Source: Salinibacter sp. 10B (GTDB lineage: Bacteria; Bacteroidota; Rhodothermia; Rhodothermales; Salinibacteraceae). Taken from it: DNA of 64,000 bases. Below the pieces are notes generated by a model. It worked only from the letters and a program-made list of their open reading frames with translations. It did no database searches and had not been told where the DNA came from. Shown in pieces: positions 1 to 64,000 of the stretch. The translations under genes and the position numbers were made by a program. Numbering within the stretch: position 1 is the stretch's first letter; every line of letters starts with the position of its first letter. The stretch spans positions 3,288,668 to 3,352,667 of the forward strand of contig NZ_MQWC01000004.1 of NCBI RefSeq assembly GCF_002954405.1, written 5' to 3'.

Positions 1-785
1 ACGCGCTGCGTTTCGTTGTGTCGGCCGGCGTGCTGGGAACGGTGTACGGCCTCCGGTGCTGGTGGACTGGTACGTCGGTGTTCGATCCGATTCGGGCCAA
101 CTGGCAGGCCGTGATTCCGCTGGGATTTCTGGGCTTTGGGGCACACCAGGCCGCCTTCGTCGTCGGGCTCAACCACACGACTGCGGGCAACGCGGCGCTC
201 ATCATGGCGACCAATCCCCTCTGGACGGCCGTGTTGGGCTGGGCTCTCGGGACTGAGCGACTGGGGCGCGGCGGGTGGGGCGGCTTGCTGGTGGCGCTCA
301 CCGGGGCGGGTCTGGTCATTGCGGCTGGGGGAACCGACGGGGCCGTGGGCGGCGGCACGCTCTTCGGCAACGGCATGATGCTCGTCGCCGCCATCTTATG
401 GGGCAGCTACACGGCGCTTGCAAAACGGCTCGTGGACCGGGCGTCGATCCTTGCCATGACCTTCTTCGGGGTGCTGGGAGCCCTGCCGGTCCTCCTGGCC
501 GTAGGGGCGGTGTACGAGCCGACCGTGACGTGGGGGGCGGTGGATGGATGGGCCGTGGGGGCGCTCCTGTTCTCGGGCGGGCTGGCCGTCGGGCTCATGT
601 TCGTTCTCTGGAATCAGGGCGTTCGTCGCGTTGGCTCCTCGAATACCGCCGTCTACTATTATCTCGTACCGGTGGTCGCGCTTGTAGCAGGGATCGTGAT
701 CCTCGGTGAGCCCATTACCGGCTTCCAGGTCGTTGGGGGTGGGCTCATTATCGGTGGTCTGGTGCTGGTACGACGGACGGGGTAG
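1..785 (+). CDS. DMT-superfamily (EamA) permease, 5' end outside window
   Basis: Inner-membrane transporter of the drug/metabolite superfamily; the substrate cannot be told. The open frame runs to the window edge: in-frame codons from base 3 read ALRFVVSAGVLG, which fits the end of the first EamA helix, so the GTG at 18 is probably internal. About 260 residues are visible against a usual 290-300, so roughly 30-40 N-terminal residues are missing. The visible part is almost entirely hydrophobic helices, in two EamA halves. The second half starts near LFGNGMMLVAAILWGSYTALAKRLV and ends with the usual GEPIT and GGxLIxxG signature near the C-terminus. The family assignment is firm, the substrate is unknown. 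Confidence 0.88.
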   Translation, partial: ALRFVVSAGVLGTVYGLRCWWTGTSVFDPIRANWQAVIPLGFLGFGAHQAAFVVGLNHTTAGNAALIMATNPLWTAVLGWALGTERLGRGGWGGLLVALTGAGLVIAAGGTDGAVGGGTLFGNGMMLVAAILWGSYTALAKRLVDRASILAMTFFGVLGALPVLLAVGAVYEPTVTWGAVDGWAVGALLFSGGLAVGLMFVLWNQGVRRVGSSNTAVYYYLVPVVALVAGIVILGEPITGFQVVGGGLIIGGLVLVRRTG

Positions 786-1004
786 ATAGGCGGGGGCAAA
801 CGAACGCGTTGGGCCAGAAAATGCCTGTGTTCTCCATGGAACCCCAGGGACGATGGCGACTTCGGAGGCATGAGGACGACGGCGATTGTGCGTTCCCGCG
901 ATCAGGACGTGCCTATCGCCTCGTCCCAACGGCCGCTTGCCACTCTCCCCGCCGCTCGGCTACACTACAAACACATCCTTTCATAGAACTATTCGTTTCC
1001 GCAC

Positions 1005-1448
1005 ATGAGTGACGACACACCCCGCTACTGGACACCCGAATTCGTCGAACGCTTCGTCGAGGCCATCAATAACGACGAGGAATTTCAAGACAAGGCGGGC
1101 TCCTTTTCCGAAACCGTCGAGCTGCGGTGTTTCGATACGCCCGATGGGGACGACGTTTCTGCGACGTACACGTTTGAGGATGGGCAGATCGTCGACGTGG
1201 ATCTCTGGATTGACGAAGCGCCCTCGGAGCAGATGCGCGAAGAAGAGGTGGACAAGAGTGAGGTGATGGTCCGGGCCACAGCCCCGTACGACGTGTGGGT
1301 GAAGATGGACAAGGGCGAGATGGGATCGACCGAGGCTCTCGCGTCGCCGGATTATCAGATCGAAGGCGCCATGATGCGGATTATGTCCAACATGGGCGTC
1401 TTTCGTGGCATGAACAAGGTGTCCGCAAACGTTGAGAAGTCGTACTGA
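1005..1448 (+). CDS. Small acidic SCP2-like sterol-carrier-domain protein
   Basis: A 147-residue, strongly acidic soluble protein with no signal peptide or membrane segment. The alternation of short strands (ATYTFEDGQIVDVDLW, then EVMVRATAPYDVWVKMDKGE) and the closing block with repeated Met and Gly resemble the SCP2/UPF0720 fold, which binds lipids or acyl-CoA in other bacteria. I base this on pattern rather than a strict motif, so the lipid-binding role is inference. The ATG at 1005 follows a TTTCCGCAC stretch with no Shine-Dalgarno. It stands alone, 220 bases after the permease. Confidence 0.7.
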   Translation: MSDDTPRYWTPEFVERFVEAINNDEEFQDKAGSFSETVELRCFDTPDGDDVSATYTFEDGQIVDVDLWIDEAPSEQMREEEVDKSEVMVRATAPYDVWVKMDKGEMGSTEALASPDYQIEGAMMRIMSNMGVFRGMNKVSANVEKSY

Positions 1449-1700
1449 ATCGTGAGGTGTGAGGTCGGAGCGTAACTTCCGTATTGGGCATGTCGTATTG
1501 TATGTGGAGGTGTTGAAGCGGAAGGCCTCCCGGCAATACCATCAGCGAGATCTCTCTGGGAGTGTTCGCAGAGAGCGAAATCCAGTGCCCATATCCACAT
1601 ACGTTCGGCAGGCTCGGTTGGGGAGTAGGCAGAAGAGCCTTCCTCCACCGATCATCTTTCGAAGAACCGGTTGCCCCTTCATTCGCAACACGATCCGATC

Positions 1701-2180
1701 ATGAGTGACAACGGTTCCCCTAGCATCAACGTCACCCGCGGAAAGCGAACCCGACGGACATCTTCGTCGAGCAAACAATCGTCCGGGTCGTCCCTGCTTC
1801 CCGATCCGCTGTCGCTCGTATCGGGCGTGATGCAGCGGGCCCAGGAGTTGTGGTGGGCCGGCCTTGGGGTGGTCTCCGTAGCCGAGGATGCGGGCTCGAA
1901 GGTGTTCGACGCGTTGGTTGAAGAGGGAAAGTCCTGGGAGCAGGCCCAGCGCAAGCGCCGGGAGCAGACGGCCAAGCGCGTCGAGGAGTTGACGGACGAG
2001 GGGACGCAGGCGGTCGAGGCTGTGGAAGCACGGGTGCGGGAAGAAGTGAACGAAGCCCTTCACCGCATTGGGGTTCCGCACCGCGACGACATCAACGAGT
2101 TGCGGAACCAGGTCGACACCCTCGCCGAGCGGATGGATCAACTGGCGGATGCGATCGACAGCGACTCCAACGATTCATGA
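1701..2180 (+). CDS. Phasin-like (PhaF/PhaI family) granule-associated protein
   Basis: 159 residues starting at the ATG in GATCATGAGTGAC; an upstream in-frame start at 1671 lacks family similarity. A Ser/Lys/Arg-rich N-terminus (residues 8-33) is followed by the family core: a helix with WWAGLGVVSVAEDAG, then FDALVEEGKSWE, a long charged coiled coil, and a C-terminal RIGVPHRDDINELRNQV heptad segment. Phasins coat polyhydroxyalkanoate granules and can link them to DNA. The next gene, on the opposite strand, is a wax ester synthase/DGAT, so both neighbours point to storage lipids. No PHA synthase is present in the window, so the granule role is inferred from family. Confidence 0.8.
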   Translation: MSDNGSPSINVTRGKRTRRTSSSSKQSSGSSLLPDPLSLVSGVMQRAQELWWAGLGVVSVAEDAGSKVFDALVEEGKSWEQAQRKRREQTAKRVEELTDEGTQAVEAVEARVREEVNEALHRIGVPHRDDINELRNQVDTLAERMDQLADAIDSDSNDS

Positions 2181-2298
2181 CGTCACCGCCAGGGGGAGGA
2201 GCGACCACTTCTTTTCCGGGCAGATATTCACACGTTCGACGTGGGAGGGGCTGGTCATCGTGCGATGAGGAGCGTCCCATTGGAATGGAGAGGGAGGA

Positions 2299-3672
2299 TC
2301 ACGCCTCCGGAGAGAGGTCGGCGGCGAGTTCGTCGAACTCGAGCTCAAAGCCCTCTATGATCGTGTCGGGGTCGGGGACGAGGTGCCCGTCGCAGGCAAT
2401 GCCGAGCCGTACCTCGCCGTTGTAGCTGAAGATGCTGACCCCCAGCCCGATGTGGCCGGCGCGGGGCACCCACGGCATCACGTTTTGCACACGGCGGCCT
2501 TTGATGTGCAGTTGCTCCTGCGGACCCGGTACGTTTGTCATCACCGCGCTTGCCTTGTTGCCAAAGAAGCGGACGGCCTGCTCTTCTACTTCGATCGGGA
2601 AGTGCCCGAGCGCTTCCAGAATCCCAAAGGCAGCCCCTGCCTCGGCAGAGCCTTTTATTTCATCCATCTGCTTCTTGACGCCCATTACGCGCTCCAACCG
2701 GTTCTTCGTGCCTACCGGGAGGTTGAGGAAGACGAGTCCGAAGTGATTTCCCAACTCAAAGGCTTGCTCCAGAGGGCGGAGGTTCACTGGCACGAGGGCG
2801 CGCATCACCACCCCGTCTGTGGGCTCGTCGTGGGCCTCCAGGTAGTGCCGAAGCGCGCCCGCCACAGCGCCGAGCAGCACATCGTTTACCTTGGCGTCAA
2901 TCGCGTGGCCGATGCGTTTCACGGTGGTGAGGTCGAGCGGGCCGGACCACGTTGCTTTTTGTGCGACCTGCAGGTCGCCCTTAAAGACGGTGTCGGTGTC
3001 GGTCCCCAAGAAGGCGAACTTCGACAACGCAGCGCCGAGGCTCATTCCCTGCTTGGCGCGGTGGAGTGCATGGGAGGGATTGAGGAGAGATTCAGTCCCC
3101 TCTGCCAAAATTCGACTCCCGACGGTCGCCGTTTCTTTGAGGGTCTTCCATGCCCCCTCCACAAATCCCGAAAGGCGGCCCGTGTGCTCAGTGGTCGGGA
3201 AGCGGGCCGGATCGAAGTGCTCGTCGGTGAGCGAGAGCAGCACCTGCACGAGGGCGATGCCGTCCCCGATGCAGTGGTGCAGTCGCACAATAATCGCGCT
3301 GCCGCCGAGGTAATCCTCGATCAGCTCCATGTGCCAGAGCGGCTTCGAGCGGTCGAGCGGATCGCTCATCAGGTCGCTCACCCGCGCCTTCAACTCCTCC
3401 TGATCTGCCGCGCCCGGAAGAGCGGCTCGGCGCACGTGACGGTCCAGATCGAAGTGCGGATCCATCTCCCAACGCGGACTTTCTTCTGGGTCGCGCACGC
3501 GCTGGCGAAATCGGGTAAAGCCGAGTAGGCGCTCCTCAATCACCTCCTTCAACGTCCCCACATCTATTGGATCCTCAAGAACCAGGACCGCCGTAATCGT
3601 CATCAGATTCGTCGGGTCGTCCATGCGGAGCCAGGCCGCATCGACGCCGGACAGCGGTTCGTGGGTTTTCAT
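2299..3672 (-). CDS. Wax ester synthase/diacylglycerol acyltransferase (WS/DGAT)
   Basis: 457 residues, the normal length for the bacterial WS/DGAT family. It transfers acyl groups from acyl-CoA to fatty alcohols or diacylglycerol, making storage wax esters or triacylglycerol at the inner membrane face. The catalytic HHxxxDG motif is intact (H132, H133, D137, G138). The N-terminal LSGVDAAWLRMDDPTNLM and the C-terminal half with a TNVPGP motif are also characteristic. It converges on the phasin-like gene with about 120 bases between stops. The start ATG at 3672 is well placed for the family. The family is certain; preference for alcohol or diacylglycerol cannot be read. Confidence 0.95.
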   Translation of the reverse strand: MKTHEPLSGVDAAWLRMDDPTNLMTITAVLVLEDPIDVGTLKEVIEERLLGFTRFRQRVRDPEESPRWEMDPHFDLDRHVRRAALPGAADQEELKARVSDLMSDPLDRSKPLWHMELIEDYLGGSAIIVRLHHCIGDGIALVQVLLSLTDEHFDPARFPTTEHTGRLSGFVEGAWKTLKETATVGSRILAEGTESLLNPSHALHRAKQGMSLGAALSKFAFLGTDTDTVFKGDLQVAQKATWSGPLDLTTVKRIGHAIDAKVNDVLLGAVAGALRHYLEAHDEPTDGVVMRALVPVNLRPLEQAFELGNHFGLVFLNLPVGTKNRLERVMGVKKQMDEIKGSAEAGAAFGILEALGHFPIEVEEQAVRFFGNKASAVMTNVPGPQEQLHIKGRRVQNVMPWVPRAGHIGLGVSIFSYNGEVRLGIACDGHLVPDPDTIIEGFELEFDELAADLSPEA

Positions 3673-3819
3673 GAGGAGGAAGGAGAGCGGTCGATGAGAA
3701 GAGGGAACGGCAGCCGGAACGAAAGCCCCAAGGGGGAGAGGCAGGAGAGTTTCCCATGTAGCCCTGGTATGATCCTGGTCTCGATATGTGCCGCGGGGAC
3801 TGCATTTCGCGCGTTCCTG

Positions 3820-5847
3820 CTACCGATACCGGTCAAACCAGGCGAGCACGTGGTCGACCTTCGCGATCAGCTGGCTCGGGCGCTGGGCAATGAAGTGAGA
3901 CGCCCCCGGAATTTCGACGTAGGCCGCCTCAACGTCGCGAAGCTTCAATCCGTTGTACAGTTGTTTCGCCTGCCAGGGGGGCGTCCGAAGATCGGCGCCT
4001 CCGACAATGACGACTGTCGGCGTGTTGATGCTTCCAAGGAGAGAGACAGGCGAGACCTCCCAGTATTCCATCGGGTTCTCCCACGGTTGTCCCGGATACC
4101 GGTAGTCGTGGTATCCATAGTAGTTGTCCGCCGCCAGCGTTTTGCTGATCCAGTTGGTGACAGGCTTTTGGACGGCCGCGGCTCGAAACCGGTCGGTCTT
4201 CCCAACGATCCAGGCGGCGGAGGTGCCTCCGGCGCTGCCCCCGGTGACGTAAAGGCTGTCGGCCGCCACGTAGTCTCGTTCCACAAGACGGTCGACACCA
4301 TCGATGATGTCCTGATATTCGCCTCCCGAAAAGTCGTTGTACAGCAGGTTGCCGAACTCCTCGCCGTAGCTGGTGCTGCCACGCGCGTTGGGGTAAAACA
4401 CGACGTAGTCGTTGGCGGCGTATAGCTGAAGCTCGGCGGAAAAGCGGGGGCCGTAGTTGCTGATTGGCCCCCCATGAATCTCGACCATGAGCGGATAAGT
4501 ACGTTCGGGGTCGAAGTTTGGGGGCGTCACGACCCAGCCATGAATTTCGCGCCCGTCCGCTGAGGACGTGTATCGGATTTCTTCCACTTGCCCGAGGCGT
4601 CGATGGTCGAGCAGGTCGCCATTCAGGTCGGTAACCTGACGCGTCTCCTGCCCCCGGCGCGTGATGGCCAGCTCGCCTGGGTGAGACGGAGCGGTTTGGT
4701 TGAAGGCAAGACGACCGGCATTGGACACCGAAAAGCTACCTCCGCCGTAGGGGCGTCCGATCGACGTTCCCCCGATGTCTTCGGCGACTGGTGTGGCGCT
4801 GCCTTGTAGGCGGGTGTGGGCGAGCTTCGTTGTTCCCTCGTCCGTGTACTTCAGGTACAGGCCTTCTCCGTCCTCGTCCCAGGCAAGACTCTGAATGGAG
4901 CGGTCTAGGCCCGTTTCCACCGTGCGCCGGTTGGTGCCGTCGCGGTTCATTACGCGAAGGGAGGTGACCTGATAGGTCTGCACCTCGTCCTGATAGCCGA
5001 GGTAAGCAATGGTTTCTCCGTCGGGGGACACGCGCGGCGTATGAGCGGGACCGAAGCGATCGGTCAGGGCGGTACTCTCGCCACTGTCGAGCGCCACGCG
5101 GTAGATCTCGCTGTTGCGTCGCTCTCGTCGCCAATTGTCGTGCCGGTTGGCCGAAAACAACAGAGCCTCCCCGTCAGGCGTCCAGACGGGACGGCTGGAG
5201 TGGTGGTAATTCCCCGAAGTAATCTGTCGGGCGCGCCCTCCCTCGACCGGTACGACGAACAAGTGGTCAAATCCATGCTTCAAGACGCCCGCGCCGTCGG
5301 CCTCGTGGTTCAGGCGCGTCTCCACGCGCGGCGGTTCTGCCCAGTCGGCACCTTCCGGGGCCGTAGGCGGCGATACGAGCTTCGGTTCTGGCTGCGACAC
5401 GTGGGCCGAAAAGGCGAGGTGCTCCCCGTCCGGCGCCCAGGAGAGCCCACTCGGGGCGTGCTCCAGTTGGGTCAGCCGGGCCGTTTTTCCGGAGTCGACC
5501 CAGTGCAGGTAGATCTCGGTGCCGTGCTCGGCACTGCTGCTCGTGAAGGCAATTTTACGCCCATCGGGCGACCAGCGAGGACTGGACTCGTTCGCCTCTC
5601 GTGTTGTCAGCTTCTCGTGCTCCGTGCCGTCTGTGTCCACGATCCAGAGGTGAGACGTTCGGCGATCCGCCATGACGTCCATGCCCCGCCGCTCGTACAC
5701 CACGTGGTTGCCGTTTGGGGAGATGCGAGGACGCTCGACCCATTCGAGATCGAACACATCCATTCGAGAAAACGATTGCTCCTGGGCGTGTCCCAGAAGG
5801 GGCGTGGTGAGGACGAAAAGAAAAAGGAGAAGAGCCCTTCGGACCAT
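3820..5847 (-). CDS. Exported S9 family prolyl oligopeptidase/acylaminoacyl peptidase
   Basis: 675 residues from the ATG at 5847, which begins a clear signal peptide (VRRALLLFLFVLTTPLLGHAQ). A longer frame to 6009 adds only a non-conserved leader. Residues about 30-400 carry repeated WSPDG-type blades of a TolB/DPP-like beta-propeller. The alpha/beta-hydrolase domain follows, with the nucleophile in GGSAGG (about S538), an acid in GGADLRTPP (about D619) and a histidine in GASHF (about H651). Such enzymes cleave peptides after proline or remove acylated N-terminal residues in the periplasm. It lies in a reverse-strand run of exported hydrolases. Confidence 0.95.
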   Translation of the reverse strand: MVRRALLLFLFVLTTPLLGHAQEQSFSRMDVFDLEWVERPRISPNGNHVVYERRGMDVMADRRTSHLWIVDTDGTEHEKLTTREANESSPRWSPDGRKIAFTSSSAEHGTEIYLHWVDSGKTARLTQLEHAPSGLSWAPDGEHLAFSAHVSQPEPKLVSPPTAPEGADWAEPPRVETRLNHEADGAGVLKHGFDHLFVVPVEGGRARQITSGNYHHSSRPVWTPDGEALLFSANRHDNWRRERRNSEIYRVALDSGESTALTDRFGPAHTPRVSPDGETIAYLGYQDEVQTYQVTSLRVMNRDGTNRRTVETGLDRSIQSLAWDEDGEGLYLKYTDEGTTKLAHTRLQGSATPVAEDIGGTSIGRPYGGGSFSVSNAGRLAFNQTAPSHPGELAITRRGQETRQVTDLNGDLLDHRRLGQVEEIRYTSSADGREIHGWVVTPPNFDPERTYPLMVEIHGGPISNYGPRFSAELQLYAANDYVVFYPNARGSTSYGEEFGNLLYNDFSGGEYQDIIDGVDRLVERDYVAADSLYVTGGSAGGTSAAWIVGKTDRFRAAAVQKPVTNWISKTLAADNYYGYHDYRYPGQPWENPMEYWEVSPVSLLGSINTPTVVIVGGADLRTPPWQAKQLYNGLKLRDVEAAYVEIPGASHFIAQRPSQLIAKVDHVLAWFDRYR

Positions 5848-6013
5848 TGGTTGTTTGGGGGGTGAGGGAAAGAAAGACGGCGTCTTCGACAGTATTAGGG
5901 ACGGGATCAGCGTGCTCAGAGTCAAAGGGGACGGGCCGATTGAGCATACGGACGGCAGAAATAGGGAGAGACCTGCTCGTACGGCCGCTCCAGCATGATT
6001 ACTCGTCACTGAA

Positions 6014-6214
6014 TTACTCGTTACTGATTCGGGCGGCCGTGCCGAAGGGGGATCTCAGGTGGACAGCGTCGGCCGTACCGCCTGTGGCCGGCTCATTTGT
6101 GGAGGAGTCGCCGATATCGTCGTGATAGACGACGTAGTCGGTGTGGAAGGGCGCGAACGCAATCGCCACCTGCCGATGGGCGAGACGGTCCCCAAGCTGA
6201 TTTCCCCGAATCAC
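6014..6214 (-). CDS. Short uncharacterised ORF downstream of the chitinase
   Basis: A 66-codon frame from a GTG, beginning 38 bases after the chitinase stop on the same strand. I do not recognise a family. Third codon positions are mostly G or C and the product is balanced in charge, including VAIAFAPFHTDYVVYHDD, which looks more like real protein than a shadow frame. The frame stays open upstream of the GTG into the chitinase end, so this may instead be the tail of a decayed gene. Low confidence. Confidence 0.3.
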   Translation of the reverse strand: MIRGNQLGDRLAHRQVAIAFAPFHTDYVVYHDDIGDSSTNEPATGGTADAVHLRSPFGTAARISNE

Positions 6215-6252
6215 CAGTCGGGAGGAGACGAGCAGGCACGGACATCGGTCGG

Positions 6253-7401
6253 TTAGTGCAGGTGGTCATAGAGGGTCTGGAGAAGAGTGCCGTCGTCGGA
6301 ATTATGCTCCCAGTACATGATGCCGGCAAGCCCACGCGACTTCACGAAGTGGGTTTTGGCGCGCAGGGAGGCCGGGGTCTCGTAGGTGATTAGCAGTGAG
6401 GAGTCGGCGTTCCAGAGGGTGGGGGCTTGCGCTGTGGAATCCCACCGTCGCACGAAGGCCTCCTGTTTGGCGAGACTGGCAAGCGTGTCGTAAGGATACC
6501 CGCCGCGCGATGCCTCATAGGACTGGTAGAGGCCTTTATTCGTCGGGGTCACCCCGGCCCATCCCCGTCCGTAGAAGGGCACGCCGAGCACCAGTTTCCG
6601 GGCGGGCACGCCGGCCTTGATGAACTGAGTCACCGTGTGTGCCGCTGACAGTTGCATTGTGTCGGGCGTCGCGGGCGGGTAGAGGTTTGCGTGATGGCCG
6701 GTGTGGGACGTCCAGCTTCCGTGGAAGTCGTACGTCATGAGGTGGACGTAGTCGAGCGGTTTGTGGGCAGCCGCCATATTGGTGTGTGCCAGATAGTCGG
6801 CGCTGGCCCCGGCAGCAATCGTGAGCAGGTACCGGTCGTCTCCAGTCCGGCCGTCGCGCCGGCCCTGTCTGTTGAGGTGGCGGCGTACGGTCTGCAGCAG
6901 GCGAGTAAAATTGGAGTCGTCCTCCGGACGGTAGACGTTGTTCTCGCCCTGCTGGCCGGGATATTCCCAGTCCAGGTCGAGGCCGTCGAGCTGATGCTTA
7001 CGGAGGAGGGCAACGGCACTCCGCGCAAACCGGACCCGCGACGAGTCCGTGAGGGCGGCGTTCGAAAAGTAGTCCGACCACGCCCAGCCGCCGATGGAGA
7101 GCAGAATCTTGAGGTCCGAATGGACTGACTTGAGAGCACGAAGCTGAGCCAGATTGGCCGAGTCCTGTTCCGATTCCAGTACCACCCGACCCTCCTCCGT
7201 AACATTCGCGAAGGCGTAGTTGATGTGCGTGAGCTGGCGGGCCTCCTCGGGCGTGACGGCCACGGTATCGTGGACGTAGCCGAGACGTACGTACGCATCG
7301 GTGCTGTCCGGAGCGTCGGAGGTCCCGCCGCATGCGAAAAGAAATCCGACGGAGAAAATGAAGGCGCAGCAGCGCACGATTCCCGTGGAAGCGGGAGGCA
7401 T
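6253..7401 (-). CDS. GH18 family chitinase-like lipoprotein
   Basis: 382 residues. The N-terminus is a lipoprotein signal ending in LFAC (Cys24), so the enzyme is probably anchored in the outer membrane or periplasm. The GH18 barrel is clear: SIGG near 102 on strand 3 and the catalytic DGLDLDWE (D139 to E146, with E146 as proton donor), followed by MTYDFHG and the late FYGRGW and IMYWEHNSDD segments. GH18 enzymes hydrolyse beta-1,4 N-acetylglucosamine polymers such as chitin or peptidoglycan-type glycans. The gene is followed by the S9 peptidase and preceded by another glycosidase-like gene in the same orientation, which suggests a polymer-degrading run. Confidence 0.94.
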   Translation of the reverse strand: MPPASTGIVRCCAFIFSVGFLFACGGTSDAPDSTDAYVRLGYVHDTVAVTPEEARQLTHINYAFANVTEEGRVVLESEQDSANLAQLRALKSVHSDLKILLSIGGWAWSDYFSNAALTDSSRVRFARSAVALLRKHQLDGLDLDWEYPGQQGENNVYRPEDDSNFTRLLQTVRRHLNRQGRRDGRTGDDRYLLTIAAGASADYLAHTNMAAAHKPLDYVHLMTYDFHGSWTSHTGHHANLYPPATPDTMQLSAAHTVTQFIKAGVPARKLVLGVPFYGRGWAGVTPTNKGLYQSYEASRGGYPYDTLASLAKQEAFVRRWDSTAQAPTLWNADSSLLITYETPASLRAKTHFVKSRGLAGIMYWEHNSDDGTLLQTLYDHLH

Positions 7402-7605
7402 AACAAGGGGGAACTGGAGAGGAAGGGCTCTATCGCGCTGTCATGTCACGGTCCCGGACGACCCAGACTTCCGGGGGGCAGCCCGAGCCGTCAGGCCCAA
7501 AACTCTCGCGAATCAGGTCCAGCGTTGCACGCCACGACCGATTTGTTCACAAAGAGGCATTCGGAGCCCCCGGCACGCCCGCCGTGACGCTGCCGGCCGG
7601 GTGAG

Positions 7606-8778
7606 TCATCCGGACTGTAGCGCGGACGTTGTTTCCTCAAAGACCGACCACATCGAGTCGTTCATGGCGCCGGCAGAAAAGAGGGTAACCCCTGCTGCAT
7701 CGCCCTCGTGGGCCTTTTGGAGGAGACGCTTGAGGCCGCCCGGGGCTACGGCGCCCACGTTGAGTCCGCTGTACAGCGCCGTGGATTTTCCTTGTCCGCG
7801 CAGGCGCTCAATGCCGTCCCGTGTTTGATTGCGCACCCAATTGGCGCCCGCATGGTAGAAGTTGTGGTAGAGCATCGGGTGGACGTAGTCGAGGTCCCAG
7901 TGGTGCCAGCGCTGCCGCACGGCCTGCCAGTTTGGGAAGGTGGCCGCGGAGACCGCCTTGTCGTTCTCTCGGGCAATGGGGATGAGGCGGTTGTTCACCA
8001 GATTCGTAATGCTCTCGTACCGGAAGAGCCGCCACTGCGTATGGGTGGGCGGGTCGTCGAGGGCCATCGGATCGACGCCGTGTGCTTCTTCGAACTTGGA
8101 CCGGCAGACCTCGCAGTAGCAGTAGTCGTACGGGGCCAGCTCCTCGTTCTGTACAATGCCGTACTTCGGCTGCAGAGCCTCCGCGATGATCACGTCCGGA
8201 AACCGAATGTAGTCGAAGTGGATGCCGTCGAGTCCGTCAATAGACGAGATCTCCTCCACCCGTCGCTCGATGAAGTCTTGCGAGCCGGGACGGTTGGGGC
8301 AGGTGAACTTGTAGTAGTCGACATAGGCCGGATGATCGACGGCCGATTCCCCATTGCGGTTCACCACAAACCACTCCTTGTGATTTTCGACAATCTCCGG
8401 AATCGTGCAGGGCATCGAGATCATCCAGCCGTGCACCTCGAGGCCCGCATTTTTCGCCAAGGGAAGAATTTTTTCGAGCCATTCCCCTTCTACCGGGAGA
8501 AAGTCGCTGCCGTAGTACGCGGCACTGTTGCTGTAGATCTGTGGCAGGATGGCGTCGATGTTATGGCTCCGCAGGCGCTCAAAGCGACGCTTCCATTCGT
8601 CGGCGGACACGTCGAGCTCCGGGGTCATCCACACCCAGTTCGTGGGGGCGTTTTCCGGGCGCGAAAACGAGGAAGGAGAGGAGGGAGTTTTGGATTTCCG
8701 GGGAGGAGAGGAGAAGCCGGTCGTTGCCCCTAGGGCACCGAGGCCGAGGGCCTTCAGGAAGTCACGTCGCTTCGTCAT
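7606..8778 (-). CDS. Tat-exported glycosyl hydrolase-like 10 (GHL10/DUF187) protein
   Basis: 390 residues from the ATG at 8778, chosen because it starts a twin-arginine signal (TKRRDFLKALGLGALG). The frame opens further upstream to 8877 without a useful signal. The mature part follows the YngK-like GHL10 pattern: NWVWMTPELDVSADEW, then LPQIYSNSAAYY, GLEVHGWM, LDGIHFDYIRFPD, and a late LDYVHPMLYHNFYH. The family acts on peptidoglycan-like or other glycans; activity has been shown for few members. Tat export implies folding in the cytoplasm first. It lies upstream of the chitinase on the same strand with a 204-base gap, so they may have separate promoters. Confidence 0.88.
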   Translation of the reverse strand: MTKRRDFLKALGLGALGATTGFSSPPRKSKTPSSPSSFSRPENAPTNWVWMTPELDVSADEWKRRFERLRSHNIDAILPQIYSNSAAYYGSDFLPVEGEWLEKILPLAKNAGLEVHGWMISMPCTIPEIVENHKEWFVVNRNGESAVDHPAYVDYYKFTCPNRPGSQDFIERRVEEISSIDGLDGIHFDYIRFPDVIIAEALQPKYGIVQNEELAPYDYCYCEVCRSKFEEAHGVDPMALDDPPTHTQWRLFRYESITNLVNNRLIPIARENDKAVSAATFPNWQAVRQRWHHWDLDYVHPMLYHNFYHAGANWVRNQTRDGIERLRGQGKSTALYSGLNVGAVAPGGLKRLLQKAHEGDAAGVTLFSAGAMNDSMWSVFEETTSALQSG

Positions 8779-9137
8779 AAGGAAAGAGGCATGGAGTAGG
8801 AGAGCAGTGGCGAGGATCACAGTGTCCCGGCGCTTCGAGGGTTTGCAGCAACCAGGGATGGAAGCGGTTCCGGTCACCGAATCTCGAAGTGTGCCCGCTC
8901 TAGGTGGCGGGACGGGGCGTTGTTTTTCTTCCTGTGAGCACTCAATGATACGACCCCATCTCCGGGCGAATCAAGAAAGAGGAGCACTTTGGAACCGATC
9001 CCAGAACGAAGAGAGTGCGGTCGTGCTCGATACCCCCTCTATTCGAGATCCGGCTGGAGAGACGCACGCCGCGAATGGAAGAGCAGGAAGGCCCCATCAT
9101 AGTGCGAACCGGGTTCGCCGACGGGCCGAAGGACGCC
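8779..9137. other. Intergenic stretch without a gene
   Basis: This 359-base gap separates two reverse-strand genes and should hold the promoter of the GHL10 gene and the end of the kinase transcript. I see no convincing ORF, strong hairpin or repeat. The only open frames run through from the neighbouring gene on the opposite strand and look like shadows. Confidence 0.6.
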
Positions 9138-10313
9138 TCAGTTTATGGGAAGTGCGCAGCGGACGATCGTGCCGCCGCCGTCCGGCGAGTCGATCGTAAG
9201 TGTTGCGTCGATCAGGTCTGCACGATAGGTCATCAGGTGGAGGCCGATCCCGTCGTTGAGGTCCTTTTCGGCTGGATCGGAGGACAGACGGTGTTCTGAG
9301 CATAGACTATTGGACACGGCGTCGGGAATGCCGGTGCCGTCGTCGCGAATTTGCAGCACGATTTGACGTCCGTCGGCAGTGCTCGGGGCCGATGGGGGAG
9401 GGGCAGTGTCGGAAGGGGCGTCGGAGGGCTCCACCACATCGATGAGAACGTCCACCTGGTTCGGGTGGCCGTGCTGAATTGCGTTGCGCACGGCTTCCTG
9501 GGCGATGCGGTAAAGGTGGCCGGCCACCGGGCCGTCGAGAAGCCCCGATAGCTTCTCGTCGGGCAACTGAAGCTGGCATTTTGCCTCCGAGGCCTCTTCG
9601 TAGGTTTTGACGAGTTCAGAGAGGGCGCCCGGCAACTCCGCGGGGGCAAGCTGACCGGCGGCCAGAAGGTGGGACAGAGACCGGGCACGCTTGGAGGCCT
9701 GTCGAACATTACGTTCGATGGTTTCGAGACGCGAATGCAGGTCGGGATCGTCTACGTTTTGGTTTGAAAGGTGTCCGCGGAGGTTTTCCAACTTCATGGC
9801 TGCCGCCACCAGATCCGAGGCAAGGGTGTCGTGCAGCTCCTGGCCGATGCGTTGGCGCTCAGTTTCGCTCACCTGGACGACGTCCCGTTCCAGCTCCCGC
9901 CGTTGAGAGATGTCTGTCCCGGTTGCCACGACATACGAGAGGCCCGAGTCGGTTTCTACCACCGCATTAGACCACGTGAGGTAGCGGCGCTTTCCACTTT
10001 TGGTGATCCATGGGTTTTGGTGGTGCGATGGGGCGTCCCCATTCAGAAGCTTTCCCCAGTAGCGTCGGGTTTTCTCTTGCTCGTCTTCGGGAATGAGCAC
10101 GTCAAAGATGATTTCGCCCTGCAACTCGTGGGTCTTGTATCCAGAAAGATCCTCACAGGCCGGATTGAGGTATTCCATGCGGCCCACGTCGTCGAGGACG
10201 AGCACCGCCGTGTCGATGACCTCAAGGACGGTATGAGCAAGGGACGGAGAGAGAGGTGAGTCCGTTGCGGATCCCCATTCAGTTGGACACTCCGGAGGCG
10301 GATCGGGGCTCAT
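9138..10313 (-). CDS. PAS-domain sensor histidine kinase (HisKA_3/NarL type)
   Basis: 391 residues from the ATG at 10313. A PAS domain at about 25-140 is followed by a HisKA_3 dimerisation helix with the phospho-acceptor in GQELHDTL (about H161). A HATPase_c domain carries an N-box around EAVRNAIQHGHPNQV and a G-box IRDDGTGIPDAV. No membrane segment is visible, so it should sense a cytoplasmic signal. Kinases of this class normally act with a LuxR/NarL-type regulator, but none is adjacent, making it an orphan here. The PAS ligand cannot be told. Confidence 0.92.
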   Translation of the reverse strand: MSPDPPPECPTEWGSATDSPLSPSLAHTVLEVIDTAVLVLDDVGRMEYLNPACEDLSGYKTHELQGEIIFDVLIPEDEQEKTRRYWGKLLNGDAPSHHQNPWITKSGKRRYLTWSNAVVETDSGLSYVVATGTDISQRRELERDVVQVSETERQRIGQELHDTLASDLVAAAMKLENLRGHLSNQNVDDPDLHSRLETIERNVRQASKRARSLSHLLAAGQLAPAELPGALSELVKTYEEASEAKCQLQLPDEKLSGLLDGPVAGHLYRIAQEAVRNAIQHGHPNQVDVLIDVVEPSDAPSDTAPPPSAPSTADGRQIVLQIRDDGTGIPDAVSNSLCSEHRLSSDPAEKDLNDGIGLHLMTYRADLIDATLTIDSPDGGGTIVRCALPIN

Positions 10314-10450
10314 GGGGCATGAGCGGAAATGGAATGGAGACAACGAGTTGAGTTTTCGTTAAGATAAAGAGTTGAGCGTGTTCCAAACAAGTGTGGGGAC
10401 ATGCGCGCGGCGGACATGGGAAGGCATAGCGCTCCTCCGGGCGGGCATCT

Positions 10451-11647
10451 TCAGGTGGTGTCGCTCGGGGAGTCCGAACGGAAGAGGGCCTCGTCGACGG
10501 CGTAGACGACAAGCCCAACCGTGGTGACCACAGCGAGCGACACGGCGGGGGCCCAGATGATGAGGCCCCCGATGATGCCGAGCACGGCTCCGAGGTACTT
10601 GATGTAGTTGAGTTGCTCGTTCGTGGTTCGGCGGAGCAGCATCTCGAGTTGTTGCTCGTCGTAGGCCCGCACGTTCTCGAACACGATCCGCTCGACGTCG
10701 AGCGTGCCCACGAGTCGGAGAATGACCTGCGTGAGCAACTCTTCAATCGTATCCCCGTGCCGCTCCAGGTGAGCGGGCAGCCGATCGAGTACCGGGTCCA
10801 ACTCATCGAGAAGGGGGCCGACGGTTTCGGGCAGGCGCCGGGTGGCGGCTCGGAGTCGCTCTTGAAAGTCCTCCTCCCCGAACAGCCGGTAGGTGCGGAA
10901 GGCCACGCCCGGAAGCCCCTCCGCGTTTTTTTCCATCTGCTCGGCGGTAAACTCTGCAATGCGATCCTGGACCGCCGGGCTCGACAGCACATCGCGGAGC
11001 ACGCTGCGGAGGAGCGTTTTCGTTTCCCGGCGCACCTCATCGTCGGTAATCACGTCGCCGGCCATGGCCACCAGCACGTCGCGATACTGGGCCGCGAGGC
11101 CGCTCTCGCGAATCTTCTCCATGATGATGCGCTTGTTGATAAGCTCATCGCTCACCGCCTGGGCAAGCCGGAAGGCCACGCGTTCGCGTTGGGCGGGGAC
11201 GAGGCCTTGTCCCACGATGGGCCGCTCCTGGCGGGGGCGGAAGAGCATCGTGATGGCCAGCCAGTTCGTCCCGAACCCAATGAGGCCGCTGACGGTGGTG
11301 TAGCGCAGCAGGTTCTCCAGCGTGATCGAGTAGCCCGCCACGGAGAACGTTACGCCGGGGAAGTCCCACGCGAAGGACAGAGCGAAGAGGGCCCCGAGAA
11401 TCCATGGCAGTCCGCGAAGCACGGGCAGCCAGCGGGCGTAGCTGCCGGTGCGCTTCGGGGGTTCCTCTACGCTCGGGGTCCCATCGGCAGATTCGGGGAG
11501 ATGGTGCGACACGGTGGCGAGCACCCGGTCGCGCAGGCGGTCCAAGGACGAAGCGCTGGCGGAGGACGATCCGTCACTCGCCGCGGACGAGGGCGACGGT
11601 TCGGGAAGGTCACTCGACGAAGCGGAAGCGGGGCGATCGTCGGGCAT
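10451..11647 (-). CDS. DUF445 family membrane protein
   Basis: 398 residues from the ATG at 11647; the longer frame to 11719 lacks conserved sequence. After a Ser-rich acidic N-terminus come two membrane segments near 85-130, and then the DUF445 signature: LIGFGTNWLAITMLFRP and the following VGQGLVPAQRERVAFRLAQAV. A C-terminal membrane pair (IKYLGAVLGIIGGLIIWAPAVSLAVVTT) closes it. DUF445 proteins (YheB-like) are widespread inner-membrane proteins of unknown function, so no role is assigned. It sits just downstream of the Mla operon in the same orientation, about 100 bases away, and could be co-transcribed. Confidence 0.9.
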   Translation of the reverse strand: MPDDRPASASSSDLPEPSPSSAASDGSSSASASSLDRLRDRVLATVSHHLPESADGTPSVEEPPKRTGSYARWLPVLRGLPWILGALFALSFAWDFPGVTFSVAGYSITLENLLRYTTVSGLIGFGTNWLAITMLFRPRQERPIVGQGLVPAQRERVAFRLAQAVSDELINKRIIMEKIRESGLAAQYRDVLVAMAGDVITDDEVRRETKTLLRSVLRDVLSSPAVQDRIAEFTAEQMEKNAEGLPGVAFRTYRLFGEEDFQERLRAATRRLPETVGPLLDELDPVLDRLPAHLERHGDTIEELLTQVILRLVGTLDVERIVFENVRAYDEQQLEMLLRRTTNEQLNYIKYLGAVLGIIGGLIIWAPAVSLAVVTTVGLVVYAVDEALFRSDSPSDTT

Positions 11648-11749
11648 AATCGAGACACCGCGATCGAGGGGAGAGAATCGCCGAGTTTGGGAGGAGGGGC
11701 ACGCTCGATTGAACCACAACGCCCGAACGCGCCCCCAAAACGCTCCATG

Positions 11750-12682
11750 CTAAAATACTTTCACGAGCGTCATGTCTTCTAAATAGCGGCTGGGATTCTG
11801 CTGGAATTCCTCCAGGATGCGGTTAGTGTTGGTCGCCGCCGAGTCCAGCTTCATGTACAGGCTCGGGTCGTTTACGAGGCGCCCCGCGGTGCCCGTTCCT
11901 TGGTTGAGCTTGGTTGTAATGGTATCGAGGCTGGCCGTCGTCTTTTCGAAGGAGGCGAGGCTTCGGTTGAGGCGAGACAGCGACTGATTTAATCGGCGGA
12001 CGGCCACGTCGAGAGAGTCTCCATTTTCTCCGGTAAAGTCCTTCAGGTCGTCCGACACGCCTTCTAGGTTTCGGAGCAACTGCTGGATGTTGTCCTTCTC
12101 CGCCTCCGTGACCTGTTCGAGGTCGCCCGACATCTTGCGCAGCGATGACAGGGTCTGCCGAAGGTCACTGTCCGGGTTTTGGAGAAGGCGGCGTAGCCCG
12201 CCGATAGTGGTATTCGCCCCGGTGAGGACGCTGTCGGCCTTGGAGGCGAGAGCGGGCGCCTGCTTGGTGAGTTGCCCTAGAGACGAGCCCTCCGGGGGAT
12301 TCGGGAGGGTGGAGCCGGGAGAGATCTGTGGGTTCTCGTTGGGGCCGGGGGTGATGCTCACGTGGACCCCTCCAAGCGCGCTAATGCCGGTCACCTGGGC
12401 ACGGGAGCCCTTGGGAATGCGGGGACCGCGCTCCATCTGAAGACGAACACGAACGGCCTGCGTCTCGGGGTTCAAGTTCACGCTTTCAACGGAGCCGACC
12501 CTCACGCCTTTCATGCGCACCGGATTCCCGGACACAAGCCCGCCGGCATCCTCAAACTCGGTGTACAGCGTGTAGGAGCTACCAAACAGGGGAAGGTCCT
12601 GAAAAAAGCGAATCCCGGCAAACGCCGCAAGCGCCGTGAGGACGATGGCGAGGCCGACCTTGAGTTCGTTGCTGTATTGCAT
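11750..12682 (-). CDS. mlaD: MCE/MlaD family lipid-transport protein
   Basis: 310 residues. A single N-terminal membrane anchor (about 9-28) is followed by one MCE domain (about 38-115: LYTEFEDAGGLVSGNPVRMKGVRVGSV, with the usual RAQVTG and a proline-rich turn). A long alpha-helical C-terminal tail has repeated Leu/Ser heptads. MCE proteins form hexameric rings in the periplasm that shuttle phospholipids between membranes. It is the third gene of an MlaE-MlaF-MlaD order, about 50 bases after mlaF. Substrate direction cannot be inferred; no mlaC or mlaB is nearby, as is common outside Proteobacteria. Confidence 0.92.
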   Translation of the reverse strand: MQYSNELKVGLAIVLTALAAFAGIRFFQDLPLFGSSYTLYTEFEDAGGLVSGNPVRMKGVRVGSVESVNLNPETQAVRVRLQMERGPRIPKGSRAQVTGISALGGVHVSITPGPNENPQISPGSTLPNPPEGSSLGQLTKQAPALASKADSVLTGANTTIGGLRRLLQNPDSDLRQTLSSLRKMSGDLEQVTEAEKDNIQQLLRNLEGVSDDLKDFTGENGDSLDVAVRRLNQSLSRLNRSLASFEKTTASLDTITTKLNQGTGTAGRLVNDPSLYMKLDSAATNTNRILEEFQQNPSRYLEDMTLVKVF

Positions 12683-12735
12683 GCGGGGAAAGAGGGAACA
12701 GAAGGACGAGATGAAAAGAAACCGAGGCCGTCCCG

Positions 12736-13512
12736 TCAGGATGAGGAGCCCGACAGGGAAGTGGCCGTGGACGTCGTACCAATTTTGTATTCGCTGGCTT
12801 TCACGAACGAGTTGAGATTCGGGTTCGTGCAGCTATGGATTTCCTCCACTGGACCCACCCACTCCAGGTCTTGCCCGTGAAGGAAGGCCACACGGTCCGC
12901 CACCTCCAGTACCGAGTGCATGTCGTGCGTGATCACGACGCTCGTCACGTTGAGCTCCTTGGCGAGGTGGTTGATGAGGTCGTTAATCGTGTTTGAGGTT
13001 TCCGGGTCTAGGCCGCTTGTCGGCTCATCATAGAGAATATACTCCGGCTCCATCGAGATGGCCCGCGCCAGGGCTACCCGTTTTCGCATACCGCCCGACA
13101 GCTCCGAGGGGTTTTTCGGGCCCACCCCAGAGAGGCGCACGAGATCCAGGCACTCCTCGACGCGTTCGTCGACTTCCGCGTCGGTGAGGGTCGAGAAATA
13201 GCGGAGTGGGAAGGCAATGTTCTCAAAGGTCGACATTGAATCGAAAAGCGCGCCTCCCTGAAACAGCACCCCGAACCGCTTGCGCATTTCGCGAAGGTGG
13301 CTGTAGTCGGCGCAGCAGAGATCTTCTCCGTCCACGTACACGTGACCGGTATCCGGCTTCAACAGCCCGACCAGGTGCTTCATGAGGACGCTTTTGCCAG
13401 AGCCTGAACGCCCAATAATCGCGAGCTTCTCCCCCTTCTTCACGTCCAGGGAGACGTCGCTGAGTACCTGAAGGTTGTCGAAGCTCTTCGAGATGTTACG
13501 AACTTCAATCAT
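12736..13512 (-). CDS. mlaF: MlaF-like ABC transporter ATP-binding protein
   Basis: 258 residues with all ABC ATPase motifs: Walker A GRSGSGKSVLMKHL (about 34-47), Q-loop in FQGGALFDS, signature LSGGMRKRVALARAI, Walker B YILYDEPTSGLD and the switch His in VITHDM. It powers the MlaE permease. The ATG at 13512 overlaps the stop of an 80-codon frame in the gap upstream (ATGA), though I doubt that frame is a gene. The C-terminal tail is Ser/Thr-rich and not conserved. Confidence 0.95.
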   Translation of the reverse strand: MIEVRNISKSFDNLQVLSDVSLDVKKGEKLAIIGRSGSGKSVLMKHLVGLLKPDTGHVYVDGEDLCCADYSHLREMRKRFGVLFQGGALFDSMSTFENIAFPLRYFSTLTDAEVDERVEECLDLVRLSGVGPKNPSELSGGMRKRVALARAISMEPEYILYDEPTSGLDPETSNTINDLINHLAKELNVTSVVITHDMHSVLEVADRVAFLHGQDLEWVGPVEEIHSCTNPNLNSFVKASEYKIGTTSTATSLSGSSS

Positions 13513-13761
13513 AGTACAAGCGGCAGCCCAGGGAGAGCCGACATCAGATGCTGGAAGTACGTGTAGCGGAGGAATCGTTCATTGCATACGCTCCCGATGC
13601 GGAAGCTATCCGGGATTGGGCGCAGGTGTGGCTGCACGGAACGGAAGAGGACAAATCTTTCGGAAGCGTTACAGGGCGATCGTACCACGGGCGGGCAGAG
13701 GGAGGCTCCAAGTCGGAGCCGACCCGCTCGCTGGGGGACCCGTCCCGTCATGAGCGTGCGC
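13513..13761. other. Unusual gap between mlaE and mlaF
   Basis: 249 bases separate two genes that normally abut. On the coding strand an 80-codon frame (13509-13751) fills the gap exactly: 10 bases after the mlaE stop and overlapping the mlaF start by ATGA. Its product has about eleven Arg and only three acidic residues, unlike the acidic proteome around it, and matches no family I know. It is therefore not called as a gene. It may be spacer or decayed sequence. Confidence 0.5.
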
Positions 13762-14514
13762 TTACAAAAGCAGCATGGCGACGAGGAGGTCCGCCACGAG
13801 AATGAACACGCAGCTCAGTACGGCCGCCTGCGTAGTGCTATCGCCCACGCCCACAGCCCCCCCGCCGGTATAGTAGCCTTTGTAGCAGGCGACCGAAGTA
13901 ACAATGAAGCCGAATGCAAGTGATTTGACGAACCCGATGAAGGGGTCAAGGAGACTGAAGAACTGGCGGGCCCCTGCCAGAAACTCGCTTGCACTAAGGA
14001 AGCCCCCAACGTGGCCGGTAAAGATGCCCGTGCCGATGCCCACGATGCAGGAGACGACGTACAGGACTGGAAACATCACGACGCCTGCCAACACGCGCGG
14101 GAGAATGAGGAACCCGACGGAGTTTAGCCCCATCACCTCCAGTGCATCGATCTGCTCCGACACTCGCATGGTCCCGAGCTCGGCCGCAATGCGGGCGCCG
14201 ACTCGTCCGGCCAGAATAAACCCGGCCACGACCACGCCCAGCTCCAGCATGATGGACGGAGCCACGATGGATCCGATGATTGTTTTCGGGATAAAGGGTG
14301 TTTCCAACTGGTAGGCCGTTTGCACCGTGAGGACGGCCCCGGAAAAGGCCGCCGCGAGGGCAACAATTGGAATCGAGTCGATCCCAATGCGCACCATCTG
14401 GATGAAGAGATTCTTCCAGTACATGCGAAACTCGTCGATCGATGCAAAGGCTCGGCCCATGAGGATTGCGTACTGGCCGAGGGCACGGAACGGAGAGAGC
14501 AGAGAATCGAGCAA
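13762..14514 (-). CDS. mlaE: MlaE family ABC transporter permease
   Basis: 250 residues, the full MlaE length. It is the membrane part of the phospholipid ABC transporter. Conserved stretches are QTAYQLETPFIPKTIIGSIVAPSIMLELG, the ELGTMRVSEQIDALEVMGLNSVGFLILPRV block and the C-terminal ACYKGYYTGGGAVGVGDSTTQAAV. The start is taken as TTG at 14514, since no ATG lies upstream in frame and the first internal ATG (residue 19) would remove the conserved N-terminal amphipathic helix. First gene of the mlaEFD order. Confidence 0.92.
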   Translation of the reverse strand: MLDSLLSPFRALGQYAILMGRAFASIDEFRMYWKNLFIQMVRIGIDSIPIVALAAAFSGAVLTVQTAYQLETPFIPKTIIGSIVAPSIMLELGVVVAGFILAGRVGARIAAELGTMRVSEQIDALEVMGLNSVGFLILPRVLAGVVMFPVLYVVSCIVGIGTGIFTGHVGGFLSASEFLAGARQFFSLLDPFIGFVKSLAFGFIVTSVACYKGYYTGGGAVGVGDSTTQAAVLSCVFILVADLLVAMLLL

Positions 14515-14798
14515 CGCGGACGCGGCGTCTGGTGAAAAGAAGACCTGAGGGGGACAACAGCGACGTCCCCAATGCGTATTGGCGTGTGCGCCGAAGGATG
14601 CACATTCAGTCCGTCGGCGAGGTTCCTACTGTCTCAATCACGATGGGATATCGGGGAAACAGGAAAGAGGCTCCAGCGGCAAACAATTCTCCGTACGACT
14701 CATCGCGATAAGACAATCGAACGGAGGGCTCCGGCGCGTGATGCCGCGCCCGGGCGGTCCACCGGTGTTTTCGCACAAATCTTCGTTTAACAAAACCA

Positions 14799-16181
14799 AT
14801 GGCGAAGTCGAACCCCCGGTACGTTTGTCAGGAGTGCGGACACGAGGCCTATAAATGGATGGGCAAGTGTGCAGGCTGCGGTGCCTGGAATACGCTTGTT
14901 CGCGAAGAAGAGCCCGATGAGGTGGAGGCACAGGTGCCCGACCTCACCTCTAACGCGCAGAGCAGCAACGGAACGTCGACACATGGAGCGCCGGAACGCC
15001 TCACGGAGGTGGAGATGGAGGGCGACGCTCGCCTCGCCACCGGCATTGAAGAGCTCGACCGCGTGATGGGCGGGGGCATCATGCAGGGCTCGTTCAGCCT
15101 CATCGCGGGCGATCCGGGCATCGGCAAGAGCACGCTCATGACCGAGCTGGCCGGCTACCTGCCTGATCGCGACATCTTGTACGTGACGGGGGAGGAGTCG
15201 AAGCGACAGGTGAAGCTTCGCGCTCAGCGCCTGGAGGTGGACTCCGATAACCTGTATCTCCTGGCCGAAACGAACGTGCAGCAGATCGCCGACGCGGTGG
15301 AGGAGGTGGCCCCGGACCTCCTGGTCGTCGATTCGATCCAGACCATCTACCGGCCCGATCTGTCGAGTGCGCCTGGATCGGTAAGCCAGGTGCGCGAAAG
15401 CACCGCCTCGCTGCTGAAGCTTACGAAGGAGCGGGAGTTTTCGACGTTTCTGGTGGGGCACGTCACGAAGAAGGGGACCATTGCCGGGCCGCGCGTGCTG
15501 GAGCACATGGTGGACACGGTCCTCTACTTTGAGGGTGATCAGCACCACGCCTATAGAATCCTGCGGAGCGTAAAAAACCGGTTCGGCGCCGCCAACGAGA
15601 TAGGCGTCTTCGAGATGCGAGAGACGGGATTGCACGAGGTGCCCAACCCGAGCGAGCTCTTTCTCTCGGAGCGCGGGTACGGCGTAAGCGGATCCACGGT
15701 CGTCTGCTCACTGGAGGGCACGCGGCCGCTGTTGGTGGAGATCCAGGCCCTCGTAACGCCCACCTCCTACAACACACCGCAGCGCACGGTGACCGGCTTT
15801 GCGTCGCAGCGCCTGCAGATGATTCTGGCGGTACTGGAGAAGCGCTCCGGCCTCGCCTTCAGCGACCACGATGTGTTTGTAAATGTGGCCGGCGGTGTCA
15901 CGCTCGACGAGCCCGCTGTGGACCTCGGGGTGGCCATTGCCGCGGCCTCGTCGTTCCGCGACATTCCGGCGGATACCGGCTCGGTGCTCATCGGCGAGGT
16001 AGGATTGGGCGGCGAGATTCGCACCGTCAGCCAGATCGAGCCGCGCCTGAAGGAGGCCGCCAAGCTTGGTTTTGAGCGCGCCGTGGTCCCCGAGAACAAT
16101 CTCGACCGCATTGCCGGAGCGTACGACCTGGACGTGACTGGGGCCGAGCAACTGAAGGGCGTGGTGGATTTGGTGCTGTAA
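14799..16181 (+). CDS. radA: DNA repair protein RadA
   Basis: 460 residues. An N-terminal four-cysteine zinc finger (C10, C13, C24, C27) precedes a RecA-like ATPase with Walker A GDPGIGKS (104-111), the RadA-specific KNRFG motif (259-263), and a C-terminal Lon-protease-like domain ending in LDRIAGAYDLDVTG. RadA promotes branch migration during recombinational repair. The ATG at 14799 has an AACAAAACCA leader without Shine-Dalgarno. It stands alone, divergent from mlaE. The assignment is certain. Confidence 0.98.
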   Translation: MAKSNPRYVCQECGHEAYKWMGKCAGCGAWNTLVREEEPDEVEAQVPDLTSNAQSSNGTSTHGAPERLTEVEMEGDARLATGIEELDRVMGGGIMQGSFSLIAGDPGIGKSTLMTELAGYLPDRDILYVTGEESKRQVKLRAQRLEVDSDNLYLLAETNVQQIADAVEEVAPDLLVVDSIQTIYRPDLSSAPGSVSQVRESTASLLKLTKEREFSTFLVGHVTKKGTIAGPRVLEHMVDTVLYFEGDQHHAYRILRSVKNRFGAANEIGVFEMRETGLHEVPNPSELFLSERGYGVSGSTVVCSLEGTRPLLVEIQALVTPTSYNTPQRTVTGFASQRLQMILAVLEKRSGLAFSDHDVFVNVAGGVTLDEPAVDLGVAIAAASSFRDIPADTGSVLIGEVGLGGEIRTVSQIEPRLKEAAKLGFERAVVPENNLDRIAGAYDLDVTGAEQLKGVVDLVL

Positions 16182-16605
16182 TCCGTTTATAATCCGAGGT
16201 ACGTCTCTTCTGCCGTAGCGGCATTCTGGGGAGCCTCCGTGTTTCAGAACCTGTTTTAATTTACGCCCGTCTCCACATCCGATGCCGATATTTTCGTAGA
16301 CCAAAAGCACATCGGAGCGTATACGCCTGCATCCCCGGCGGGGAGGAACGGGTCCGCAGTCGTAGCGTCCTGCCGAACTCACAGCGTGTGAAATTAAAAC
16401 AGCTTCTCAGGGCGGGTCCCAACGCTAGATTTGGCGGTCGATCCCCAGTGAATCATCGCCCGGCCGTTGCCAACATGTTCAGAGAGGAGCGGTCCGTTCC
16501 AGGCCGCACTGTTGCGTCCACGTAGAGGGAAAGGAACCTCTCGGTACCGCTCTGTCGTTGGACACGGTCACCCAACTCTGCACTGCTTCACAGGAGGATG
16601 GTTCT
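16182..16605. other. Intergenic region between radA and the M23 peptidase gene
   Basis: 424 bases with no gene. The centre is the MITE-like element listed separately (16244-16409). The 190 bases after it should hold the promoter of the peptidase-bactofilin pair; no clear -10/-35 pair is recognisable. Confidence 0.6.
16244..16409. mobile_element. 166-bp MITE-like element with 19-bp terminal inverted repeats
   Basis: The left end (16244-16262) is TCAGAACCTGTTTTAATTT. The right end (16391-16409), read on the reverse strand, is TGAGAAGCTGTTTTAATTT: 17 of 19 match, and the inner 12 are perfect. The interior is 128 bases with no ORF of its own. A short element with terminal repeats and no transposase fits a miniature inverted-repeat element or an end-to-end remnant of a larger IS. 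No target duplication is evident in the flanks. A transcriptional hairpin is an alternative but the arms are far apart. Confidence 0.5.
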
Positions 16606-17517
16606 ATGTGGTCGTTCCTGACCGATTTGTTTCGCCGGCCCGGCTCGACCCACACCGTCGTAGTGATGGACGGGGAGGAGGTTGGGCGCACCCGTCGCTA
16701 CGAGGTGCAGCCGAAGCGACTTTTCATTACATGGAGCGTCAGTTTGCTGGTCACCATCCTTCTTGGGGCAAGCCTCGTTGCGTTTACGCCCCTTCGCACC
16801 TACATCCCGGGCTATGGGACGGAAGAGTTGCGGCGGAATGCACGCCTGAATGCCATTCGCGTAGCGGCCCTCCAAGACTCCGTTGCCGTGCAGCGTCACT
16901 ACATCAAGCGTCTGCAACAGTTGCTAACCGGTCAGGTCGACTCCGTCGCGCGAACGGCCTCGGCGAACGTTCAAGCCCAACCGACCCGCGAACCGCAGAC
17001 CACTGATCGCGCCGTGCCGGATCCCGACCAGGACAATCCCAACACGCAAGCACACGAGCAGCCCGCCATTTCGGCGACGAGCTTTTCGGTGACGGCCCGT
17101 TCCCAGAAGGGGGGCGCCGGCCGGTATATAATGCCGAGCCTCTCGCTGCCAGTGGAGTCGCCGGTGGAAACCGGATTCCCAACCCGAAACTTCGATGCGA
17201 GCGACGCTCATTTTGGGATTGACCTTGCCGTGTCGGAGGGCTCGCTCGTGCGGGCGGTGGGGGAAGGATACGTCGTACTGTCCGATTGGACGCAGGAGGG
17301 CGGCTATACGGTTGCAGTGCAGCACTCCGATGGATATCTTTCCGTCTATAAGCATAACAAACGGTTACTCAAGCAGACCGGGGACCGCGTCGAAGCCCGA
17401 GAGGCCCTGGCCGTCAGCGGGAACTCGGGAGAAGTGACGACCGGGCCGCACCTGCACTTTGAATTGTGGAGGAATGGCCTCGCGCAGGATCCGCGCCCCT
17501 ACGTTACCGGTTGGTAG
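16606..17517 (+). CDS. M23 (LytM) family peptidoglycan endopeptidase, membrane anchored
   Basis: 303 residues from the ATG at 16606, chosen because an AGGAGG lies 8 bases upstream; this Shine-Dalgarno is unusual here. The frame runs back to 16558. A membrane anchor at about 45-65 (LFITWSVSLLVTILLGASLVAF) is followed by a short helix, a linker, and a C-terminal LytM domain. The zinc ligands are seen as HFGIDLA (HxxxD) and HLHFELW (HxH), with GNSGEVTTGPHLHFE typical. It cuts peptide cross-links in the periplasm. The next gene, 57 bases on, is a bactofilin, a pairing known from other bacteria for cell-shape control. Confidence 0.94.
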   Translation: MWSFLTDLFRRPGSTHTVVVMDGEEVGRTRRYEVQPKRLFITWSVSLLVTILLGASLVAFTPLRTYIPGYGTEELRRNARLNAIRVAALQDSVAVQRHYIKRLQQLLTGQVDSVARTASANVQAQPTREPQTTDRAVPDPDQDNPNTQAHEQPAISATSFSVTARSQKGGAGRYIMPSLSLPVESPVETGFPTRNFDASDAHFGIDLAVSEGSLVRAVGEGYVVLSDWTQEGGYTVAVQHSDGYLSVYKHNKRLLKQTGDRVEAREALAVSGNSGEVTTGPHLHFELWRNGLAQDPRPYVTGW

Positions 17518-17574
17518 TGTGCCGTTGGGCGCATTGCGAACGCCACAGTTGACTTTACACCGTTCCACGTTCCT

Positions 17575-18063
17575 ATGGGACTGTTCAACAATTCCTCGAA
17601 AGAGACCGAGTCCACGTCCATGCCTGATCAACAGAATCCCGCCCAGGACCAGATTAATCTCGTCGGTAAAGGGACGGTCTTCGAAGGGACGGTCCGTGCT
17701 GAAAATGATGTTCGGGCCAGCGGTCAGATCGTCGGTACCCTTCGGGTTGAAGGGAAGGCCATGATATCCGAGAGTGGCTCCGTAGATGGGGAGATTATTG
17801 CCACAAATGCTGATATTGCCGGTCGCGTACAGGGCGAGATTGAAATTGAAGAGCGCCTCGTGCTGAAGAGTACGGCTCAGGTCGACGGCAACATTAAGAC
17901 CGATCGACTCGTCGTGGAAGAAGGCGCACAGTTTACGGGCGAATGCGAAATGGGCACCCCGATTTCCGTCAATGGGGAGCCAGAAGAAGAGGCCCCCACG
18001 GATGAGGGACCGGGCGTTTCGCCTGAGGAGGGAGAAGAGCCCGCCGAGGCGTCGTCTGCCTAA
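17575..18063 (+). CDS. Bactofilin family polymer-forming protein
   Basis: 162 residues. The core (about 20-125) is the bactofilin right-handed beta-helix repeat: NLVGKGTVFEGTVRAENDVRASGQIVGTLRV, then GSVDGEIIATNADIAGRVQGEIEIEERL and TAQVDGNIKTDRLVVEEGAQFTGECEM. Short disordered tails flank it, and the C-terminal one is very acidic. Bactofilins self-assemble into cytoskeletal filaments that recruit M23 peptidases to sites of curvature or growth. The M23 gene directly upstream supports this. Confidence 0.95.
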   Translation: MGLFNNSSKETESTSMPDQQNPAQDQINLVGKGTVFEGTVRAENDVRASGQIVGTLRVEGKAMISESGSVDGEIIATNADIAGRVQGEIEIEERLVLKSTAQVDGNIKTDRLVVEEGAQFTGECEMGTPISVNGEPEEEAPTDEGPGVSPEEGEEPAEASSA

Positions 18064-18194
18064 ATCTCGACTGCCACGTTGTGGGCTCCGCGCGTGGGGA
18101 CCGCCCATGGCGTGTGCGAGTGTGCCTGCTCGCATTCGGGAGACGACGGATCTCCAGGTGTGGAGGAATACTCCAGACAGCTAGGCCGATCGGT

Positions 18195-18533
18195 ATGTCC
18201 GCTTCGGACGATCATAGAGCAGACAGCGGCCGCCGAGATGCCTCTGCGGCTGCTGATCGAGGGGACCGGTCAACGAACAAAGACTCTCCTCCGCCCTCCG
18301 GATCCGGAGGGCTGGAAGACTGGGTGACGGCCCTACGAGAGATGGCCCCCTATCTAGATCTTGGATGGCGGCTGGCTGGGGCAGCGGCGGGGCCCCCTTT
18401 GCTCGGGTATTTTCTCGTAGATCTTTGGTTTGGGACCTTGCCCTGGGGCGTCCTGACGGGGTGTGTGCTCGGCCTAGCGGCCGCCGGGCTCCAGCTCAAA
18501 AAGTTGCAGGATGAGTTTGGACGGTCGGAATAA
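18195..18533 (+). CDS. atpZ: AtpZ/AtpI family F0F1-ATPase assembly-associated protein
   Basis: 112 residues from the ATG at 18195; the longer frame to 18081 gives an Arg-rich, non-conserved leader. An acidic-polar N-terminus of about 45 residues is followed by two membrane helices: DLGWRLAGAAAGPPLLGYFLVDLWF and WGVLTGCVLGLAAAGLQL. The C-terminal KLQDEF is typical of AtpZ. Genes of this type head many bacterial atp operons and have been linked to c-ring assembly or Mg2+/Ca2+ transport. It is the first gene of the atp cluster here. Confidence 0.85.
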   Translation: MSASDDHRADSGRRDASAAADRGDRSTNKDSPPPSGSGGLEDWVTALREMAPYLDLGWRLAGAAAGPPLLGYFLVDLWFGTLPWGVLTGCVLGLAAAGLQLKKLQDEFGRSE

Positions 18534-18717
18534 GGGATTTTGAGGATGTTGAACCGGCAAGCTGGGGACTGCGCATTTCTTTCATGTGCGATTCACCGCT
18601 TCTCATAAGTCCTCCATTGACCGGCTTCCTACCTTCTGATTGGTAGCATCGTACCGGTGCCTCCGGCGTGAGGGTGGGAATACTCTCGCACACTCCAGTG
18701 CATTCCTGGCACAACGC

Positions 18718-19017
18718 ATGGGTTTGTGGCTTGGCATTGCCGGCGGTGTGAGTGTGATGGTGGGGCACACGCTGCTCCGCATCCTTACACATCGGTGGGC
18801 ATTGCGTCGGTCGGAGGGGCGGGCCTTCCTGCTCTTTGAGTTGGGAGGGCTTGGCATCCGGATGGCGCTGGTCCTGGGGGCCGTAGGACTTGTGCTGGCA
18901 TTTGTGCCGGTTCACGAAGCGGCATTCGTGGGAACGGTGCTTCTCCTCCTCGTCGTGAGTATGGTGGTCGAGGTCCGACTCATTGTGCGTCGGATCGATC
19001 AGGGGGCGCTGGGATGA
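18718..19017 (+). CDS. atpI: AtpI-like small membrane protein of the atp cluster
   Basis: 99 residues from the ATG at 18718; a TTG at 18640 would add 26 residues with no conserved feature. Four hydrophobic stretches are visible: LWLGIAGGVSVMVGHTLL, GGLGIRMALVLGAVGLVLAFV, then FVGTVLLLLVVSMVVEVRL. This matches the ATP synthase I helper family in length and position. The product ends with a basic/acidic tail and its stop overlaps the region just before atpB. A role in F0 assembly is inferred from position; sequence similarity alone is weak. Confidence 0.7.
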   Translation: MGLWLGIAGGVSVMVGHTLLRILTHRWALRRSEGRAFLLFELGGLGIRMALVLGAVGLVLAFVPVHEAAFVGTVLLLLVVSMVVEVRLIVRRIDQGALG

Positions 19018-19085
19018 CGGGAGTGCCCGGTGCGGCGACGAGGGATCATTTTTTCTGTTTCACGTGCTTGTTTGTCACGCGCATC

Positions 19086-20315
19086 ATGGTCACACGCATC
19101 CGCTCGTTTGCAGTGGTCGCGCTTCTCCTGCTTGGGATGGGCGTGGCCGTGACGCCTTCCGCTACTCATGCGGCTGAGGGAGAGGGCGAATTGACCCTCG
19201 AAGGCATCGTCAACAACACGATCATTGGGCACGCCACCGATGGGAATTACCTCAACCTGAAGCCCTTTGGCAGCCCCGAGCTTCCGCGCATCATGTTGGC
19301 CCGCACAGCGGGAGGGAATTTGACAATTGATGCGTACGGAAGTACGAAGAGCCTGCTGAAGAATGGGCCCTACGGCCTGAGGCACCACGGTGACGGGGCG
19401 GACGGCGGACACGCAGACGTCATTACGGATCCGGCTCAGATTGAAGAGGCGATCGCGTCTAAAGAGCACCTCCATAGCTCTGTGGCGCGCACGAGCGGGC
19501 ACGTTGTCGCCGACTTTTCGATTACGCGCCACTTCGTGCTTTCCTTTCTCGCGTTCCTCATCGTGACGGCCGTCTTCGTGACGTTGGCGCAGCGATACAA
19601 GGAGGGCATTGGGCGGACGACAGCGCCCCAGGGAACCTTGCAGAATATGATGGAGGTGATGGTGGTCTTTATCCGCGACGAAATCGCAAAGCCCAACATT
19701 CAGGGCGAGAAGTGGCGGACCTTCCTTCCGTACCTCCTTACGTCCTTTTTCTTCATTCTGGTGGCCAACATTCTCGGCCTCGTCCCCTTTGCGGGGGCTC
19801 CGACCTCCAACATTGCCATCACGGGCGTGATGGCCTTTATGACATTCATTATCGGCCTACTGTACGGGTCGAAGGATCACTACCTCGAACTGCTCACCGG
19901 TCCGCCCGACGCTCCGGCCTTCGTGCGCGTCATCCTCGTGCCCATTGAGATCATCGGTCTCGTGATGCGGCACCTGGCGCTGGCCATTCGTCTGTTCGCG
20001 AATATGCTCGGGGGCTCGCTGATCATCTTCAGTCTCCTTGGGCTGATCTTCATCATGAATGTGGTCTTTGGCCAGGCGGCGGCCTGGGGGACCACCGTCA
20101 TTAGCATAGGATTCACGGTCTTCATCTTGTTGGTGAAGCTGCTCGTTGCCTTCATTCAGGCGTACGTCTTCACCACCCTGTCGGCGCTCTTCATCGGAAT
20201 GTCCGTTGAGGAGCATCATCACGACGGTCACGAATCGGATTCCTCCACGGGTCAGGGCGACTTTGAAAGTCGGCTCGATGCGGTGGAGGATGCTGTGGAG
20301 CCGACAGCCGCGTAA
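19086..20315 (+). CDS. atpB: F0F1 ATP synthase subunit a, with N-terminal extension
   Basis: 409 residues from the ATG at 19086, which starts a signal peptide (about 1-29: VTRIRSFAVVALLLLGMGVAV and so on). A hydrophilic extracytoplasmic extension of about 115 residues, histidine- and acid-rich near GLRHHGDGADGGHADV, precedes the first F0 helix at about 150. This arrangement is known in Bacteroidota-like a subunits. The essential arginine is in LAIRLFANMLGG (about R302), and the FIQAYVFTTLSALFIG helix is intact. Subunit a forms the ion half-channels against the c ring. A C-terminal His/Asp-rich tail of about 40 residues is not part of the core. Confidence 0.95.
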   Translation: MVTRIRSFAVVALLLLGMGVAVTPSATHAAEGEGELTLEGIVNNTIIGHATDGNYLNLKPFGSPELPRIMLARTAGGNLTIDAYGSTKSLLKNGPYGLRHHGDGADGGHADVITDPAQIEEAIASKEHLHSSVARTSGHVVADFSITRHFVLSFLAFLIVTAVFVTLAQRYKEGIGRTTAPQGTLQNMMEVMVVFIRDEIAKPNIQGEKWRTFLPYLLTSFFFILVANILGLVPFAGAPTSNIAITGVMAFMTFIIGLLYGSKDHYLELLTGPPDAPAFVRVILVPIEIIGLVMRHLALAIRLFANMLGGSLIIFSLLGLIFIMNVVFGQAAAWGTTVISIGFTVFILLVKLLVAFIQAYVFTTLSALFIGMSVEEHHHDGHESDSSTGQGDFESRLDAVEDAVEPTAA

Positions 20316-20319
20316 CATC

Positions 20320-20345
20320 GGCCGCTCGCTTTTGCGGCCTGTTTT
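20320..20345 (+). terminator. Intercistronic hairpin with U-tract between atpB and atpE
   Basis: Just after the atpB stop, GGCCGC (20320-20325) pairs with GCGGCC (20334-20339) around an 8-base loop, followed by TGTTTT. This resembles a weak intrinsic terminator or an RNA-processing hairpin. In atp operons such sites are known to help set the higher c-subunit level. Function here is inferred. Confidence 0.45.
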
Positions 20346-20392
20346 GCATCACCATCGTAGTTGCACTCCTACTTCATTAAGAAACGCTCATC

Positions 20393-20623
20393 ATGGATCC
20401 CGCTGCTCTCGCTTATCTCGCTGCAGGTCTCGGTGCCGGAATTGCGGCCATTGGGGCTGGTATTGGAATTGGCTGGCTCGCTAGCTCGTCGATGGACGGG
20501 GCGGCCCGACAGCCCGAAGCCGCTGGTGACATCCGCGGCCTTATGATTGTTTCCGCTGCTCTGATTGAGGGTGTTGCCCTCTTTGCGCTCATTATCTGCC
20601 TGCTCCTCGTGGTGTTGGTCTAA
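20393..20623 (+). CDS. atpE: F0F1 ATP synthase subunit c
   Basis: 76 residues, two membrane helices joined by the conserved polar loop ARQPEA. The ion-binding carboxylate is Glu59 in SAALIEGVALFAL. The residue after Glu59 is Gly, and the helix-1 position equivalent to the Ilyobacter Na+-ligand glutamine is Ile in GAGIGIGW; both argue for proton rather than sodium coupling, despite the halophile context. It is preceded by a hairpin and followed by 179 bases before atpF. Confidence 0.96.
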   Translation: MDPAALAYLAAGLGAGIAAIGAGIGIGWLASSSMDGAARQPEAAGDIRGLMIVSAALIEGVALFALIICLLLVVLV

Positions 20624-20802
20624 CTCACTTTGTTCGGCCATGGCCGCTCATTCCCTCCCGTGGACGGGTGGGGATGGGGCGGCACGACCGATTCGGGCGA
20701 CCCCCCGTGCCCTTCGTTTGCCAAAGCAGGGGCCGTTTGCGGATCGGTAGGCCACTGTTCTCTCCTGCGACTGCCTCTTTTCGCGCATAGCTTTTCGGTT
20801 CC

Positions 20803-21294
20803 ATGGATCTGATTGCCCCTGAGCCCGGCCTCATCTTCTGGAAGTCTGTTGCGTTCCTGATCTTCCTGTATGTGCTTTATCGGTTCGGATGGGGGCCGAT
20901 TACCCAGTCGCTCGAAGAGCGTGAGGAAGAGATTGAAAGCTCGATCCGACGGGCCGAAGACGCTCTTGCTGAGGCCAAGGAAATTCAGGCCGAAAACAAG
21001 AAGGCCCGACGCGAGGCCGAGCAAAAGGCACAGAAGATCCTGCGCGAGGCGCGCGAGTCTGCCGAAGAGTTGCGGGAGGAAGAAGAGGCCAAGACGCGCA
21101 AACGCATTCAGCAAATGCAGGAGCAGGCTCAGGCCGAAATCGAGCGCGAAAAGCAGGCCGCCCTTGAGGAACTGCGCGATGAGGTGGCCGACCTGGCCAT
21201 TGAGGCCGCCCAGAAAATCATCGAGGAGGACCTGGATGCGGATCAGCACCGCAAGCTCGTGCAGGATGCGCTCGACGACTTCCCGACAAATTAG
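20803..21294 (+). CDS. atpF: F0F1 ATP synthase subunit b
   Basis: 163 residues. A short N-terminal membrane helix (about 9-26, IFWKSVAFLIFLYVLYRF) is followed by a long, very charged coiled coil of Glu/Lys/Arg/Ala heptads and the C-terminal EEDLDADQHRKLVQDALDDF segment that contacts delta. Subunit b is the peripheral stalk holding F1 to F0. Only one b gene is present. The ATG at 20803 follows TTTTCGGTTCC, without Shine-Dalgarno. Confidence 0.95.
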   Translation: MDLIAPEPGLIFWKSVAFLIFLYVLYRFGWGPITQSLEEREEEIESSIRRAEDALAEAKEIQAENKKARREAEQKAQKILREARESAEELREEEEAKTRKRIQQMQEQAQAEIEREKQAALEELRDEVADLAIEAAQKIIEEDLDADQHRKLVQDALDDFPTN

Positions 21295-21370
21295 TGCGTT
21301 TGAAGGTTGAATGGTTGAGCGGTAGAACGTCGCAACCTTCAACCTGTCAACGTTCCAACCTTCAACCCAT
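21295..21370 (+). promoter_or_regulatory. Structured spacer with alternative hairpins before atpH
   Basis: The left arm TTGAAGGTTG (21300-21309) can pair with either of two identical right arms CAACCTTCAA, at 21333-21342 and at 21356-21365. GAACGT (21325-21330) also pairs with ACGTTC (21350-21355), directly adjacent to the second right arm. The last arm ends 5 bases before the atpH start codon, so pairing would place the start next to a long stem. This fits a translational control or RNA-processing element, or an intergenic repeat that inserted here. Confidence 0.45.
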
Positions 21371-21943
21371 ATGAGTCAAAGCACAGTTGCCCGGCGCTAC
21401 GCCACCGCGCTTTACGAAGAGGCCGAAGAGACCGGGGCCCTAGAGAAGGTCGACGAGGACGTTCTCATGCTCCGCGAGAGCCTGGAGTCCAACGACGAGT
21501 TGGCTCGTTTCTTCGAAAGTCCGGTTATTCCCCAAGAGAAAAAGGATTCGATTCTCCAGACTCTTCTGGGCGACCGGGTCGACCAGCTCGTTGTGCGGTT
21601 TCTGCGCCTGCTGGTGCAGAAGGACCGGGAGACGATGACGAAGGCAATCCTGGATGCGTACCAGTCGCTCCGCGACGAACAGCAAGGCATCGTGGATGCG
21701 CACGTGACGACGGCGCACCCGCTTTCCGATGAGGTTCAAGAGACTGTGGTCGACACGCTGGAAGAGCAAACCGGAAAGACCGTTCGTCTGCATACGACGG
21801 AAGATCCGGATGTTATCGGCGGCCTCATTATCCGAATTGGCGATCACGTGTTCGACGGAAGCGTCCGCAACAAGCTTTCCAACCTGCACGACCGGCTGCG
21901 CGAGTCCTCACTTGCCCTCGACGTGAACGGGCAGGCTGCGTAG
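21371..21943 (+). CDS. atpH: F0F1 ATP synthase subunit delta
   Basis: 190 residues, in the family's normal range of about 180. The N-terminal helical domain begins with VARRYATALYEEAEE, followed by the conserved FFESPVIPQEKKDSIL. The C-terminal domain carries TAHPLSDEVQETVVDTLEEQTGKTVRLHTTEDPDVIGGLIIRIGD and ends at VFDGSVRNKLSNLHDRL. Delta (OSCP) joins the peripheral stalk to the top of F1. No Shine-Dalgarno; preceded by the structured spacer. Confidence 0.96.
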   Translation: MSQSTVARRYATALYEEAEETGALEKVDEDVLMLRESLESNDELARFFESPVIPQEKKDSILQTLLGDRVDQLVVRFLRLLVQKDRETMTKAILDAYQSLRDEQQGIVDAHVTTAHPLSDEVQETVVDTLEEQTGKTVRLHTTEDPDVIGGLIIRIGDHVFDGSVRNKLSNLHDRLRESSLALDVNGQAA

Positions 21944-22009
21944 ACGATCGATTGGGGCCGACCGCCCCGGCTCTCGACAAGTCTGTATCATTCGATTTCC
22001 GAGCATCTT

Positions 22010-23644
22010 ATGTCTAACGGCTCCATTCGACCCGACGAAGTCACCGATGTCCTCCGCCGCGAGCTCGGCGGCTTCGAGACCGAAGCGGAGGAGTACGAAG
22101 CTGGTACCGTCCTCCAGGCCGGCGACGGCATTGCCACGCTTTATGGCCTCAGCAACGTGCAGGCCGGCGAGCTCGTGGAGTTTCCGGAGCAGGACGTGGA
22201 CGGTATGGTCCTGAACCTGGAGGAGGACAATGTCGGGGTCATTCTCTTCGGCGACGTTGACGCCGTAAGCGAGGGTGACGAGGCCCGGCGTACGGGCGAA
22301 ATTGCCTCCGTGGGCGTCAATGAAAATATGCTGGGTCGCGTCATCGACCCGCTTGGGCGTCCGCTCGACGGGCAGGGACCGATTGAAGGGGAGAAAATGA
22401 CGCTCCCCCTGGAGCGGAAGGCGCCGGGCGTAATTTATCGCGAGCCGGTGGAGGAGCCGTTGCAGACCGGCATTAAGGCCATCGACTCCATGATTCCGAT
22501 TGGCCGAGGGCAGCGTGAGCTCATCGTCGGCGACCGGCAGACCGGGAAGACGGCGCTACAGATTGATACGATCATCAATCAGAAGAGCACGCACGACCCG
22601 GAGACCGACAGCGAGCCGGTGTACTGCGTGTACGTGGCGGTCGGGCAGAAGGACTCGACGGTGGCGCAGGTCAAGCGCGACTTGGAGCGCAACGGGGCAA
22701 TGGAGTACACGGTCATTATTAACGCCTCGGCCTCCATGCCGACGCCCCTGCAGTACATTGCGCCGTTTGCGGGCGCCTGCATTGGCGAGTACTTCCGCGA
22801 CACGGGGCGTCACTCGCTCGTCTGCTACGACGACCTCTCGAAGCAGGCCGTGGCGTACCGCGAGCTTTCGCTCCTGCTGCGTCGTCCGCCCGGACGAGAG
22901 GCATACCCGGGCGATGTCTTTTATCTCCACAGCCGCCTGCTGGAACGGGCCGCCAAGATCATCGACAACGATGAGGTGGCCGGCCAGATGAACAACCTTC
23001 CGGAGCCGCTGCAGGACGAGGTGGAAGGGGGCGGGTCCCTCACGGCCCTTCCCATTATCGAGACACAGGCGGGAGACGTATCGGCTTACATCCCGACGAA
23101 CGTGATCTCGATTACGGACGGTCAGATTTATCTGGAGACCGACCTCTTCAACTCCGGCATCCGTCCGGCCATTGACGTGGGCGCGTCGGTCTCGCGTGTT
23201 GGAGGCTCAGCGCAGGTGAGCGCCATGAAGGACGTGGCCGGCACGCTGCGCATTGACCTCTCGCAGTACCGCGAGCTGGAGGCATTTGCAAAGTTTGGTT
23301 CTGACCTCGATCCCTCGACCCAGCGGCAGCTGAACCGGGGCGAGCGCCTGGTCGAAATCCTCAACCAGGACCAGTTTGCGCCGGTCCCGGTCGAGGAGCA
23401 GATTGCCATCATCTACGCCGCCATTAACGGGCACCTCGACTCGGTGCCGGTTGAGGACATCGAAGAGTTTGAGGATGAGTACATCGAGCGACTTCAGCTC
23501 CGGCACGAGGACGTGCTCACTGAGATTCGGGAGACGGAAGAGATGTCCGAGGCTGCGGAAGAGGCGTTTGAGGAGGTCGCCGCCGACCTCGCCGAGGTCT
23601 ATGCCGAGGAGGAAGAAGAGGAGCAGGAGGACGTGCTTGCGTAG
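22010..23644 (+). CDS. atpA: F0F1 ATP synthase subunit alpha
   Basis: 544 residues, about 30 longer than most. The Walker A GDRQTGKT (174-181) lies in the normal place, and [52 protein letters not shown] and the [10 protein letters not shown] signature are intact. The catalytic-interface Arg is in that last motif. The C-terminal tail is extremely acidic (a long Glu run ending in QEDVLA), consistent with a salt-in halophile. Alpha is the regulatory nucleotide-binding subunit of F1. Confidence 0.98.
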
Positions 23645-23863
23645 GGACTGCCTGGACTGCTTGATGCACAGAGCGTTCGCGTTTGACGGAGGAGGCGTTC
23701 GGGCTGCGAAAGAAGGAGAGTGGATTTCGTAGCTCGTGGTGTCCGATCGGGGGCTAGACGCCAACCCGATTCAAAATCCGCACGATGCGCGGTGTGAAAC
23801 AGGCAGGCGGCAAGAGTTTCTTTCTGGTTTGATCGTTATCTGCATTCCCCAGTCGTCTGAATC

Positions 23864-24790
23864 ATGGCGAACCTTCGCGAAATCCGAAACCGGATCGAGT
23901 CCGTCGAAAATACGAAGCAGGTGACCCGTGCCATGAAGATGGTGGCGGCGGCGAAGCTGCGGCGGGCGCAGGATCGGATCTTTCAAACCCGTCCGTATGC
24001 GTACAAGGTAGGCGAGCTCATCAGTCACCTGAAGCGCGAGCTTGACCCTACAGTGCACCCGTTCTTTACGGCGCCGGAGGAAAGCGAAGGGGTGCTGGTC
24101 ATTGTCGTGACCGCCGATCGGGGGCTGTGCGGTGGGTTCAACAGTAGCATCATCAACAAGGCCGAAGCTCTGATTGAACGGGAGTATGCGGAGGAGAAAC
24201 AGAACGACGATCTGTTCCTTCTTTGCGTGGGCGAGGAGGGGCATCGGCACTTCAAGAAACGAGACTACCGGCTTGTAGGGGACTACCAGGGGATCTTTGA
24301 TGGTCTCAACTTCAACATTGCCAAGCAGATCGTGCAGGATGCTGTGGAAGGGTTCGAGCGCAGCATCTGGGGAGACGTGAAGCTCGTCTACAACGAGTTC
24401 AAAAACACAATCGTCCAGAATCAGATTGTGGAGCCCCTGCTTCCCATTCCCGAGGAGCGGTTCGAAACTCCGGTCATGCAGGAAGAGGCAGACCTTTTCG
24501 ACCTTCCTGACAATGGACAGGCCGTGGATTACATCTTTGAGCCCAATGCTCGTGGCCTGCTCGACGAACTCGTGCCTCGCTTCCTCTACTATCAGATGTG
24601 GCGGGCACTTTTGGAATCCAATGCTGCCGAGCAGGGGGCCCGCATGGTGGCGATGGACAACGCGACCGAAAATGCTAAGGAGCTGATCGACGACCTCACA
24701 CTCGAATTCAACCGGGCCCGCCAGAGTGCCATTACGATGGAGATCCTGGATATTACCACTGGGGCCGAAGCGCTTGAGGATTCTGAATAG
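23864..24790 (+). CDS. atpG: F0F1 ATP synthase subunit gamma
   Basis: 308 residues. Both terminal helices of the central rotor shaft are conserved: NLREIRNRIESVENTKQVTRAMKMVAAAKLRRAQ at the start and RMVAMDNATENAKELIDDLTLEFNRARQSAITMEILDITTGAEAL at the end. VTADRGLCGGFNSSI in the middle is the family signature. It follows atpA by 219 bases. The usual next genes, atpD (beta) and atpC (epsilon), are missing; a tRNA gene and an unrelated SDR gene follow, so they must be elsewhere in the genome. Confidence 0.97.
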   Translation: MANLREIRNRIESVENTKQVTRAMKMVAAAKLRRAQDRIFQTRPYAYKVGELISHLKRELDPTVHPFFTAPEESEGVLVIVVTADRGLCGGFNSSIINKAEALIEREYAEEKQNDDLFLLCVGEEGHRHFKKRDYRLVGDYQGIFDGLNFNIAKQIVQDAVEGFERSIWGDVKLVYNEFKNTIVQNQIVEPLLPIPEERFETPVMQEEADLFDLPDNGQAVDYIFEPNARGLLDELVPRFLYYQMWRALLESNAAEQGARMVAMDNATENAKELIDDLTLEFNRARQSAITMEILDITTGAEALEDSE

Positions 24791-24908
24791 GTGGGGGAGC
24801 CCAGGCTTGCGACCTCTCCCCAACGGAGGCGCTCGGAAGAGGGGGGACATCACCAGACCTGGCATTGCAACAATATCGAGAGCACGACATACGACATTGA
24901 TGGTTCGT

Positions 24909-25004
<96 letters not shown>

Positions 25005-25018
25005 TGTTTGTGCCGAAT

Positions 25019-25050
25019 GGGTCCGCTTCTACGGCGGACCCTTTTTCTTT
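25019..25050 (+). terminator. Rho-independent terminator after tRNA-Ser
   Basis: GGGTCCGC (25019-25026) pairs with GCGGACCC (25034-25041) around a 7-base loop and is followed by TTTTTCTTTT. It is the clearest intrinsic terminator in this part of the window and ends the tRNA, and perhaps the atp, transcript. Confidence 0.9.
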
Positions 25051-25206
25051 TGCGATGAGGTGTCTAGCTCGCGGGGGAAACGCTTTTGGGCCGTCGGGAA
25101 GTCGACTGATTCGTAAAGAACCTGCTCTCCCCCGGAAAGGCCGCGTCGTTTGGGAGTTGGGCTGTTGTAGAAAAACTCGAGATTGATCAATCGGGGATGG
25201 ATCAGT

Positions 25207-26622
25207 ATGGGCGAACGTCCAACGGTGGCCATTGCCGGTGCCACTGGTTTCATCGGAACGGCCCTACGCCGAGCGCTAGCGGACGAGTACGACCTCATCG
25301 GACTCACGCGATCGCCGGTGCGGGCACGGGTGAATGCGACGGCCGCGTCCGGCGAAACGTGGCAGCACTGCGATCTTTTTGATCCCTATGCTGTGTGGGA
25401 TGGGCTGAAAGGCGCCGATTACGCCATTTACCTCGTTCATTCGATGCTTCCGTCCGCCCGGCTTACACAGGGGAACGTGGCGGATCTTGATCTGCTGCAG
25501 GCCGACAACTTTGCACGCGCGGCGGAGGCACAGGGGGTTGAACAGATCCTCTACCTGGGGGCTCTTGTCCCGGAGGACGCATCCGATTTGCCCTTTCCCC
25601 TTCGTCGACGGCTGGAGGTTGAGCAGGCCCTTGGGTCGACCTCCGTTCCCCTCACGACGCTCCGCGCCGGTCTCGTCGTAGGACCGGGCGGCACGTGGCT
25701 CCGATTGCTACTGAATCTGGTGCGGCGGCTGCCGGTGATGGTGCTTCCCTCATGGACGCGCGCCATTACACAACCCATTGCCCTTCGGGATGTAGTACGG
25801 GGACTCGCGCGGGCGCTTGGGGACGAGAGAACCTACGGGGCAACCTATGACATTGGGGGGCCCGACATTATGAGCTATCGCGAGATGCTTCTCCGCACGG
25901 CCCGCGTGCTGGGACTGGAGCGACACACCACGACGGTGCCCATGGAGTCGCCCCGGCTGTCCAAACTCTGGGTGCGCGTCTTTGGCGGAGGGCCGTGGGC
26001 CCTTATCAGCCCAATTATCGACAGCCTGCGATATCAGACGCGCGTCCAGCCCAACGAAATGCAGACGTGGCTGCAGCAGGACAGCACTCATTTTGAAGAG
26101 GCCGTAGCGGCCTCGGTCGACGAGAAGGGACGCCCGCTTCCCAATCCCCGAGATGAACTGCGGCCCCGGGAGGACGAGATCATTCGGGCACAGAGTGTGG
26201 CACGGTCCGTTCAGCGCATGCCGTGCCCGTCCGGCTTTACGGCCCGCGACATTGCCAACGAATACCTGCGCTGGCTTCCTCGGCTCGGCTGGCCCCTGCT
26301 TCGGGTGCGGGTGTCTTATGGACGTGTAGCCCGTTTCCAGTTGCGCCCCTCAGGACATACGCTGCTCACGCTTCGCTTTGCCGCTGATCGTAGCCCAGAG
26401 GGGCGACAACTGTTTTTCGTGACGGGGGGGCTGCTCGTTGAAAACGGGGAGCCGTCCGGGCGACTCGAATTCCGGCAGGTGATGGGGGGAGAGGCTGTTC
26501 TGGCGGCCGTGCACGACTTTTCCCCGCGGCTGCCGTGGGTACTGTACAATAGCACACAGGCGCTCGTGCACCTGCTCGTCATGCGACAGTTTCGGCGCCA
26601 CCTCGCCCATCTGTCCGAGTAG
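25207..26622 (+). CDS. NAD(P)H-binding SDR-type protein with C-terminal extra domain
   Basis: 471 residues from the ATG at 25207, just before the Rossmann motif AGATGFIGTALRRAL (TGxxGxxG). The N-terminal 300 residues follow an atypical extended SDR (TMR/NmrA-like) pattern. The C-terminal 130 residues, with GRLEFRQVMGG, DFSPRLPWVLYNSTQALVHLLVM and RHLAHL, resemble a lipid- or quinone-associated domain seen fused to such reductases in other bacteria (DUF2867-type). The substrate cannot be told. It is transcribed away from the tRNA. Confidence 0.85.
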   Translation: MGERPTVAIAGATGFIGTALRRALADEYDLIGLTRSPVRARVNATAASGETWQHCDLFDPYAVWDGLKGADYAIYLVHSMLPSARLTQGNVADLDLLQADNFARAAEAQGVEQILYLGALVPEDASDLPFPLRRRLEVEQALGSTSVPLTTLRAGLVVGPGGTWLRLLLNLVRRLPVMVLPSWTRAITQPIALRDVVRGLARALGDERTYGATYDIGGPDIMSYREMLLRTARVLGLERHTTTVPMESPRLSKLWVRVFGGGPWALISPIIDSLRYQTRVQPNEMQTWLQQDSTHFEEAVAASVDEKGRPLPNPRDELRPREDEIIRAQSVARSVQRMPCPSGFTARDIANEYLRWLPRLGWPLLRVRVSYGRVARFQLRPSGHTLLTLRFAADRSPEGRQLFFVTGGLLVENGEPSGRLEFRQVMGGEAVLAAVHDFSPRLPWVLYNSTQALVHLLVMRQFRRHLAHLSE

Positions 26623-26776
26623 CGAAGGGAAGGCCGCACCGGAATCGGCGGTGCACGGTCAACAGGATCAAAGAGTGGTGCAATCGATCGTCCCTCCCCC
26701 TTCCGGCAGGACCATTTCCGGGCGGTCTCGCATAACTTCTCCTCTCATTCGTCCTCGGTGCCCCGTTTCCAACTCA

Positions 26777-28042
26777 ATGGCGACGTTTACCGACGCCCCC
26801 TTCACCGACGACCAGCAGGCTGCCTACGACGAGGTCTATGACCGTCTCGCACGCGGGGAGCGGTACACCGGCCTGCGGGGATACGCCGGCACAGGAAAAA
26901 CGTATCTCGTGAGCCGTCTCGTCGAGCAACTCGTGGAGGAGGAATGCGCGGTTACGGTGTGTGCGCCCACCCACAAGGCCGTGCAGGTACTAACCGAGGA
27001 GCTTGGGGAGGCGCCCGTCCAGATGCAGACGCTTCACTCCTTCCTGGGCCTCCGCCTGCAACCCACGGAGGATGGGGAGTACGAGCTGGTGGCCGAGGAG
27101 ACGCAGGACTACGCCGCCGGGGTTGTGATTGTCGACGAGGCGTCGATGATTGGACGGGAGGAATGGGCCCACATTGAAGACTCACCGTTTTGGCTACAGT
27201 GGCTCTTCGTGGGCGATCCTGCACAGTTGCCGCCCGTCAACGAGGAGCCGTCGCCGGCCCTCGACGTGCCCGGGCCCACGCTGGAAACGATTCACCGCCA
27301 GGCGGCCGACAACCCCATTCTAGAGCTTGCCACCCAGATCCGAACGGGAGAGAAGGGCCGGTTCAGCAGCACGTTCGAGGACGGCAAGGGCGTAGCCATT
27401 ACGCATGACCGCGGGGAGTTTCTCGATAGTGTGCTGCGGGTCTTCGATACTGAGGCTTTTGCCGAAGACGCTACGCATGCTCGCGTCCTTGCCTATAGAA
27501 ACAAGACGGTGCGTCGCTACAACCGCGAAATTCGGACGGAGCGGTACGGAACTGATGCCGACCGGTTTGTGGAGGGAGAGTGGCTTGTGGCCACAGAGAC
27601 GTGGTATCACGACGGCGTGGCCCGCTTGACCAACAGCGAGGAGGTGCGTGTCAAAACCGCTACCGTTGATACCTTCGAGGCCGATGATCAGAGCGAGTGG
27701 AAGACGTGGAAGTTGAAGGTGCGTACGCCGGGGCGAGGGCTCACACGTACGGCCTTTGTACTGCACGAGGACGACTTCGAACGCTATGAGGAACGGCTGG
27801 AGCGCCGTCGCGAGGCCGCGAAAAAGGATGGCTCGAAATGGGAGCGGTACTACGAACTTCGCGAGCGCTTCGCGAGGGTCGACTACGCGTATGCGTCGAC
27901 CGTCCATAAGGCGCAGGGCTCCACGTTCGATACCGTCTTCGTGGATCGCCGCGATCTGCGGGCGTGTCGGGGCGAGGAGCGGAACGCGCTTCTCTATGTG
28001 GCCGTCACTCGGCCTGCCCGGCGACTTGCGCTGTTAGTCTGA
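26777..28042 (+). CDS. SF1B DNA helicase, RecD/Dda-like
   Basis: 421 residues from the ATG at 26777. Motif I is GYAGTGKTYLVSRLV (about 38-50), motif Ia follows as VCAPTHKAVQVL, motif II is VIVDEASMIG, motif III is WLFVGDPAQLPPV, and the C-terminal UvrD_C_2 motif VHKAQGSTFDTVFVD is intact. It is a compact 5'-3' helicase of the Dda/PIF1/RecD2 type, with no large accessory domains. Such enzymes remove proteins from DNA or restart forks. It is preceded by the SDR gene with a gap of about 150 bases and converges on the phosphatidyltransferase gene. Confidence 0.93.
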   Translation: MATFTDAPFTDDQQAAYDEVYDRLARGERYTGLRGYAGTGKTYLVSRLVEQLVEEECAVTVCAPTHKAVQVLTEELGEAPVQMQTLHSFLGLRLQPTEDGEYELVAEETQDYAAGVVIVDEASMIGREEWAHIEDSPFWLQWLFVGDPAQLPPVNEEPSPALDVPGPTLETIHRQAADNPILELATQIRTGEKGRFSSTFEDGKGVAITHDRGEFLDSVLRVFDTEAFAEDATHARVLAYRNKTVRRYNREIRTERYGTDADRFVEGEWLVATETWYHDGVARLTNSEEVRVKTATVDTFEADDQSEWKTWKLKVRTPGRGLTRTAFVLHEDDFERYEERLERRREAAKKDGSKWERYYELRERFARVDYAYASTVHKAQGSTFDTVFVDRRDLRACRGEERNALLYVAVTRPARRLALLV

Positions 28043-28131
28043 AGCCGGAATGGTGGGGGAGAAGCGGCGGACAGTTGCGCTCGTCATCTCGTCTGCGAGG
28101 AGGGGGCTGGGACCGGTAATCGGCGAGAACG

Positions 28132-28827
28132 TTATGGCGTTTTTGAGGGGGAAGAGGGGGGCAGCATTCTCCAGAGCGAATGGCCGAAGGAAATGGTGAG
28201 TGCCAGGGTCGCGAGGAGGGCCAGCGGACGAGCCAGGGGGGCGTAGGGGAGAAACGAGAAGAGGAGCGCGCCAATCATGCCGCTGTAGATGTAACGGGCA
28301 AGATCCGATCGCGCCTCGGTGGTCTCCGTGGTAAAGGGGAGAAAGAGCAGCAGGACAAAGCCATAGCGCAAGAGACCAGCAACGAGTATCCAAGCCGGCA
28401 GTCGGTCCTGAAACGCAGCGATTCCACACAGGAGAAGGAGAAATAAGGCATCCGTCTCCTTGTCGAAGAAGGCCCCGAAGGTAGACGACCGACCGGCACG
28501 ACGGGCGAGCCATCCGTCGAGGCCGTCAGTCGCGAGGACGCAGATGCTCAGTCCGATGAGAAAAAGCGGACCGTGCGCCGCCGCGGACGGAAGAAAGCAG
28601 AGCAGCCCAGCGCGAAAAGCTGTAACCGTGTTGGCACTGCCGAAGTCCCCTTGCGGAGTCCACTGATGTCGGCCCACGAACACAAGAAGCGCCAGCAGCG
28701 CAATGCCGCTCACGAGAAACAGCTCCGAATGCCCGGCCCAGACCGCCGCGGCGGTTGTTCCCAGCATGCCGACGGCATTGGCGAGCGACCACCGCTCGAA
28801 GAGATTTGCGGTACGAAAAGCGGGCAT
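28132..28827 (-). CDS. CDP-alcohol phosphatidyltransferase family protein
   Basis: 231 residues with about six membrane segments. The CDP-OH-P transferase motif DGxxARx8GxxxDxxxD is complete: D104, G105, A108, R109, G118, D122, D126. It transfers a phosphatidyl group from CDP-diacylglycerol to an alcohol such as glycerol phosphate, inositol or serine. Which alcohol cannot be told. Unusually, two helices precede the motif region. Convergent with the helicase gene, with less than 100 bases between. Confidence 0.93.
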   Translation of the reverse strand: MPAFRTANLFERWSLANAVGMLGTTAAAVWAGHSELFLVSGIALLALLVFVGRHQWTPQGDFGSANTVTAFRAGLLCFLPSAAAHGPLFLIGLSICVLATDGLDGWLARRAGRSSTFGAFFDKETDALFLLLLCGIAAFQDRLPAWILVAGLLRYGFVLLLFLPFTTETTEARSDLARYIYSGMIGALLFSFLPYAPLARPLALLATLALTISFGHSLWRMLPPSSPSKTP

Positions 28828-29199
28828 GAGGAGGACAAATCAGACGTGAAGAAGGAGCGTCGAATCGACATCATTCGTGGGGAATGAGGGGCGGGACACG
28901 CCGGGACAGTAGAGCCAGGCGGCGTTCCGTTGTGCCCCTCCTCGCTAGGTTATGCGACACTATGTTCGTATCAGAGTGGGGCCGCGGACATCCGGTGCAG
29001 TTCCGAAACGTCCCGTCAGTTGTCCTTTAGGCGAGACAGGGGGAGGGATGACGGGCGCAATATGACGTAGGGGCAACGAAAAATCACAAGGAAAGGTCAT
29101 GCCGGAAACATTAAGGGCGAGTGAACATCAGTATCGCCCGGTGTATCCAGTCCTTTGGGGGGCGAGCCGTGTGCTCCGAACCAGCCGTGGAGGTAACCG
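28828..29199. other. Divergent intergenic region
   Basis: 372 bases between divergently transcribed genes, so at least two promoters should lie here. I see no ORF, repeat or strong hairpin. An A/T-rich patch near 28950-28970 and another near 29080-29100 could be promoter parts, but no consensus can be read with confidence. Confidence 0.5.
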
Positions 29200-31491
29200 A
29201 TGAATTGCTTTGATGCTGGTCGTCTATTTGATCGTTTGCTTGTCGCAGTCCTAGGAGGGAAGGTATGGGGACTTCTCGTACTGGTGTTGGCGGGAGGAGG
29301 AAGCCTGATGCCGGTGGAGGCTCAGTGGACGTCGGCGCGTCTCGAACCGCTGTCACCGGCGGCACAGGCAAAGGGGGGGATTGAACTCCTTCGGGCGGGG
29401 CGGATCGAAGAGGCACGATCGTTTTTGGAAGAGGCCTTTTCTGCGCGTCCATCCCTCATCCTCCCGGAGCGGGGCGCAGTGGCCTACTGGGCGGGCGAAG
29501 CGTACGCCCGAGCGGGCGATTCGGTACAGGCACGGGCGGCTTGGCAGAAGGGCGCGCGCCTGCTGCAGGAAAAAGAGGCATTCGACGTCCGGTTGGCCGA
29601 CGCATATCTGCGTTCCCTAACCCGTGGACAACTACGCGATCAACGACTTCGGGCCGTTGAGGCCTACGCCGGCTTGATGGAGCAGGTCGGGCCCGATTCC
29701 GCGTCGGGAGTACAGGAGCTCTTTCGGCGGCGTGTGGCTCAGATCGTTCCGCTCATGACGGAGGAGGTGTTTGCACAGGTCGTGGGGGAGGGGGCGCGAG
29801 ACGAGGATCCGGCCACCTGGACGTTTCGGGCAGGAGCAGGAGACAGCCTTCAAGCCTGGTGGCGCGGCCTGGATCCGTATCCGGACACACCCGAGAATGA
29901 ACGACTGGAGGAGCACCTCACGCGTCTCGTTCATGCTCGTCAATCCTTTGCTTGCGAAGAGGCGGTAAGCGGATTCGATAGGCGGGGGACAGTCTATCTC
30001 CGGTTCGGAGCGCCGTACAAGCGGCGAGAACTGAGCTACAAGAACGGGGAGTTTTTCCGAGAGGTCTTTCGTTTTGGGGTTCCAGTTTCTTCGTCTTCAT
30101 TTCCAGAGAGTGAGATCTGGCTCTATCCCGGGCTTTCGGATTTCGGCTACTACCTCTTTGCGGAGGGGGAGGGCACGGATTGCTACGAAGAGGTGCGGAC
30201 CAACGACCTGATGCCCAATACCCTCACTCGGATGCGAAGCAATACGGAGCGGGGACTGAACATTGCATACTCGTCTCTCATGGCCATGCGCGCGATTTAT
30301 CGAGAACTGGCACTCTATCACATTAGCTTTAGTACCCGGTACAGCGAGATTGCCGATTATGCCAACTACCAGGAGATGGAGGCGACGAAAGCGGAAATCG
30401 ACCGCAGGATGGGCAGGGAGACGAACAGTGGGGGGGCACGACATGTGACGGTGGGGGCCGGCGTGGGAATGACACGGACAGTAACGATCAATCCAGTGAT
30501 CGGGATGGAGGCACCCACGCAATTTGTTACGCAGATGGTCGCGCAGGCTCAACAGGCAGACCGATACGCCGAGAAGCGTCGCGAAGACGAGATGCCTCGC
30601 CAGTACACGGCACTGCACGACAACGTGCCGGAGTTGCCCGTGGCAATCCGAATGGCCCGGTTTCTGAACGAAGACGGAACCACTCGCACAGAGGTGTACT
30701 GGGGCATCTCTGCCGAGGCGGCTCGTCTGCAGCCCGATGCGGAAGACGAAGAGCCTGCCCCTTCGATGATCCGGTTCTCTGCCACTCAACACAACAAGGA
30801 CCGAACGCAGGTACAGCGACGAAACCGTCGTCACGAACTCCAGGCACGACCGGACACCGATCGGGAGGCGTTTACGCCACCCCCCATCGCGTTCAAAAAT
30901 ATCACGTCGCTTCATCACCTTTCTCTGCAGTGGACTCAACACCGGCTCTGGCAAGAAGAGGACGGTGCGATTGCGGGATTGGGGCCGAAGCGCCGGTTTA
31001 CAATTGTTCGAGCCGATTCCCTGTCGCCCCTCCGCGCTTCGGGACCGGAACCTGAGATGAGCGACCTGAAAGTGTTGTCGCTTCCGGACACGACGGCGAA
31101 CATACTGGCCCAGCCGGAACAGTATTCATATCCGTATCCCTTTTCGTCTCTCACGGCTGACACGCCCCTTCTGCTGTCCTTCGAGGTGTACCACCTCTCG
31201 TTCGGGAACGACGACCGAACCCGGTACACGATTTCGTATGAGGTGAAGGGCGAGACGCAACGGGGATGGAGTCGTCTTTTCCGAGGGCAGGATACACAGC
31301 GGACGACGACCGAGACCACGCGGCAGGGCACGGAGCGTCGCGCCCGTGAGCGCATTCTCCTCGACCTCTCGCGTATTAGTCGGGACGAGGCACAGGACGT
31401 GCGGGTTACGGTTCGAGTGACGGATGAAGTGACGGGGGCCTCCGTCACGCGATCCCTCGATTTCATGCTCCGTCCCACCGATGCCTCGTAG
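29200..31491 (+). CDS. Large exported GWxTD-type domain protein
   Basis: 763 residues. The N-terminus has a long hydrophobic signal (VWGLLVLVLAGGGSLMPVEAQ). The first 200 residues contain TPR-like helices (KGGIELLRAGRIEEARSFLEEAF). The middle part has the GWxTD-like strand pattern GTVYLRFGAPYKRRELSYKNGEFF and EIWLYPGLSDFGYYLF. The C-terminal 200 residues are beta-rich with an SFEVYHLSF and YTISYEVKG pattern. GWxTD proteins are common in Rhodothermota and Gemmatimonadota and of unknown function. The paired Cys in the central region may form a disulphide. Confidence 0.75.
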   Translation: MNCFDAGRLFDRLLVAVLGGKVWGLLVLVLAGGGSLMPVEAQWTSARLEPLSPAAQAKGGIELLRAGRIEEARSFLEEAFSARPSLILPERGAVAYWAGEAYARAGDSVQARAAWQKGARLLQEKEAFDVRLADAYLRSLTRGQLRDQRLRAVEAYAGLMEQVGPDSASGVQELFRRRVAQIVPLMTEEVFAQVVGEGARDEDPATWTFRAGAGDSLQAWWRGLDPYPDTPENERLEEHLTRLVHARQSFACEEAVSGFDRRGTVYLRFGAPYKRRELSYKNGEFFREVFRFGVPVSSSSFPESEIWLYPGLSDFGYYLFAEGEGTDCYEEVRTNDLMPNTLTRMRSNTERGLNIAYSSLMAMRAIYRELALYHISFSTRYSEIADYANYQEMEATKAEIDRRMGRETNSGGARHVTVGAGVGMTRTVTINPVIGMEAPTQFVTQMVAQAQQADRYAEKRREDEMPRQYTALHDNVPELPVAIRMARFLNEDGTTRTEVYWGISAEAARLQPDAEDEEPAPSMIRFSATQHNKDRTQVQRRNRRHELQARPDTDREAFTPPPIAFKNITSLHHLSLQWTQHRLWQEEDGAIAGLGPKRRFTIVRADSLSPLRASGPEPEMSDLKVLSLPDTTANILAQPEQYSYPYPFSSLTADTPLLLSFEVYHLSFGNDDRTRYTISYEVKGETQRGWSRLFRGQDTQRTTTETTRQGTERRARERILLDLSRISRDEAQDVRVTVRVTDEVTGASVTRSLDFMLRPTDAS

Positions 31492-31624
31492 CGCCTGCTT
31501 TTCCGCCCTCTGGGGATTCAAAGAGTCCTGGGTCTTCGACCGGATTGACCGACCCTTAGGGCTGTGGCTTCTCAACGCGAGGACATATACGACGAACAAG
31601 AGGGCCCTCTTCGATTGGGGACTG

Positions 31625-32833
31625 CTACCGGTCTGAGGTAGTTGCAGCGGACTGAATCCGGCCCACGAATTGAGCCACCGCTTCGAGGTACTCCTCCCGG
31701 ACGCGGAGAAGGCTGTGGATGGAACCGACCTTTGTATGCTTTTCGGCCGCCGTCACTCCGGTGAGATCCACGACGGTGTCGAGGTAGCGTTTCCAGATCT
31801 CCGGATCGTAGCCACCGTCCTCCGAGATGGCGCCCAGCCAGCCGAGTTCGAAGGCCCCCTCCGTCCAGAGCACGATGACGGTCCAGTGCCGATCCAGGCC
31901 GCCGGGATCGGGCAAGCGAAGAGAGACGGAACTTGATCGCCATACCCGCACGGGACCGAGCGACGTGATGTCGTCAATGAGAGCACGCACCTCGTCCACG
32001 GTTTCTGAAGAGGTGTTGTCCGCAAGTTGCTCGAAAAAGGCCGTTTCCGTGAGCTGTTGCCGACTTGACGAGTCGTCTTCCTCTTCCTCCGGCAATTCCA
32101 CCGTCACGTCCACGTCGTTCGGGGCCTGCACATCCACGACGGCACGGGTCACTTCGGACGTGCGCGCCACGACTCGTGGTTGTATCAGCAAGGGGCGGTC
32201 GTTGTCCGAGTGGAGGCGAAAGAGGGCCAGTTCGATGAGACGAAGAGAAAAGTGAAGATTGGGGGCGTCCTGCAGGTACGAGGAGAGGGCCTCCAGATTT
32301 TTTCGAATGCCGTCCCCCACGATGAGGAGCAAGACCTCCCCTCGCTGTAGCGTCCGGGTGACCGTGTCGATGAAGGATGCTGCGTCGACATCGTGGCCCC
32401 GTTGCCGGACCCGTTCCAAGAGTCCATTCGATGCGTCATCGGCTTGGCGCACGGCATTGTCAAGTTCTTCGAAGCCCCAGTGCGAGAGGTCCTTCGCGTA
32501 CTCGACGATTTGGCCGACCACTTGGCGTCGGGCTTCGGGGCTGTCCCACAGTTTCGCTTCGACCAGTGTCAGGTAGCCTTTCGGAGAGACGTACAGCGCA
32601 TCCAAGAATCCAGAAGGGATTGGGATTTCCCTTCCGAGATAGACGAGCGGGGCGTACGCCGGTTCGATTTCGGAGACGGGAAGCACCCGGGGGTGAGCGG
32701 CGAGCAACTCCTGGAGGCGTTCTTCCCGAAAGGGGGGATCTCCTAGTGGGATTCGCTCCAGCTGTTTTGCCGATGCGCCTGAGTTCGGCAGAATAAGGGG
32801 CGTCGCGTCCGGCTGTTGAGGGCGCTTCTCCAT
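31625..32833 (-). CDS. NucS/DUF91-like PD-(D/E)xK nuclease-domain protein
   Basis: 402 residues, cytoplasmic. The N-terminal half has a nuclease core: LDALYVSPKGYLTLVEAKLWDSPEARRQVVGQIVEYAKDL, with the D...ExK motif (DAL, VEAK) of PD-(D/E)xK enzymes. This is similar to NucS-like and restriction-related DUF91 proteins. The C-terminal half is unassigned and contains an acidic linker (ELPEEEEDDSSS). It may be a repair or defence nuclease; no methylase, helicase or toxin gene is adjacent. It is convergent with the GWxTD gene and tandem with the GGT gene downstream on the map. Confidence 0.75.
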   Translation of the reverse strand: MEKRPQQPDATPLILPNSGASAKQLERIPLGDPPFREERLQELLAAHPRVLPVSEIEPAYAPLVYLGREIPIPSGFLDALYVSPKGYLTLVEAKLWDSPEARRQVVGQIVEYAKDLSHWGFEELDNAVRQADDASNGLLERVRQRGHDVDAASFIDTVTRTLQRGEVLLLIVGDGIRKNLEALSSYLQDAPNLHFSLRLIELALFRLHSDNDRPLLIQPRVVARTSEVTRAVVDVQAPNDVDVTVELPEEEEDDSSSRQQLTETAFFEQLADNTSSETVDEVRALIDDITSLGPVRVWRSSSVSLRLPDPGGLDRHWTVIVLWTEGAFELGWLGAISEDGGYDPEIWKRYLDTVVDLTGVTAAEKHTKVGSIHSLLRVREEYLEAVAQFVGRIQSAATTSDR

Positions 32834-32996
32834 GGCAGGTATTCAGATGGAAGAACCAGATGTCGCTTTCGGGGGCGCGAGGCTGAGCCTTTTCAGCACC
32901 CAGGCTCCCATGTCCTCCCGCCCACACGCACATCTTGGCACAACGACGGACGGGAGCAACGGAGCCGGGATTCCCAGCCTCACCCCCGTCGGTCGC

Positions 32997-34805
32997 TCAG
33001 TAGCCAATCACGATTCCGTCCTTCCGCATCTCGGTGCCGCCCCAGTACACCTCTTCCGCCGGATCCCACATGATGGCCTGGTAGCCGCCGTAGCCCCCGG
33101 CGCCCACGTCCATCGCGTGTCCCCGTCCCCGGAGGGCGTTCACCACGTTCTCCGGCACGCCGCTTTCTACGCGGAGCGTGCCGCGTCCGTCCATTGCCTC
33201 GCCGGTGGGCGAGCTGCTGCCGTAGTGCCGGTAGCGCGCCGCGTCGCCCGCTGCTTGCACGTTGAGGCCGAAGTCGACCATGTTCATAAGCACCTGGGCG
33301 TGCCCCTGCGGCTGCATGCCGCCGCCCATGACGCCGAAGCTCAGGAAGGGCTCGCCGTCCTTCATCGCAAACGCTGGGATGATGGTGTGGAAAGGTCGCT
33401 TGCCGGGCTCGTAGGCATTGGGATGGTCCTGCTCCATGGTGAAGAGCGCGCCGCGGTCCTGCAGCATGAAGCCCAGGCCGTCCGGCACGAGGCCGCTGCC
33501 CATGCCCGCGTAGTTGCTCTGGATGAGCGAGACCATCATGCCCGTCGAGTCGGCCGTGGTGAGGTAGATCGTGTCGCCACTCTGGAGGCGCTTGCGCATC
33601 TCAGGGTCGAGCGACACGTCACTCGTGGCGGTACGCGGGCTGCCGGCGTCCGGCTCGGAGAGCACCTCGTCCATCTCGATGAGTTGGCGCCGCTTTTCAG
33701 CGTACTCGTCGGAGATGAGCTCCTGCACCGGCACGTCAGCAAAGTCCATGTCAGCGTAAAAGCGGGCGCGGTCCTCGAAGACGAGCTTCTTTGCCTCTGC
33801 CTGCACGTGAAGGTAGTCGGTGGAGTTGTGGCCCATGTCTTCCACGTCGAAGCCCTCCAGAATCTGAAGCATCTGGAGTGCCGCGATGCCCTGCCCGTTC
33901 GGCGGCAGCTCAAAGACTTCGACACTGCGGTAGTCGACAGAGACCGGGTCGACCCAGTTGGCCTCGTGCTGCCGGAGGTCCTCCATGCGGAGGTAGCCGT
34001 CGGTGCGCTCGGCGTAGTCGGCAATCGTCTGGGCAATCTCGCCCTCGTAGAACGCCTCGGTGCCGTTCTGGGCGATCGTTTCGAGGGTGTTGGCGAGGTC
34101 CGGGTTGCGGAAGATTTCGCCCTCCTCCGGTGCGCGCATTTCCCCGTCCTCGCCCTCAATCAGGTACGTCTCCTTCCAGTTTTGGCTCTCGGGCAGCAGG
34201 TCGCTGTTTTCGCGGAAGGCGTCCACGTTGCCCTGCCAGTAGTAAGCGATCACCTGCGAGAGGGGAAAGCCTTCTCGTGCGTACCGGATGGCAGGGGCGA
34301 GGTCCTGCTCCAGCGAGAGGCTGCCAAAGCGCTCATGCAGCTTGCCCCAGCCGCTGGCCGTGCCGGGCACGCTCACCGGCAGGTGGCCGAGGAGGGGAAT
34401 CTGGTCGCGGTCGCCGAGCTCGTCCTGCATCTCGTCGTACGAGAGGCCGCGCGGGGAGCGGCCGCTGGCGTTGAGGCCGTAGAGCGAGTCGGTCTCCGGG
34501 TCGTACACAATCGCAAAGAGATCGCCGCCGAGGCCGTTGCCGGTGGGCTCCATGAGGCCGAGCGCCGCGTTCGCCGCGATGGCGGCGTCCACAGCACTGC
34601 CGCCCTTCTGCAGGACGTTGATCGCGATTTGCGAAGCGAGCGGCTGGCTGGTGGCGGCCATGCCGTTTTGGGCCACGACCGGGCTGCGGGCGTACTCGGG
34701 GCCGGTCAGCCGGTCGCCGCCGCCGTCGCCGTTTTGGGCAAAGGCGGGCGGGGCCGCGAGGGCGAAAAAGAGAACGAGGAGGGTACACGTGCGAAGGGGA
34801 CGCAT
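32997..34805 (-). CDS. ggt: Gamma-glutamyltransferase, exported
   Basis: 602 residues from the ATG at 34805, which begins a signal peptide (RPLRTCTLLVLFFALAAPPAFAQ). The frame extends to 35018 without conserved sequence. Family signatures are NGLGGDLFAIV (about 100-110), AGMGSGLVPDGLGFMLQDRG, and FGVMGGGMQPQGHAQVLMNM. The precursor is cut before a catalytic threonine; the alignment places it at about T412 in SGDTIYLTTADSTG. It cleaves gamma-glutamyl compounds such as glutathione in the periplasm. The TTH of classic enzymes is TIY here, as in the bacterial GGT-like subgroup that has GDTxYLTxAD. Confidence 0.95.
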   Translation of the reverse strand: MRPLRTCTLLVLFFALAAPPAFAQNGDGGGDRLTGPEYARSPVVAQNGMAATSQPLASQIAINVLQKGGSAVDAAIAANAALGLMEPTGNGLGGDLFAIVYDPETDSLYGLNASGRSPRGLSYDEMQDELGDRDQIPLLGHLPVSVPGTASGWGKLHERFGSLSLEQDLAPAIRYAREGFPLSQVIAYYWQGNVDAFRENSDLLPESQNWKETYLIEGEDGEMRAPEEGEIFRNPDLANTLETIAQNGTEAFYEGEIAQTIADYAERTDGYLRMEDLRQHEANWVDPVSVDYRSVEVFELPPNGQGIAALQMLQILEGFDVEDMGHNSTDYLHVQAEAKKLVFEDRARFYADMDFADVPVQELISDEYAEKRRQLIEMDEVLSEPDAGSPRTATSDVSLDPEMRKRLQSGDTIYLTTADSTGMMVSLIQSNYAGMGSGLVPDGLGFMLQDRGALFTMEQDHPNAYEPGKRPFHTIIPAFAMKDGEPFLSFGVMGGGMQPQGHAQVLMNMVDFGLNVQAAGDAARYRHYGSSSPTGEAMDGRGTLRVESGVPENVVNALRGRGHAMDVGAGGYGGYQAIMWDPAEEVYWGGTEMRKDGIVIGY

Positions 34806-35226
34806 GATAGAGCGTGAAGGTGGGGCAAAGAGTGCGTTCGGTAACGTACAAACTGTAGACCGAAGGGAAAACCGAGGGGACCGCACGGTTACGTTCTGGT
34901 CAAATGAGGAGACGGAGGCGAGTGGGGAAGGGCGAAGGGCGTATGGACGAGAGGAGGCAGGGGCGTTCGGCGGTTGCTTTGAGCGGAAAGGTCTGGAACG
35001 CCGCTCTTCTTTTTGCACGAATCTGGGACGAAGCAGGTGTGGGTGGTGATGCGGGACGGTCAGGTCCGGTTCTTCGCGGAGGAGGAGCTGGATCAGTCGG
35101 CACTTGCGCCCGAGTTTCCGGGTCAGCTTTCGAACTGACGGTTCGGAAAGAGTCTTCTCCTCACTCTCGGCTCACGGTCTATCGCCGCTGCGTGGGTTTT
35201 TGCATGCTTAACGCTACCCGCAAAGT
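34806..35226. other. Intergenic region upstream of ggt, with one copy of a 25-nt repeat
   Basis: 421 bases holding the ggt promoter (right to left). The left part is GC-rich without features. The right part becomes AT-richer and includes the first copy (35166-35190) of a 25-nt direct repeat whose second copy is 911 bases away. No gene is called; ORFs here are shadows. Confidence 0.6.
35166..35190 (+). repeat. Direct repeat copy 1 flanking small-gene islet
   Basis: Twenty-three of 25 bases match the copy at 36077-36101 (two adjacent differences, AC versus GT, near the centre). The shared right half is GGTCTATCGCCGCTG. It lies at the left edge of a lower-GC segment with two small genes, a layout expected for an insertion. 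Confidence 0.65.
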
Positions 35227-35649
35227 TTATTGCACGCCACCACCCGCACCATCTGACTGTATTCGTGCCTGTGCTTTGCCATACATATTACCGGCAATGG
35301 CACCCGATCCTCCATATACCAGAACACGTATAATCTCGAAGACTAGCCCCGTATGCCCAAGCCAAACTAGATAACTGAGGAATAGGACCGCAATGAGAAT
35401 GATCACCAGCCCGTACCGCTGACTCCGCTGGTCTACCTTGTTCTGATACTCCCGAGCCCGTTCACGATCCTTTAATTGCGCCTCTACTGCGTGTTTGGCT
35501 TTTCGCTCTTCCGACTCAAGTTCCTGACGGCGCGTTTCCTGTTTCTCCTTCTCTACCTCAACCTGTTTCTGTTGAGTCTGAATAAGCTCCTGTATGTCCT
35601 CTCGGGTAAGATCGGGTTCCCCAGAAGAGCTCGGCGGGTCAGCAGACAT
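35227..35649 (-). CDS. Small coiled-coil membrane protein, unknown
   Basis: 140 residues. An N-terminal charged coiled coil (about 15-80: repeated Gln/Glu/Lys/Arg, EKEKQETRRQELESEERKAKHAVEAQLKDRERAREYQNK) is followed by two membrane helices, YGLVIILIAVLFLSYLVWLG and FEIIRVLVYGGSGAIAGNMYG, then a short Gly-rich tail. I know no family for it. The gene is AT-richer than its neighbours and is 13 bases after the next-listed gene on the same strand, so the two probably form a unit. Confidence 0.65.
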   Translation of the reverse strand: MSADPPSSSGEPDLTREDIQELIQTQQKQVEVEKEKQETRRQELESEERKAKHAVEAQLKDRERAREYQNKVDQRSQRYGLVIILIAVLFLSYLVWLGHTGLVFEIIRVLVYGGSGAIAGNMYGKAQARIQSDGAGGGVQ

Positions 35650-35661
35650 GCCCAGTTCAAG

Positions 35662-35886
35662 CTATCGATAAATGGGGTTGCGATACTCAACCTCGAAGTA
35701 ACCGAAATGGTTATCACCAAGGCGAGGCGGAATGAACGAACTGGACTTGATGTTGTCAGCATCTGACTCCAGAGTTGCAAGGAATCCAGTTGGGCTCATA
35801 CGTTCACGCTCGACCGGATTCAACTGAATCGACTCTTCAGTCTCAGAGCTACCGAGAAATGGTATTGGCAAGCGGAAGGGAAACAT
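35662..35886 (-). CDS. Short uncharacterised protein upstream of the coiled-coil gene
   Basis: 74 residues starting at ATG 35886, rich in Pro and Phe (FPFRLPIPFLGSSETEES at the start, FGYFEVEYRN near the end). No signal peptide or membrane segment is clear. Its position 13 bases before the coiled-coil gene and the same lower-GC composition support a real two-gene unit. I cannot assign a function. Confidence 0.45.
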   Translation of the reverse strand: MFPFRLPIPFLGSSETEESIQLNPVERERMSPTGFLATLESDADNIKSSSFIPPRLGDNHFGYFEVEYRNPIYR

Positions 35887-36236
35887 AGCTACGGTAGGTA
35901 GTCAGGCTAGGTGTCTGACAGGAATACAAGGAAGCAGTTCAGCAGTCTGTTCCACGTCGCCCTTCCTAGATGAGAATGGGGGCTTCAAAACAATCACTAC
36001 AGCTCTTGCCATGCTCGGTAGAGCGCGGGAAAGACGGCGACGATGAGGACTTATCCTTTCGTGGTTGAGAGACGTACTCGGCTCGTGGTCTATCGCCGCT
36101 GTTGGACGCGCTCGACTGTGCGGCGTCTCCCTACTACAAAATGTCGATCTCCAGTATGTAGGAGACGATAATCGGTTCTTCTCCACATGCCAATCAACAC
36201 GTTCGCAGGCAATATCAAGGTCGCCGAAGGGGCTGC
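35887..36236. other. Intergenic region, right part of the islet
   Basis: 350 bases with no convincing gene; a 94-codon reverse frame here is Arg/Ser-rich and looks spurious. It contains the second direct-repeat copy (36077-36101) and ends at the pyrF stop. It should hold the promoter of the two small reverse genes. Confidence 0.55.
36077..36101 (+). repeat. Direct repeat copy 2 flanking small-gene islet
   Basis: Second copy of the 25-nt repeat at 35166-35190, same orientation, 23 of 25 identical. The start-to-start distance is 911 bases and encloses both small reverse-strand genes. It could be the target or attachment site of an inserted element, or the remnant of a repeated sequence. Confidence 0.65.
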
Positions 36237-37058
36237 CTACGACCGGAGCGCGTCCCGCAGCTCCTGTGCCGCCTCCGCCGCCGCGTCGGCGTAGTTGTCG
36301 CCCTCCGAGGCATAGATGATGCTGCGGCTGGAGTTAACGAGAATGGGCCCGTCGTCCGTCTGCGCCGCGTCGACCACGGCGCTCGGCGAGCCGCCCTGCG
36401 CGCCCACGCCCGGGATGAGGAAGGGAAGTGTCGGGCAGTCGTCGCGGAGCTCCGCCAGTGCCTCAGGCGCCGTTGCGCCTACCACGAGCCCCGCCGTACC
36501 ATCGGCGTCTCCGGACCAGTCGGCCACCTTCTGCGCCACGTGTCGATAGAGCGGCGTGCCGTCGCAGGTGCAGGCCTCCTGCAGGTCCGCCGCGCCGTCG
36601 TTGGAGGTGCGGGCGAGGACGAACGTGCACGTGTCCTCGTAGTCGAGAAACGGTGCGATGCTGTCGCGACCCAGGTAGGGCGAGACCGTGCAGGCATCGA
36701 AGCCCAGGTCCTCGTAGATGGACTGCGCGTAGAACTGGGCCGAGTTGCCGATGTCGCCACGCTTGGCGTCGCCGACGAGCAGGCAGTCGTCCGGGATGGC
36801 CTGCGTCACCTGATGGAGCACCGTGAGGCCGGCGGGGCCGAGTGCTTCGAAAAAGGCGAAGTTGGGCTTGTAAGCACAGGCGTAGGGGGCGGTGGCCTCT
36901 ACGATTGTCGCACAGAACTCGCGCACGGCGTCGGTGAGGAGGCGCCCGTCCCGCAGCGGCGCGGGGAGCCGTTCGGGGTCGGGGTCGAGCCCCACGCAGA
37001 CGACACTCTCTTTGTCGGATTGGAGGGAGCGAAGGCGGGAGGAAAACGAGTCGGACAT
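36237..37058 (-). CDS. pyrF: Orotidine 5'-phosphate decarboxylase (type 2)
   Basis: 273 residues, the length of the longer type 2 group. It converts OMP to UMP, the last step of pyrimidine synthesis. The catalytic motif is VGDAKRGDIGNSAQFYA, with the lysine in DAKRGD. CVGLDPDPERLP near the start, FLIPGVGAQGGSPSAVVDA, and LVNSSRSIIYAS near the end are also diagnostic. It stands alone on the reverse strand; other pyr genes are not in the window. Confidence 0.97.
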   Translation of the reverse strand: MSDSFSSRLRSLQSDKESVVCVGLDPDPERLPAPLRDGRLLTDAVREFCATIVEATAPYACAYKPNFAFFEALGPAGLTVLHQVTQAIPDDCLLVGDAKRGDIGNSAQFYAQSIYEDLGFDACTVSPYLGRDSIAPFLDYEDTCTFVLARTSNDGAADLQEACTCDGTPLYRHVAQKVADWSGDADGTAGLVVGATAPEALAELRDDCPTLPFLIPGVGAQGGSPSAVVDAAQTDDGPILVNSSRSIIYASEGDNYADAAAEAAQELRDALRS

Positions 37059-37401
37059 GGACGACGGGCATTCGTGACACCATAGGGACGATGGGCCTCA
37101 ACGTATCGGTGCCAGCGGGTAGCCGCAACCGAAAGATGCGTGTAGAGGGATCCAAGGAGGACGTCCCCTCCGATGAAGAGCAGGGGGATTTCAGGGAGGG
37201 AGAGGAGGGGAGAGGAACCGACGAGACGGTTGCACTTACCACATCCATGCCGCTGTTGGAAGCACTTCCAATTCCAGCAGATCCGGCTGCGCATCCGCTC
37301 ACGGTGTCCGTCTCGCCGTGCCCGTCCAGCGGAATTGCCCGATTGCCATCGGGGCTATGGGTGCGTACGCGTCGTCCCCTGACACCAACAACTCTATCGT
37401 C

Positions 37402-39513
37402 ATGTCAAATCCCAATCAGGGTCTCAGCAACATCAAGGGCGTCTCGGACGAGGATCAGCAAATGATCCAGAATATTGAGGCGATGATGGGGCCGGAACCC
37501 GAAGACATGGGCTTCATCAAGAACGTTTTCTGGGGCCGGTTTCGGGAGGATCTCCTCTTTCCGTATCCGGAAGAGGGGCAGCAGGAGCGGGAGCGCTGCG
37601 ACGAGCTTCTGGAGGAACTGGAGGACTATCTGGAGAATGGACACCCTCGCGTCGAGATTGACCGTGAGCAGTACATTCCCCAGGACGTCATCGACCGGCT
37701 CTTCGACATGGGAGTGATGGGGATGATTATTCCCGAAGAGTACGGGGGACTCGGGCTCGGGGTGACCAGCTACAACCGAGTGCTGGAGATGATTGGTCGG
37801 TACTGCGCGTCCACCGCGGTGATGGTGAGCGCCCACCAGTCTATTGGGTGCAAGGCGCTCGTGATGTTTGGGTCCGACGACCAGAAAGAGGAGTACCTCC
37901 CGATGGTGGCGCGAGAGAAGCTGAGTGCCTTCTGCCTCTCGGAGCCGAACGTGGGGTCGGACGCGGCGGCACAGGAATCCTTTTCGGTGAAGACCGAGGA
38001 CGGCGACTACATCCTAAACGGCGAGAAGAAGTGGTCGACCTCCGGGGCGTTTAGCGGGCTCCTCACGGTCATGTGCAAGAACATGGTGCCAGACCCGGAG
38101 ACCGGGGAGCTGGAGCAGCAGGGCGTGAACGCTCTTATTGTGACGCCCGACATGGACGGGGTGGAGGTCTTTGAAAACAACCGGGCCAAGACGGGCATCC
38201 GAGGCACGTGGCAGGCCCGCTTCCGGTTCAACGACGTGCGGGTGCCGCAGGAAAACCTCCTTCACAAGGAGGGCGGGGGGCTCAAGGTGGCGCTCTCGTG
38301 TCTCAACTACGGCCGCTGTACGCTGAGTGCGGGCGTGACCGGCGCCGCCAAGCAGGCGATGGAGCAGGGCATCAAGTGGGCACAGACCCGCTACCAGTTC
38401 GAGCGTCCCCTGGCCGACTTTGAGCTCGTGCAGCAAAAGATTGCTCGCATGTCGGCGGTCACCTACGCGATGGACGCCATGCTCTACATGATGACGGGCA
38501 TGCTGGATCGGGGCGACAAGGACATCATGGTAGAGACGGCAATGACCAAGGTGTTTTGCTCCCAGTTTGGGTGGGAGGTCATTGACGAAGTGATGCAGGT
38601 GATGGGCGGGGAAGGCTACATGACCGAGCACGAAGTGGAACGGGCTTGGCGAGACAACCGCATCCACTCGATCGTTGAGGGCTCGAACGAAGTCATGCAG
38701 TCCTTTATCTTCGCCTATGGGGGGAAGCAGCTCGCTGAGCAGATGGTCTCAGTGCAGGAGGCGCTGCTGTGGGACACCGACGAATCGATCGGGGACAACC
38801 TAAGCCGCATCGTGACGGCGGCCACAAACCCGACGGTGATGAGCAAGGCACTGCCGCTGGCGGGACAGCTCTTCCTTGGCCTCAAGCCAAGCGCACCGGA
38901 GATCCGAAACGTCCACCCGGCGGTGCGCGACCATGCAGATCGCCTGGCGAAGCTCGTGCAGAAGCACTCTCACTACTTCAAGCTCGTAAGCAAGTGGGAG
39001 CGCGAGGAGGTCGTGAAGCACCAGGCGCAGCAGGCTCGCGTGGCAAACAATGCCATCTACCTCTATGCCCTGTCGACCTCGCTGTCGAAGATGGACGATC
39101 AGCTCCGCACCGGCGAGTTTGGGCCGCAGTTTGAGCGGGACCGTGCGGCGTTCGAGTACCTGTTCGACTGGTTCGAGAATGAGATCCACCGTAACTTCGG
39201 CGAGATGCGCACCAATGCCGACGAGAGCATGCGCGAGGCGGCCGAGGCGGCACGATCCTACAACGACACGCTGCCCAACGACGATTACTATATCCACGAG
39301 GGCAGTCCACTGGGGCGCGACGCCGGCAAGACGCCGCCGTCTGAGCACATTCAGCAGTTCGACGGCGAGGGGCAGGATCCCCGCGAGGTGAACCGGGCGC
39401 CGGGGGAGACCGATGAGCTCGACGTGGAGGAGATCGCGGAGGAGGCGACGCCCCGTGGCGGAGACGGGGCGCCCGAAGAGGCGGCTCCGCCTTCGGAAGA
39501 GGAAGAGAGCTGA
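37402..39513 (+). CDS. Acyl-CoA dehydrogenase with long C-terminal extension
   Basis: 703 residues from the ATG at 37402, against about 380 for a standard enzyme. The acyl-CoA dehydrogenase core occupies about 85-470: FCLSEPNVGSDAAAQ, YILNGEKKWSTSGAFSGLLTVM and MQVMGGEGYMTEHEVERAWRDNRIHSIVEGSNEVM, in which the Glu of VEGSNE fills the catalytic-base position. The extra C-terminal helical domain resembles VLCAD/ACAD9 enzymes for long chains and often adds membrane association. A very acidic Pro/Glu tail ends it. It catalyses the first step of fatty-acid beta-oxidation. Confidence 0.93.
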   Translation: MSNPNQGLSNIKGVSDEDQQMIQNIEAMMGPEPEDMGFIKNVFWGRFREDLLFPYPEEGQQERERCDELLEELEDYLENGHPRVEIDREQYIPQDVIDRLFDMGVMGMIIPEEYGGLGLGVTSYNRVLEMIGRYCASTAVMVSAHQSIGCKALVMFGSDDQKEEYLPMVAREKLSAFCLSEPNVGSDAAAQESFSVKTEDGDYILNGEKKWSTSGAFSGLLTVMCKNMVPDPETGELEQQGVNALIVTPDMDGVEVFENNRAKTGIRGTWQARFRFNDVRVPQENLLHKEGGGLKVALSCLNYGRCTLSAGVTGAAKQAMEQGIKWAQTRYQFERPLADFELVQQKIARMSAVTYAMDAMLYMMTGMLDRGDKDIMVETAMTKVFCSQFGWEVIDEVMQVMGGEGYMTEHEVERAWRDNRIHSIVEGSNEVMQSFIFAYGGKQLAEQMVSVQEALLWDTDESIGDNLSRIVTAATNPTVMSKALPLAGQLFLGLKPSAPEIRNVHPAVRDHADRLAKLVQKHSHYFKLVSKWEREEVVKHQAQQARVANNAIYLYALSTSLSKMDDQLRTGEFGPQFERDRAAFEYLFDWFENEIHRNFGEMRTNADESMREAAEAARSYNDTLPNDDYYIHEGSPLGRDAGKTPPSEHIQQFDGEGQDPREVNRAPGETDELDVEEIAEEATPRGGDGAPEEAAPPSEEEES

Positions 39514-39546
39514 GGTCCGGCATTCCCTTTTTGATCGACGATAGAG

Positions 39547-39578
39547 GCGCAGCGGTCGTTCGGCCGCTGCGCTTTCTT
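39547..39578 (+). terminator. Rho-independent terminator after acyl-CoA dehydrogenase gene
   Basis: GCGCAGCGG (39547-39555) pairs with CCGCTGCGC (39564-39572) around an 8-base loop, followed by TTTCTT. It is 34 bases past the stop codon and should end that transcript. Confidence 0.85.
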
Positions 39579-39706
39579 GTTGGGGCCTATGGGAGACGGG
39601 GCCGGTCGGCGTCCGTTGGCAGGGATCTGGATCCCCGGTTGGACTGTTAACATGTCTTCCCTACCACACACTTCTCATCTACCTCCTTCTGCCTGTGTCC
39701 CCTCCG

Positions 39707-41290
39707 ATGCAGGGTACACCCGATACCGACTCCGAGGCCGAGCGCGATCGACTGCGGGCCCTCCGCCGGTTTGAGATCATGGATACAGCCCCGGAACCAG
39801 AATTTGACCGGATTGCGGAGCTGGCGGCGTCGCTGGCGGATGCGTCGGTGGCGCTGGTGCTCTTCGTCGATGCGCATCGGCAGTGGCACAAGGCCGCCGT
39901 GGGGACCGAGTGCTCGGAAATTGCACGAGAACGGTCCCTCGGAGCTTTGACAATCGAAACCGAAGGACCGACGGTCATTGAGGATGTGGAGGAGACGGAG
40001 TGGGGACGGAAGACTCCGCTCGTGGAGGGCGCGTCGCAGGCGCATTTCTATGCCGGCGTACCCCTGGTGACGCCCGACGGGTACCGGATCGGGGCCGTTG
40101 CTGTATTGGGGCGTACGCATCGCGTGGTTGACACCGACACTCTTGGGCAACTTCAACACCTGGCCGACATTGCGTCGGAGGCCCTCGTGGAACGCCAGTA
40201 TGCCCTCGGGGGGACGGAGGAGGTGAGTCAGACCGTTCTTGATCATCTGCCCGGCATTTTCTACGTGCTGGGCCCAAAGGGACGTTTGAAGCGATGGAAC
40301 GCCCGATTCGAGCGCATCTCGGGGTACGAGCCCGGCGAACTGGCTGGCCTGAAGGCGACTCGTTTGTTTGAAGGGCAGGATCGCGAGCGGGTGGCGGAGG
40401 CCATCACTACGGTATTCGAAGAGGGGGCGGCGACTGTTGAGGCAGACTTCGTGTCGAAGGCGGGCGACTCCGTTCCCATCTTGTTTTCCGGTGTCCGAAC
40501 CTACGTACAGGGCACCCCTCATCTCGCTGGTATGGGCATTGACGTGTCCGAGCAGCACCGCCAGGCCCGGGAGCTGCGCAAGGCGAAAGAAGAGGCCGAG
40601 GAAGCCAGTCGCATCAAGTCCGCCATGCTTCAGAATTTGAGCCACGAGATCCGCACGCCCCTCACCTCAATCATCGGCTTCTCGCGGGTGCTGGAGGAGA
40701 AGCTCTCGGGGGAGGAGGCGCGCATTGCCGGTCTGGTGCACGACGGCGGGAAACGGCTAAAGGGAACCATCGACTCCGTGCTTCAACTCTCAAAGCTGGA
40801 GACCGGTACGGAGGAGCTGTCTCGAGAGCATATCGATCTTACGGAGGTCGTCACGGAGGTGGCCGACCTTCTGCGTCCCCAGGCCGAAGAGAATCAACAG
40901 GAGTTCGTGACGGCTATGCCGACAGCACCGATAGAAGGGCACTGGAACAGAGGGGCCCTTCGTCGAATCACTGAGAACCTGTTGGAGAATGCCCTGAAGT
41001 TTACACCCGAGGGCGGACGCGTGACCCTACGAGTTCGAGGGACAGAGGCGGCGGCGATTCTGGAAGTAGAAGATACGGGGATTGGGATCAGCGAGGAGGC
41101 ACTTCCCGGTATCTTTGAGGCGTTCAAGCAGGAGTCTGAAGGATTGGATCGGGAATACGAAGGGAGCGGGCTGGGCCTGTCGAACGTTCGCAAGCTTACC
41201 GACCTGCTGGGGGGGACCGTGGAGGTCGAAAGCGAAAAGGGAAGCGGGACCCGTTTCACTGTACGGTTGCCGATAGACGATTCCCGCTGA
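39707..41290 (+). CDS. GAF-PAS hybrid-type sensor histidine kinase
   Basis: 527 residues from ATG 39707 (a GTG lies 12 bases upstream). A GAF domain at about 20-160 (FDRIAELAASLADASVALVLFVDAHRQWHKAAVG) is followed by a PAS domain at about 175-285, a HisKA dimerisation helix with the phospho-histidine in LQNLSHEIRTPL (about H313), and a HATPase_c domain with N-box NLLENALKFTPEGG, G1 EDTGIGISEEALPGIF and G2 GSGLGLSNVRKLT. No receiver domain or membrane segment is present, so it is a soluble orphan kinase; the cognate regulator is not adjacent. Confidence 0.95.
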   Translation: MQGTPDTDSEAERDRLRALRRFEIMDTAPEPEFDRIAELAASLADASVALVLFVDAHRQWHKAAVGTECSEIARERSLGALTIETEGPTVIEDVEETEWGRKTPLVEGASQAHFYAGVPLVTPDGYRIGAVAVLGRTHRVVDTDTLGQLQHLADIASEALVERQYALGGTEEVSQTVLDHLPGIFYVLGPKGRLKRWNARFERISGYEPGELAGLKATRLFEGQDRERVAEAITTVFEEGAATVEADFVSKAGDSVPILFSGVRTYVQGTPHLAGMGIDVSEQHRQARELRKAKEEAEEASRIKSAMLQNLSHEIRTPLTSIIGFSRVLEEKLSGEEARIAGLVHDGGKRLKGTIDSVLQLSKLETGTEELSREHIDLTEVVTEVADLLRPQAEENQQEFVTAMPTAPIEGHWNRGALRRITENLLENALKFTPEGGRVTLRVRGTEAAAILEVEDTGIGISEEALPGIFEAFKQESEGLDREYEGSGLGLSNVRKLTDLLGGTVEVESEKGSGTRFTVRLPIDDSR

Positions 41291-41374
41291 CCGCAATTCT
41301 GATGGGATCAATCCTGTTTGTCTCTTCTGAAGTCTCGCGGGAGGTCAAGGAAGCCTCTGGGGGCGTATGCGAAC

Positions 41375-41397
41375 GGAGGCGGATCACGAGCGCCTCC
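41375..41397. terminator. Hairpin between convergent genes
   Basis: GGAGGCG (41375-41381) pairs with CGCCTCC (41391-41397) around a 9-base loop, between two convergent genes. It has no T-run on either side, so it may be a weak bidirectional stop or only a chance stem. Confidence 0.35.
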
Positions 41398-41431
41398 CGT
41401 AGGTGGGAGCCGTTGGGCGCGAGGGGGCGTT

Positions 41432-41977
41432 CTATCGAAACTCCATCCAGAAGAGGATGGTGACGATCAGCATCACGATGCTAATGAGAAAATTCGAGGC
41501 GGTAATCCACGCACTGCCGATACGGTCGAGCTTGTAGAGGCAGAGATCGTAGGCACGGTTGTAGGTGGCCTTAATCTGGGAGAGGGCCATGTCGGCATTT
41601 TCGGCTGCACCGCCTTCCATCACCTCAGCTCGGGTAAACACGTACGTTAGTTCTTCCACGTCGTACTCGTAGGCCCGGACCGCCGCGCGCGCCTCATGGA
41701 GCTCGGTGAGGAGCTCTTGCAGTCGGCGGCGTCCGGAGAGATTGTAAAACGAGGGTTCGCAGGCATAAATGCGGTCGAGCAACTCGTCCAGCTCCTGGTC
41801 GAGGTCACTTCCTTCATCGACCAGGGTCGTGAGCCACGCCCAGTACTCGTCCGTCGAGAGCTCGAACAGTTCAGCGGCTACCGTGAGCTCGTCGTCGGAC
41901 GCAAGGGAAGCTACGTGGGGAGCAGACAGGGCCTCGTCGCGGGCGTCGCCACGCTCGTAGAGAACAGGGGCGGGCAT
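41432..41977 (-). CDS. Unknown protein with single C-terminal membrane anchor
   Basis: 181 residues, very acidic in the N-terminal half (ELFELSTDEYWAWLTTLVDEGSDLDQELDELLDRIY). A C-terminal hydrophobic segment, SAWITASNFLISIVMLIVTILFWMEF, ends 2-3 residues before the stop, so it is a tail-anchored inner-membrane protein. The middle is mostly helical. No family is recognised. The gene lies immediately downstream of serS (27 bases), so it may be co-transcribed with it. Confidence 0.75.
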   Translation of the reverse strand: MPAPVLYERGDARDEALSAPHVASLASDDELTVAAELFELSTDEYWAWLTTLVDEGSDLDQELDELLDRIYACEPSFYNLSGRRRLQELLTELHEARAAVRAYEYDVEELTYVFTRAEVMEGGAAENADMALSQIKATYNRAYDLCLYKLDRIGSAWITASNFLISIVMLIVTILFWMEFR

Positions 41978-42004
41978 AAGTGTGCGTCGTACAGGGCGAA
42001 AGAA

Positions 42005-43282
42005 CTACGCAATTTGGGCGAAGCCAGTGTACGGGTGGAGCACCTCGGGCAGTTCGATGGTGCCGTCCGCCTGCTGGTTGTTTTCCAAAAGGGCTGCCAC
42101 GATGCGGGGAAAGGCGAGGCCGCTGCCGTTCAGGGTGTGGACGAGCCGCGGTTTGGCCTCGGGCTCGGGGCGGTATCGGATCTGCATGCGGCGGGCCTGG
42201 AAGGCCTCAAAATTGGAAACGGACGATACCTCCAGCCAGCGCTCCTGACCGGCGCTCCACACCTCCAGATCGTATTTCTTCGCTTGGGTGAAGCCCATGT
42301 CGCCGGTGCACATGAGAAGGCGCCGGTAGGGAAGGCCGAGGGCATCGAGAGCGCTCTCGGCGTCTGACAGCAGCGATTCGAGGGCGCGGTAGCTCTCGTC
42401 CGGGTGCACGATATGGACGAGCTCTACCTTGTCGAACTGGTGCAGGCGGTTCAGGCCGCGCACGTCCGAGCCGTAGCTGCCGGCCTCGCGGCGCCAGCAG
42501 GGCGTGTAGCCGCAGTATTTGAGCGGGAGGTCGTCCCCGTCCAGGATCTCGTCGCGGTGGAAATTGGTGAGGGGGACCTCCGCCGTGGGGATGGGGAAAA
42601 AGTCGTCCCGGGGAATGCGGTACATCAGGTCGTCTTTGTCCGGCAGCTGGCCGGTGCCCTCGGCGCTTTCAGGGTTGACGAAGAGGGGCGCCTGAATTTC
42701 TCGATAACCACGATCGCGCGCTCGTTCGAGAAAGAAGTTTTGGAGGGCGCGCTGTAGCCGGGCACCACGGCCGGTATAGAATGGAAAGCCGCTGCCCGTC
42801 ACCTTTGCTCCCCGCTCGAAGTCCACGAGGTCGTGCTGGTCGGTGAGCTCCCAGTGTGGGGCCGGCTCGAAGTCAAACTCGGGCTTGTCTCCGAGGGTCT
42901 CCTCCACCTCGTTGTCGTCCTCCGTGGCCCCCACGGGCACACTGGGATGCGGCACGTTCGGAATTTTGAGCAGCAGTTCGCGCTGCTTCGTTTCAGCCTC
43001 TTCCACCTCGTCCTTCAGCGCGTCGATTTCGTCCTTCAATCGGCCCGTCTCGTCGATGCGCTTCTGCGCCTCCTCGTCTTTGCCCTCGCGCTTCAGCGCC
43101 CCGATCTCAGACGAGAGGTCGTTCTTGCGGGCCTGGGCGTCTTCCTTCTTCGTTATGGCCGAGCGCCGTGCCTCGTCCACGTCCAGCAGCTCGTCCACCA
43201 TGTCGGGCGAGCCAGTGTCCTTGGCCCGGATGGCCTCCTTTACGCGCTGAGGGTCGTTGCGGACAGTGTCGATGTCGAGCAT
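42005..43282 (-). CDS. serS: Serine-tRNA ligase
   Basis: 425 residues from the ATG at 43282. It charges tRNA-Ser. The N-terminal coiled-coil arm (about 30-110) is very charged. The class II motifs follow: motif 2 in YTPCWRREAGSYGSDVRGLNRLHQFDKVELV, and the late HTLNGSGLAFPRIVAALLENNQ and LEVSSVSNFEAFQARRM segments. It does not depend on a nearby tRNA-Ser gene; the one in this window is 17 kb away. Confidence 0.98.
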   Translation of the reverse strand: MLDIDTVRNDPQRVKEAIRAKDTGSPDMVDELLDVDEARRSAITKKEDAQARKNDLSSEIGALKREGKDEEAQKRIDETGRLKDEIDALKDEVEEAETKQRELLLKIPNVPHPSVPVGATEDDNEVEETLGDKPEFDFEPAPHWELTDQHDLVDFERGAKVTGSGFPFYTGRGARLQRALQNFFLERARDRGYREIQAPLFVNPESAEGTGQLPDKDDLMYRIPRDDFFPIPTAEVPLTNFHRDEILDGDDLPLKYCGYTPCWRREAGSYGSDVRGLNRLHQFDKVELVHIVHPDESYRALESLLSDAESALDALGLPYRRLLMCTGDMGFTQAKKYDLEVWSAGQERWLEVSSVSNFEAFQARRMQIRYRPEPEAKPRLVHTLNGSGLAFPRIVAALLENNQQADGTIELPEVLHPYTGFAQIA

Positions 43283-43525
43283 GGGAAAAGTAGTCAATCA
43301 GGAGCAACACGTTACAGTAGGGCGCACGGCGGTGCGTCCCTGCGGGCACGAAAATGGGATGTCGTAGGACGGAGTCCTGTCGGTCACTTCAGCCCGTTCC
43401 GGGGAACGGAGATCCATTTTGTCGATGCATTCGGAAGGCTGCAGTGTACGGGTCCAAGATAGAAAGCAGCGGAGGGGCTCCCACCGTTCGACTCTGAACT
43501 CCATTCGAAGATCGGAGGCAGAGCG

Positions 43526-44494
43526 TCACGAATCGTGGACGACACCGAGGTCGCGGCCCAGGGCGCGCAGTCCCTCGTCCAGGGAATGCGGGTCGTAGTT
43601 CAATTCCGTCTCCGCCTTGAGAATGATAAAGCCCGTTTTGGCCGGGCGATCCACCGGGTCGTCAAAGTATTCGCTCGGCACTGGGTCGATGGGCTCAGGG
43701 GAGAAGCCGAACACATCGGCTACCGTCTCCGCCAACTCGTGGATCGTCACCATCTCCCGCCCGGAGAGGTGGAAGATTCCGTCCTTGTCGCGGTCGATCA
43801 CACGTTCGATGCCGTCGGCTAGGTCCGGCACGTAGGTGGGCGTGCGCCACTGATCGTTCACCACGTGGATGGTGTTGCCCTTCGACAGCTCCTCGATCAT
43901 CCAGAGGACCACATTTGAGCGAGACAGCTGTTGGGCGGTGCCGTAGAGCAGCACGGTGCGCACGATCGTCCAGTCTGAAAGGCCGACCGACCGGATTGCA
44001 TTCTCGCCCGCGAGCTTTGTGCGACCATAGTAGTTGACGGGATCGGGACGGCCGTTTTCGTCGTAGGGCCCACGTTTTCCGTTGAATACGAAGTCCGTAG
44101 ACACTTGAACGAGGCGGGCGCGGGCCGTTTTGCAGTGCTTCGCGAGGCGCTTCACGGCACGGGCGTTGGTGGCCCAGGCATCGTTTCGGTTCTCGTCGCA
44201 GGCCCCGACATCAGACATCGCCGCGCAGTTCACGACCACCTCGGGATCGAAGTCCTCGAAGACCGACGTGACCGCATCGGGCGCCGTCACATCCATGGGC
44301 CTGTAGTCGATGTCGTCTCCGTCGAACCGAGGCGCCTCGTCGCGCGCCGTGGCGAGCACGTCGTAGTCGGACGACGCGTGCAGGTGCTGCGTGAGCGTTT
44401 GCCCGAGGAGGCCGTTGGCACCGGTTACCAGCACTCGGCGGGAGAGGGGACGCTGCTGCTGGAAGGGAAGGTCGTCGAACGGAAGGTCCGGCAT
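43526..44494 (-). CDS. RmlD-like dTDP-4-dehydrorhamnose reductase family SDR
   Basis: 322 residues from the ATG at 44494; longer frames to 44605 are not conserved. Rossmann motif TGANGLLGQTL at about 20-30 and the active-site YYGRTKLAGE (YxxxK) are in place. The VNCAAMSDVGACDE motif and DQWRTPTYVPDLADGIERVIDRD also match RmlD/SDR family. This family reduces dTDP-4-dehydrorhamnose to dTDP-rhamnose or acts on related sugar nucleotides, for lipopolysaccharide or glycan synthesis. No other rml genes are adjacent, so the substrate is uncertain. Divergent from the next gene. Confidence 0.9.
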   Translation of the reverse strand: MPDLPFDDLPFQQQRPLSRRVLVTGANGLLGQTLTQHLHASSDYDVLATARDEAPRFDGDDIDYRPMDVTAPDAVTSVFEDFDPEVVVNCAAMSDVGACDENRNDAWATNARAVKRLAKHCKTARARLVQVSTDFVFNGKRGPYDENGRPDPVNYYGRTKLAGENAIRSVGLSDWTIVRTVLLYGTAQQLSRSNVVLWMIEELSKGNTIHVVNDQWRTPTYVPDLADGIERVIDRDKDGIFHLSGREMVTIHELAETVADVFGFSPEPIDPVPSEYFDDPVDRPAKTGFIILKAETELNYDPHSLDEGLRALGRDLGVVHDS

Positions 44495-44613
44495 TGGAGG
44501 CGAGTCGATAGGGATCGTGAAGAGGGCAGGCCTGTTGCGCATAGGTGTGGCGCGCGCAGTAGTTTCGTCGCCAGCTCCCGTTTTGCCAACCCCAAGAGCG
44601 TTCAAGAACCGGT

Positions 44614-45402
44614 ATGCCGGACCCGCTGTCCAATCGTCGCCGAAAAGCCATTGCCGCTCTCACCCGTCGCCGGGGACGTCGGCAACACAATCAGACGCTC
44701 ATTGAGGGGCCTCGGGCCTTAGCGTCGGCCCTGGACGCCGGGGCCCCGCTCGTGGACTGCGTCGTAACGAAAGCGGCCCTGGACGATCCAGAGGTGCAGT
44801 CTCTTCTTGATCGTCTCTCCGTGCCGGTGTCGGTCACCGACGTGGAGACGATGGGGACCCTCACGGACGTGCAAACGCCGCAGGGCATTGTGGCGGTGGT
44901 GGAGCGACGGTTGATGGAGCCGGACGATCTGCTTCCTCAGCTCGGAGCGGAGTCTACGCTCCTGCTTCTGGACGGAGTGCAGGATCCGGGAAATGTAGGC
45001 ACCCTGGTGCGGACGGCGGCGTGGTTCGGGGCGTCTGGCGTCGTGGCGGGGCCGGGCACGGCCGGGCTGTATGGACCGAAGGTCATGCGGGCGGCCACTG
45101 GGGGACACTGGAGTCTGGCCCTGGCCCGTACCGACGCCCCCGGCCCACTGTTGGACCGGTTACGTCGGACGGGATGGGGACTGTACGGGGCGGACCTCCA
45201 GGGAGTGCAGGCCGACGAGTGGACTCCGCGTCGACCGTCCGCTCTCGTGCTCGGCAGTGAGGCACACGGCCTCAGCCCGGCCGTGCTCGATCGCCTCGAT
45301 ACGCCCGTGTCCATTCCCGGCGCGCCCCATCGCCCTGCTGCCGAATCCCTCAACGTGGCCGTCGCGGGAGGAATTCTCATCTATGAATGGATGGGGGGAT
45401 GA
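44614..45402 (+). CDS. TrmH/SpoU family RNA 2'-O-methyltransferase
   Basis: 262 residues. The SPOUT knot is clear: LLLDGVQDPGNVGTLVRTAAWFGASGVV, LVLGSEAHGLSPAVLDRL and VSIPGAPHRPAAESLNVAVAGGILIYEW. The N-terminal domain RHTLIEGPRALASALDAGAPL is the substrate-recognition part. It methylates 2'-OH positions in rRNA or tRNA; the rRNA (RlmB-like) role is likely but the target cannot be read from sequence. The start ATG at 44614 is divergent from the RmlD-like gene by about 120 bases. Confidence 0.94.
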   Translation: MPDPLSNRRRKAIAALTRRRGRRQHNQTLIEGPRALASALDAGAPLVDCVVTKAALDDPEVQSLLDRLSVPVSVTDVETMGTLTDVQTPQGIVAVVERRLMEPDDLLPQLGAESTLLLLDGVQDPGNVGTLVRTAAWFGASGVVAGPGTAGLYGPKVMRAATGGHWSLALARTDAPGPLLDRLRRTGWGLYGADLQGVQADEWTPRRPSALVLGSEAHGLSPAVLDRLDTPVSIPGAPHRPAAESLNVAVAGGILIYEWMGG

Positions 45403-45604
45403 CCGCTGATACAACTGACACCGAATCCGGCTGCAGACTTCAGGGAAGAGCTACGGCGGTGCAATACGCAAATCCCTCTCGTATCGTCGGCGCCAGCGAG
45501 GAGGGCACCAGAAGCGCCATTGGACTGTGACGTTACGAGCTTAACCGCAGGAGCGACACACCGTGGTACTGGGTTTTTCGTTTCCTGAAGGTCAATATCC
45601 GCTG

Positions 45605-45635
45605 TGTAGCGTCGTTTGAGTCCAACGACGCTACA
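45605..45635. repeat. Perfect 12-bp inverted repeat
   Basis: TGTAGCGTCGTT (45605-45616) and AACGACGCTACA (45624-45635) are exact reverse complements around a 7-base loop. No T-run follows. A related TCCAACGGCGCTAC lies about 60 bases downstream. It could be an operator, a repeat-element end or an RNA hairpin. Confidence 0.6.
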
Positions 45636-45890
45636 ACGGGACATCTCCCTCGTCCGACGGATAATTTTACAATCCTACACTCCAACGGCGCTACGGAATC
45701 CGGCTTCCTACCGGAATAGAGCCCCCGGAGTTGGTATGAGCGAGGCAAAGGCACGTAGACGGCGTTGGGGAAGATGGGAGGGGGTTAAGTTCCCATACAG
45801 TCTTATGATATATGCGTGAACGACGTTAGGTTTCGGGAGGGATTTATGTCTATAAAATCCATTTCTAACTTGGGCGCACTTCTTCCCAAT

Positions 45891-45922
45891 GCCCGGTCTC
45901 TTGGTGGGGGTCCGGGCTTTTT
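45891..45922 (+). terminator. Intrinsic terminator-like hairpin in the 45-46 kb gap
   Basis: GCCCGG (45891-45896) pairs with CCGGGC (45912-45917), followed directly by TTTTT. It lies about 490 bases after the last gene stop, so it probably ends either read-through or an RNA made from the gap. Confidence 0.6.
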
Positions 45923-46232
45923 CTATGTTTGAGTGGACCGTTTGCTTTCATTCGCGGATGTTGAGGGGAACAGTGGCAGAAGCCTTTCGCGATGAGGCCC
46001 ACCATCTGTCGGGGGACGACGACATACAACGTTCGGGGGGCGTAAAGCGAGGGTATTGCTGGACGGGGAGAGAGGACACGCCGATCGGGGAAGACCAGAA
46101 TGCGATCAGGCGGAGACTTCGTCTGATTTCCGTCGGCTCATTTGCCGGCGGGAGGAAACGGCTTCGCTCAGTGTGCATTGACGCCGGACGGAGTATGCGA
46201 CGGTTCCTTCTATCAAGTTCTTGAGATTCAGT

Positions 46233-46490
46233 ATGCCCACCTACACCGTGATTGGGTTCGAGAAGGATGGTTTCGATAGCTTCTCGAACGTCGCTACGGC
46301 CGATGGGCCGGCCCGGGCGGCAGAGAAGGCCATCCAGGATCACTTTATCAAGTCTCAGGGCCGTCGCCCGCCCGATTCCGAAGCCCTTGCCCAACTTGAA
46401 AACGAAACGGGCCTGTTTGTGATCGGCATTCTGGAAGGGGAGCACGACAACCTCGACGAAATCGTGGACCACTACGAACAGTGGTCCTAG
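46233..46490 (+). CDS. Small acidic conserved-looking protein, unknown
   Basis: 85 residues from the ATG at 46233, cytoplasmic, pI low. Pattern: PTYTVIGFEKDGFDSFSNVATADGPARAAEKAIQDHF then GLFVIGILEGEHDNLDEIVDHYEQ. Regular alternation of strands and helices suggests a small alpha/beta fold. I do not recognise a family. It follows a long non-coding gap and faces the next gene across an 18-base gap. Confidence 0.75.
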   Translation: MPTYTVIGFEKDGFDSFSNVATADGPARAAEKAIQDHFIKSQGRRPPDSEALAQLENETGLFVIGILEGEHDNLDEIVDHYEQWS

Positions 46491-46508
46491 GCAACGGGCG
46501 CCATTCCT

Positions 46509-46841
46509 TTACAGGGGAGGATTGGTGCGGGCCTCCTCAACAACTGTCGTGAGGGCGGCGGGATCAAGAGTGCGTCGGCGCTCCACTAGCGCGCCACCAC
46601 TCTTTGTCCGGAAATGGGCCTCGTACACGAGAGTGTCCTCGCCCGACATGCGAAAGCGACAGGCTGGCATTCCCTCGTTGTACAGGCCCCAGACCTCGTA
46701 GACGAGGCCCTCTAGGGGCGTTTCTGAGGAGGTGCTTTCGTCGATGATCTGTTGCCCAAGGCTTTTGGCCACCAACCGCGCGCCATCGCGGTCTAGGCCC
46801 TCCTTGGCGAAGGTCGCTTTCGCCTCTTTTGTCAGGGTCAT
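46509..46841 (-). CDS. Small uncharacterised protein
   Basis: 110 residues from the ATG at 46841; the frame to 46907 has no conserved leader. Contains a helix TLTKEAKATFAKEGLDRDGARLVAKSLGQQIIDE and a beta-rich LVYEVWGLYNEGMPACRFRMSGEDTLVYEAHFRTKS. No membrane segment. I do not recognise a family. Convergent with the 85-residue gene. Confidence 0.65.
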   Translation of the reverse strand: MTLTKEAKATFAKEGLDRDGARLVAKSLGQQIIDESTSSETPLEGLVYEVWGLYNEGMPACRFRMSGEDTLVYEAHFRTKSGGALVERRRTLDPAALTTVVEEARTNPPL

Positions 46842-46980
46842 GGTCCGTGCTTGGCTGTGGGAGGAATCGTGGAAGAAGCCGTACACCCACCGTGACCCGC
46901 GGTTCATGTAAGCAAGTGTTAGGAACGCTATCGTTAGACCATCGAGGGTTCGTTACGGGTGCGGAACGAACGGATGCGTC

Positions 46981-47301
46981 TCATTCGGTTTTCTCGGAGA
47001 AGGACTTGCGTGTAGCAGTGGGGCGGTGCAGGACAAATTCGAGAATTCCCTCTGGATGGAACTCCACGCATTTGAGAATCCATTCGTCCGCGAGGGCTCG
47101 GGTCAAGATCCTGAGGTCTTCGTCTCGGGAAGAGGCTGTGGAGCGGATGCGGCGTGAAGGGGAAGACGTCTCCCCCGTTCTCGGAGACGGCGACTGTTGT
47201 GTCGTGGAGTCATCCGGTTCGGGGTCCTCCCGAATGTGGGGAGAGGCGAAGAGGTCGTTTTGTAAGAGCGGGTCGTTCTCGGGGGGACCGAAGAGACTCA
47301 T
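46981..47301 (-). CDS. Small protein paired with ParA, unknown
   Basis: 106 residues. An N-terminal linear stretch (LFGPPENDPLLQNDLFASP), a Pro/Ser/Thr-rich linker, then a C-terminal domain with DLRILTRALADEWILKCVEFHPEGILEFVLHRP. It starts 25 bases after the parA stop on the same strand, so it is probably its operon partner. It is not a ParB by sequence: no ParB/Srx motif or HTH is visible. Small partner proteins of orphan ParA-type ATPases are usually cargo adaptors, which is a possibility here. Confidence 0.6.
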   Translation of the reverse strand: MSLFGPPENDPLLQNDLFASPHIREDPEPDDSTTQQSPSPRTGETSSPSRRIRSTASSRDEDLRILTRALADEWILKCVEFHPEGILEFVLHRPTATRKSFSEKTE

Positions 47302-47325
47302 TCTGAATGGGGCGTCGGGGAGGTG

Positions 47326-48174
47326 TTAGGGGGCTGAGGGCTCCTCCGTAGAGGGCACAGGGGATTCATTCCCTTCTCGAGACGATACGGAATCGTATAC
47401 CGATCCGTAGCGCTGGAGCCGTTCTTCAATTTCGTTGACGAGACGGGCATAGTCTTCTGCTCCTTGGGAATCGGGGGCGTACCGAAAGATGTCGAGGTTG
47501 CGACTGGGAGCATCCGCGAGAACGGGATCTGCCCGAATCTCCGTGTCGAAGACCTTGCCGCCGTAGTGGTTGCGCAACTGGGTGATGGCGTCGTCGACCT
47601 GCGTCCCACTCCAGTCCACCATTGTAAGAGCGATACCGAGGATGGGAGCGGCCTCGCCGATGTTCTGTCGCACACGGCGCACGACTTCCCCGAGGCTGAC
47701 TACGCCTTCGAGCGCCAGATAGGAGGGCGTAACGGGAATGAGGAAAGCATCGGCCGCCACGAGGGCGTTTACCGAGAGGATGGACGTGGAGGGAGCACAG
47801 TCGATGAGGATAGACTGGTACTGGTCATCCACCTCTCGGAGGACATCTGCCAGACGATACTGCCCCCGCTCGTGCTGATTCAGGCGCACGTCGGCATTGG
47901 CGAGTTCCAGTGCGCCCGTTAGCAGATCCAGGTTGTCGAGAGAGGTCGACCGGATGGCGTCCTCTATGGAATGCTCCCCAAAGAGCACATCGGCCACGGA
48001 AGGGGAGAGGTTGCTTTGAGGGACGCCAAGTGAAACCGACGCGGAGCCTTGGCTGTCAAGATCGACCAACAGAACGTTGCGGCCTCGGCGGGCTAATCCG
48101 GCCGCTACGTTGACGGAAGTGGTTGTTTTGCCGACACCGCCTTTGTTGTTGAGGACGGGAATCGTTTTGAGCAT
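47326..48174 (-). CDS. Orphan ParA family ATPase
   Basis: 282 residues. The deviant Walker A NNKGGVGKTTTSVN (signature Lys11, catalytic Lys16) starts the protein, and VLLVDLDSQGSASV and LIDCAPSTSILSVNAL are the other ATPase motifs. ParA proteins bind DNA non-specifically in the ATP form and position plasmids, chromosomes or cytoplasmic cargo. No parB, dnaA or rRNA methylase gene is nearby, so this is not the usual chromosome-segregation locus. The C-terminal tail is Ser/Glu/Pro-rich. Confidence 0.92.
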   Translation of the reverse strand: MLKTIPVLNNKGGVGKTTTSVNVAAGLARRGRNVLLVDLDSQGSASVSLGVPQSNLSPSVADVLFGEHSIEDAIRSTSLDNLDLLTGALELANADVRLNQHERGQYRLADVLREVDDQYQSILIDCAPSTSILSVNALVAADAFLIPVTPSYLALEGVVSLGEVVRRVRQNIGEAAPILGIALTMVDWSGTQVDDAITQLRNHYGGKVFDTEIRADPVLADAPSRNLDIFRYAPDSQGAEDYARLVNEIEERLQRYGSVYDSVSSREGNESPVPSTEEPSAP

Positions 48175-48611
48175 GTTCGCTGCAGTTCTGCTTGGAAAAA
48201 CGTAGAATCCGCTGTTTCAGTGAGGCGTCCGGTACCGCGATTTCTGGCGTTGGTGTAGCATGTGCAATCCGTGTACCACGTCTCGGGCAGAAATGGCAAT
48301 GCAGACCCTGAATTTACACGTCTGCCAAAATCGAAAGGAACCACGGACTGAGAGCCCGTAAGCAGGGGAATGGATGCGAGGAGGGGCACATCCGTTCCGA
48401 GCCCGTTACACTTCTCAGCCTTCCTCGAAACGCTGGAATGAGCGAACAGACTGCAGGAGCCCATTGGTCTTACGTTTCTTCCGCACACTCCTGTGCTGTT
48501 TCGATTCTTCGCATTTCAGAGAGCCCTCCTCGAACCTTGACCTGTGTTTGCGATTGAGGGTCCGAAGAGGAATTCGCATTAACAGCATTAACAGTTTGTG
48601 ACAACACGACG
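48175..48611. other. Divergent region between parA and aroQ
   Basis: 437 bases with no gene, expected to hold both promoters. A tandem 9-mer GCATTAACA occurs twice in direct succession (48576-48593) shortly before the aroQ start. No clear terminator, hairpin or ORF is present. Confidence 0.55.
48576..48593 (+). repeat. Tandem 9-mer before aroQ
   Basis: GCATTAACA repeats twice, ending 18 bases before the aroQ start codon. The spacing of one turn of DNA is nearly matched, so it may be a regulator-binding pair, or chance. Confidence 0.45.
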
Positions 48612-49043
48612 ATGACTGCCTCGCTTTTAGTTCTGAATGGCCCCAATCTCAATCTTCTGGGCACCCGTGATCCCGAGGCCTACGGCACGGCGTCGCTTGA
48701 TGCCATCGAGACGGAACTCGACGCGTCGTTTTCGTCGGTAGAATTCGACTTTCGGCAGCACAACGGTGAAGGAGCACTGATCGACTCGCTTCACGATGCC
48801 CATGAGCAAAACCGCGACGGCATCGTGTTGAATCCGGGCGGGTACACGCACACGTCCGTTGCCCTGCGCGACGCCGTTGACGCTATTGCTCCTCCTACGG
48901 TGGAAGTGCATCTCTCCAACGTGCATGCACGGGAGGATTTTCGCCGCACCTCGCGCATTGCGCCGGTCTGTGTGGGACAGGTGAGTGGCTTCGGGGCGGC
49001 GGGGTATCACATGGCCGTACGGTATTTTTTGCAGTGGACGTGA
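48612..49043 (+). CDS. aroQ: 3-dehydroquinate dehydratase, type II
   Basis: 143 residues, the full type II length. It dehydrates 3-dehydroquinate in the shikimate pathway. LVLNGPNLNLLGTRDPEAYG holds the catalytic tyrosine, NPGGYTHTSVALRDAVDA and VEVHLSNVHAREDFRRTSRI are the other two signatures. The protein is a dodecamer in other bacteria. It stands alone in aromatic amino-acid synthesis here. Confidence 0.97.
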   Translation: MTASLLVLNGPNLNLLGTRDPEAYGTASLDAIETELDASFSSVEFDFRQHNGEGALIDSLHDAHEQNRDGIVLNPGGYTHTSVALRDAVDAIAPPTVEVHLSNVHAREDFRRTSRIAPVCVGQVSGFGAAGYHMAVRYFLQWT

Positions 49044-49059
49044 CGAAGAGCGCGTTCCC

Positions 49060-49608
49060 ATGGCCTCTCGCGTCCCGCGTGCTCGCTGGAGGCTACTCGA
49101 CCATTCTTACTTGTATATCGTCACCGCTTTCATGGCAGGCTATAAGGGACATCTTGCCGGTGCGACGCTCTTTGCCATCGGGTATCTCGCCGCGCTCGGA
49201 TACGCATTTTCCATCGACATTGCCTACCGGCAGTACACAGCCCTGGAACAGGTGGGGTATCCCCTGGCCCTGGTGGTACTGACGTTGCTCTTCGGCCTGT
49301 GGCCGGATGTGGATACGAATTCGAAGGGACAGCAGATCTTCTACACGATCTTCTTTGTGACCGACGTATTTCTCATCGTGACGGAGCGGTTTCGGGCGGC
49401 AGCATACCTGGGCCTTGTGGCGCTGCTGCCCGTGCTGAGTCGTCACCGGGGATGGACGCACACCTGGTGGGCGATGCTACTGGTGCCATCGCCGTTTCTC
49501 ATCCTCCCGTACCTGCACATGCCGGAGCGTCCCCTCATTGGGCTTCCCTTCTACGGGGCCGCCGTGACGGGCTATTTGAGTCACCTCGTAATCGATTGGA
49601 TTACGTGA
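49060..49608 (+). CDS. YdjM-like (LexA-binding, inner membrane) metal-dependent hydrolase
   Basis: 182 residues from the ATG at 49060. Five or more hydrophobic stretches, beginning HSYLYIVTAFMAGYKGHLAGATLFAIGYL. The family motif is in the C-terminal half: LLPVLSRHRGWTHTWWAM, with GYLSHLVIDWIT. The HxxxxxD pattern of YdjM-like proteins is a putative metal site. The function is unknown; in E. coli ydjM is SOS regulated. The gene starts 16 bases after aroQ, likely in one transcript. Confidence 0.85.
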   Translation: MASRVPRARWRLLDHSYLYIVTAFMAGYKGHLAGATLFAIGYLAALGYAFSIDIAYRQYTALEQVGYPLALVVLTLLFGLWPDVDTNSKGQQIFYTIFFVTDVFLIVTERFRAAAYLGLVALLPVLSRHRGWTHTWWAMLLVPSPFLILPYLHMPERPLIGLPFYGAAVTGYLSHLVIDWIT

Positions 49609-49680
49609 GTTGGATCCTTTCGTCGGCCCTTCGTTCATTGTGGTCGACCCACCGTATCTTTCTCCGTTTTGGATTCTCAT

Positions 49681-50226
49681 ATGTTTCAGTCTCAGACCGT
49701 AACTGTCCTCGCCGTCCTTAGTCTCGTTGGGGCATTCGGCCTCGCAGGATTTGCGTTTCAGGACGAGGAGGCTTCGGCCTCGGCCGATCCGACCGTCGAC
49801 GTAGGGGTCGTGGTCAACGATCTCGAGGCCTCTCTTCAGTTTTACCGAGAGGTGTTAGGGATGGAGCAGCGCCGGACCATCGACATCACCGAGGATTTTG
49901 GGCGTCGCTCTGGTCTTACCGGTGGCGCTCCGACCGAGATTCGCGTTCTCACTCTGGGAGACGGTGACGCAGCCACCGAGTGGAAGCTCATGGCCTTTGA
50001 AGAGGACGCCGCGGCGGTGGACGAATCCGACATCACCGACGCGCAGGGCATGCAGTATATTACACTCCAGGTTGATCGGTTGGGGCCGTATCTGGAGCGA
50101 GCGCGAACACACGGAATCGAGCCCCGGGGGGAAACGCCGATTGCACTGGGCGACGAGAACCATTTCCTCCTTCTCCAGGCTCCGGAAGGGACGTTTGTCG
50201 AGCTCATTGGGCCACTCAAGCAGTAG
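49681..50226 (+). CDS. Exported VOC (glyoxalase-like) protein
   Basis: 181 residues from the ATG at 49681. An N-terminal hydrophobic segment (TVTVLAVLSLVGAFGLAGFAF) looks like a signal anchor or peptide. The rest is one VOC module: VDVGVVVNDLEASLQFYREVLGMEQRRTIDI, then TEWKLMAFEEDAA and a final DENHFLLLQAPEGTFVELIGPL. Metal ligands of glyoxalase I cannot be confirmed. Most VOC proteins are cytoplasmic, so export is unusual. It precedes murJ by about 40 bases. Confidence 0.85.
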   Translation: MFQSQTVTVLAVLSLVGAFGLAGFAFQDEEASASADPTVDVGVVVNDLEASLQFYREVLGMEQRRTIDITEDFGRRSGLTGGAPTEIRVLTLGDGDAATEWKLMAFEEDAAAVDESDITDAQGMQYITLQVDRLGPYLERARTHGIEPRGETPIALGDENHFLLLQAPEGTFVELIGPLKQ

Positions 50227-50268
50227 CACGCACGAACGGATCTTTTCTGTACGAATCGGTTCGGTTTC

Positions 50269-51984
50269 ATGGCTGACCCGGATACGTCTGCGTCCTCCTC
50301 GTCCTCCGTCGAGGCTGAGTCTGCCTCTGAAGCGTCGGCCTCCGGGGACGAGAGTGCAGCAGGCTCCGTGGCGGCCGGCATTCTGTCGAGTCGCATTCTG
50401 GGCCTGCTGCGGGAGCGGACGGTGGCGTATTTCTTTGGGCTCGGGGCCCACGCCGACGTGCTCCAGGTTGCCTTCAAATCCCCGAATCTCCTCCAGAATC
50501 TGCTGGGTGAAGGGACCATTTCGGCAGCGTTTATCCCGATCTACAGCCGAATGATTGAGGAGGAGCGGTACGAAGACGCCGGACGTTTTGCCGGGGCCAT
50601 CTTTGGGTTGTTGCTTGCAGTGGCGGCTGGAGTGGCTGTGCTTGGGATCGTGCTGGCCGAGCCCATCGTGGGGATCCTTGCCCCGGGTTTCATTGATGAC
50701 GCTGCGCGGGTGGCGGAGGGCGAGATTCTGGTGAATCGGTTTGCGTTGACCGTGCAGGCCGTCCGCATCATTTTTCCGATGGCCGCTGTGCTTGTGTTAT
50801 CGGCCTGGGCGCTTGGGGTGCTCAATAGCCACCGACGCTTCTTCGTGCCGTACGTGGCCCCTGCTCTCTGGAACGTCGCAATCATAGCATTTCTGTTTGG
50901 AGGGGCGTACTGGGTCACCGGGACCCCCTGGGCTCCGAAGGCGCTGTCCGGCGATACCCTTACTGCGCTCCTGATAACGGCCTGCGTAGGGGCCTTTGTA
51001 GGGGGGGGGCTCCAGTTTCTGGTGCAGCTTCCGTTTGTGATGCGCGAGATGCCGGAATTCTCGTTCTCGATATCGACGCGCGTGGAGGGTGTACGGGAGG
51101 CCATTGACGCCTTTGGCCCGGTCGTGGCCGGGCGGGGCGTGGCCCAGTTGTCGGCCTATCTCGACATCTTTCTGGCGTCGTGGCTCACCGTGGGGGCTCC
51201 TGGGGTTCTTCGGTTTTCGCAGATGCTCTACATGCTCCCGATCAGTCTCTTCGGAATGTCGGTGGCGGCGTCGGAGCTCCCGGAGCTCTCGCGCCTTACG
51301 GAGGAGAAGGTGGCGGCGTTTACGGCGCGACTCCGCCGGTCGATGCGTCAGATTGCGTTTCTCACCGTGCCGACTGTGGTAGGCTATCTTACCTTTGGGG
51401 TATTGCTCGTCGGGGCGCTGTTTCGGACGGGGCGGTTTCGGGCGGGAGACACCTGGCTCGTCACGATTGTGCTGGGCGGGTACGCGCTTGGGATTCTTGC
51501 GACCACCTTCTCCCGGCTTCTCCAAAATGCCTTCTACGCGATCGGCGATACGAAGACGCCGGCCTGGATTGCTGTAACCCGAGTCACGGTGTCGACCGTC
51601 GTGGCGGTCCCGACGATGTTTTGGCTCGATACCATTCCGCTGAGCCGGATTGTTGGGCCACTGCCGGGATCGACGCTCTATTTGGGGGCGCTTGGGCTTG
51701 GCCTCGGGGCCAGCGTCGGGGCGTGGGTGGAGGTCTGGCGTCTGCGCCGGGCCCTGCGCGATCCGATGCCGAACATTGCGATTCCGTGGAGGGCCGTGCT
51801 CCGCATGGGGGGGCTTGCTCTCCTGGCGGTGCCTCCCGCAGCGGGCCTGTGGGGGCTTTTGCCGGACTGGCACGTGCTCATTGTAGCGCCGCTCGTCGTG
51901 GGAACGTACGGAGCTCTGTATCTCGGAGGCGCGGCCCTGCTCGGATTTGATGAGATCGAGTCTTGGACTCGCCGCTTCTTGTGA
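50269..51984 (+). CDS. murJ: Lipid II flippase MurJ
   Basis: 571 residues. Fourteen or so membrane helices. A Ser-rich acidic N-terminus of about 30 residues precedes the first helix SVAAGILSSRILGLLRERTVAYFFGLGAHADV. The conserved RxxG region is near FQSPNLLQNLLGEGTISAAFIPIYSR and the TM9 FGTRGVAQLSAYLDIFLASWL segment follows. MurJ moves the peptidoglycan precursor lipid II across the inner membrane. The gene ends about 480 bases before the next called gene. Confidence 0.95.
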   Translation: MADPDTSASSSSSVEAESASEASASGDESAAGSVAAGILSSRILGLLRERTVAYFFGLGAHADVLQVAFKSPNLLQNLLGEGTISAAFIPIYSRMIEEERYEDAGRFAGAIFGLLLAVAAGVAVLGIVLAEPIVGILAPGFIDDAARVAEGEILVNRFALTVQAVRIIFPMAAVLVLSAWALGVLNSHRRFFVPYVAPALWNVAIIAFLFGGAYWVTGTPWAPKALSGDTLTALLITACVGAFVGGGLQFLVQLPFVMREMPEFSFSISTRVEGVREAIDAFGPVVAGRGVAQLSAYLDIFLASWLTVGAPGVLRFSQMLYMLPISLFGMSVAASELPELSRLTEEKVAAFTARLRRSMRQIAFLTVPTVVGYLTFGVLLVGALFRTGRFRAGDTWLVTIVLGGYALGILATTFSRLLQNAFYAIGDTKTPAWIAVTRVTVSTVVAVPTMFWLDTIPLSRIVGPLPGSTLYLGALGLGLGASVGAWVEVWRLRRALRDPMPNIAIPWRAVLRMGGLALLAVPPAAGLWGLLPDWHVLIVAPLVVGTYGALYLGGAALLGFDEIESWTRRFL

Positions 51985-52459
51985 ACTGGCGTATGCGAGG
52001 GATATGTCGGCGAGGGAGAGCGGAAATGTCAGAGCAGTATGCCTTCACATCGACACTTCGAGAGCAAATGAGGGCCTCGTCGAGCAAGGACGTTTCAATT
52101 CCGGATGTCTGTACTGGCACCTCTGCTCTCTCTTCTATCCACAACGCGGGGTTTGGGGAGGGAATCTCGGGCCGTATGGAAAGGAGTGTTGGTTAATATT
52201 GTGTGGGGAAAGGAAGGAGGGGAGGGAAAAGAAGAGGTATGAAATGTGATAATTTAGATTTGGAAGCGGTTGCGAAATATCGTAACCGCTTTTCCTGCAC
52301 GATGAGTTCAATTACAGTTCTTGGTTTGTTCTCGTAAAGTGTTTGTCATTCTGTGCAAACATGAACATCACACTCTAGTGAGAACAACGTCGGTGGGGGA
52401 GAGGTAGATTGGGGTGGAGTTAAAGAAAGAGTATCAAACCAAAAAAGGGATATTCTAAT
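51985..52459. other. AT-rich intergenic region after murJ
   Basis: 475 bases, AT-richer than most of the window in the second half. It includes a hairpin listed separately. No ORF is credible. A GTTTCAATTCC motif near 52094 resembles the end of some CRISPR repeats, but it occurs once and is not an array. Confidence 0.6.
52264..52291 (+). terminator. Terminator-like hairpin downstream of murJ
   Basis: AAGCGGTTGCGA (52264-52275) pairs with TCGTAACCGCTT (52280-52291), with one mismatch and a 4-base loop, followed by TTCC. It is 280 bases past the murJ stop. A T-run is present but short. Confidence 0.55.
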
Positions 52460-52711
52460 ATGGATACCTACCTTATACTCGCAAGCCTCTGGACTCTGTA
52501 CATGGGTGTAGAGACCTATATATTTGCCCGGCCGCAGGCACGTCCTCACTTCGCAGGCTTTCTCATGATTCATCTTTTACTTGCCCCGTTGTCCTTCATC
52601 CTCTCGCTCACAAGTGGCATCCTAGGGGAGCGAATTGAGACGACCTATCGGGCGGCGTGGCGCTCGAAGGTAGCCTTTCAACGCAGCGGGCGCAAGAAGC
52701 TCATCGGATAG
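52460..52711 (+). CDS. Small two-helix membrane protein, unknown
   Basis: 83 residues from the ATG at 52460. Helix 1 is YLILASLWTLYMGVETYIFA, helix 2 is GFLMIHLLLAPLSFILSLTSGIL, and a basic/polar tail with KVAFQRSGRKKLIG follows. The positive C-terminus suggests a cytoplasmic tail. The gene follows AT-rich DNA with AAAAAAGGGA as a possible weak Shine-Dalgarno. I know no family. It is divergent from nothing and opposite in strand to the receptor gene. Confidence 0.55.
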   Translation: MDTYLILASLWTLYMGVETYIFARPQARPHFAGFLMIHLLLAPLSFILSLTSGILGERIETTYRAAWRSKVAFQRSGRKKLIG

Positions 52712-52948
52712 GATTCGTAAGGCCGATGGAGTGAGGCCGGGAGGGGGGAGCCTCCCTCCGTCGGCCGAGTCGGCCGCCGGTGCCAAGAGCACTGGAGAGG
52801 AGATGAGGGGGTTGAGGATTTCTCGTTCCAGTCCGCACGCTTCGTGAAAAGAGACGGTTTGCCCTGGCTTCGATTCTAGAATGGACATCTGAATGCAGAG
52901 CGCATCCAGACCGTCATGCGGCCAGCCTTTGCCTCCGAATTTTCGGCA

Positions 52949-55225
52949 TTAGACTTCAATCTTGAGGGCCACATAGGGCACTAGGGGCAGTTGGTTGACC
53001 CGGCGCTGCGTGAAGAGGTCGAAGTAGAACAGATTCTGCCGGTCGTAGAGGTTGATGGCCCCGGCCTTGGCCGTGAGATTGGCAAAATTGCCCGTAAAGG
53101 TCCGTTCCAGGCTCACGTCGAGGCGGTGATAGGCAGGAAGACGAGAGTCGTAGGGCTTTTCGTAGAGGAGGCGGGGCGTGCCGAAGGCGCGAGGAGTCTG
53201 TTGAAGGTCTTCCTGATGGACGTATACGTCAAAGCCAAACGGCTTCGTATAGGGCAGGCCGGAGCCCATCTGCCACCGGAGGTCGATCGTGAACAGGCTG
53301 AGGGCGACACTGAGGACAGTGTTCAGTTCGTGTCGGCGGTCCTGCGGCGGGTGATAGGCCTGAATGTCGGTGCCAAACCACGTGCCGAAGTTGTCCTGCG
53401 AGGCCGTGTACCGGGTCCAACTTAGACCGTATCCGAGATAGGCGTACACCCGTCCGTGTTCGAACGTACCACGCAGATCGAGGCCCCAGGCAGTGCCCTC
53501 CGCACCGGTCAGCTCCGTCGTAAACCGCGCCCGGGCACTCCAGATGGGAACGGCCAAGTTGGCGAGGTCCTTGTAGTATCCCTCGGCAGTGAGTCCAAAA
53601 TCACCAATCTGCTGGCGCCAGCCGAGAATGGCGTGCCAGGCCGCCGGGCGTCCCTGATCGAGCGGTGTTGGAGTCCAGGCCATAAACGACGATCCCAGGT
53701 CCCGCTCGTCTGAAAGGCCCACCACCGTCTGGCGATACAGGCCCATTGCCGCGTTCACCTCCTGGTTGTTGCTGCCGAAAGGCCGCCAGCTCGCCCGCAG
53801 TCGAGGTTCGATTGTAGGGCCGTAGTCGAACGGCACCGTAACGGCCACGCCCGGTCGAAGGTCGACGCGGTCCCCGAGGGACAGCGTGCCGCTCACGTAT
53901 CCGTTCACCGAGATCACGTTCATGTCTGCCGTCTGGAGGCCCTGAAACTGCTCTCCGAGAGCATATTCCTGCTCGCTGTAATGAAGGTGGAACCCGCTCC
54001 GAATCGCGCTTCGCCCCGCAAACGGTTTCACGACGTTCACCTTCGTGGCGAAGTCCCAGAGGTTCGCCCATCGTTCGGGGGCGCTGTTCTCGCCGACAGC
54101 GTTTTTCACGTAGGACGAGCTCACGCTCACGTCTGCGAGGGCCGACGAGCCCGACCCGAAGGCCACGCACCGCCCGCCGAACACGGTGTTCGACCACCGA
54201 AAGATGTCGCTGCTTGCCGGGGCAAGGGAGCCGCGATCGTAGGTGTGGAATCCCGTCAGGGAGCAGCGTCCAGACTCGGTCGTGTTTTGCAGCTTGGCGA
54301 ACTGATCGGTGAATTTGAGGGGCTGTGCTTGTCCGAGAAGAGGGGGGGCGGTGCGTTCAATCTGGGACACGCGGGCGGTCGCGAGGAGCGACAGGCCGTC
54401 GTTATTGAGCGGGCCTTCCGCCCGCACGCCCGTGAGGAAGGGGCTGGCCGTGACGGCGGCCGCCACGTGCTCCTGGTTGCCGCCGCGCATCTGCACGTCG
54501 ATTACGGACGAGAGTCGTCCGCTGTACCGAGCTGGAAACCCGCCGGCGTAGACCTCGGCGTTGGAGATGAGCGCCTGCGGAAAGGCAGAGTAAAACCCGA
54601 TGATGTGGAAGGGACGGTAGACCTGCATCCCATCCATGAGCACGAGGTTTTGGTCCGGCGTGCCCCCACGAACGTACAGCTGGCCGCCGCGGTCGCCCAC
54701 CGATACGACGCCCGGCAACGACTGGAGGTAGCTCGCAAGATCGCCGCTGACGGACGGCGTGGGGATCCGGCCCACGTCTGCAGGAGCCACGCGCTGGCGG
54801 CCGGCCTCTTGGGTGGTGGCACCCCCGGCCGCGTCGGTCACGACAATTTCGCCAAGCGCCTGTTCCGTGGGCGAGAGCTCGAAGGTTCGGGTGACGGGAT
54901 CCTCGGGGCCAGAGAGCTGGAGGGTGTCGCGAATGGGGCGGTATCCTACGAAGGTGGCGCGCAGAGTGTACCGATCAGGAGAGAGCCCGGCGAAGTGATA
55001 GTATCCGTTGTTGTCTGCGACGGTGCCCTGCGGGGACGCGTCCGTCGTTAGCGAGCGAACGACCACATGGGCGCCCGGGAGGGGCTGGCCGGTTTCGGCG
55101 TCAACGACGAAGCCCCGAAGGGCCACTGCCTGTGCCGAGGCCGAGGGGCACGACGCTAGGCCTCCAAGCAGAAGGGACGCGAGGGCAGCGAGGACAAATC
55201 GAACGGAAGGGCAAGTTGAAGACAC
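52949..55225 (-). CDS. TonB-dependent receptor with carboxypeptidase-like N-domain
   Basis: 758 residues from GTG 55225. A signal peptide (VRFVLAALASLLLGGLASCPSASA) precedes a carboxypeptidase D-like regulatory domain (about 36-120: LRGFVVDAETGQPLPGAHVVVRSL and GYYHFAGLSPDRYTLRATFVGYRP). A plug domain follows at about 125-245 with PGVVSVGDRGGQLYVRGGTPDQNLVLMDG. The rest is a 22-strand beta-barrel with many aromatic end residues. It imports an unknown nutrient, such as a siderophore or oligosaccharide, across the outer membrane. The lipoprotein gene upstream on the same strand is disrupted. Confidence 0.92.
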   Translation of the reverse strand: MSSTCPSVRFVLAALASLLLGGLASCPSASAQAVALRGFVVDAETGQPLPGAHVVVRSLTTDASPQGTVADNNGYYHFAGLSPDRYTLRATFVGYRPIRDTLQLSGPEDPVTRTFELSPTEQALGEIVVTDAAGGATTQEAGRQRVAPADVGRIPTPSVSGDLASYLQSLPGVVSVGDRGGQLYVRGGTPDQNLVLMDGMQVYRPFHIIGFYSAFPQALISNAEVYAGGFPARYSGRLSSVIDVQMRGGNQEHVAAAVTASPFLTGVRAEGPLNNDGLSLLATARVSQIERTAPPLLGQAQPLKFTDQFAKLQNTTESGRCSLTGFHTYDRGSLAPASSDIFRWSNTVFGGRCVAFGSGSSALADVSVSSSYVKNAVGENSAPERWANLWDFATKVNVVKPFAGRSAIRSGFHLHYSEQEYALGEQFQGLQTADMNVISVNGYVSGTLSLGDRVDLRPGVAVTVPFDYGPTIEPRLRASWRPFGSNNQEVNAAMGLYRQTVVGLSDERDLGSSFMAWTPTPLDQGRPAAWHAILGWRQQIGDFGLTAEGYYKDLANLAVPIWSARARFTTELTGAEGTAWGLDLRGTFEHGRVYAYLGYGLSWTRYTASQDNFGTWFGTDIQAYHPPQDRRHELNTVLSVALSLFTIDLRWQMGSGLPYTKPFGFDVYVHQEDLQQTPRAFGTPRLLYEKPYDSRLPAYHRLDVSLERTFTGNFANLTAKAGAINLYDRQNLFYFDLFTQRRVNQLPLVPYVALKIEV

Positions 55226-55253
55226 GGAAGAGGACGACTCGTCAACAGACGAC

Positions 55254-56080
55254 TCAATTCTCGGAATACGGATACACGGTGACCGTATCGGTCACGATGC
55301 CACCGACAAAGCCCACGCCGTTCGCTACGTTCGAGGCCACACCGGGCAGCAGTTCCGTTTCCCGATCCAGTCGAAGAAATTCAGGCCACTCCGGTGTGCC
55401 GGCCGCCACCATCACCTGAATGCTGTCGGGCACACGCGCGCCCGGAAGTCCACAGAGGTCGTCCAGATATTCGATTCGAGCCTCAACGGTCCCCGGTGTT
55501 GTGTGCAGCGTATCGGCCAGGTGTCCGTACGTCCACACCCGACCCAAATCGTAGAGAGCCCGTACCGAGACCACTCGCTCTGCTTCTCGGACGGCGATGG
55601 TCGTGGTTGGATGTGCCGGGTACGGATTGCGGCACTCCAACGCATTGAGGGTGGTCACAGGAGAAACGACGGACAGCGTGGGGCCGGAGGCGGGAATGGG
55701 AACGTCGGCGTAACTCGTGGTCCCGTCTGGTCCTCGCACCCGTAGCCGGTAGGTTGTGCCCGAGTCGATCGGAGCGGTCGTGTAGTAGTTGTGCGCGGTG
55801 GCCGGGTCGAGGTAACGAAACAGAGAATCCCGAAGGGAGAGGGTCCGGTCCGTGGATCGGTTCGTGAGCGTCACCGCCGCGTTCAGCGATTCAGGTCGCG
55901 GACCAGCAGGCCGTCGCGGAGCGGCTCGACGCGTACAAACTGGGTATCGGCCGAGGGATTGAGGACTCCGAAAAGAGAGTAGTGCCGCTCATTGTCGTGG
56001 AAGGACTCCACCGTCGGGTCGCACCCCGTTACGAGCACGAGAAAAATGGTCACCGTGATCGGGCGTCGGGGGGAAGTCAT
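55254..56080 (-). pseudogene. Frame-disrupted lipoprotein of the DUF4249 type
   Basis: Two reading frames together resemble one lipoprotein gene. The first part begins at ATG 56080, has a lipobox ending in VTGCD, and runs to a stop at 55883-55885 (about 65 residues). The second starts in another frame near 55874 and continues to 55254 with about 206 residues. Between them, upstream of the second frame, the sequence reads as PRPESLNAAVTLTNRST, which matches the expected continuation of the first part. A single base gain or loss near 55885-55910 would restore the gene. DUF4249-like lipoproteins usually partner TonB receptors, and the receptor gene starts 29 bases on. It could be a real mutation or a sequencing error. 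Confidence 0.7.
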
Positions 56081-56488
56081 CGGGGAGGGGACGATTGTCA
56101 CCGCAGTCGTGGGCCAGGGGCCGGAAAGGAGGGCACGCTTTAGGAAGTGCTGATGTCCTTTCAGTTAAGCAATATCACAGATGGTGTCAATGTAAAAGCG
56201 GCTCTAGTGGTCAGTGAAACTGAAGCTGTCGGAGTTCGAATTGAACACGCTGTGTTGAATGCGTCATTCTGCGGCCTGAAGACCGTCCACTGGTCCATCG
56301 TGCTCCCCGACATGGAAAACGTGACGCACCACTAGCTTTAGAAGCGTCCCCGTGCGGAAGATTCCGTTATTGACACCGTCGAGAACAGGCCCTTGATTGT
56401 ATAATGTGGTCTTTCGAGAAAGACCTTCCGTTTTTGTCCTCTGCTGAGTTTCCTGCAGCGGGCCGTTCTCATCGATCTTTCCGGTCCC
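56081..56488. other. Intergenic region upstream of the recombinase homologue
   Basis: 408 bases, partly lower in GC. A 62-codon forward frame (56147-56335) is not coding-like. TATAAT (56400-56405) and TTGACA (56370-56375) are present but 24 bases apart, too far for a standard sigma-70 pair. A palindrome follows, listed separately. Confidence 0.5.
56408..56425. promoter_or_regulatory. 18-nt palindrome upstream of recombinase gene
   Basis: GGTCTTT and AAAGACC are exact inverted copies around CGAG, three bases after a TATAAT. The position, about 65 bases before the start codon, would suit an operator for a repressor. It is followed by a CCTTCCGTTTTT stretch, so a small terminator is also possible. 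Confidence 0.4.
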
Positions 56489-57430
56489 ATGTCCGACGAT
56501 ACACCGACCAACGATCTCTCCCTCACGCTTCGAGAACTGCGCGACCATCTGCAGGCGTTTCAGGATGACTATCTGGCGGACAAGAGTGACGAGACGGTGG
56601 GTACGTATCGCCGTTCGCTCAACAGCTTCGAGAAGTGGTTCGTGCAGGAGAATAATTTCCGGTTTACAGAGGACGATGTGCGCGACTACAAGACGTATCT
56701 CATGGAGGAGCGGGAGCTGAGCCAGGTGTCCGTGTCGACGTATCTCACGGCCCTGCGTCGCTTCTGTCAGTACCTTACCGACATCGGCGAACTCACCGAG
56801 AATCCGGCAACGGGCGTGAAGGGCAATCGCCGTCCCGACTCCCATTCACGGTCCGTCCTCACCGAACAGGATATCGAGGCGCTGGAGGAGGTGTTGGGGA
56901 CGACTACGGCCATCGACAAGCGCGACACGGCCATCGTCTACCTGATGCTCTACGCTGGGCTGAGTGAGATTGAAATCGTGCGGGCCAACGTGGAGGATCT
57001 TGAGCACACGCTGATGGGACCTGTGTTGCGCGTACAGGGAAAAGGGCGCACGGTGAAGGACCAGGAGGCCCCGCTTGATCCCCCAGTGCTGGAGGCCGTG
57101 GAGGCGTACTTGGACACGCGTGACGACGTACACCCCGAAGATCCGCTCTTCGTCTCGCATGGCCACCGCTCCGACGGCAAGCGCCTCAAGACGCGCTCCG
57201 TCCGCAGCCGCATCAACGGCTACCTCAAAAAGGCCGAAATCAAGCGGAAGGGCGTGACACCTCACAGTCTCACCCACACGGCGGCTCTCATCTGGCTCAA
57301 TGATGGCATGCCGCTCGATGAGGTGAAGCAGCGAATGCGGCACGGCACGCTCGACACCACGATGATCTATTACAAAAAGCAGGGGCTTCTAAAGCGGGAC
57401 CCGGACGAGCTGGACGAATTAACGTCGTGA
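56489..57430 (+). CDS. Tyrosine-recombinase (XerC/D-like) homologue lacking catalytic arginines
   Basis: 313 residues. The N-terminal SAM-like core-binding domain (about 12-110) is normal: LSLTLRELRDHLQAFQDDYL and VSTYLTALRRFCQYLTDIGELTENPATG. The catalytic fold is also present: a Lys in VQGKGR (K185), PHSLTHT (H259), RHGTLDTTMIYY (H285 and tyrosine Y294). The first arginine, normally in YATGLRxSEL, is replaced in YAGLSEIEI (S159). The second, in HxxRH, is threonine (T262). Loss of both should abolish strand cleavage, so it may be a DNA-binding relative. A mismatch of one residue in the alignment near S159 leaves some doubt about the first. Confidence 0.85.
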   Translation: MSDDTPTNDLSLTLRELRDHLQAFQDDYLADKSDETVGTYRRSLNSFEKWFVQENNFRFTEDDVRDYKTYLMEERELSQVSVSTYLTALRRFCQYLTDIGELTENPATGVKGNRRPDSHSRSVLTEQDIEALEEVLGTTTAIDKRDTAIVYLMLYAGLSEIEIVRANVEDLEHTLMGPVLRVQGKGRTVKDQEAPLDPPVLEAVEAYLDTRDDVHPEDPLFVSHGHRSDGKRLKTRSVRSRINGYLKKAEIKRKGVTPHSLTHTAALIWLNDGMPLDEVKQRMRHGTLDTTMIYYKKQGLLKRDPDELDELTS

Positions 57431-57559
57431 CCGTCGGCAGTTACTGGTACAGATCGCATTGTGCTGTGCCTGTCCGAGGCCGAGCCGCTTCGGGCGTCCT
57501 GGTGCGGCTTCGACCACTGCGTGAGGCAACGCCACGCCACCTACAAGATGCTGCACGGG

Positions 57560-58072
57560 TCATCCATCCGGCTGAAAGAGATCGTAGCGGAGGCCCACAC
57601 TTCCCGCAAGGCGTGGGGTCAGCGACGGGTGGAGGCGAAGAATTGGGGTGGCGTGGAGAAAAACCTCGAACCGTTCGTTGTAAAAATTAAGGCCGATTTG
57701 ACCGCTGACACCGGTTTCGACGGTGGGCGTGACGTCCAGCTGTTGGCCTCGTCCATAGAGGCCCGGTCCATAGTAGATATGGACGAGCGAATCGGACACA
57801 GGGCGCTCCCAGAGGCGGTGGAGATACAACGCCGCGAAGTCATCCCCGTCGGTGGTGAGGAGCGTGCTGTAGGAGACGCCGTCCGGGCGGTAGAGCTTTG
57901 CGGTCGCCCCGCCCAGGTGACCGATCTCAAATCCGATTGTGACTGAGCCGGGCTCACGCTGGGCATGGCTCTTCAGTGGAATCGCGGCCCCGAGTAAAAG
58001 CAAGACGAAGAGCACGACGCATTGAGCAGCCCCGCGCCAGAACCGGGGAAAGGGCGCATCACTCAGAGGCAT
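57560..58072 (-). CDS. Exported small beta-barrel-like protein, unknown
   Basis: 170 residues from the ATG at 58072, which overlaps the thioesterase stop by about 14 bases, implying translational coupling. After a signal peptide (GAAQCVVLFVLLLLGAAIPLKSHAQ), the mature part alternates strands with aromatic residues and ends with GSVGLRYDLF and a short tail. The pattern fits a small outer-membrane barrel. I recognise no family. The longer frame to 58255 is a shadow of the upstream gene. Confidence 0.75.
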   Translation of the reverse strand: MPLSDAPFPRFWRGAAQCVVLFVLLLLGAAIPLKSHAQREPGSVTIGFEIGHLGGATAKLYRPDGVSYSTLLTTDGDDFAALYLHRLWERPVSDSLVHIYYGPGLYGRGQQLDVTPTVETGVSGQIGLNFYNERFEVFLHATPILRLHPSLTPRLAGSVGLRYDLFQPDG

Positions 58073-58613
58073 CGGACGAACGCTGGAGGGCTGTGAGCAT
58101 GTCTTCCTTGAAGTGGGAGGCGTCCTGCAACTCCTTTCGGCCGGCCAGCACGAGCCGAATGTCGCGGCGCTTGGCTGCCGAGACGTATCGTTCCCGCTCT
58201 TCATCGCTTTGCGGCTCGATCGAGGGGATATCCACGGTTGCGCCGTCCTCGTCAATCGCGACGAACGTGTAGAAGGCTCGGTTGCACTTTCGTTCCGTTT
58301 CGGCCTTTGGGTTTTCGGCCCACACGTTCAGCTCCACTTCCATTGACGTGTGAAACGCCCGGTTGACCCGACTCTTCACCACGACAATCTCCCCTTCCTC
58401 AATGGCGGATTGGAACTCGACATTGTCGACCGAAGCGGTCACGCAGACCCGGTTGGCGTGGCGCTGAGCAGAGATCGCCGCGCACTTGTCCATCAGGTGC
58501 AGGAGGCGCCCCCCCATCATGTTGCCGAGGCTATTGGTGTCGTTCGGCAGCACAATCTCGGTCATCATGCAGGTCGAGGCCGAGACCGGCTTGGACGAGG
58601 GCGAAGGGGCCAT
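58059..58613 (-). CDS. Acyl-CoA thioesterase, hotdog fold (YciA/BACH type)
   Basis: 184 residues from the ATG at 58613. A single hotdog domain: MMTEIVLPNDTNSLGNMMGGRLLHLMDKCAAISAQRH carries the conserved Asn, Gly and Asp/Glu positions of the active site, followed by VDNVEFQSAIEEGEIVVVKSRVNRAFHTSMEVELNVWAEN. It hydrolyses acyl-CoA to free acid and CoA in the cytoplasm; chain-length preference is not readable. The upstream frame to 58730 is unconserved. Confidence 0.92.
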   Translation of the reverse strand: MAPSPSSKPVSASTCMMTEIVLPNDTNSLGNMMGGRLLHLMDKCAAISAQRHANRVCVTASVDNVEFQSAIEEGEIVVVKSRVNRAFHTSMEVELNVWAENPKAETERKCNRAFYTFVAIDEDGATVDIPSIEPQSDEERERYVSAAKRRDIRLVLAGRKELQDASHFKEDMLTALQRSSDASE

Positions 58614-58736
58614 TGGAAGAGACGGGGGACTTTGTGATATGAGGGCGTGGGCAACAAGGCAACACGCAATCTTACGATCTCGGAGCCGGCCCCTTCCTCC
58701 ATCCACACGAAACGCCTGTAAACAAGGCAAAACCGA

Positions 58737-60017
58737 TCACGTTTTCTGCTTTTTCTTCTTGGCAGCCGGGAAGAGAATGTTGTTGAGGATGAGCCGGTAG
58801 CCGGGGGAGTTGGGATGGAGGGACAGATCGGTGGGGGGGTCGCCTACAAAGTGCTGATAATCTTCGGGGTCGTGGCCGGAATAGAAGGTGAAGGTTCCCT
58901 GCCCGAGCGTTCCGTGAAGATAGCGCACCTGGTCGCGCTCGGGCGGCTTGGCGAGGACCACGACGTCTTCCTTCACGAGGTCCTTTTTGAAGGCCGTCGT
59001 CTGCCCGACGAATCCCTTCACCGTGGCTACGTGGTTCTGCGTGAGCATAGTGGGCACGGGGTCCCACTTTGCGCTGAAATCGAAGAGGGTGAAGTAGTCG
59101 AGCGACGGGTCGCGGATCTGAGTGGGCGGGGGACCGACGTCGATGTTTGAGTGCGAGTACTCCTGCGCGTTTAGGTTGGGGCGGAAGTCGGTAAACGCCA
59201 GGGTGGGACCATAGTCCAGCTTGTCGAGCGCGTTCGGGTTCACCGGGTCGCCGTCGTACGCTTCCGGCACGATGTCGGTCTTGCGGGCAGCCAGGGCAAT
59301 GTCGAAGGTCTCCGTGCCGGAGCACATCGAGAACATGAATCCCCCACGTCGGACGTAGTCGCGGATGCGCTGAGTGACAGCCAGCTTGAGTTGGCTTACT
59401 TTTCTATAGCCGTGCTTGCGGGCAAGCTCGCGTGCCGTCTTCTGCTTCTGGATGTACCAGGGTTCGTTTCGGTAGCGGATAAACTTGCCGAACTGGCCGG
59501 TGAAGTCCTCGTGGTGCAGGTGAAGCCAGTCGTACTGATCGAGCTTGCCGTTGAGCACCGCGTCGTCGTAGATGACATCGTGCGGCACGTCGGCGTAGTT
59601 GAGGGCAAGACGGACGGCATCGTCCCAGGGCACGGCCCCGCTGGGGGCGTACACGGCGATCTTGGGGGCCTTCTCCAGGGGCACGACGGCCATGTTGCTG
59701 CCGTCCGCCTCCACTTTGGCAATAATCTGCGAGGCCTGAGCGCCGCCCACTTCTTGAAACGAGACGCCCCGCGTGCGAAGCTCCTGCTTCACGGCAGTCG
59801 TCGCATTGGTGAGAAACGAGCCGCCGCGATAGTTGAGGAGCCAGTCCACCTTCTGTCCGGCGTTGAGGGTTCCGTAGACGGCCCCGTATGCTTTCAGGTG
59901 GTCGGACTGCTGATTGTCCATGGGAATGAGCACGTCCTGCGCTTGCCCGACAGGCGCACCCACGCTCCAGGCGAGCAGAAGGAGCAGAACGGTATAGAAA
60001 AGAGGGCGAACAGACAT
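58737..60017 (-). CDS. Exported 'asparagine synthetase B-like' conserved Bacteroidota protein
   Basis: 426 residues from the ATG at 60017, with a signal peptide (VRPLFYTVLLLLLAWSVGAPVGQAQ). The family motifs are VLIPMDNQQSDHLKAYG, VDWLLNYRGGSFL, YDWLHLHHEDFTGQFGKF, FTFYSGHDPEDYQHFVGDPPTDLSLHPNSPGYRLILNNILFPAAKKKKQKT. Such proteins are widely labelled asparagine synthetase B in databases, but I see no Ntn glutaminase or AsnB domain; the name looks wrong. The pattern of CSGTETFD is more like a GATase-type fold. The role in cell envelope is unknown. It is followed by the TPR gene on the same strand. Confidence 0.85.
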   Translation of the reverse strand: MSVRPLFYTVLLLLLAWSVGAPVGQAQDVLIPMDNQQSDHLKAYGAVYGTLNAGQKVDWLLNYRGGSFLTNATTAVKQELRTRGVSFQEVGGAQASQIIAKVEADGSNMAVVPLEKAPKIAVYAPSGAVPWDDAVRLALNYADVPHDVIYDDAVLNGKLDQYDWLHLHHEDFTGQFGKFIRYRNEPWYIQKQKTARELARKHGYRKVSQLKLAVTQRIRDYVRRGGFMFSMCSGTETFDIALAARKTDIVPEAYDGDPVNPNALDKLDYGPTLAFTDFRPNLNAQEYSHSNIDVGPPPTQIRDPSLDYFTLFDFSAKWDPVPTMLTQNHVATVKGFVGQTTAFKKDLVKEDVVVLAKPPERDQVRYLHGTLGQGTFTFYSGHDPEDYQHFVGDPPTDLSLHPNSPGYRLILNNILFPAAKKKKQKT

Positions 60018-60042
60018 TGGCAGTGGGGGATGGATGGCGAAG

Positions 60043-61935
60043 TTAGCCCTGGGGGCGGCGCAGGGCACGCAAGCGGGTACGCACGTCACTCGCGAGGAGC
60101 GAGCTGGGATACTCGGTGAGCAGGCGGTCGTACAGCTTGGCGGCCTGCTCGGGATTGCCCTGAGCCTCGTAGAGGGTGCCGAGACGGAAGAGGCTCCGGT
60201 CGGCAAAGGGACTGCGAGGGTGGCGCTGCGGAAGTGTGCGGTAGTGCTGCAGGGCCGTTGTGGTGTCGCCTTGAGCGAGGGCGACCTCGGCCTGACGGAA
60301 GCGGGCGTCGTCAGCGAGCGAGTGCCGCCCGTAGTGTTGGAGGAGGGAGTCGAGCCGGGCGTCTGCTTTCTGGTAGTGGTGCTGTCGAATGTCGAGTTGG
60401 GCGCGTGCATATTGCCGGAGCGGCGTGTTCAGTGAATCCGGCCCTTTGTTTTCCTGAATGAGGACGCTGAGGTCGATGGCGTCGTTGGTTACATCTGCGG
60501 ACGTATTGGCACTTGTGGCTTCGGCTTGGGTGCGGGCCGCTTCGAACGAGCCTTGGTAGTATTGGAGCAGGGCAAGCTCAAAGCGGGCCTGATCGGCCAG
60601 GTCGCCACTTCGGAGCCGTTCACTCAGGCGGGAAAAGAGGAGGCGCGCCCGGTCGAGATTGTCCCGGAGCAGGGCGACCCGGCCCAGGTCGTACCGGGCC
60701 TCGTTCGCGGCTGCGTGTTCGGGATGAGAAGACACCACGTCTTTCAGCGTGCGCTGGGCCGCATCCAGATGTCGATAGACGTCCAGTTGAAGGTTTCCGA
60801 GCGTGGCCCGCACTGAGGGGGAGGCGTTGTGCGTCGGGTAGTTCTCCAAGAACGTCTTGTAGGCGGCACGGGCGGCATCGTAACGGGCGGTGGAGTCGGG
60901 GGCAGCGCCGTCGCCTTCAGACTCGGCCCACCGTTCGTAAGTGGCGCCGAGGGCGCGTTGGGCGTCGGGGGCAATGGGGGCGTCCGAGTGACGCTCCAAA
61001 ATGGCTTCGAATGCGGTCGTGGCCACGTCAAACGCATCGGCGTCCGCCGCCTTCTGGGCGAAGCGGTAGAGAGATTCGCCTTGCTGCTGCTGGAGTCGGT
61101 CGAGCGCACGATACACGTCGTATGCAGCCGCGTAGTTGTCTTCTTTCATGTAGAACCAGGCCAGCAGCTCGCGGTAGGCGGGATTGAGCGGGTGCTCCTC
61201 CACGGCGTCCTGAAGCACATCCACACTCGACGAGATGCCTTCGCCCTGCTCGACGAATGTTTGCAGTCGGTTGCGCACGAGGGCGAGCCGGTTGGGCGAC
61301 TCGGCAAGAAGGGTCACGTATTCCTTCATGGCCTTGCCGTGTTGGCCATCGAGGCCATAGAGGTACGCAAGCTCCGTGCGGAAGAGACCGTTGTCGTCAA
61401 GGCGCTCGCGCGCCCGTTGCAACACCTCAATGGCACGACGGAAGCGGCGAATGTCGACGAGTGCCTGGTAGACGATCCGATACGTGGACGCCCGTTCGGG
61501 AGCACTCTCGATGGCCGCCGTCCATGCCTGTTCCGCCCCCTGCTCGTCTCCCTTCTGATACAGCAAACGGCCTTTCTCGGCAATGAGATGGGGAGAGGGA
61601 TTGGCCTCGATCCGATCCTCCACGAGCCGGACGGCGTCCTCGTAGCGCTTGACGCTCTCGTAGGCGTCTTTCAGTTTTCGGTAGAACGATGCGTTGTCCG
61701 GCGACTGTGCGTAGAGCGATTCCAGGAGGCCGATGGCTTTTTCGTGCTCGCCGGCCCGGAGGTAGGAATCCGCCATGCGGAACCGCCGAAGCTGTGTGCT
61801 GTCCTGTGGTTGGGCCTGCACCACCCGATCGAGGGGACCGACCGCCAGGAGGACGACCAGGAGGGAAGCTCCGTAGCGGAAGAGGCCAGGAGTAGGAATG
61901 GAGAAGAAAGAAAGAAGGCCCAGGTTCTGCACCAC
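60043..61935 (-). CDS. Large exported TPR protein
   Basis: 630 residues from GTG 61935; no ATG lies near the signal peptide (GLFRYGASLLVVLLAVGPLDRVVQAQ). The rest is about a dozen tetratricopeptide repeats, e.g. RMADSYLRAGEHEKAIGLLESLYAQSPDNASFYRKLKDAYESVKRYEDAVRLVEDRIEANPS, ending with YbgF/BamD-like repeats (FRQAEVALAQGDTTTALQHYRTLPQRHPRSPFADRSLFRLG). It should act in the periplasm as a scaffold, possibly for envelope assembly. The gene follows the AsnB-like gene on the map, which is downstream in transcription by 25 bases. Confidence 0.88.
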   Translation of the reverse strand: MVQNLGLLSFFSIPTPGLFRYGASLLVVLLAVGPLDRVVQAQPQDSTQLRRFRMADSYLRAGEHEKAIGLLESLYAQSPDNASFYRKLKDAYESVKRYEDAVRLVEDRIEANPSPHLIAEKGRLLYQKGDEQGAEQAWTAAIESAPERASTYRIVYQALVDIRRFRRAIEVLQRARERLDDNGLFRTELAYLYGLDGQHGKAMKEYVTLLAESPNRLALVRNRLQTFVEQGEGISSSVDVLQDAVEEHPLNPAYRELLAWFYMKEDNYAAAYDVYRALDRLQQQQGESLYRFAQKAADADAFDVATTAFEAILERHSDAPIAPDAQRALGATYERWAESEGDGAAPDSTARYDAARAAYKTFLENYPTHNASPSVRATLGNLQLDVYRHLDAAQRTLKDVVSSHPEHAAANEARYDLGRVALLRDNLDRARLLFSRLSERLRSGDLADQARFELALLQYYQGSFEAARTQAEATSANTSADVTNDAIDLSVLIQENKGPDSLNTPLRQYARAQLDIRQHHYQKADARLDSLLQHYGRHSLADDARFRQAEVALAQGDTTTALQHYRTLPQRHPRSPFADRSLFRLGTLYEAQGNPEQAAKLYDRLLTEYPSSLLASDVRTRLRALRRPQG

Positions 61936-62117
61936 GAGAGCGTCCGATGAAAGAAATCGCCGTCAGAAATCCAATAGAACCCGTCAAATGAGAAGAGACG
62001 GGAATCATGTTGGGTAGGCTCCGTACGAAGCATCAGAGGTTTGCGTTTCCACCGGTTGCCGGCCGCAACACCGGGGACGTCCCTGATCGTTGACTCTTTT
62101 GACAAGTCCGTCCGTTC

Positions 62118-63308
62118 ATGTCTGATTCTACGTCGTCAACGGAGGCGCCTCGGGGCCTTGCTGTGCTGGGAGCCACTGGGTCCATCGGCACACAAACGCT
62201 TGAGGTGGTGCGTCTCTTTCCGGATCGCTTCGACGTGCGGGTGCTGACGTGTGACGGCAACGTTGAGCTGCTGGCCGAGCAGGTGCAGGAGTTTCATCCC
62301 GAGGTGGCGGTGGTAGGAACGGAGGAGCGTGCCCGAGAGTTGAAGCGTCTTCTGTCGGGTGAGGCGGTCGACGTGCGGGTGGGGACGGACGGATTGTGTG
62401 CGGTCGTTGCGCGAACGGACGTAGATGTCGTGATGGCAGCCGTCGTCGGCTTTGCAGGGCTTGCGCCGGTGCTCGCGGCACTTCGGGCCGAGAAGACGGT
62501 GGCCCTGGCGAATAAGGAAACGATGGTGGTGGGGGGAACGCTGGTGAACGAGGTCCTCGACCGGAATGACGCTCAGCTGCTTCCGGTCGATAGCGAGCAT
62601 TCGGCCATCTTCCAGTGTCTGGCGGGCGAGTCGGAGCGGACGGTGGAGACGCTCATCCTGACGGCGTCCGGTGGGCCGTTTCGGACGCGTGATGCTGAGA
62701 CGTTCGACGACATTACGGTCGAGGAGGCCCTTGACCACCCCAACTGGTCCATGGGGGCGAAAATCACGATCGACTCCGCCACAATGATGAATAAGGGCCT
62801 GGAAGTCATCGAGGCGCAGCGGCTCTTTAACGTGGACGTCGAGCAGATTCAGGTGCTGGTCCATCCACAGTCAATCGTGCACTCGATGGTGGCGTTTTCG
62901 GACGGGGCCATCAAGGCCGAGTTGGGCGTCCCGGACATGAAGGTGCCCATCCAATACGCACTCAGCTATCCCTCCCGCTGGCCAGCCCCTCACGAGCGGC
63001 TGGAGATGACCGAACGTACACGACTAGATTTCGAGCCGCCCGATACGAACAAATTCCCCTGCCTCCGTCTGGCCTACGACGCGCTTGAAGCGGGCGGCAC
63101 CGCGCCCGCCATCCTGAACGCGGCCAATGAGGCGGCGGTTGAACTCTTCCTCGACGAACAGATCTCGTTCCTCGACATTCCCCGCCTTATCGAGCAGGTA
63201 CTCGATCGGATGTCGGTGACGTCTGCGTCGACCCTTGAAGAGCTGGTGGCAACAGACGCGGAGGCCCGCCAACGCGTTGAGGAACGTGCCGCCGCACCCT
63301 CGAATTGA
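62118..63308 (+). CDS. dxr: 1-deoxy-D-xylulose 5-phosphate reductoisomerase
   Basis: 396 residues. It makes MEP, the first committed step of non-mevalonate isoprenoid synthesis. NADPH motif VLGATGSIGTQTLEVV; catalytic segments VALANKETMVVGGTLV, LLPVDSEHSAIFQCLAG, LTASGGPFR, NWSMGAKITIDSATMMNKGLEVIEA and HPQSIVHSMVAFSDGA. All are complete. Divergent from the TPR gene. It is followed by an RseP-type protease gene 70 bases on, a common order in Bacteroidota and elsewhere. Confidence 0.98.
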   Translation: MSDSTSSTEAPRGLAVLGATGSIGTQTLEVVRLFPDRFDVRVLTCDGNVELLAEQVQEFHPEVAVVGTEERARELKRLLSGEAVDVRVGTDGLCAVVARTDVDVVMAAVVGFAGLAPVLAALRAEKTVALANKETMVVGGTLVNEVLDRNDAQLLPVDSEHSAIFQCLAGESERTVETLILTASGGPFRTRDAETFDDITVEEALDHPNWSMGAKITIDSATMMNKGLEVIEAQRLFNVDVEQIQVLVHPQSIVHSMVAFSDGAIKAELGVPDMKVPIQYALSYPSRWPAPHERLEMTERTRLDFEPPDTNKFPCLRLAYDALEAGGTAPAILNAANEAAVELFLDEQISFLDIPRLIEQVLDRMSVTSASTLEELVATDAEARQRVEERAAAPSN

Positions 63309-63378
63309 AGAGTCGGTGTCTCTGCTGGTTCTGGACTCCCAACTGCGAGTCCCTCATTGCTGACTGTCTCTGCGCTGT

Positions 63379-64000
63379 ATGGATCTTCTGATCAGCATTC
63401 TTTCGTCCACCCTGTGGTTCCTCGTGGCGATCACCATCCTGGTGTTCGTCCACGAGCTCGGCCACTTCTTGACGGCCAAGTATTTCGGGATGCGGGTGGA
63501 GCGCTTTTCCGTGGGGTTTCCGCCGACCATCTTCGGACGAACCTACGGCGATACCGAGTACGCCATCGGGGCCACGCCGATGGGGGGATACGTCAAAATC
63601 AGTGGCATGATTGATGAAAGCCTCGACACCGACCACGTGGAAGAAGAGCCGGATCCCTGGGAGTTCCGGGCCAAGCCGGTGTGGCAACGCATCATCGTCA
63701 TCAGTGCCGGGGTGATCTTCAACATTATTTTGGGGGTTCTCATCTTTGCCGGCATCCAGTGGGCAGAGGGGGAAACCTACATTCCGGCTCAGAACGTGGA
63801 GCAGGTGTACGTGGAAGAGGGCTCGGTGGCCTACGATATCGGCCTGCGTACGGGCGACCGGATCCTGGAGGTCAACGATCGGACGTTCGAGCGCTTCGAC
63901 CAGATTTCGCCTTCTGCGCTCGTTGCGGCCGACTCCCTTACCTTCACCGTGCGGCGCGACGGAAAGGAGGAGCGGCTCGTGGGCCCGGCCAATATTATTA
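63379..64000 (+). CDS. rseP: RseP-type site-2 zinc metalloprotease (M50), 3' end outside window
   Basis: 207 residues visible before the window ends. The zinc motif HELGH (25-29) is in the first membrane helix (LVFVHELGHFLTAKYFGMRVERFSVGFPPTIFG). The GGYVKISGM and VISAGVIFNIILGVLIFAGI segments and the start of a PDZ domain (VEEGSVAYDIGLRTGDRILEVNDRTF) follow. RseP cleaves membrane proteins such as anti-sigma factors. The second catalytic Asp lies beyond the window. Confidence 0.95.
   Translation, partial: MDLLISILSSTLWFLVAITILVFVHELGHFLTAKYFGMRVERFSVGFPPTIFGRTYGDTEYAIGATPMGGYVKISGMIDESLDTDHVEEEPDPWEFRAKPVWQRIIVISAGVIFNIILGVLIFAGIQWAEGETYIPAQNVEQVYVEEGSVAYDIGLRTGDRILEVNDRTFERFDQISPSALVAADSLTFTVRRDGKEERLVGPANII

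Follow-up and report, generated by a model that had tools for sequence, protein, structure and literature searches.

What would a bacterial chromosome keep a tyrosine recombinase homologue for, if the protein has lost the two arginines with which such enzymes clamp the phosphate? The question is raised by a gene at 56489..57430 on the + strand of a 64,000-nucleotide stretch of the Salinibacter sp. 10B genome (hereafter the window). The gene is an undamaged open reading frame of 313 amino acids, from ATG to TGA, and its product, termed pseudo-Xer here, is the sole close match in its own genome, the next best being a different recombinase at 25% identity. Our best explanation, to which we assign a probability of roughly 0.6, is that pseudo-Xer is an old, vertically inherited chromosomal paralogue that would bind DNA without cleaving it, acting as an MrpR-like regulator or an architectural factor.

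Domain Architecture and Active Site

The original prediction held that the frame is undamaged, the N-terminal DNA-binding domain intact, and the recombinase fold retained, and each of these points was borne out. A core-binding (SAM-like) domain spans approximately residues 12-112 (56522..56824, + strand), as delimited by the Phage_int_SAM_1 match (PF02899, residues 22-97, 1.6e-13) and by four helices of the predicted model (residues 14-28, 34-54, 61-74, and 79-98). The catalytic-type domain follows at approximately residues 122-298 (56852..57382, + strand), where Phage_integrase (PF00589) matches residues 123-297 at 6.2e-21. A structure search with an AlphaFold model computed from a 65-sequence alignment (mean pLDDT 89.1, pTM 0.68) matched it to DNA-bound XerH, aligned across 285 residues at Z 19.6 and rmsd 4.0, as well as to lambda Int and Cre.

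In phmmer alignments with XerA (5hxy) and XerD (1a0p), Ser159 (codon 56963..56965, + strand) aligns with the Arg of the GVR/GLR box, the first catalytic arginine of active enzymes, and Thr262 (57272..57274, + strand) with the Arg of HxLRH, the second. The same alignments and that of the family place the hairpin Lys185 (57041..57043, + strand), His259, His285, and Tyr294, the nucleophile position (57368..57370, + strand), where an active enzyme has them, as predicted. As controls, we added 40 distinct tyrosine recombinases from the same, related, and other-class genomes to the family alignment, canonical XerC and XerD included; all 40 carry Arg at both columns and 38 carry the Tyr. An alignment slip behind the missing arginines is ruled out by these controls together with the alignments to solved Xer proteins. 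The possibility that other arginines fill the two pockets found no support at the sequence level, where the alignments keep Ser159 and Thr262 at both positions. Judged by alignment and by the predicted model, the window protein is a complete recombinase fold from which both phosphate-clamping arginines are absent.

Relation to Xer Recombinases

Pseudo-Xer shares the two-domain architecture of XerC, XerD, XerA, and XerH, and its best sequence matches lie among them (XerA 1.2e-13 and XerD 7.9e-13 by phmmer; XerD 2.9e-27 by profile search). Unlike these enzymes, it lacks both catalytic arginines, scores far under the equivalog cut-offs for XerC (TIGR02224, 131.3 bits against 335.15) and XerD (TIGR02225, 110.5 bits against 329.6), and belongs to a separate clade. 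A 74-row tree separates the 59 family members sampled for it from XerC, XerD, and the remaining recombinases of the order (support 100/96), and gives the group of Rhodothermales plus f21, another lineage of the class, support of 100/100. A separate tree of a smaller set agrees. Two over-long Xer reading frames were trimmed before tree building, with the leading 26 and 39 residues removed.

Distribution and Selection

The closest named relatives come from Salinivenus and Salinibacter, and those relatives with NCBI lineages are Rhodothermales. Within the host's family, 23 of 27 genomes encode an orthologue; 24 have matches at 1e-5, one of which (G006) was left out as another recombinase plus a C-terminal piece. 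Across the Rhodothermales the count is 104 of 114, from 105 matches at 1e-12 after exclusion of G044, whose only match is a weak one to another recombinase. The ten genomes without an orthologue (G006, G008, G009, G021, G028, G044, G051, G071, G094, and G102) are 56-96% complete, so assembly gaps may partly explain these absences. Both f21 genomes carry an orthologue (E about 1e-83). In the 128 genomes of the class beyond the order and f21, no match was better than 4.9e-26, absence in nine class genomes meaning absence among the first-look candidates scored. When 394 genomes sampled across the phylum were searched, a further 40, all from other classes, gave matches no weaker than 1e-33; in five genomes, absence is again read in that limited sense. 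Of these 40 we retained 36, dropping L171-L173 (118-135 bits), three ordinary recombinases whose catalytic set is complete, and L175, a gene split over two frames.

Selection has acted to preserve the protein. Orthologues in the Rhodothermales are under purifying selection, with omega between 0.016 and 0.166 in 16 pairs (Nei-Gojobori; the pairs are not independent and the values are rough, as some dS exceed 1). Pairs without the catalytic Tyr are no exception to this range (L017/L018, 0.165; L101/L102, 0.156; L102/L103, 0.141). Sixteen of the 68 distinct proteins have lost the Tyr although their genes are kept, so cleavage is not the selected property in those members. The proposal of selection for a non-cleaving role is thereby well supported, by order-wide conservation, low omega, and Tyr loss alike. 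Decay into a relic retained by chance, for which one might cite the drift of several catalytic positions within the order and a few matches with one internal stop, is highly improbable given presence in 104 of 114 genomes, these omega values, and conserved neighbours.

Residue States across the Family

The residue counts refer to 68 distinct Rhodothermales proteins, obtained from 86 fetched loci rather than from all 104 genomes, with a 22-residue contig-end fragment (L019) left out. The search for orthologues with the same substitutions, which the original prediction had proposed as a check, found the loss to be common to the order: the first Arg occurs in 0 of 68 proteins and the second in 2. 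Position 159 is Ser in 55, Thr in 5, Ala in 4, Gly in 2, and Asn in 2; position 262 is Thr in 62 and Val, Ser, or Arg in 2 each. The remaining catalytic positions are less uniform, with Lys185 in 63 and His259 and His285 in 56 each. Tyr294 is present in 52 and otherwise replaced by Asp (6), Ser (6), His (2), Gln (1), or Phe (1), the replacements being found in families f2, f3, and f12. Both f21 proteins have Thr159 and Val262.

The 36 homologues from other classes differ in pattern. Position 159 is Ser in 24, Thr in 5, Arg in 4, and Ala, Gln, or Lys in one each, and position 262 is Arg in 32, Gln in 3, and Cys in 1. His259 occurs in 11 (Phe in 15), His285 in 11 (Ile in 17), and the Tyr in 33. 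The four Arg159 proteins form one nested clade and three of them have Gln at 262, so their Arg159 may be a reversal. Over the whole family, the first Arg is missing from 102 of 106 members and both arginines from 69 of 106. Pseudo-Xer therefore offers a natural case of stepwise loss, in which the first Arg has gone most widely, then the second (from all but 2 of the Rhodothermales proteins, both of those from f21, and four others), and the Tyr only in some. One member of the 106, L136, has the full catalytic set RKHRHY and is a candidate active or reverted protein.

The invariant columns include several arginines of the clamp. In the window protein, Arg282-Met283-Arg284 (57332..57340, + strand) stands where canonical Xer proteins have Leu-Leu-Gly before the third catalytic residue, His285. 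Arg282 is constant in the Rhodothermales (68/68) and Arg284 nearly so (66/68); in other classes position 282 is Arg in 24 and Lys in 9, and position 284 is Arg in 34. Arg282 persists where His285 and the Tyr are gone and would therefore serve something besides cleavage.

Gene Neighbourhood and Upstream Region

Upstream sequence of 1500 bp or more was available for 45 distinct orthologues, and 36 of these are preceded on the same strand by a 2-oxoacid dehydrogenase E2 gene (PF00198, PF00364), within 17-454 bp in 33 cases and at 1249, 1890, and 7741 bp in the other three. Downstream, a weakly PorV-like gene (22.4 bits, cut-off 27) is convergent in 31 of 47. The window locus is one of the nine without the E2 gene; it is flanked on the left by a TonB-receptor gene and a reading frame with a weak, below-cut-off DUF4249 match, and on the right by a reading frame without a family match and a thioesterase.

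A phage or plasmid origin has no support. The gene is chromosomal, with housekeeping neighbours and synteny across the order, and a scan of viral_contigs returned one weak relative at 22% identity (the scan was seeded by three short peptide patterns, and a miss in it means little).

The region upstream of the gene contains a conserved block, 56362-56380. Its core, TTCCGTTATTGAC, is shared by 9 of the 11 loci aligned, which are of genus level or near it, the exceptions being L008 and L011. Starting inside the block is a promoter-like TTGACA-17-TTGATT (56370..56398, + strand), which may serve as a promoter; the full -35/-10 pair is found in 7 of the 11 loci, and a scan did not list it. The block accompanies the gene at loci that have the E2 neighbour (L005, L006) as well as at loci to which the gene has been relocated (L001, L004). 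Past this promoter-like block, and still ahead of the start codon, is a terminator-like hairpin with a T tail (window 56408-56425); one such hairpin was found against 1.1 expected, and its exact sequence occurs in none of 10 other upstream regions.

Precedents and Proposed Function

The closest functional precedent is MrpR (YopR), described as the master repressor of the Bacillus subtilis prophage SPbeta, acting at a repeated operator (PMC10516654). The same report gives Val137/Ser138 at the position of the first catalytic Arg and Val257/Arg258 at the second, with Lys169 and Tyr304 kept; no recombination was seen there, and Tyr304 was found to matter for DNA binding (PMC10516654). As far as that account goes, MrpR and pseudo-Xer are alike in having a recombinase fold with the first Arg replaced and Lys and Tyr kept, and by predicted fold and alignment pseudo-Xer likewise combines a recombinase fold with the lack of a functional catalytic set. 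The need of MrpR for its Tyr in DNA binding could explain why the Tyr is mostly retained in pseudo-Xer. The two differ in that MrpR is a phage-borne repressor with a repeated operator, whereas pseudo-Xer is chromosomal across an order and a putative regulator. Structural similarity between our model and MrpR is distant (13% identity, Z 12.4-13.2, rmsd 16.5-17.0 against the MrpR apo form). SroF of phage phi3T (PDB 9rd5, 9rgl) is closer, with Z 16.4, rmsd 4.9, and 14% identity. According to its PDB entry titles, which are the sole source for its function here, SroF is a DNA-bound phage repressor with an antirepressor; it has the same fold, and pseudo-Xer differs from it in being chromosomal.

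A gene that persists as a single copy in nearly all sampled members of the order, although its product lacks residues required for cutting, probably works by DNA binding and not by cutting. We propose that the two-domain clamp would wrap DNA yet be unable to cleave it. Binding to one or more specific chromosomal sites would involve the core-binding domain and C-terminal arginines, Arg236, Arg239, Arg241, Arg282, and Arg284 among them. The bound protein could then act as a regulator or an architectural factor, much as MrpR uses the recombinase fold. Several observations weigh against this reading: the Lys, both His, and the Tyr are retained in most Rhodothermales orthologues; the other classes mostly keep the second Arg (32/36) and the Tyr (33/36), so that residual chemistry is possible there; L136 retains its complete set; and visual inspection of 250 bp of upstream sequence aligned from 11 loci revealed no inverted-repeat operator. 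Of the roles first suggested for this protein, the DNA-binding regulator now has a direct precedent in MrpR, whereas the XerC/XerD partner or inhibitor is weakened by the results below.

Coexisting Recombinases and Alternative Explanations

Could pseudo-Xer instead be an accessory of chromosome dimer resolution, that is, a non-cleaving subunit which joins an active recombinase and FtsK at dif-like sites and shapes or restrains the synapse? We consider this unlikely. Its best sequence relatives are XerC, XerD, and XerA, and most Rhodothermales genomes (107 of 114) encode FtsK-gamma although XerD exceeds the TIGR02225 cut-off in none of the 114 (best 7.6e-57). Over the class, XerD exceeds that cut-off in 119 of 244 genomes, both f21 genomes included (in nine genomes, absence again refers to the first-look candidates scored). 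All 36 other-class genomes have XerD beside pseudo-Xer, over the cut-off in 35, and 34 of the 36 have at least two matches. Pseudo-Xer is thus an additional Xer-like protein, since XerD coexists with it in the other-class and f21 genomes; these genomes carry both, and we accordingly reject pseudo-Xer as a substitute for XerC or XerD.

Two further recombinase types occur in the Rhodothermales: 62 genomes carry type A and 42 carry type B. Type A alone occurs in 49 of the 114 genomes, type B alone in 29, both in 13, and neither was detected in 23 (with absence in 20 genomes being among the first-look candidates scored; a weak type A match in G003 and a 75-residue type B match in G024 were left out, and some matches cut by contig ends were kept). 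One or the other type, present in 91 of 114 genomes, may carry out dimer resolution. A dedicated partner should track one recombinase, but pseudo-Xer is present in 46 of 49 A-only, 27 of 29 B-only, 12 of 13 A-and-B, and 19 of 23 neither-type genomes, and occurs alike with XerD. It follows no single active recombinase, being present alike in all four A/B classes. Nor was another recombinase found among the neighbouring reading frames at 54 Rhodothermales loci (5-6 kb) or 36 other-class loci (about 3 kb); the one recombinase match in the neighbour scan adjoined the dropped L172. This indifference to recombinase type and the lack of XerD above the cut-off in 114 genomes are what weaken the suggested partner or inhibitor of XerC/XerD.

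A second alternative, that pseudo-Xer is still an enzyme with slow cleavage or an unusual substrate, in which Arg282 and Arg284 replace the lost arginines, seems to us improbable. The near invariance of this Arg pair in the Rhodothermales and the frequent retention of Lys185, His259, His285, and Tyr294 would suit such an enzyme. The Tyr is nevertheless lost in 16 and His285 in 12 of 68 proteins while Arg282 stays constant, and type A recombinases that keep both catalytic arginines can likewise have Arg at column 284.

A role independent of DNA, for instance with the ribosome, we regard as slightly more improbable still. The idea comes from PDB 9i5v, in which chain 14 (401 amino acids, named RaiA) contains an XerC-like stretch at residues 17-279, as if an XerC-like domain had been fused to a ribosome hibernation factor, and from the 11 of 36 other-class homologues that have leuS downstream on the same strand. 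In pseudo-Xer, however, the recombinase domains fill the protein and leave no room for a RaiA domain, and several clamp arginines are invariant. The operon logic is weak because the neighbours differ between lineages.

Returning to the non-cleaving DNA-binding protein that we favour, a bolder version, which we offer tentatively and think rather doubtful, is that a third, non-cleaving Xer paralogue belongs to the basic chromosome machinery of an entire bacterial branch, where it would mark or shape the terminus region or a site of a housekeeping regulon, and that it has outlived the replacement of XerC/XerD in the Rhodothermales.

Literature and Significance

We found no description of this family in open-licence PMC papers, nor in that set a paper combining tyrosine recombinase with pseudoenzyme or with Rhodothermales, or any occurrence of SroF among the papers listed for it. 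The available main text of a classification paper (PMC8138268) contains neither "inactive" nor "Rhodotherm", and "Salinibacter" is absent from the available portions of an Xer review (PMC5357621) and a dif survey (PMC3025954). The recombinase-fold regulators met in this work, MrpR and SroF, are phage proteins. If our reading is true, the fold has been recruited for a DNA-binding protein of the core chromosome, one that is retained throughout an order and has homologues in other classes. Many genomes probably list pseudo-Xer as an integrase or as XerC, and such labels would distort tallies of mobile elements and Xer systems.

A tandem pair of recombinase genes elsewhere in the same genome (L002:1453-3599; G000:C4:338055-340180) consists of a type A gene followed by an intact type B gene. 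The type A member has lost the Lys and both His positions and kept both arginines and the Tyr, and at L044 and L046, from the same genus, the first gene of the pair is degenerate too. This type A protein may be on its way to becoming a second pseudo-recombinase, with an active-type partner next to it.
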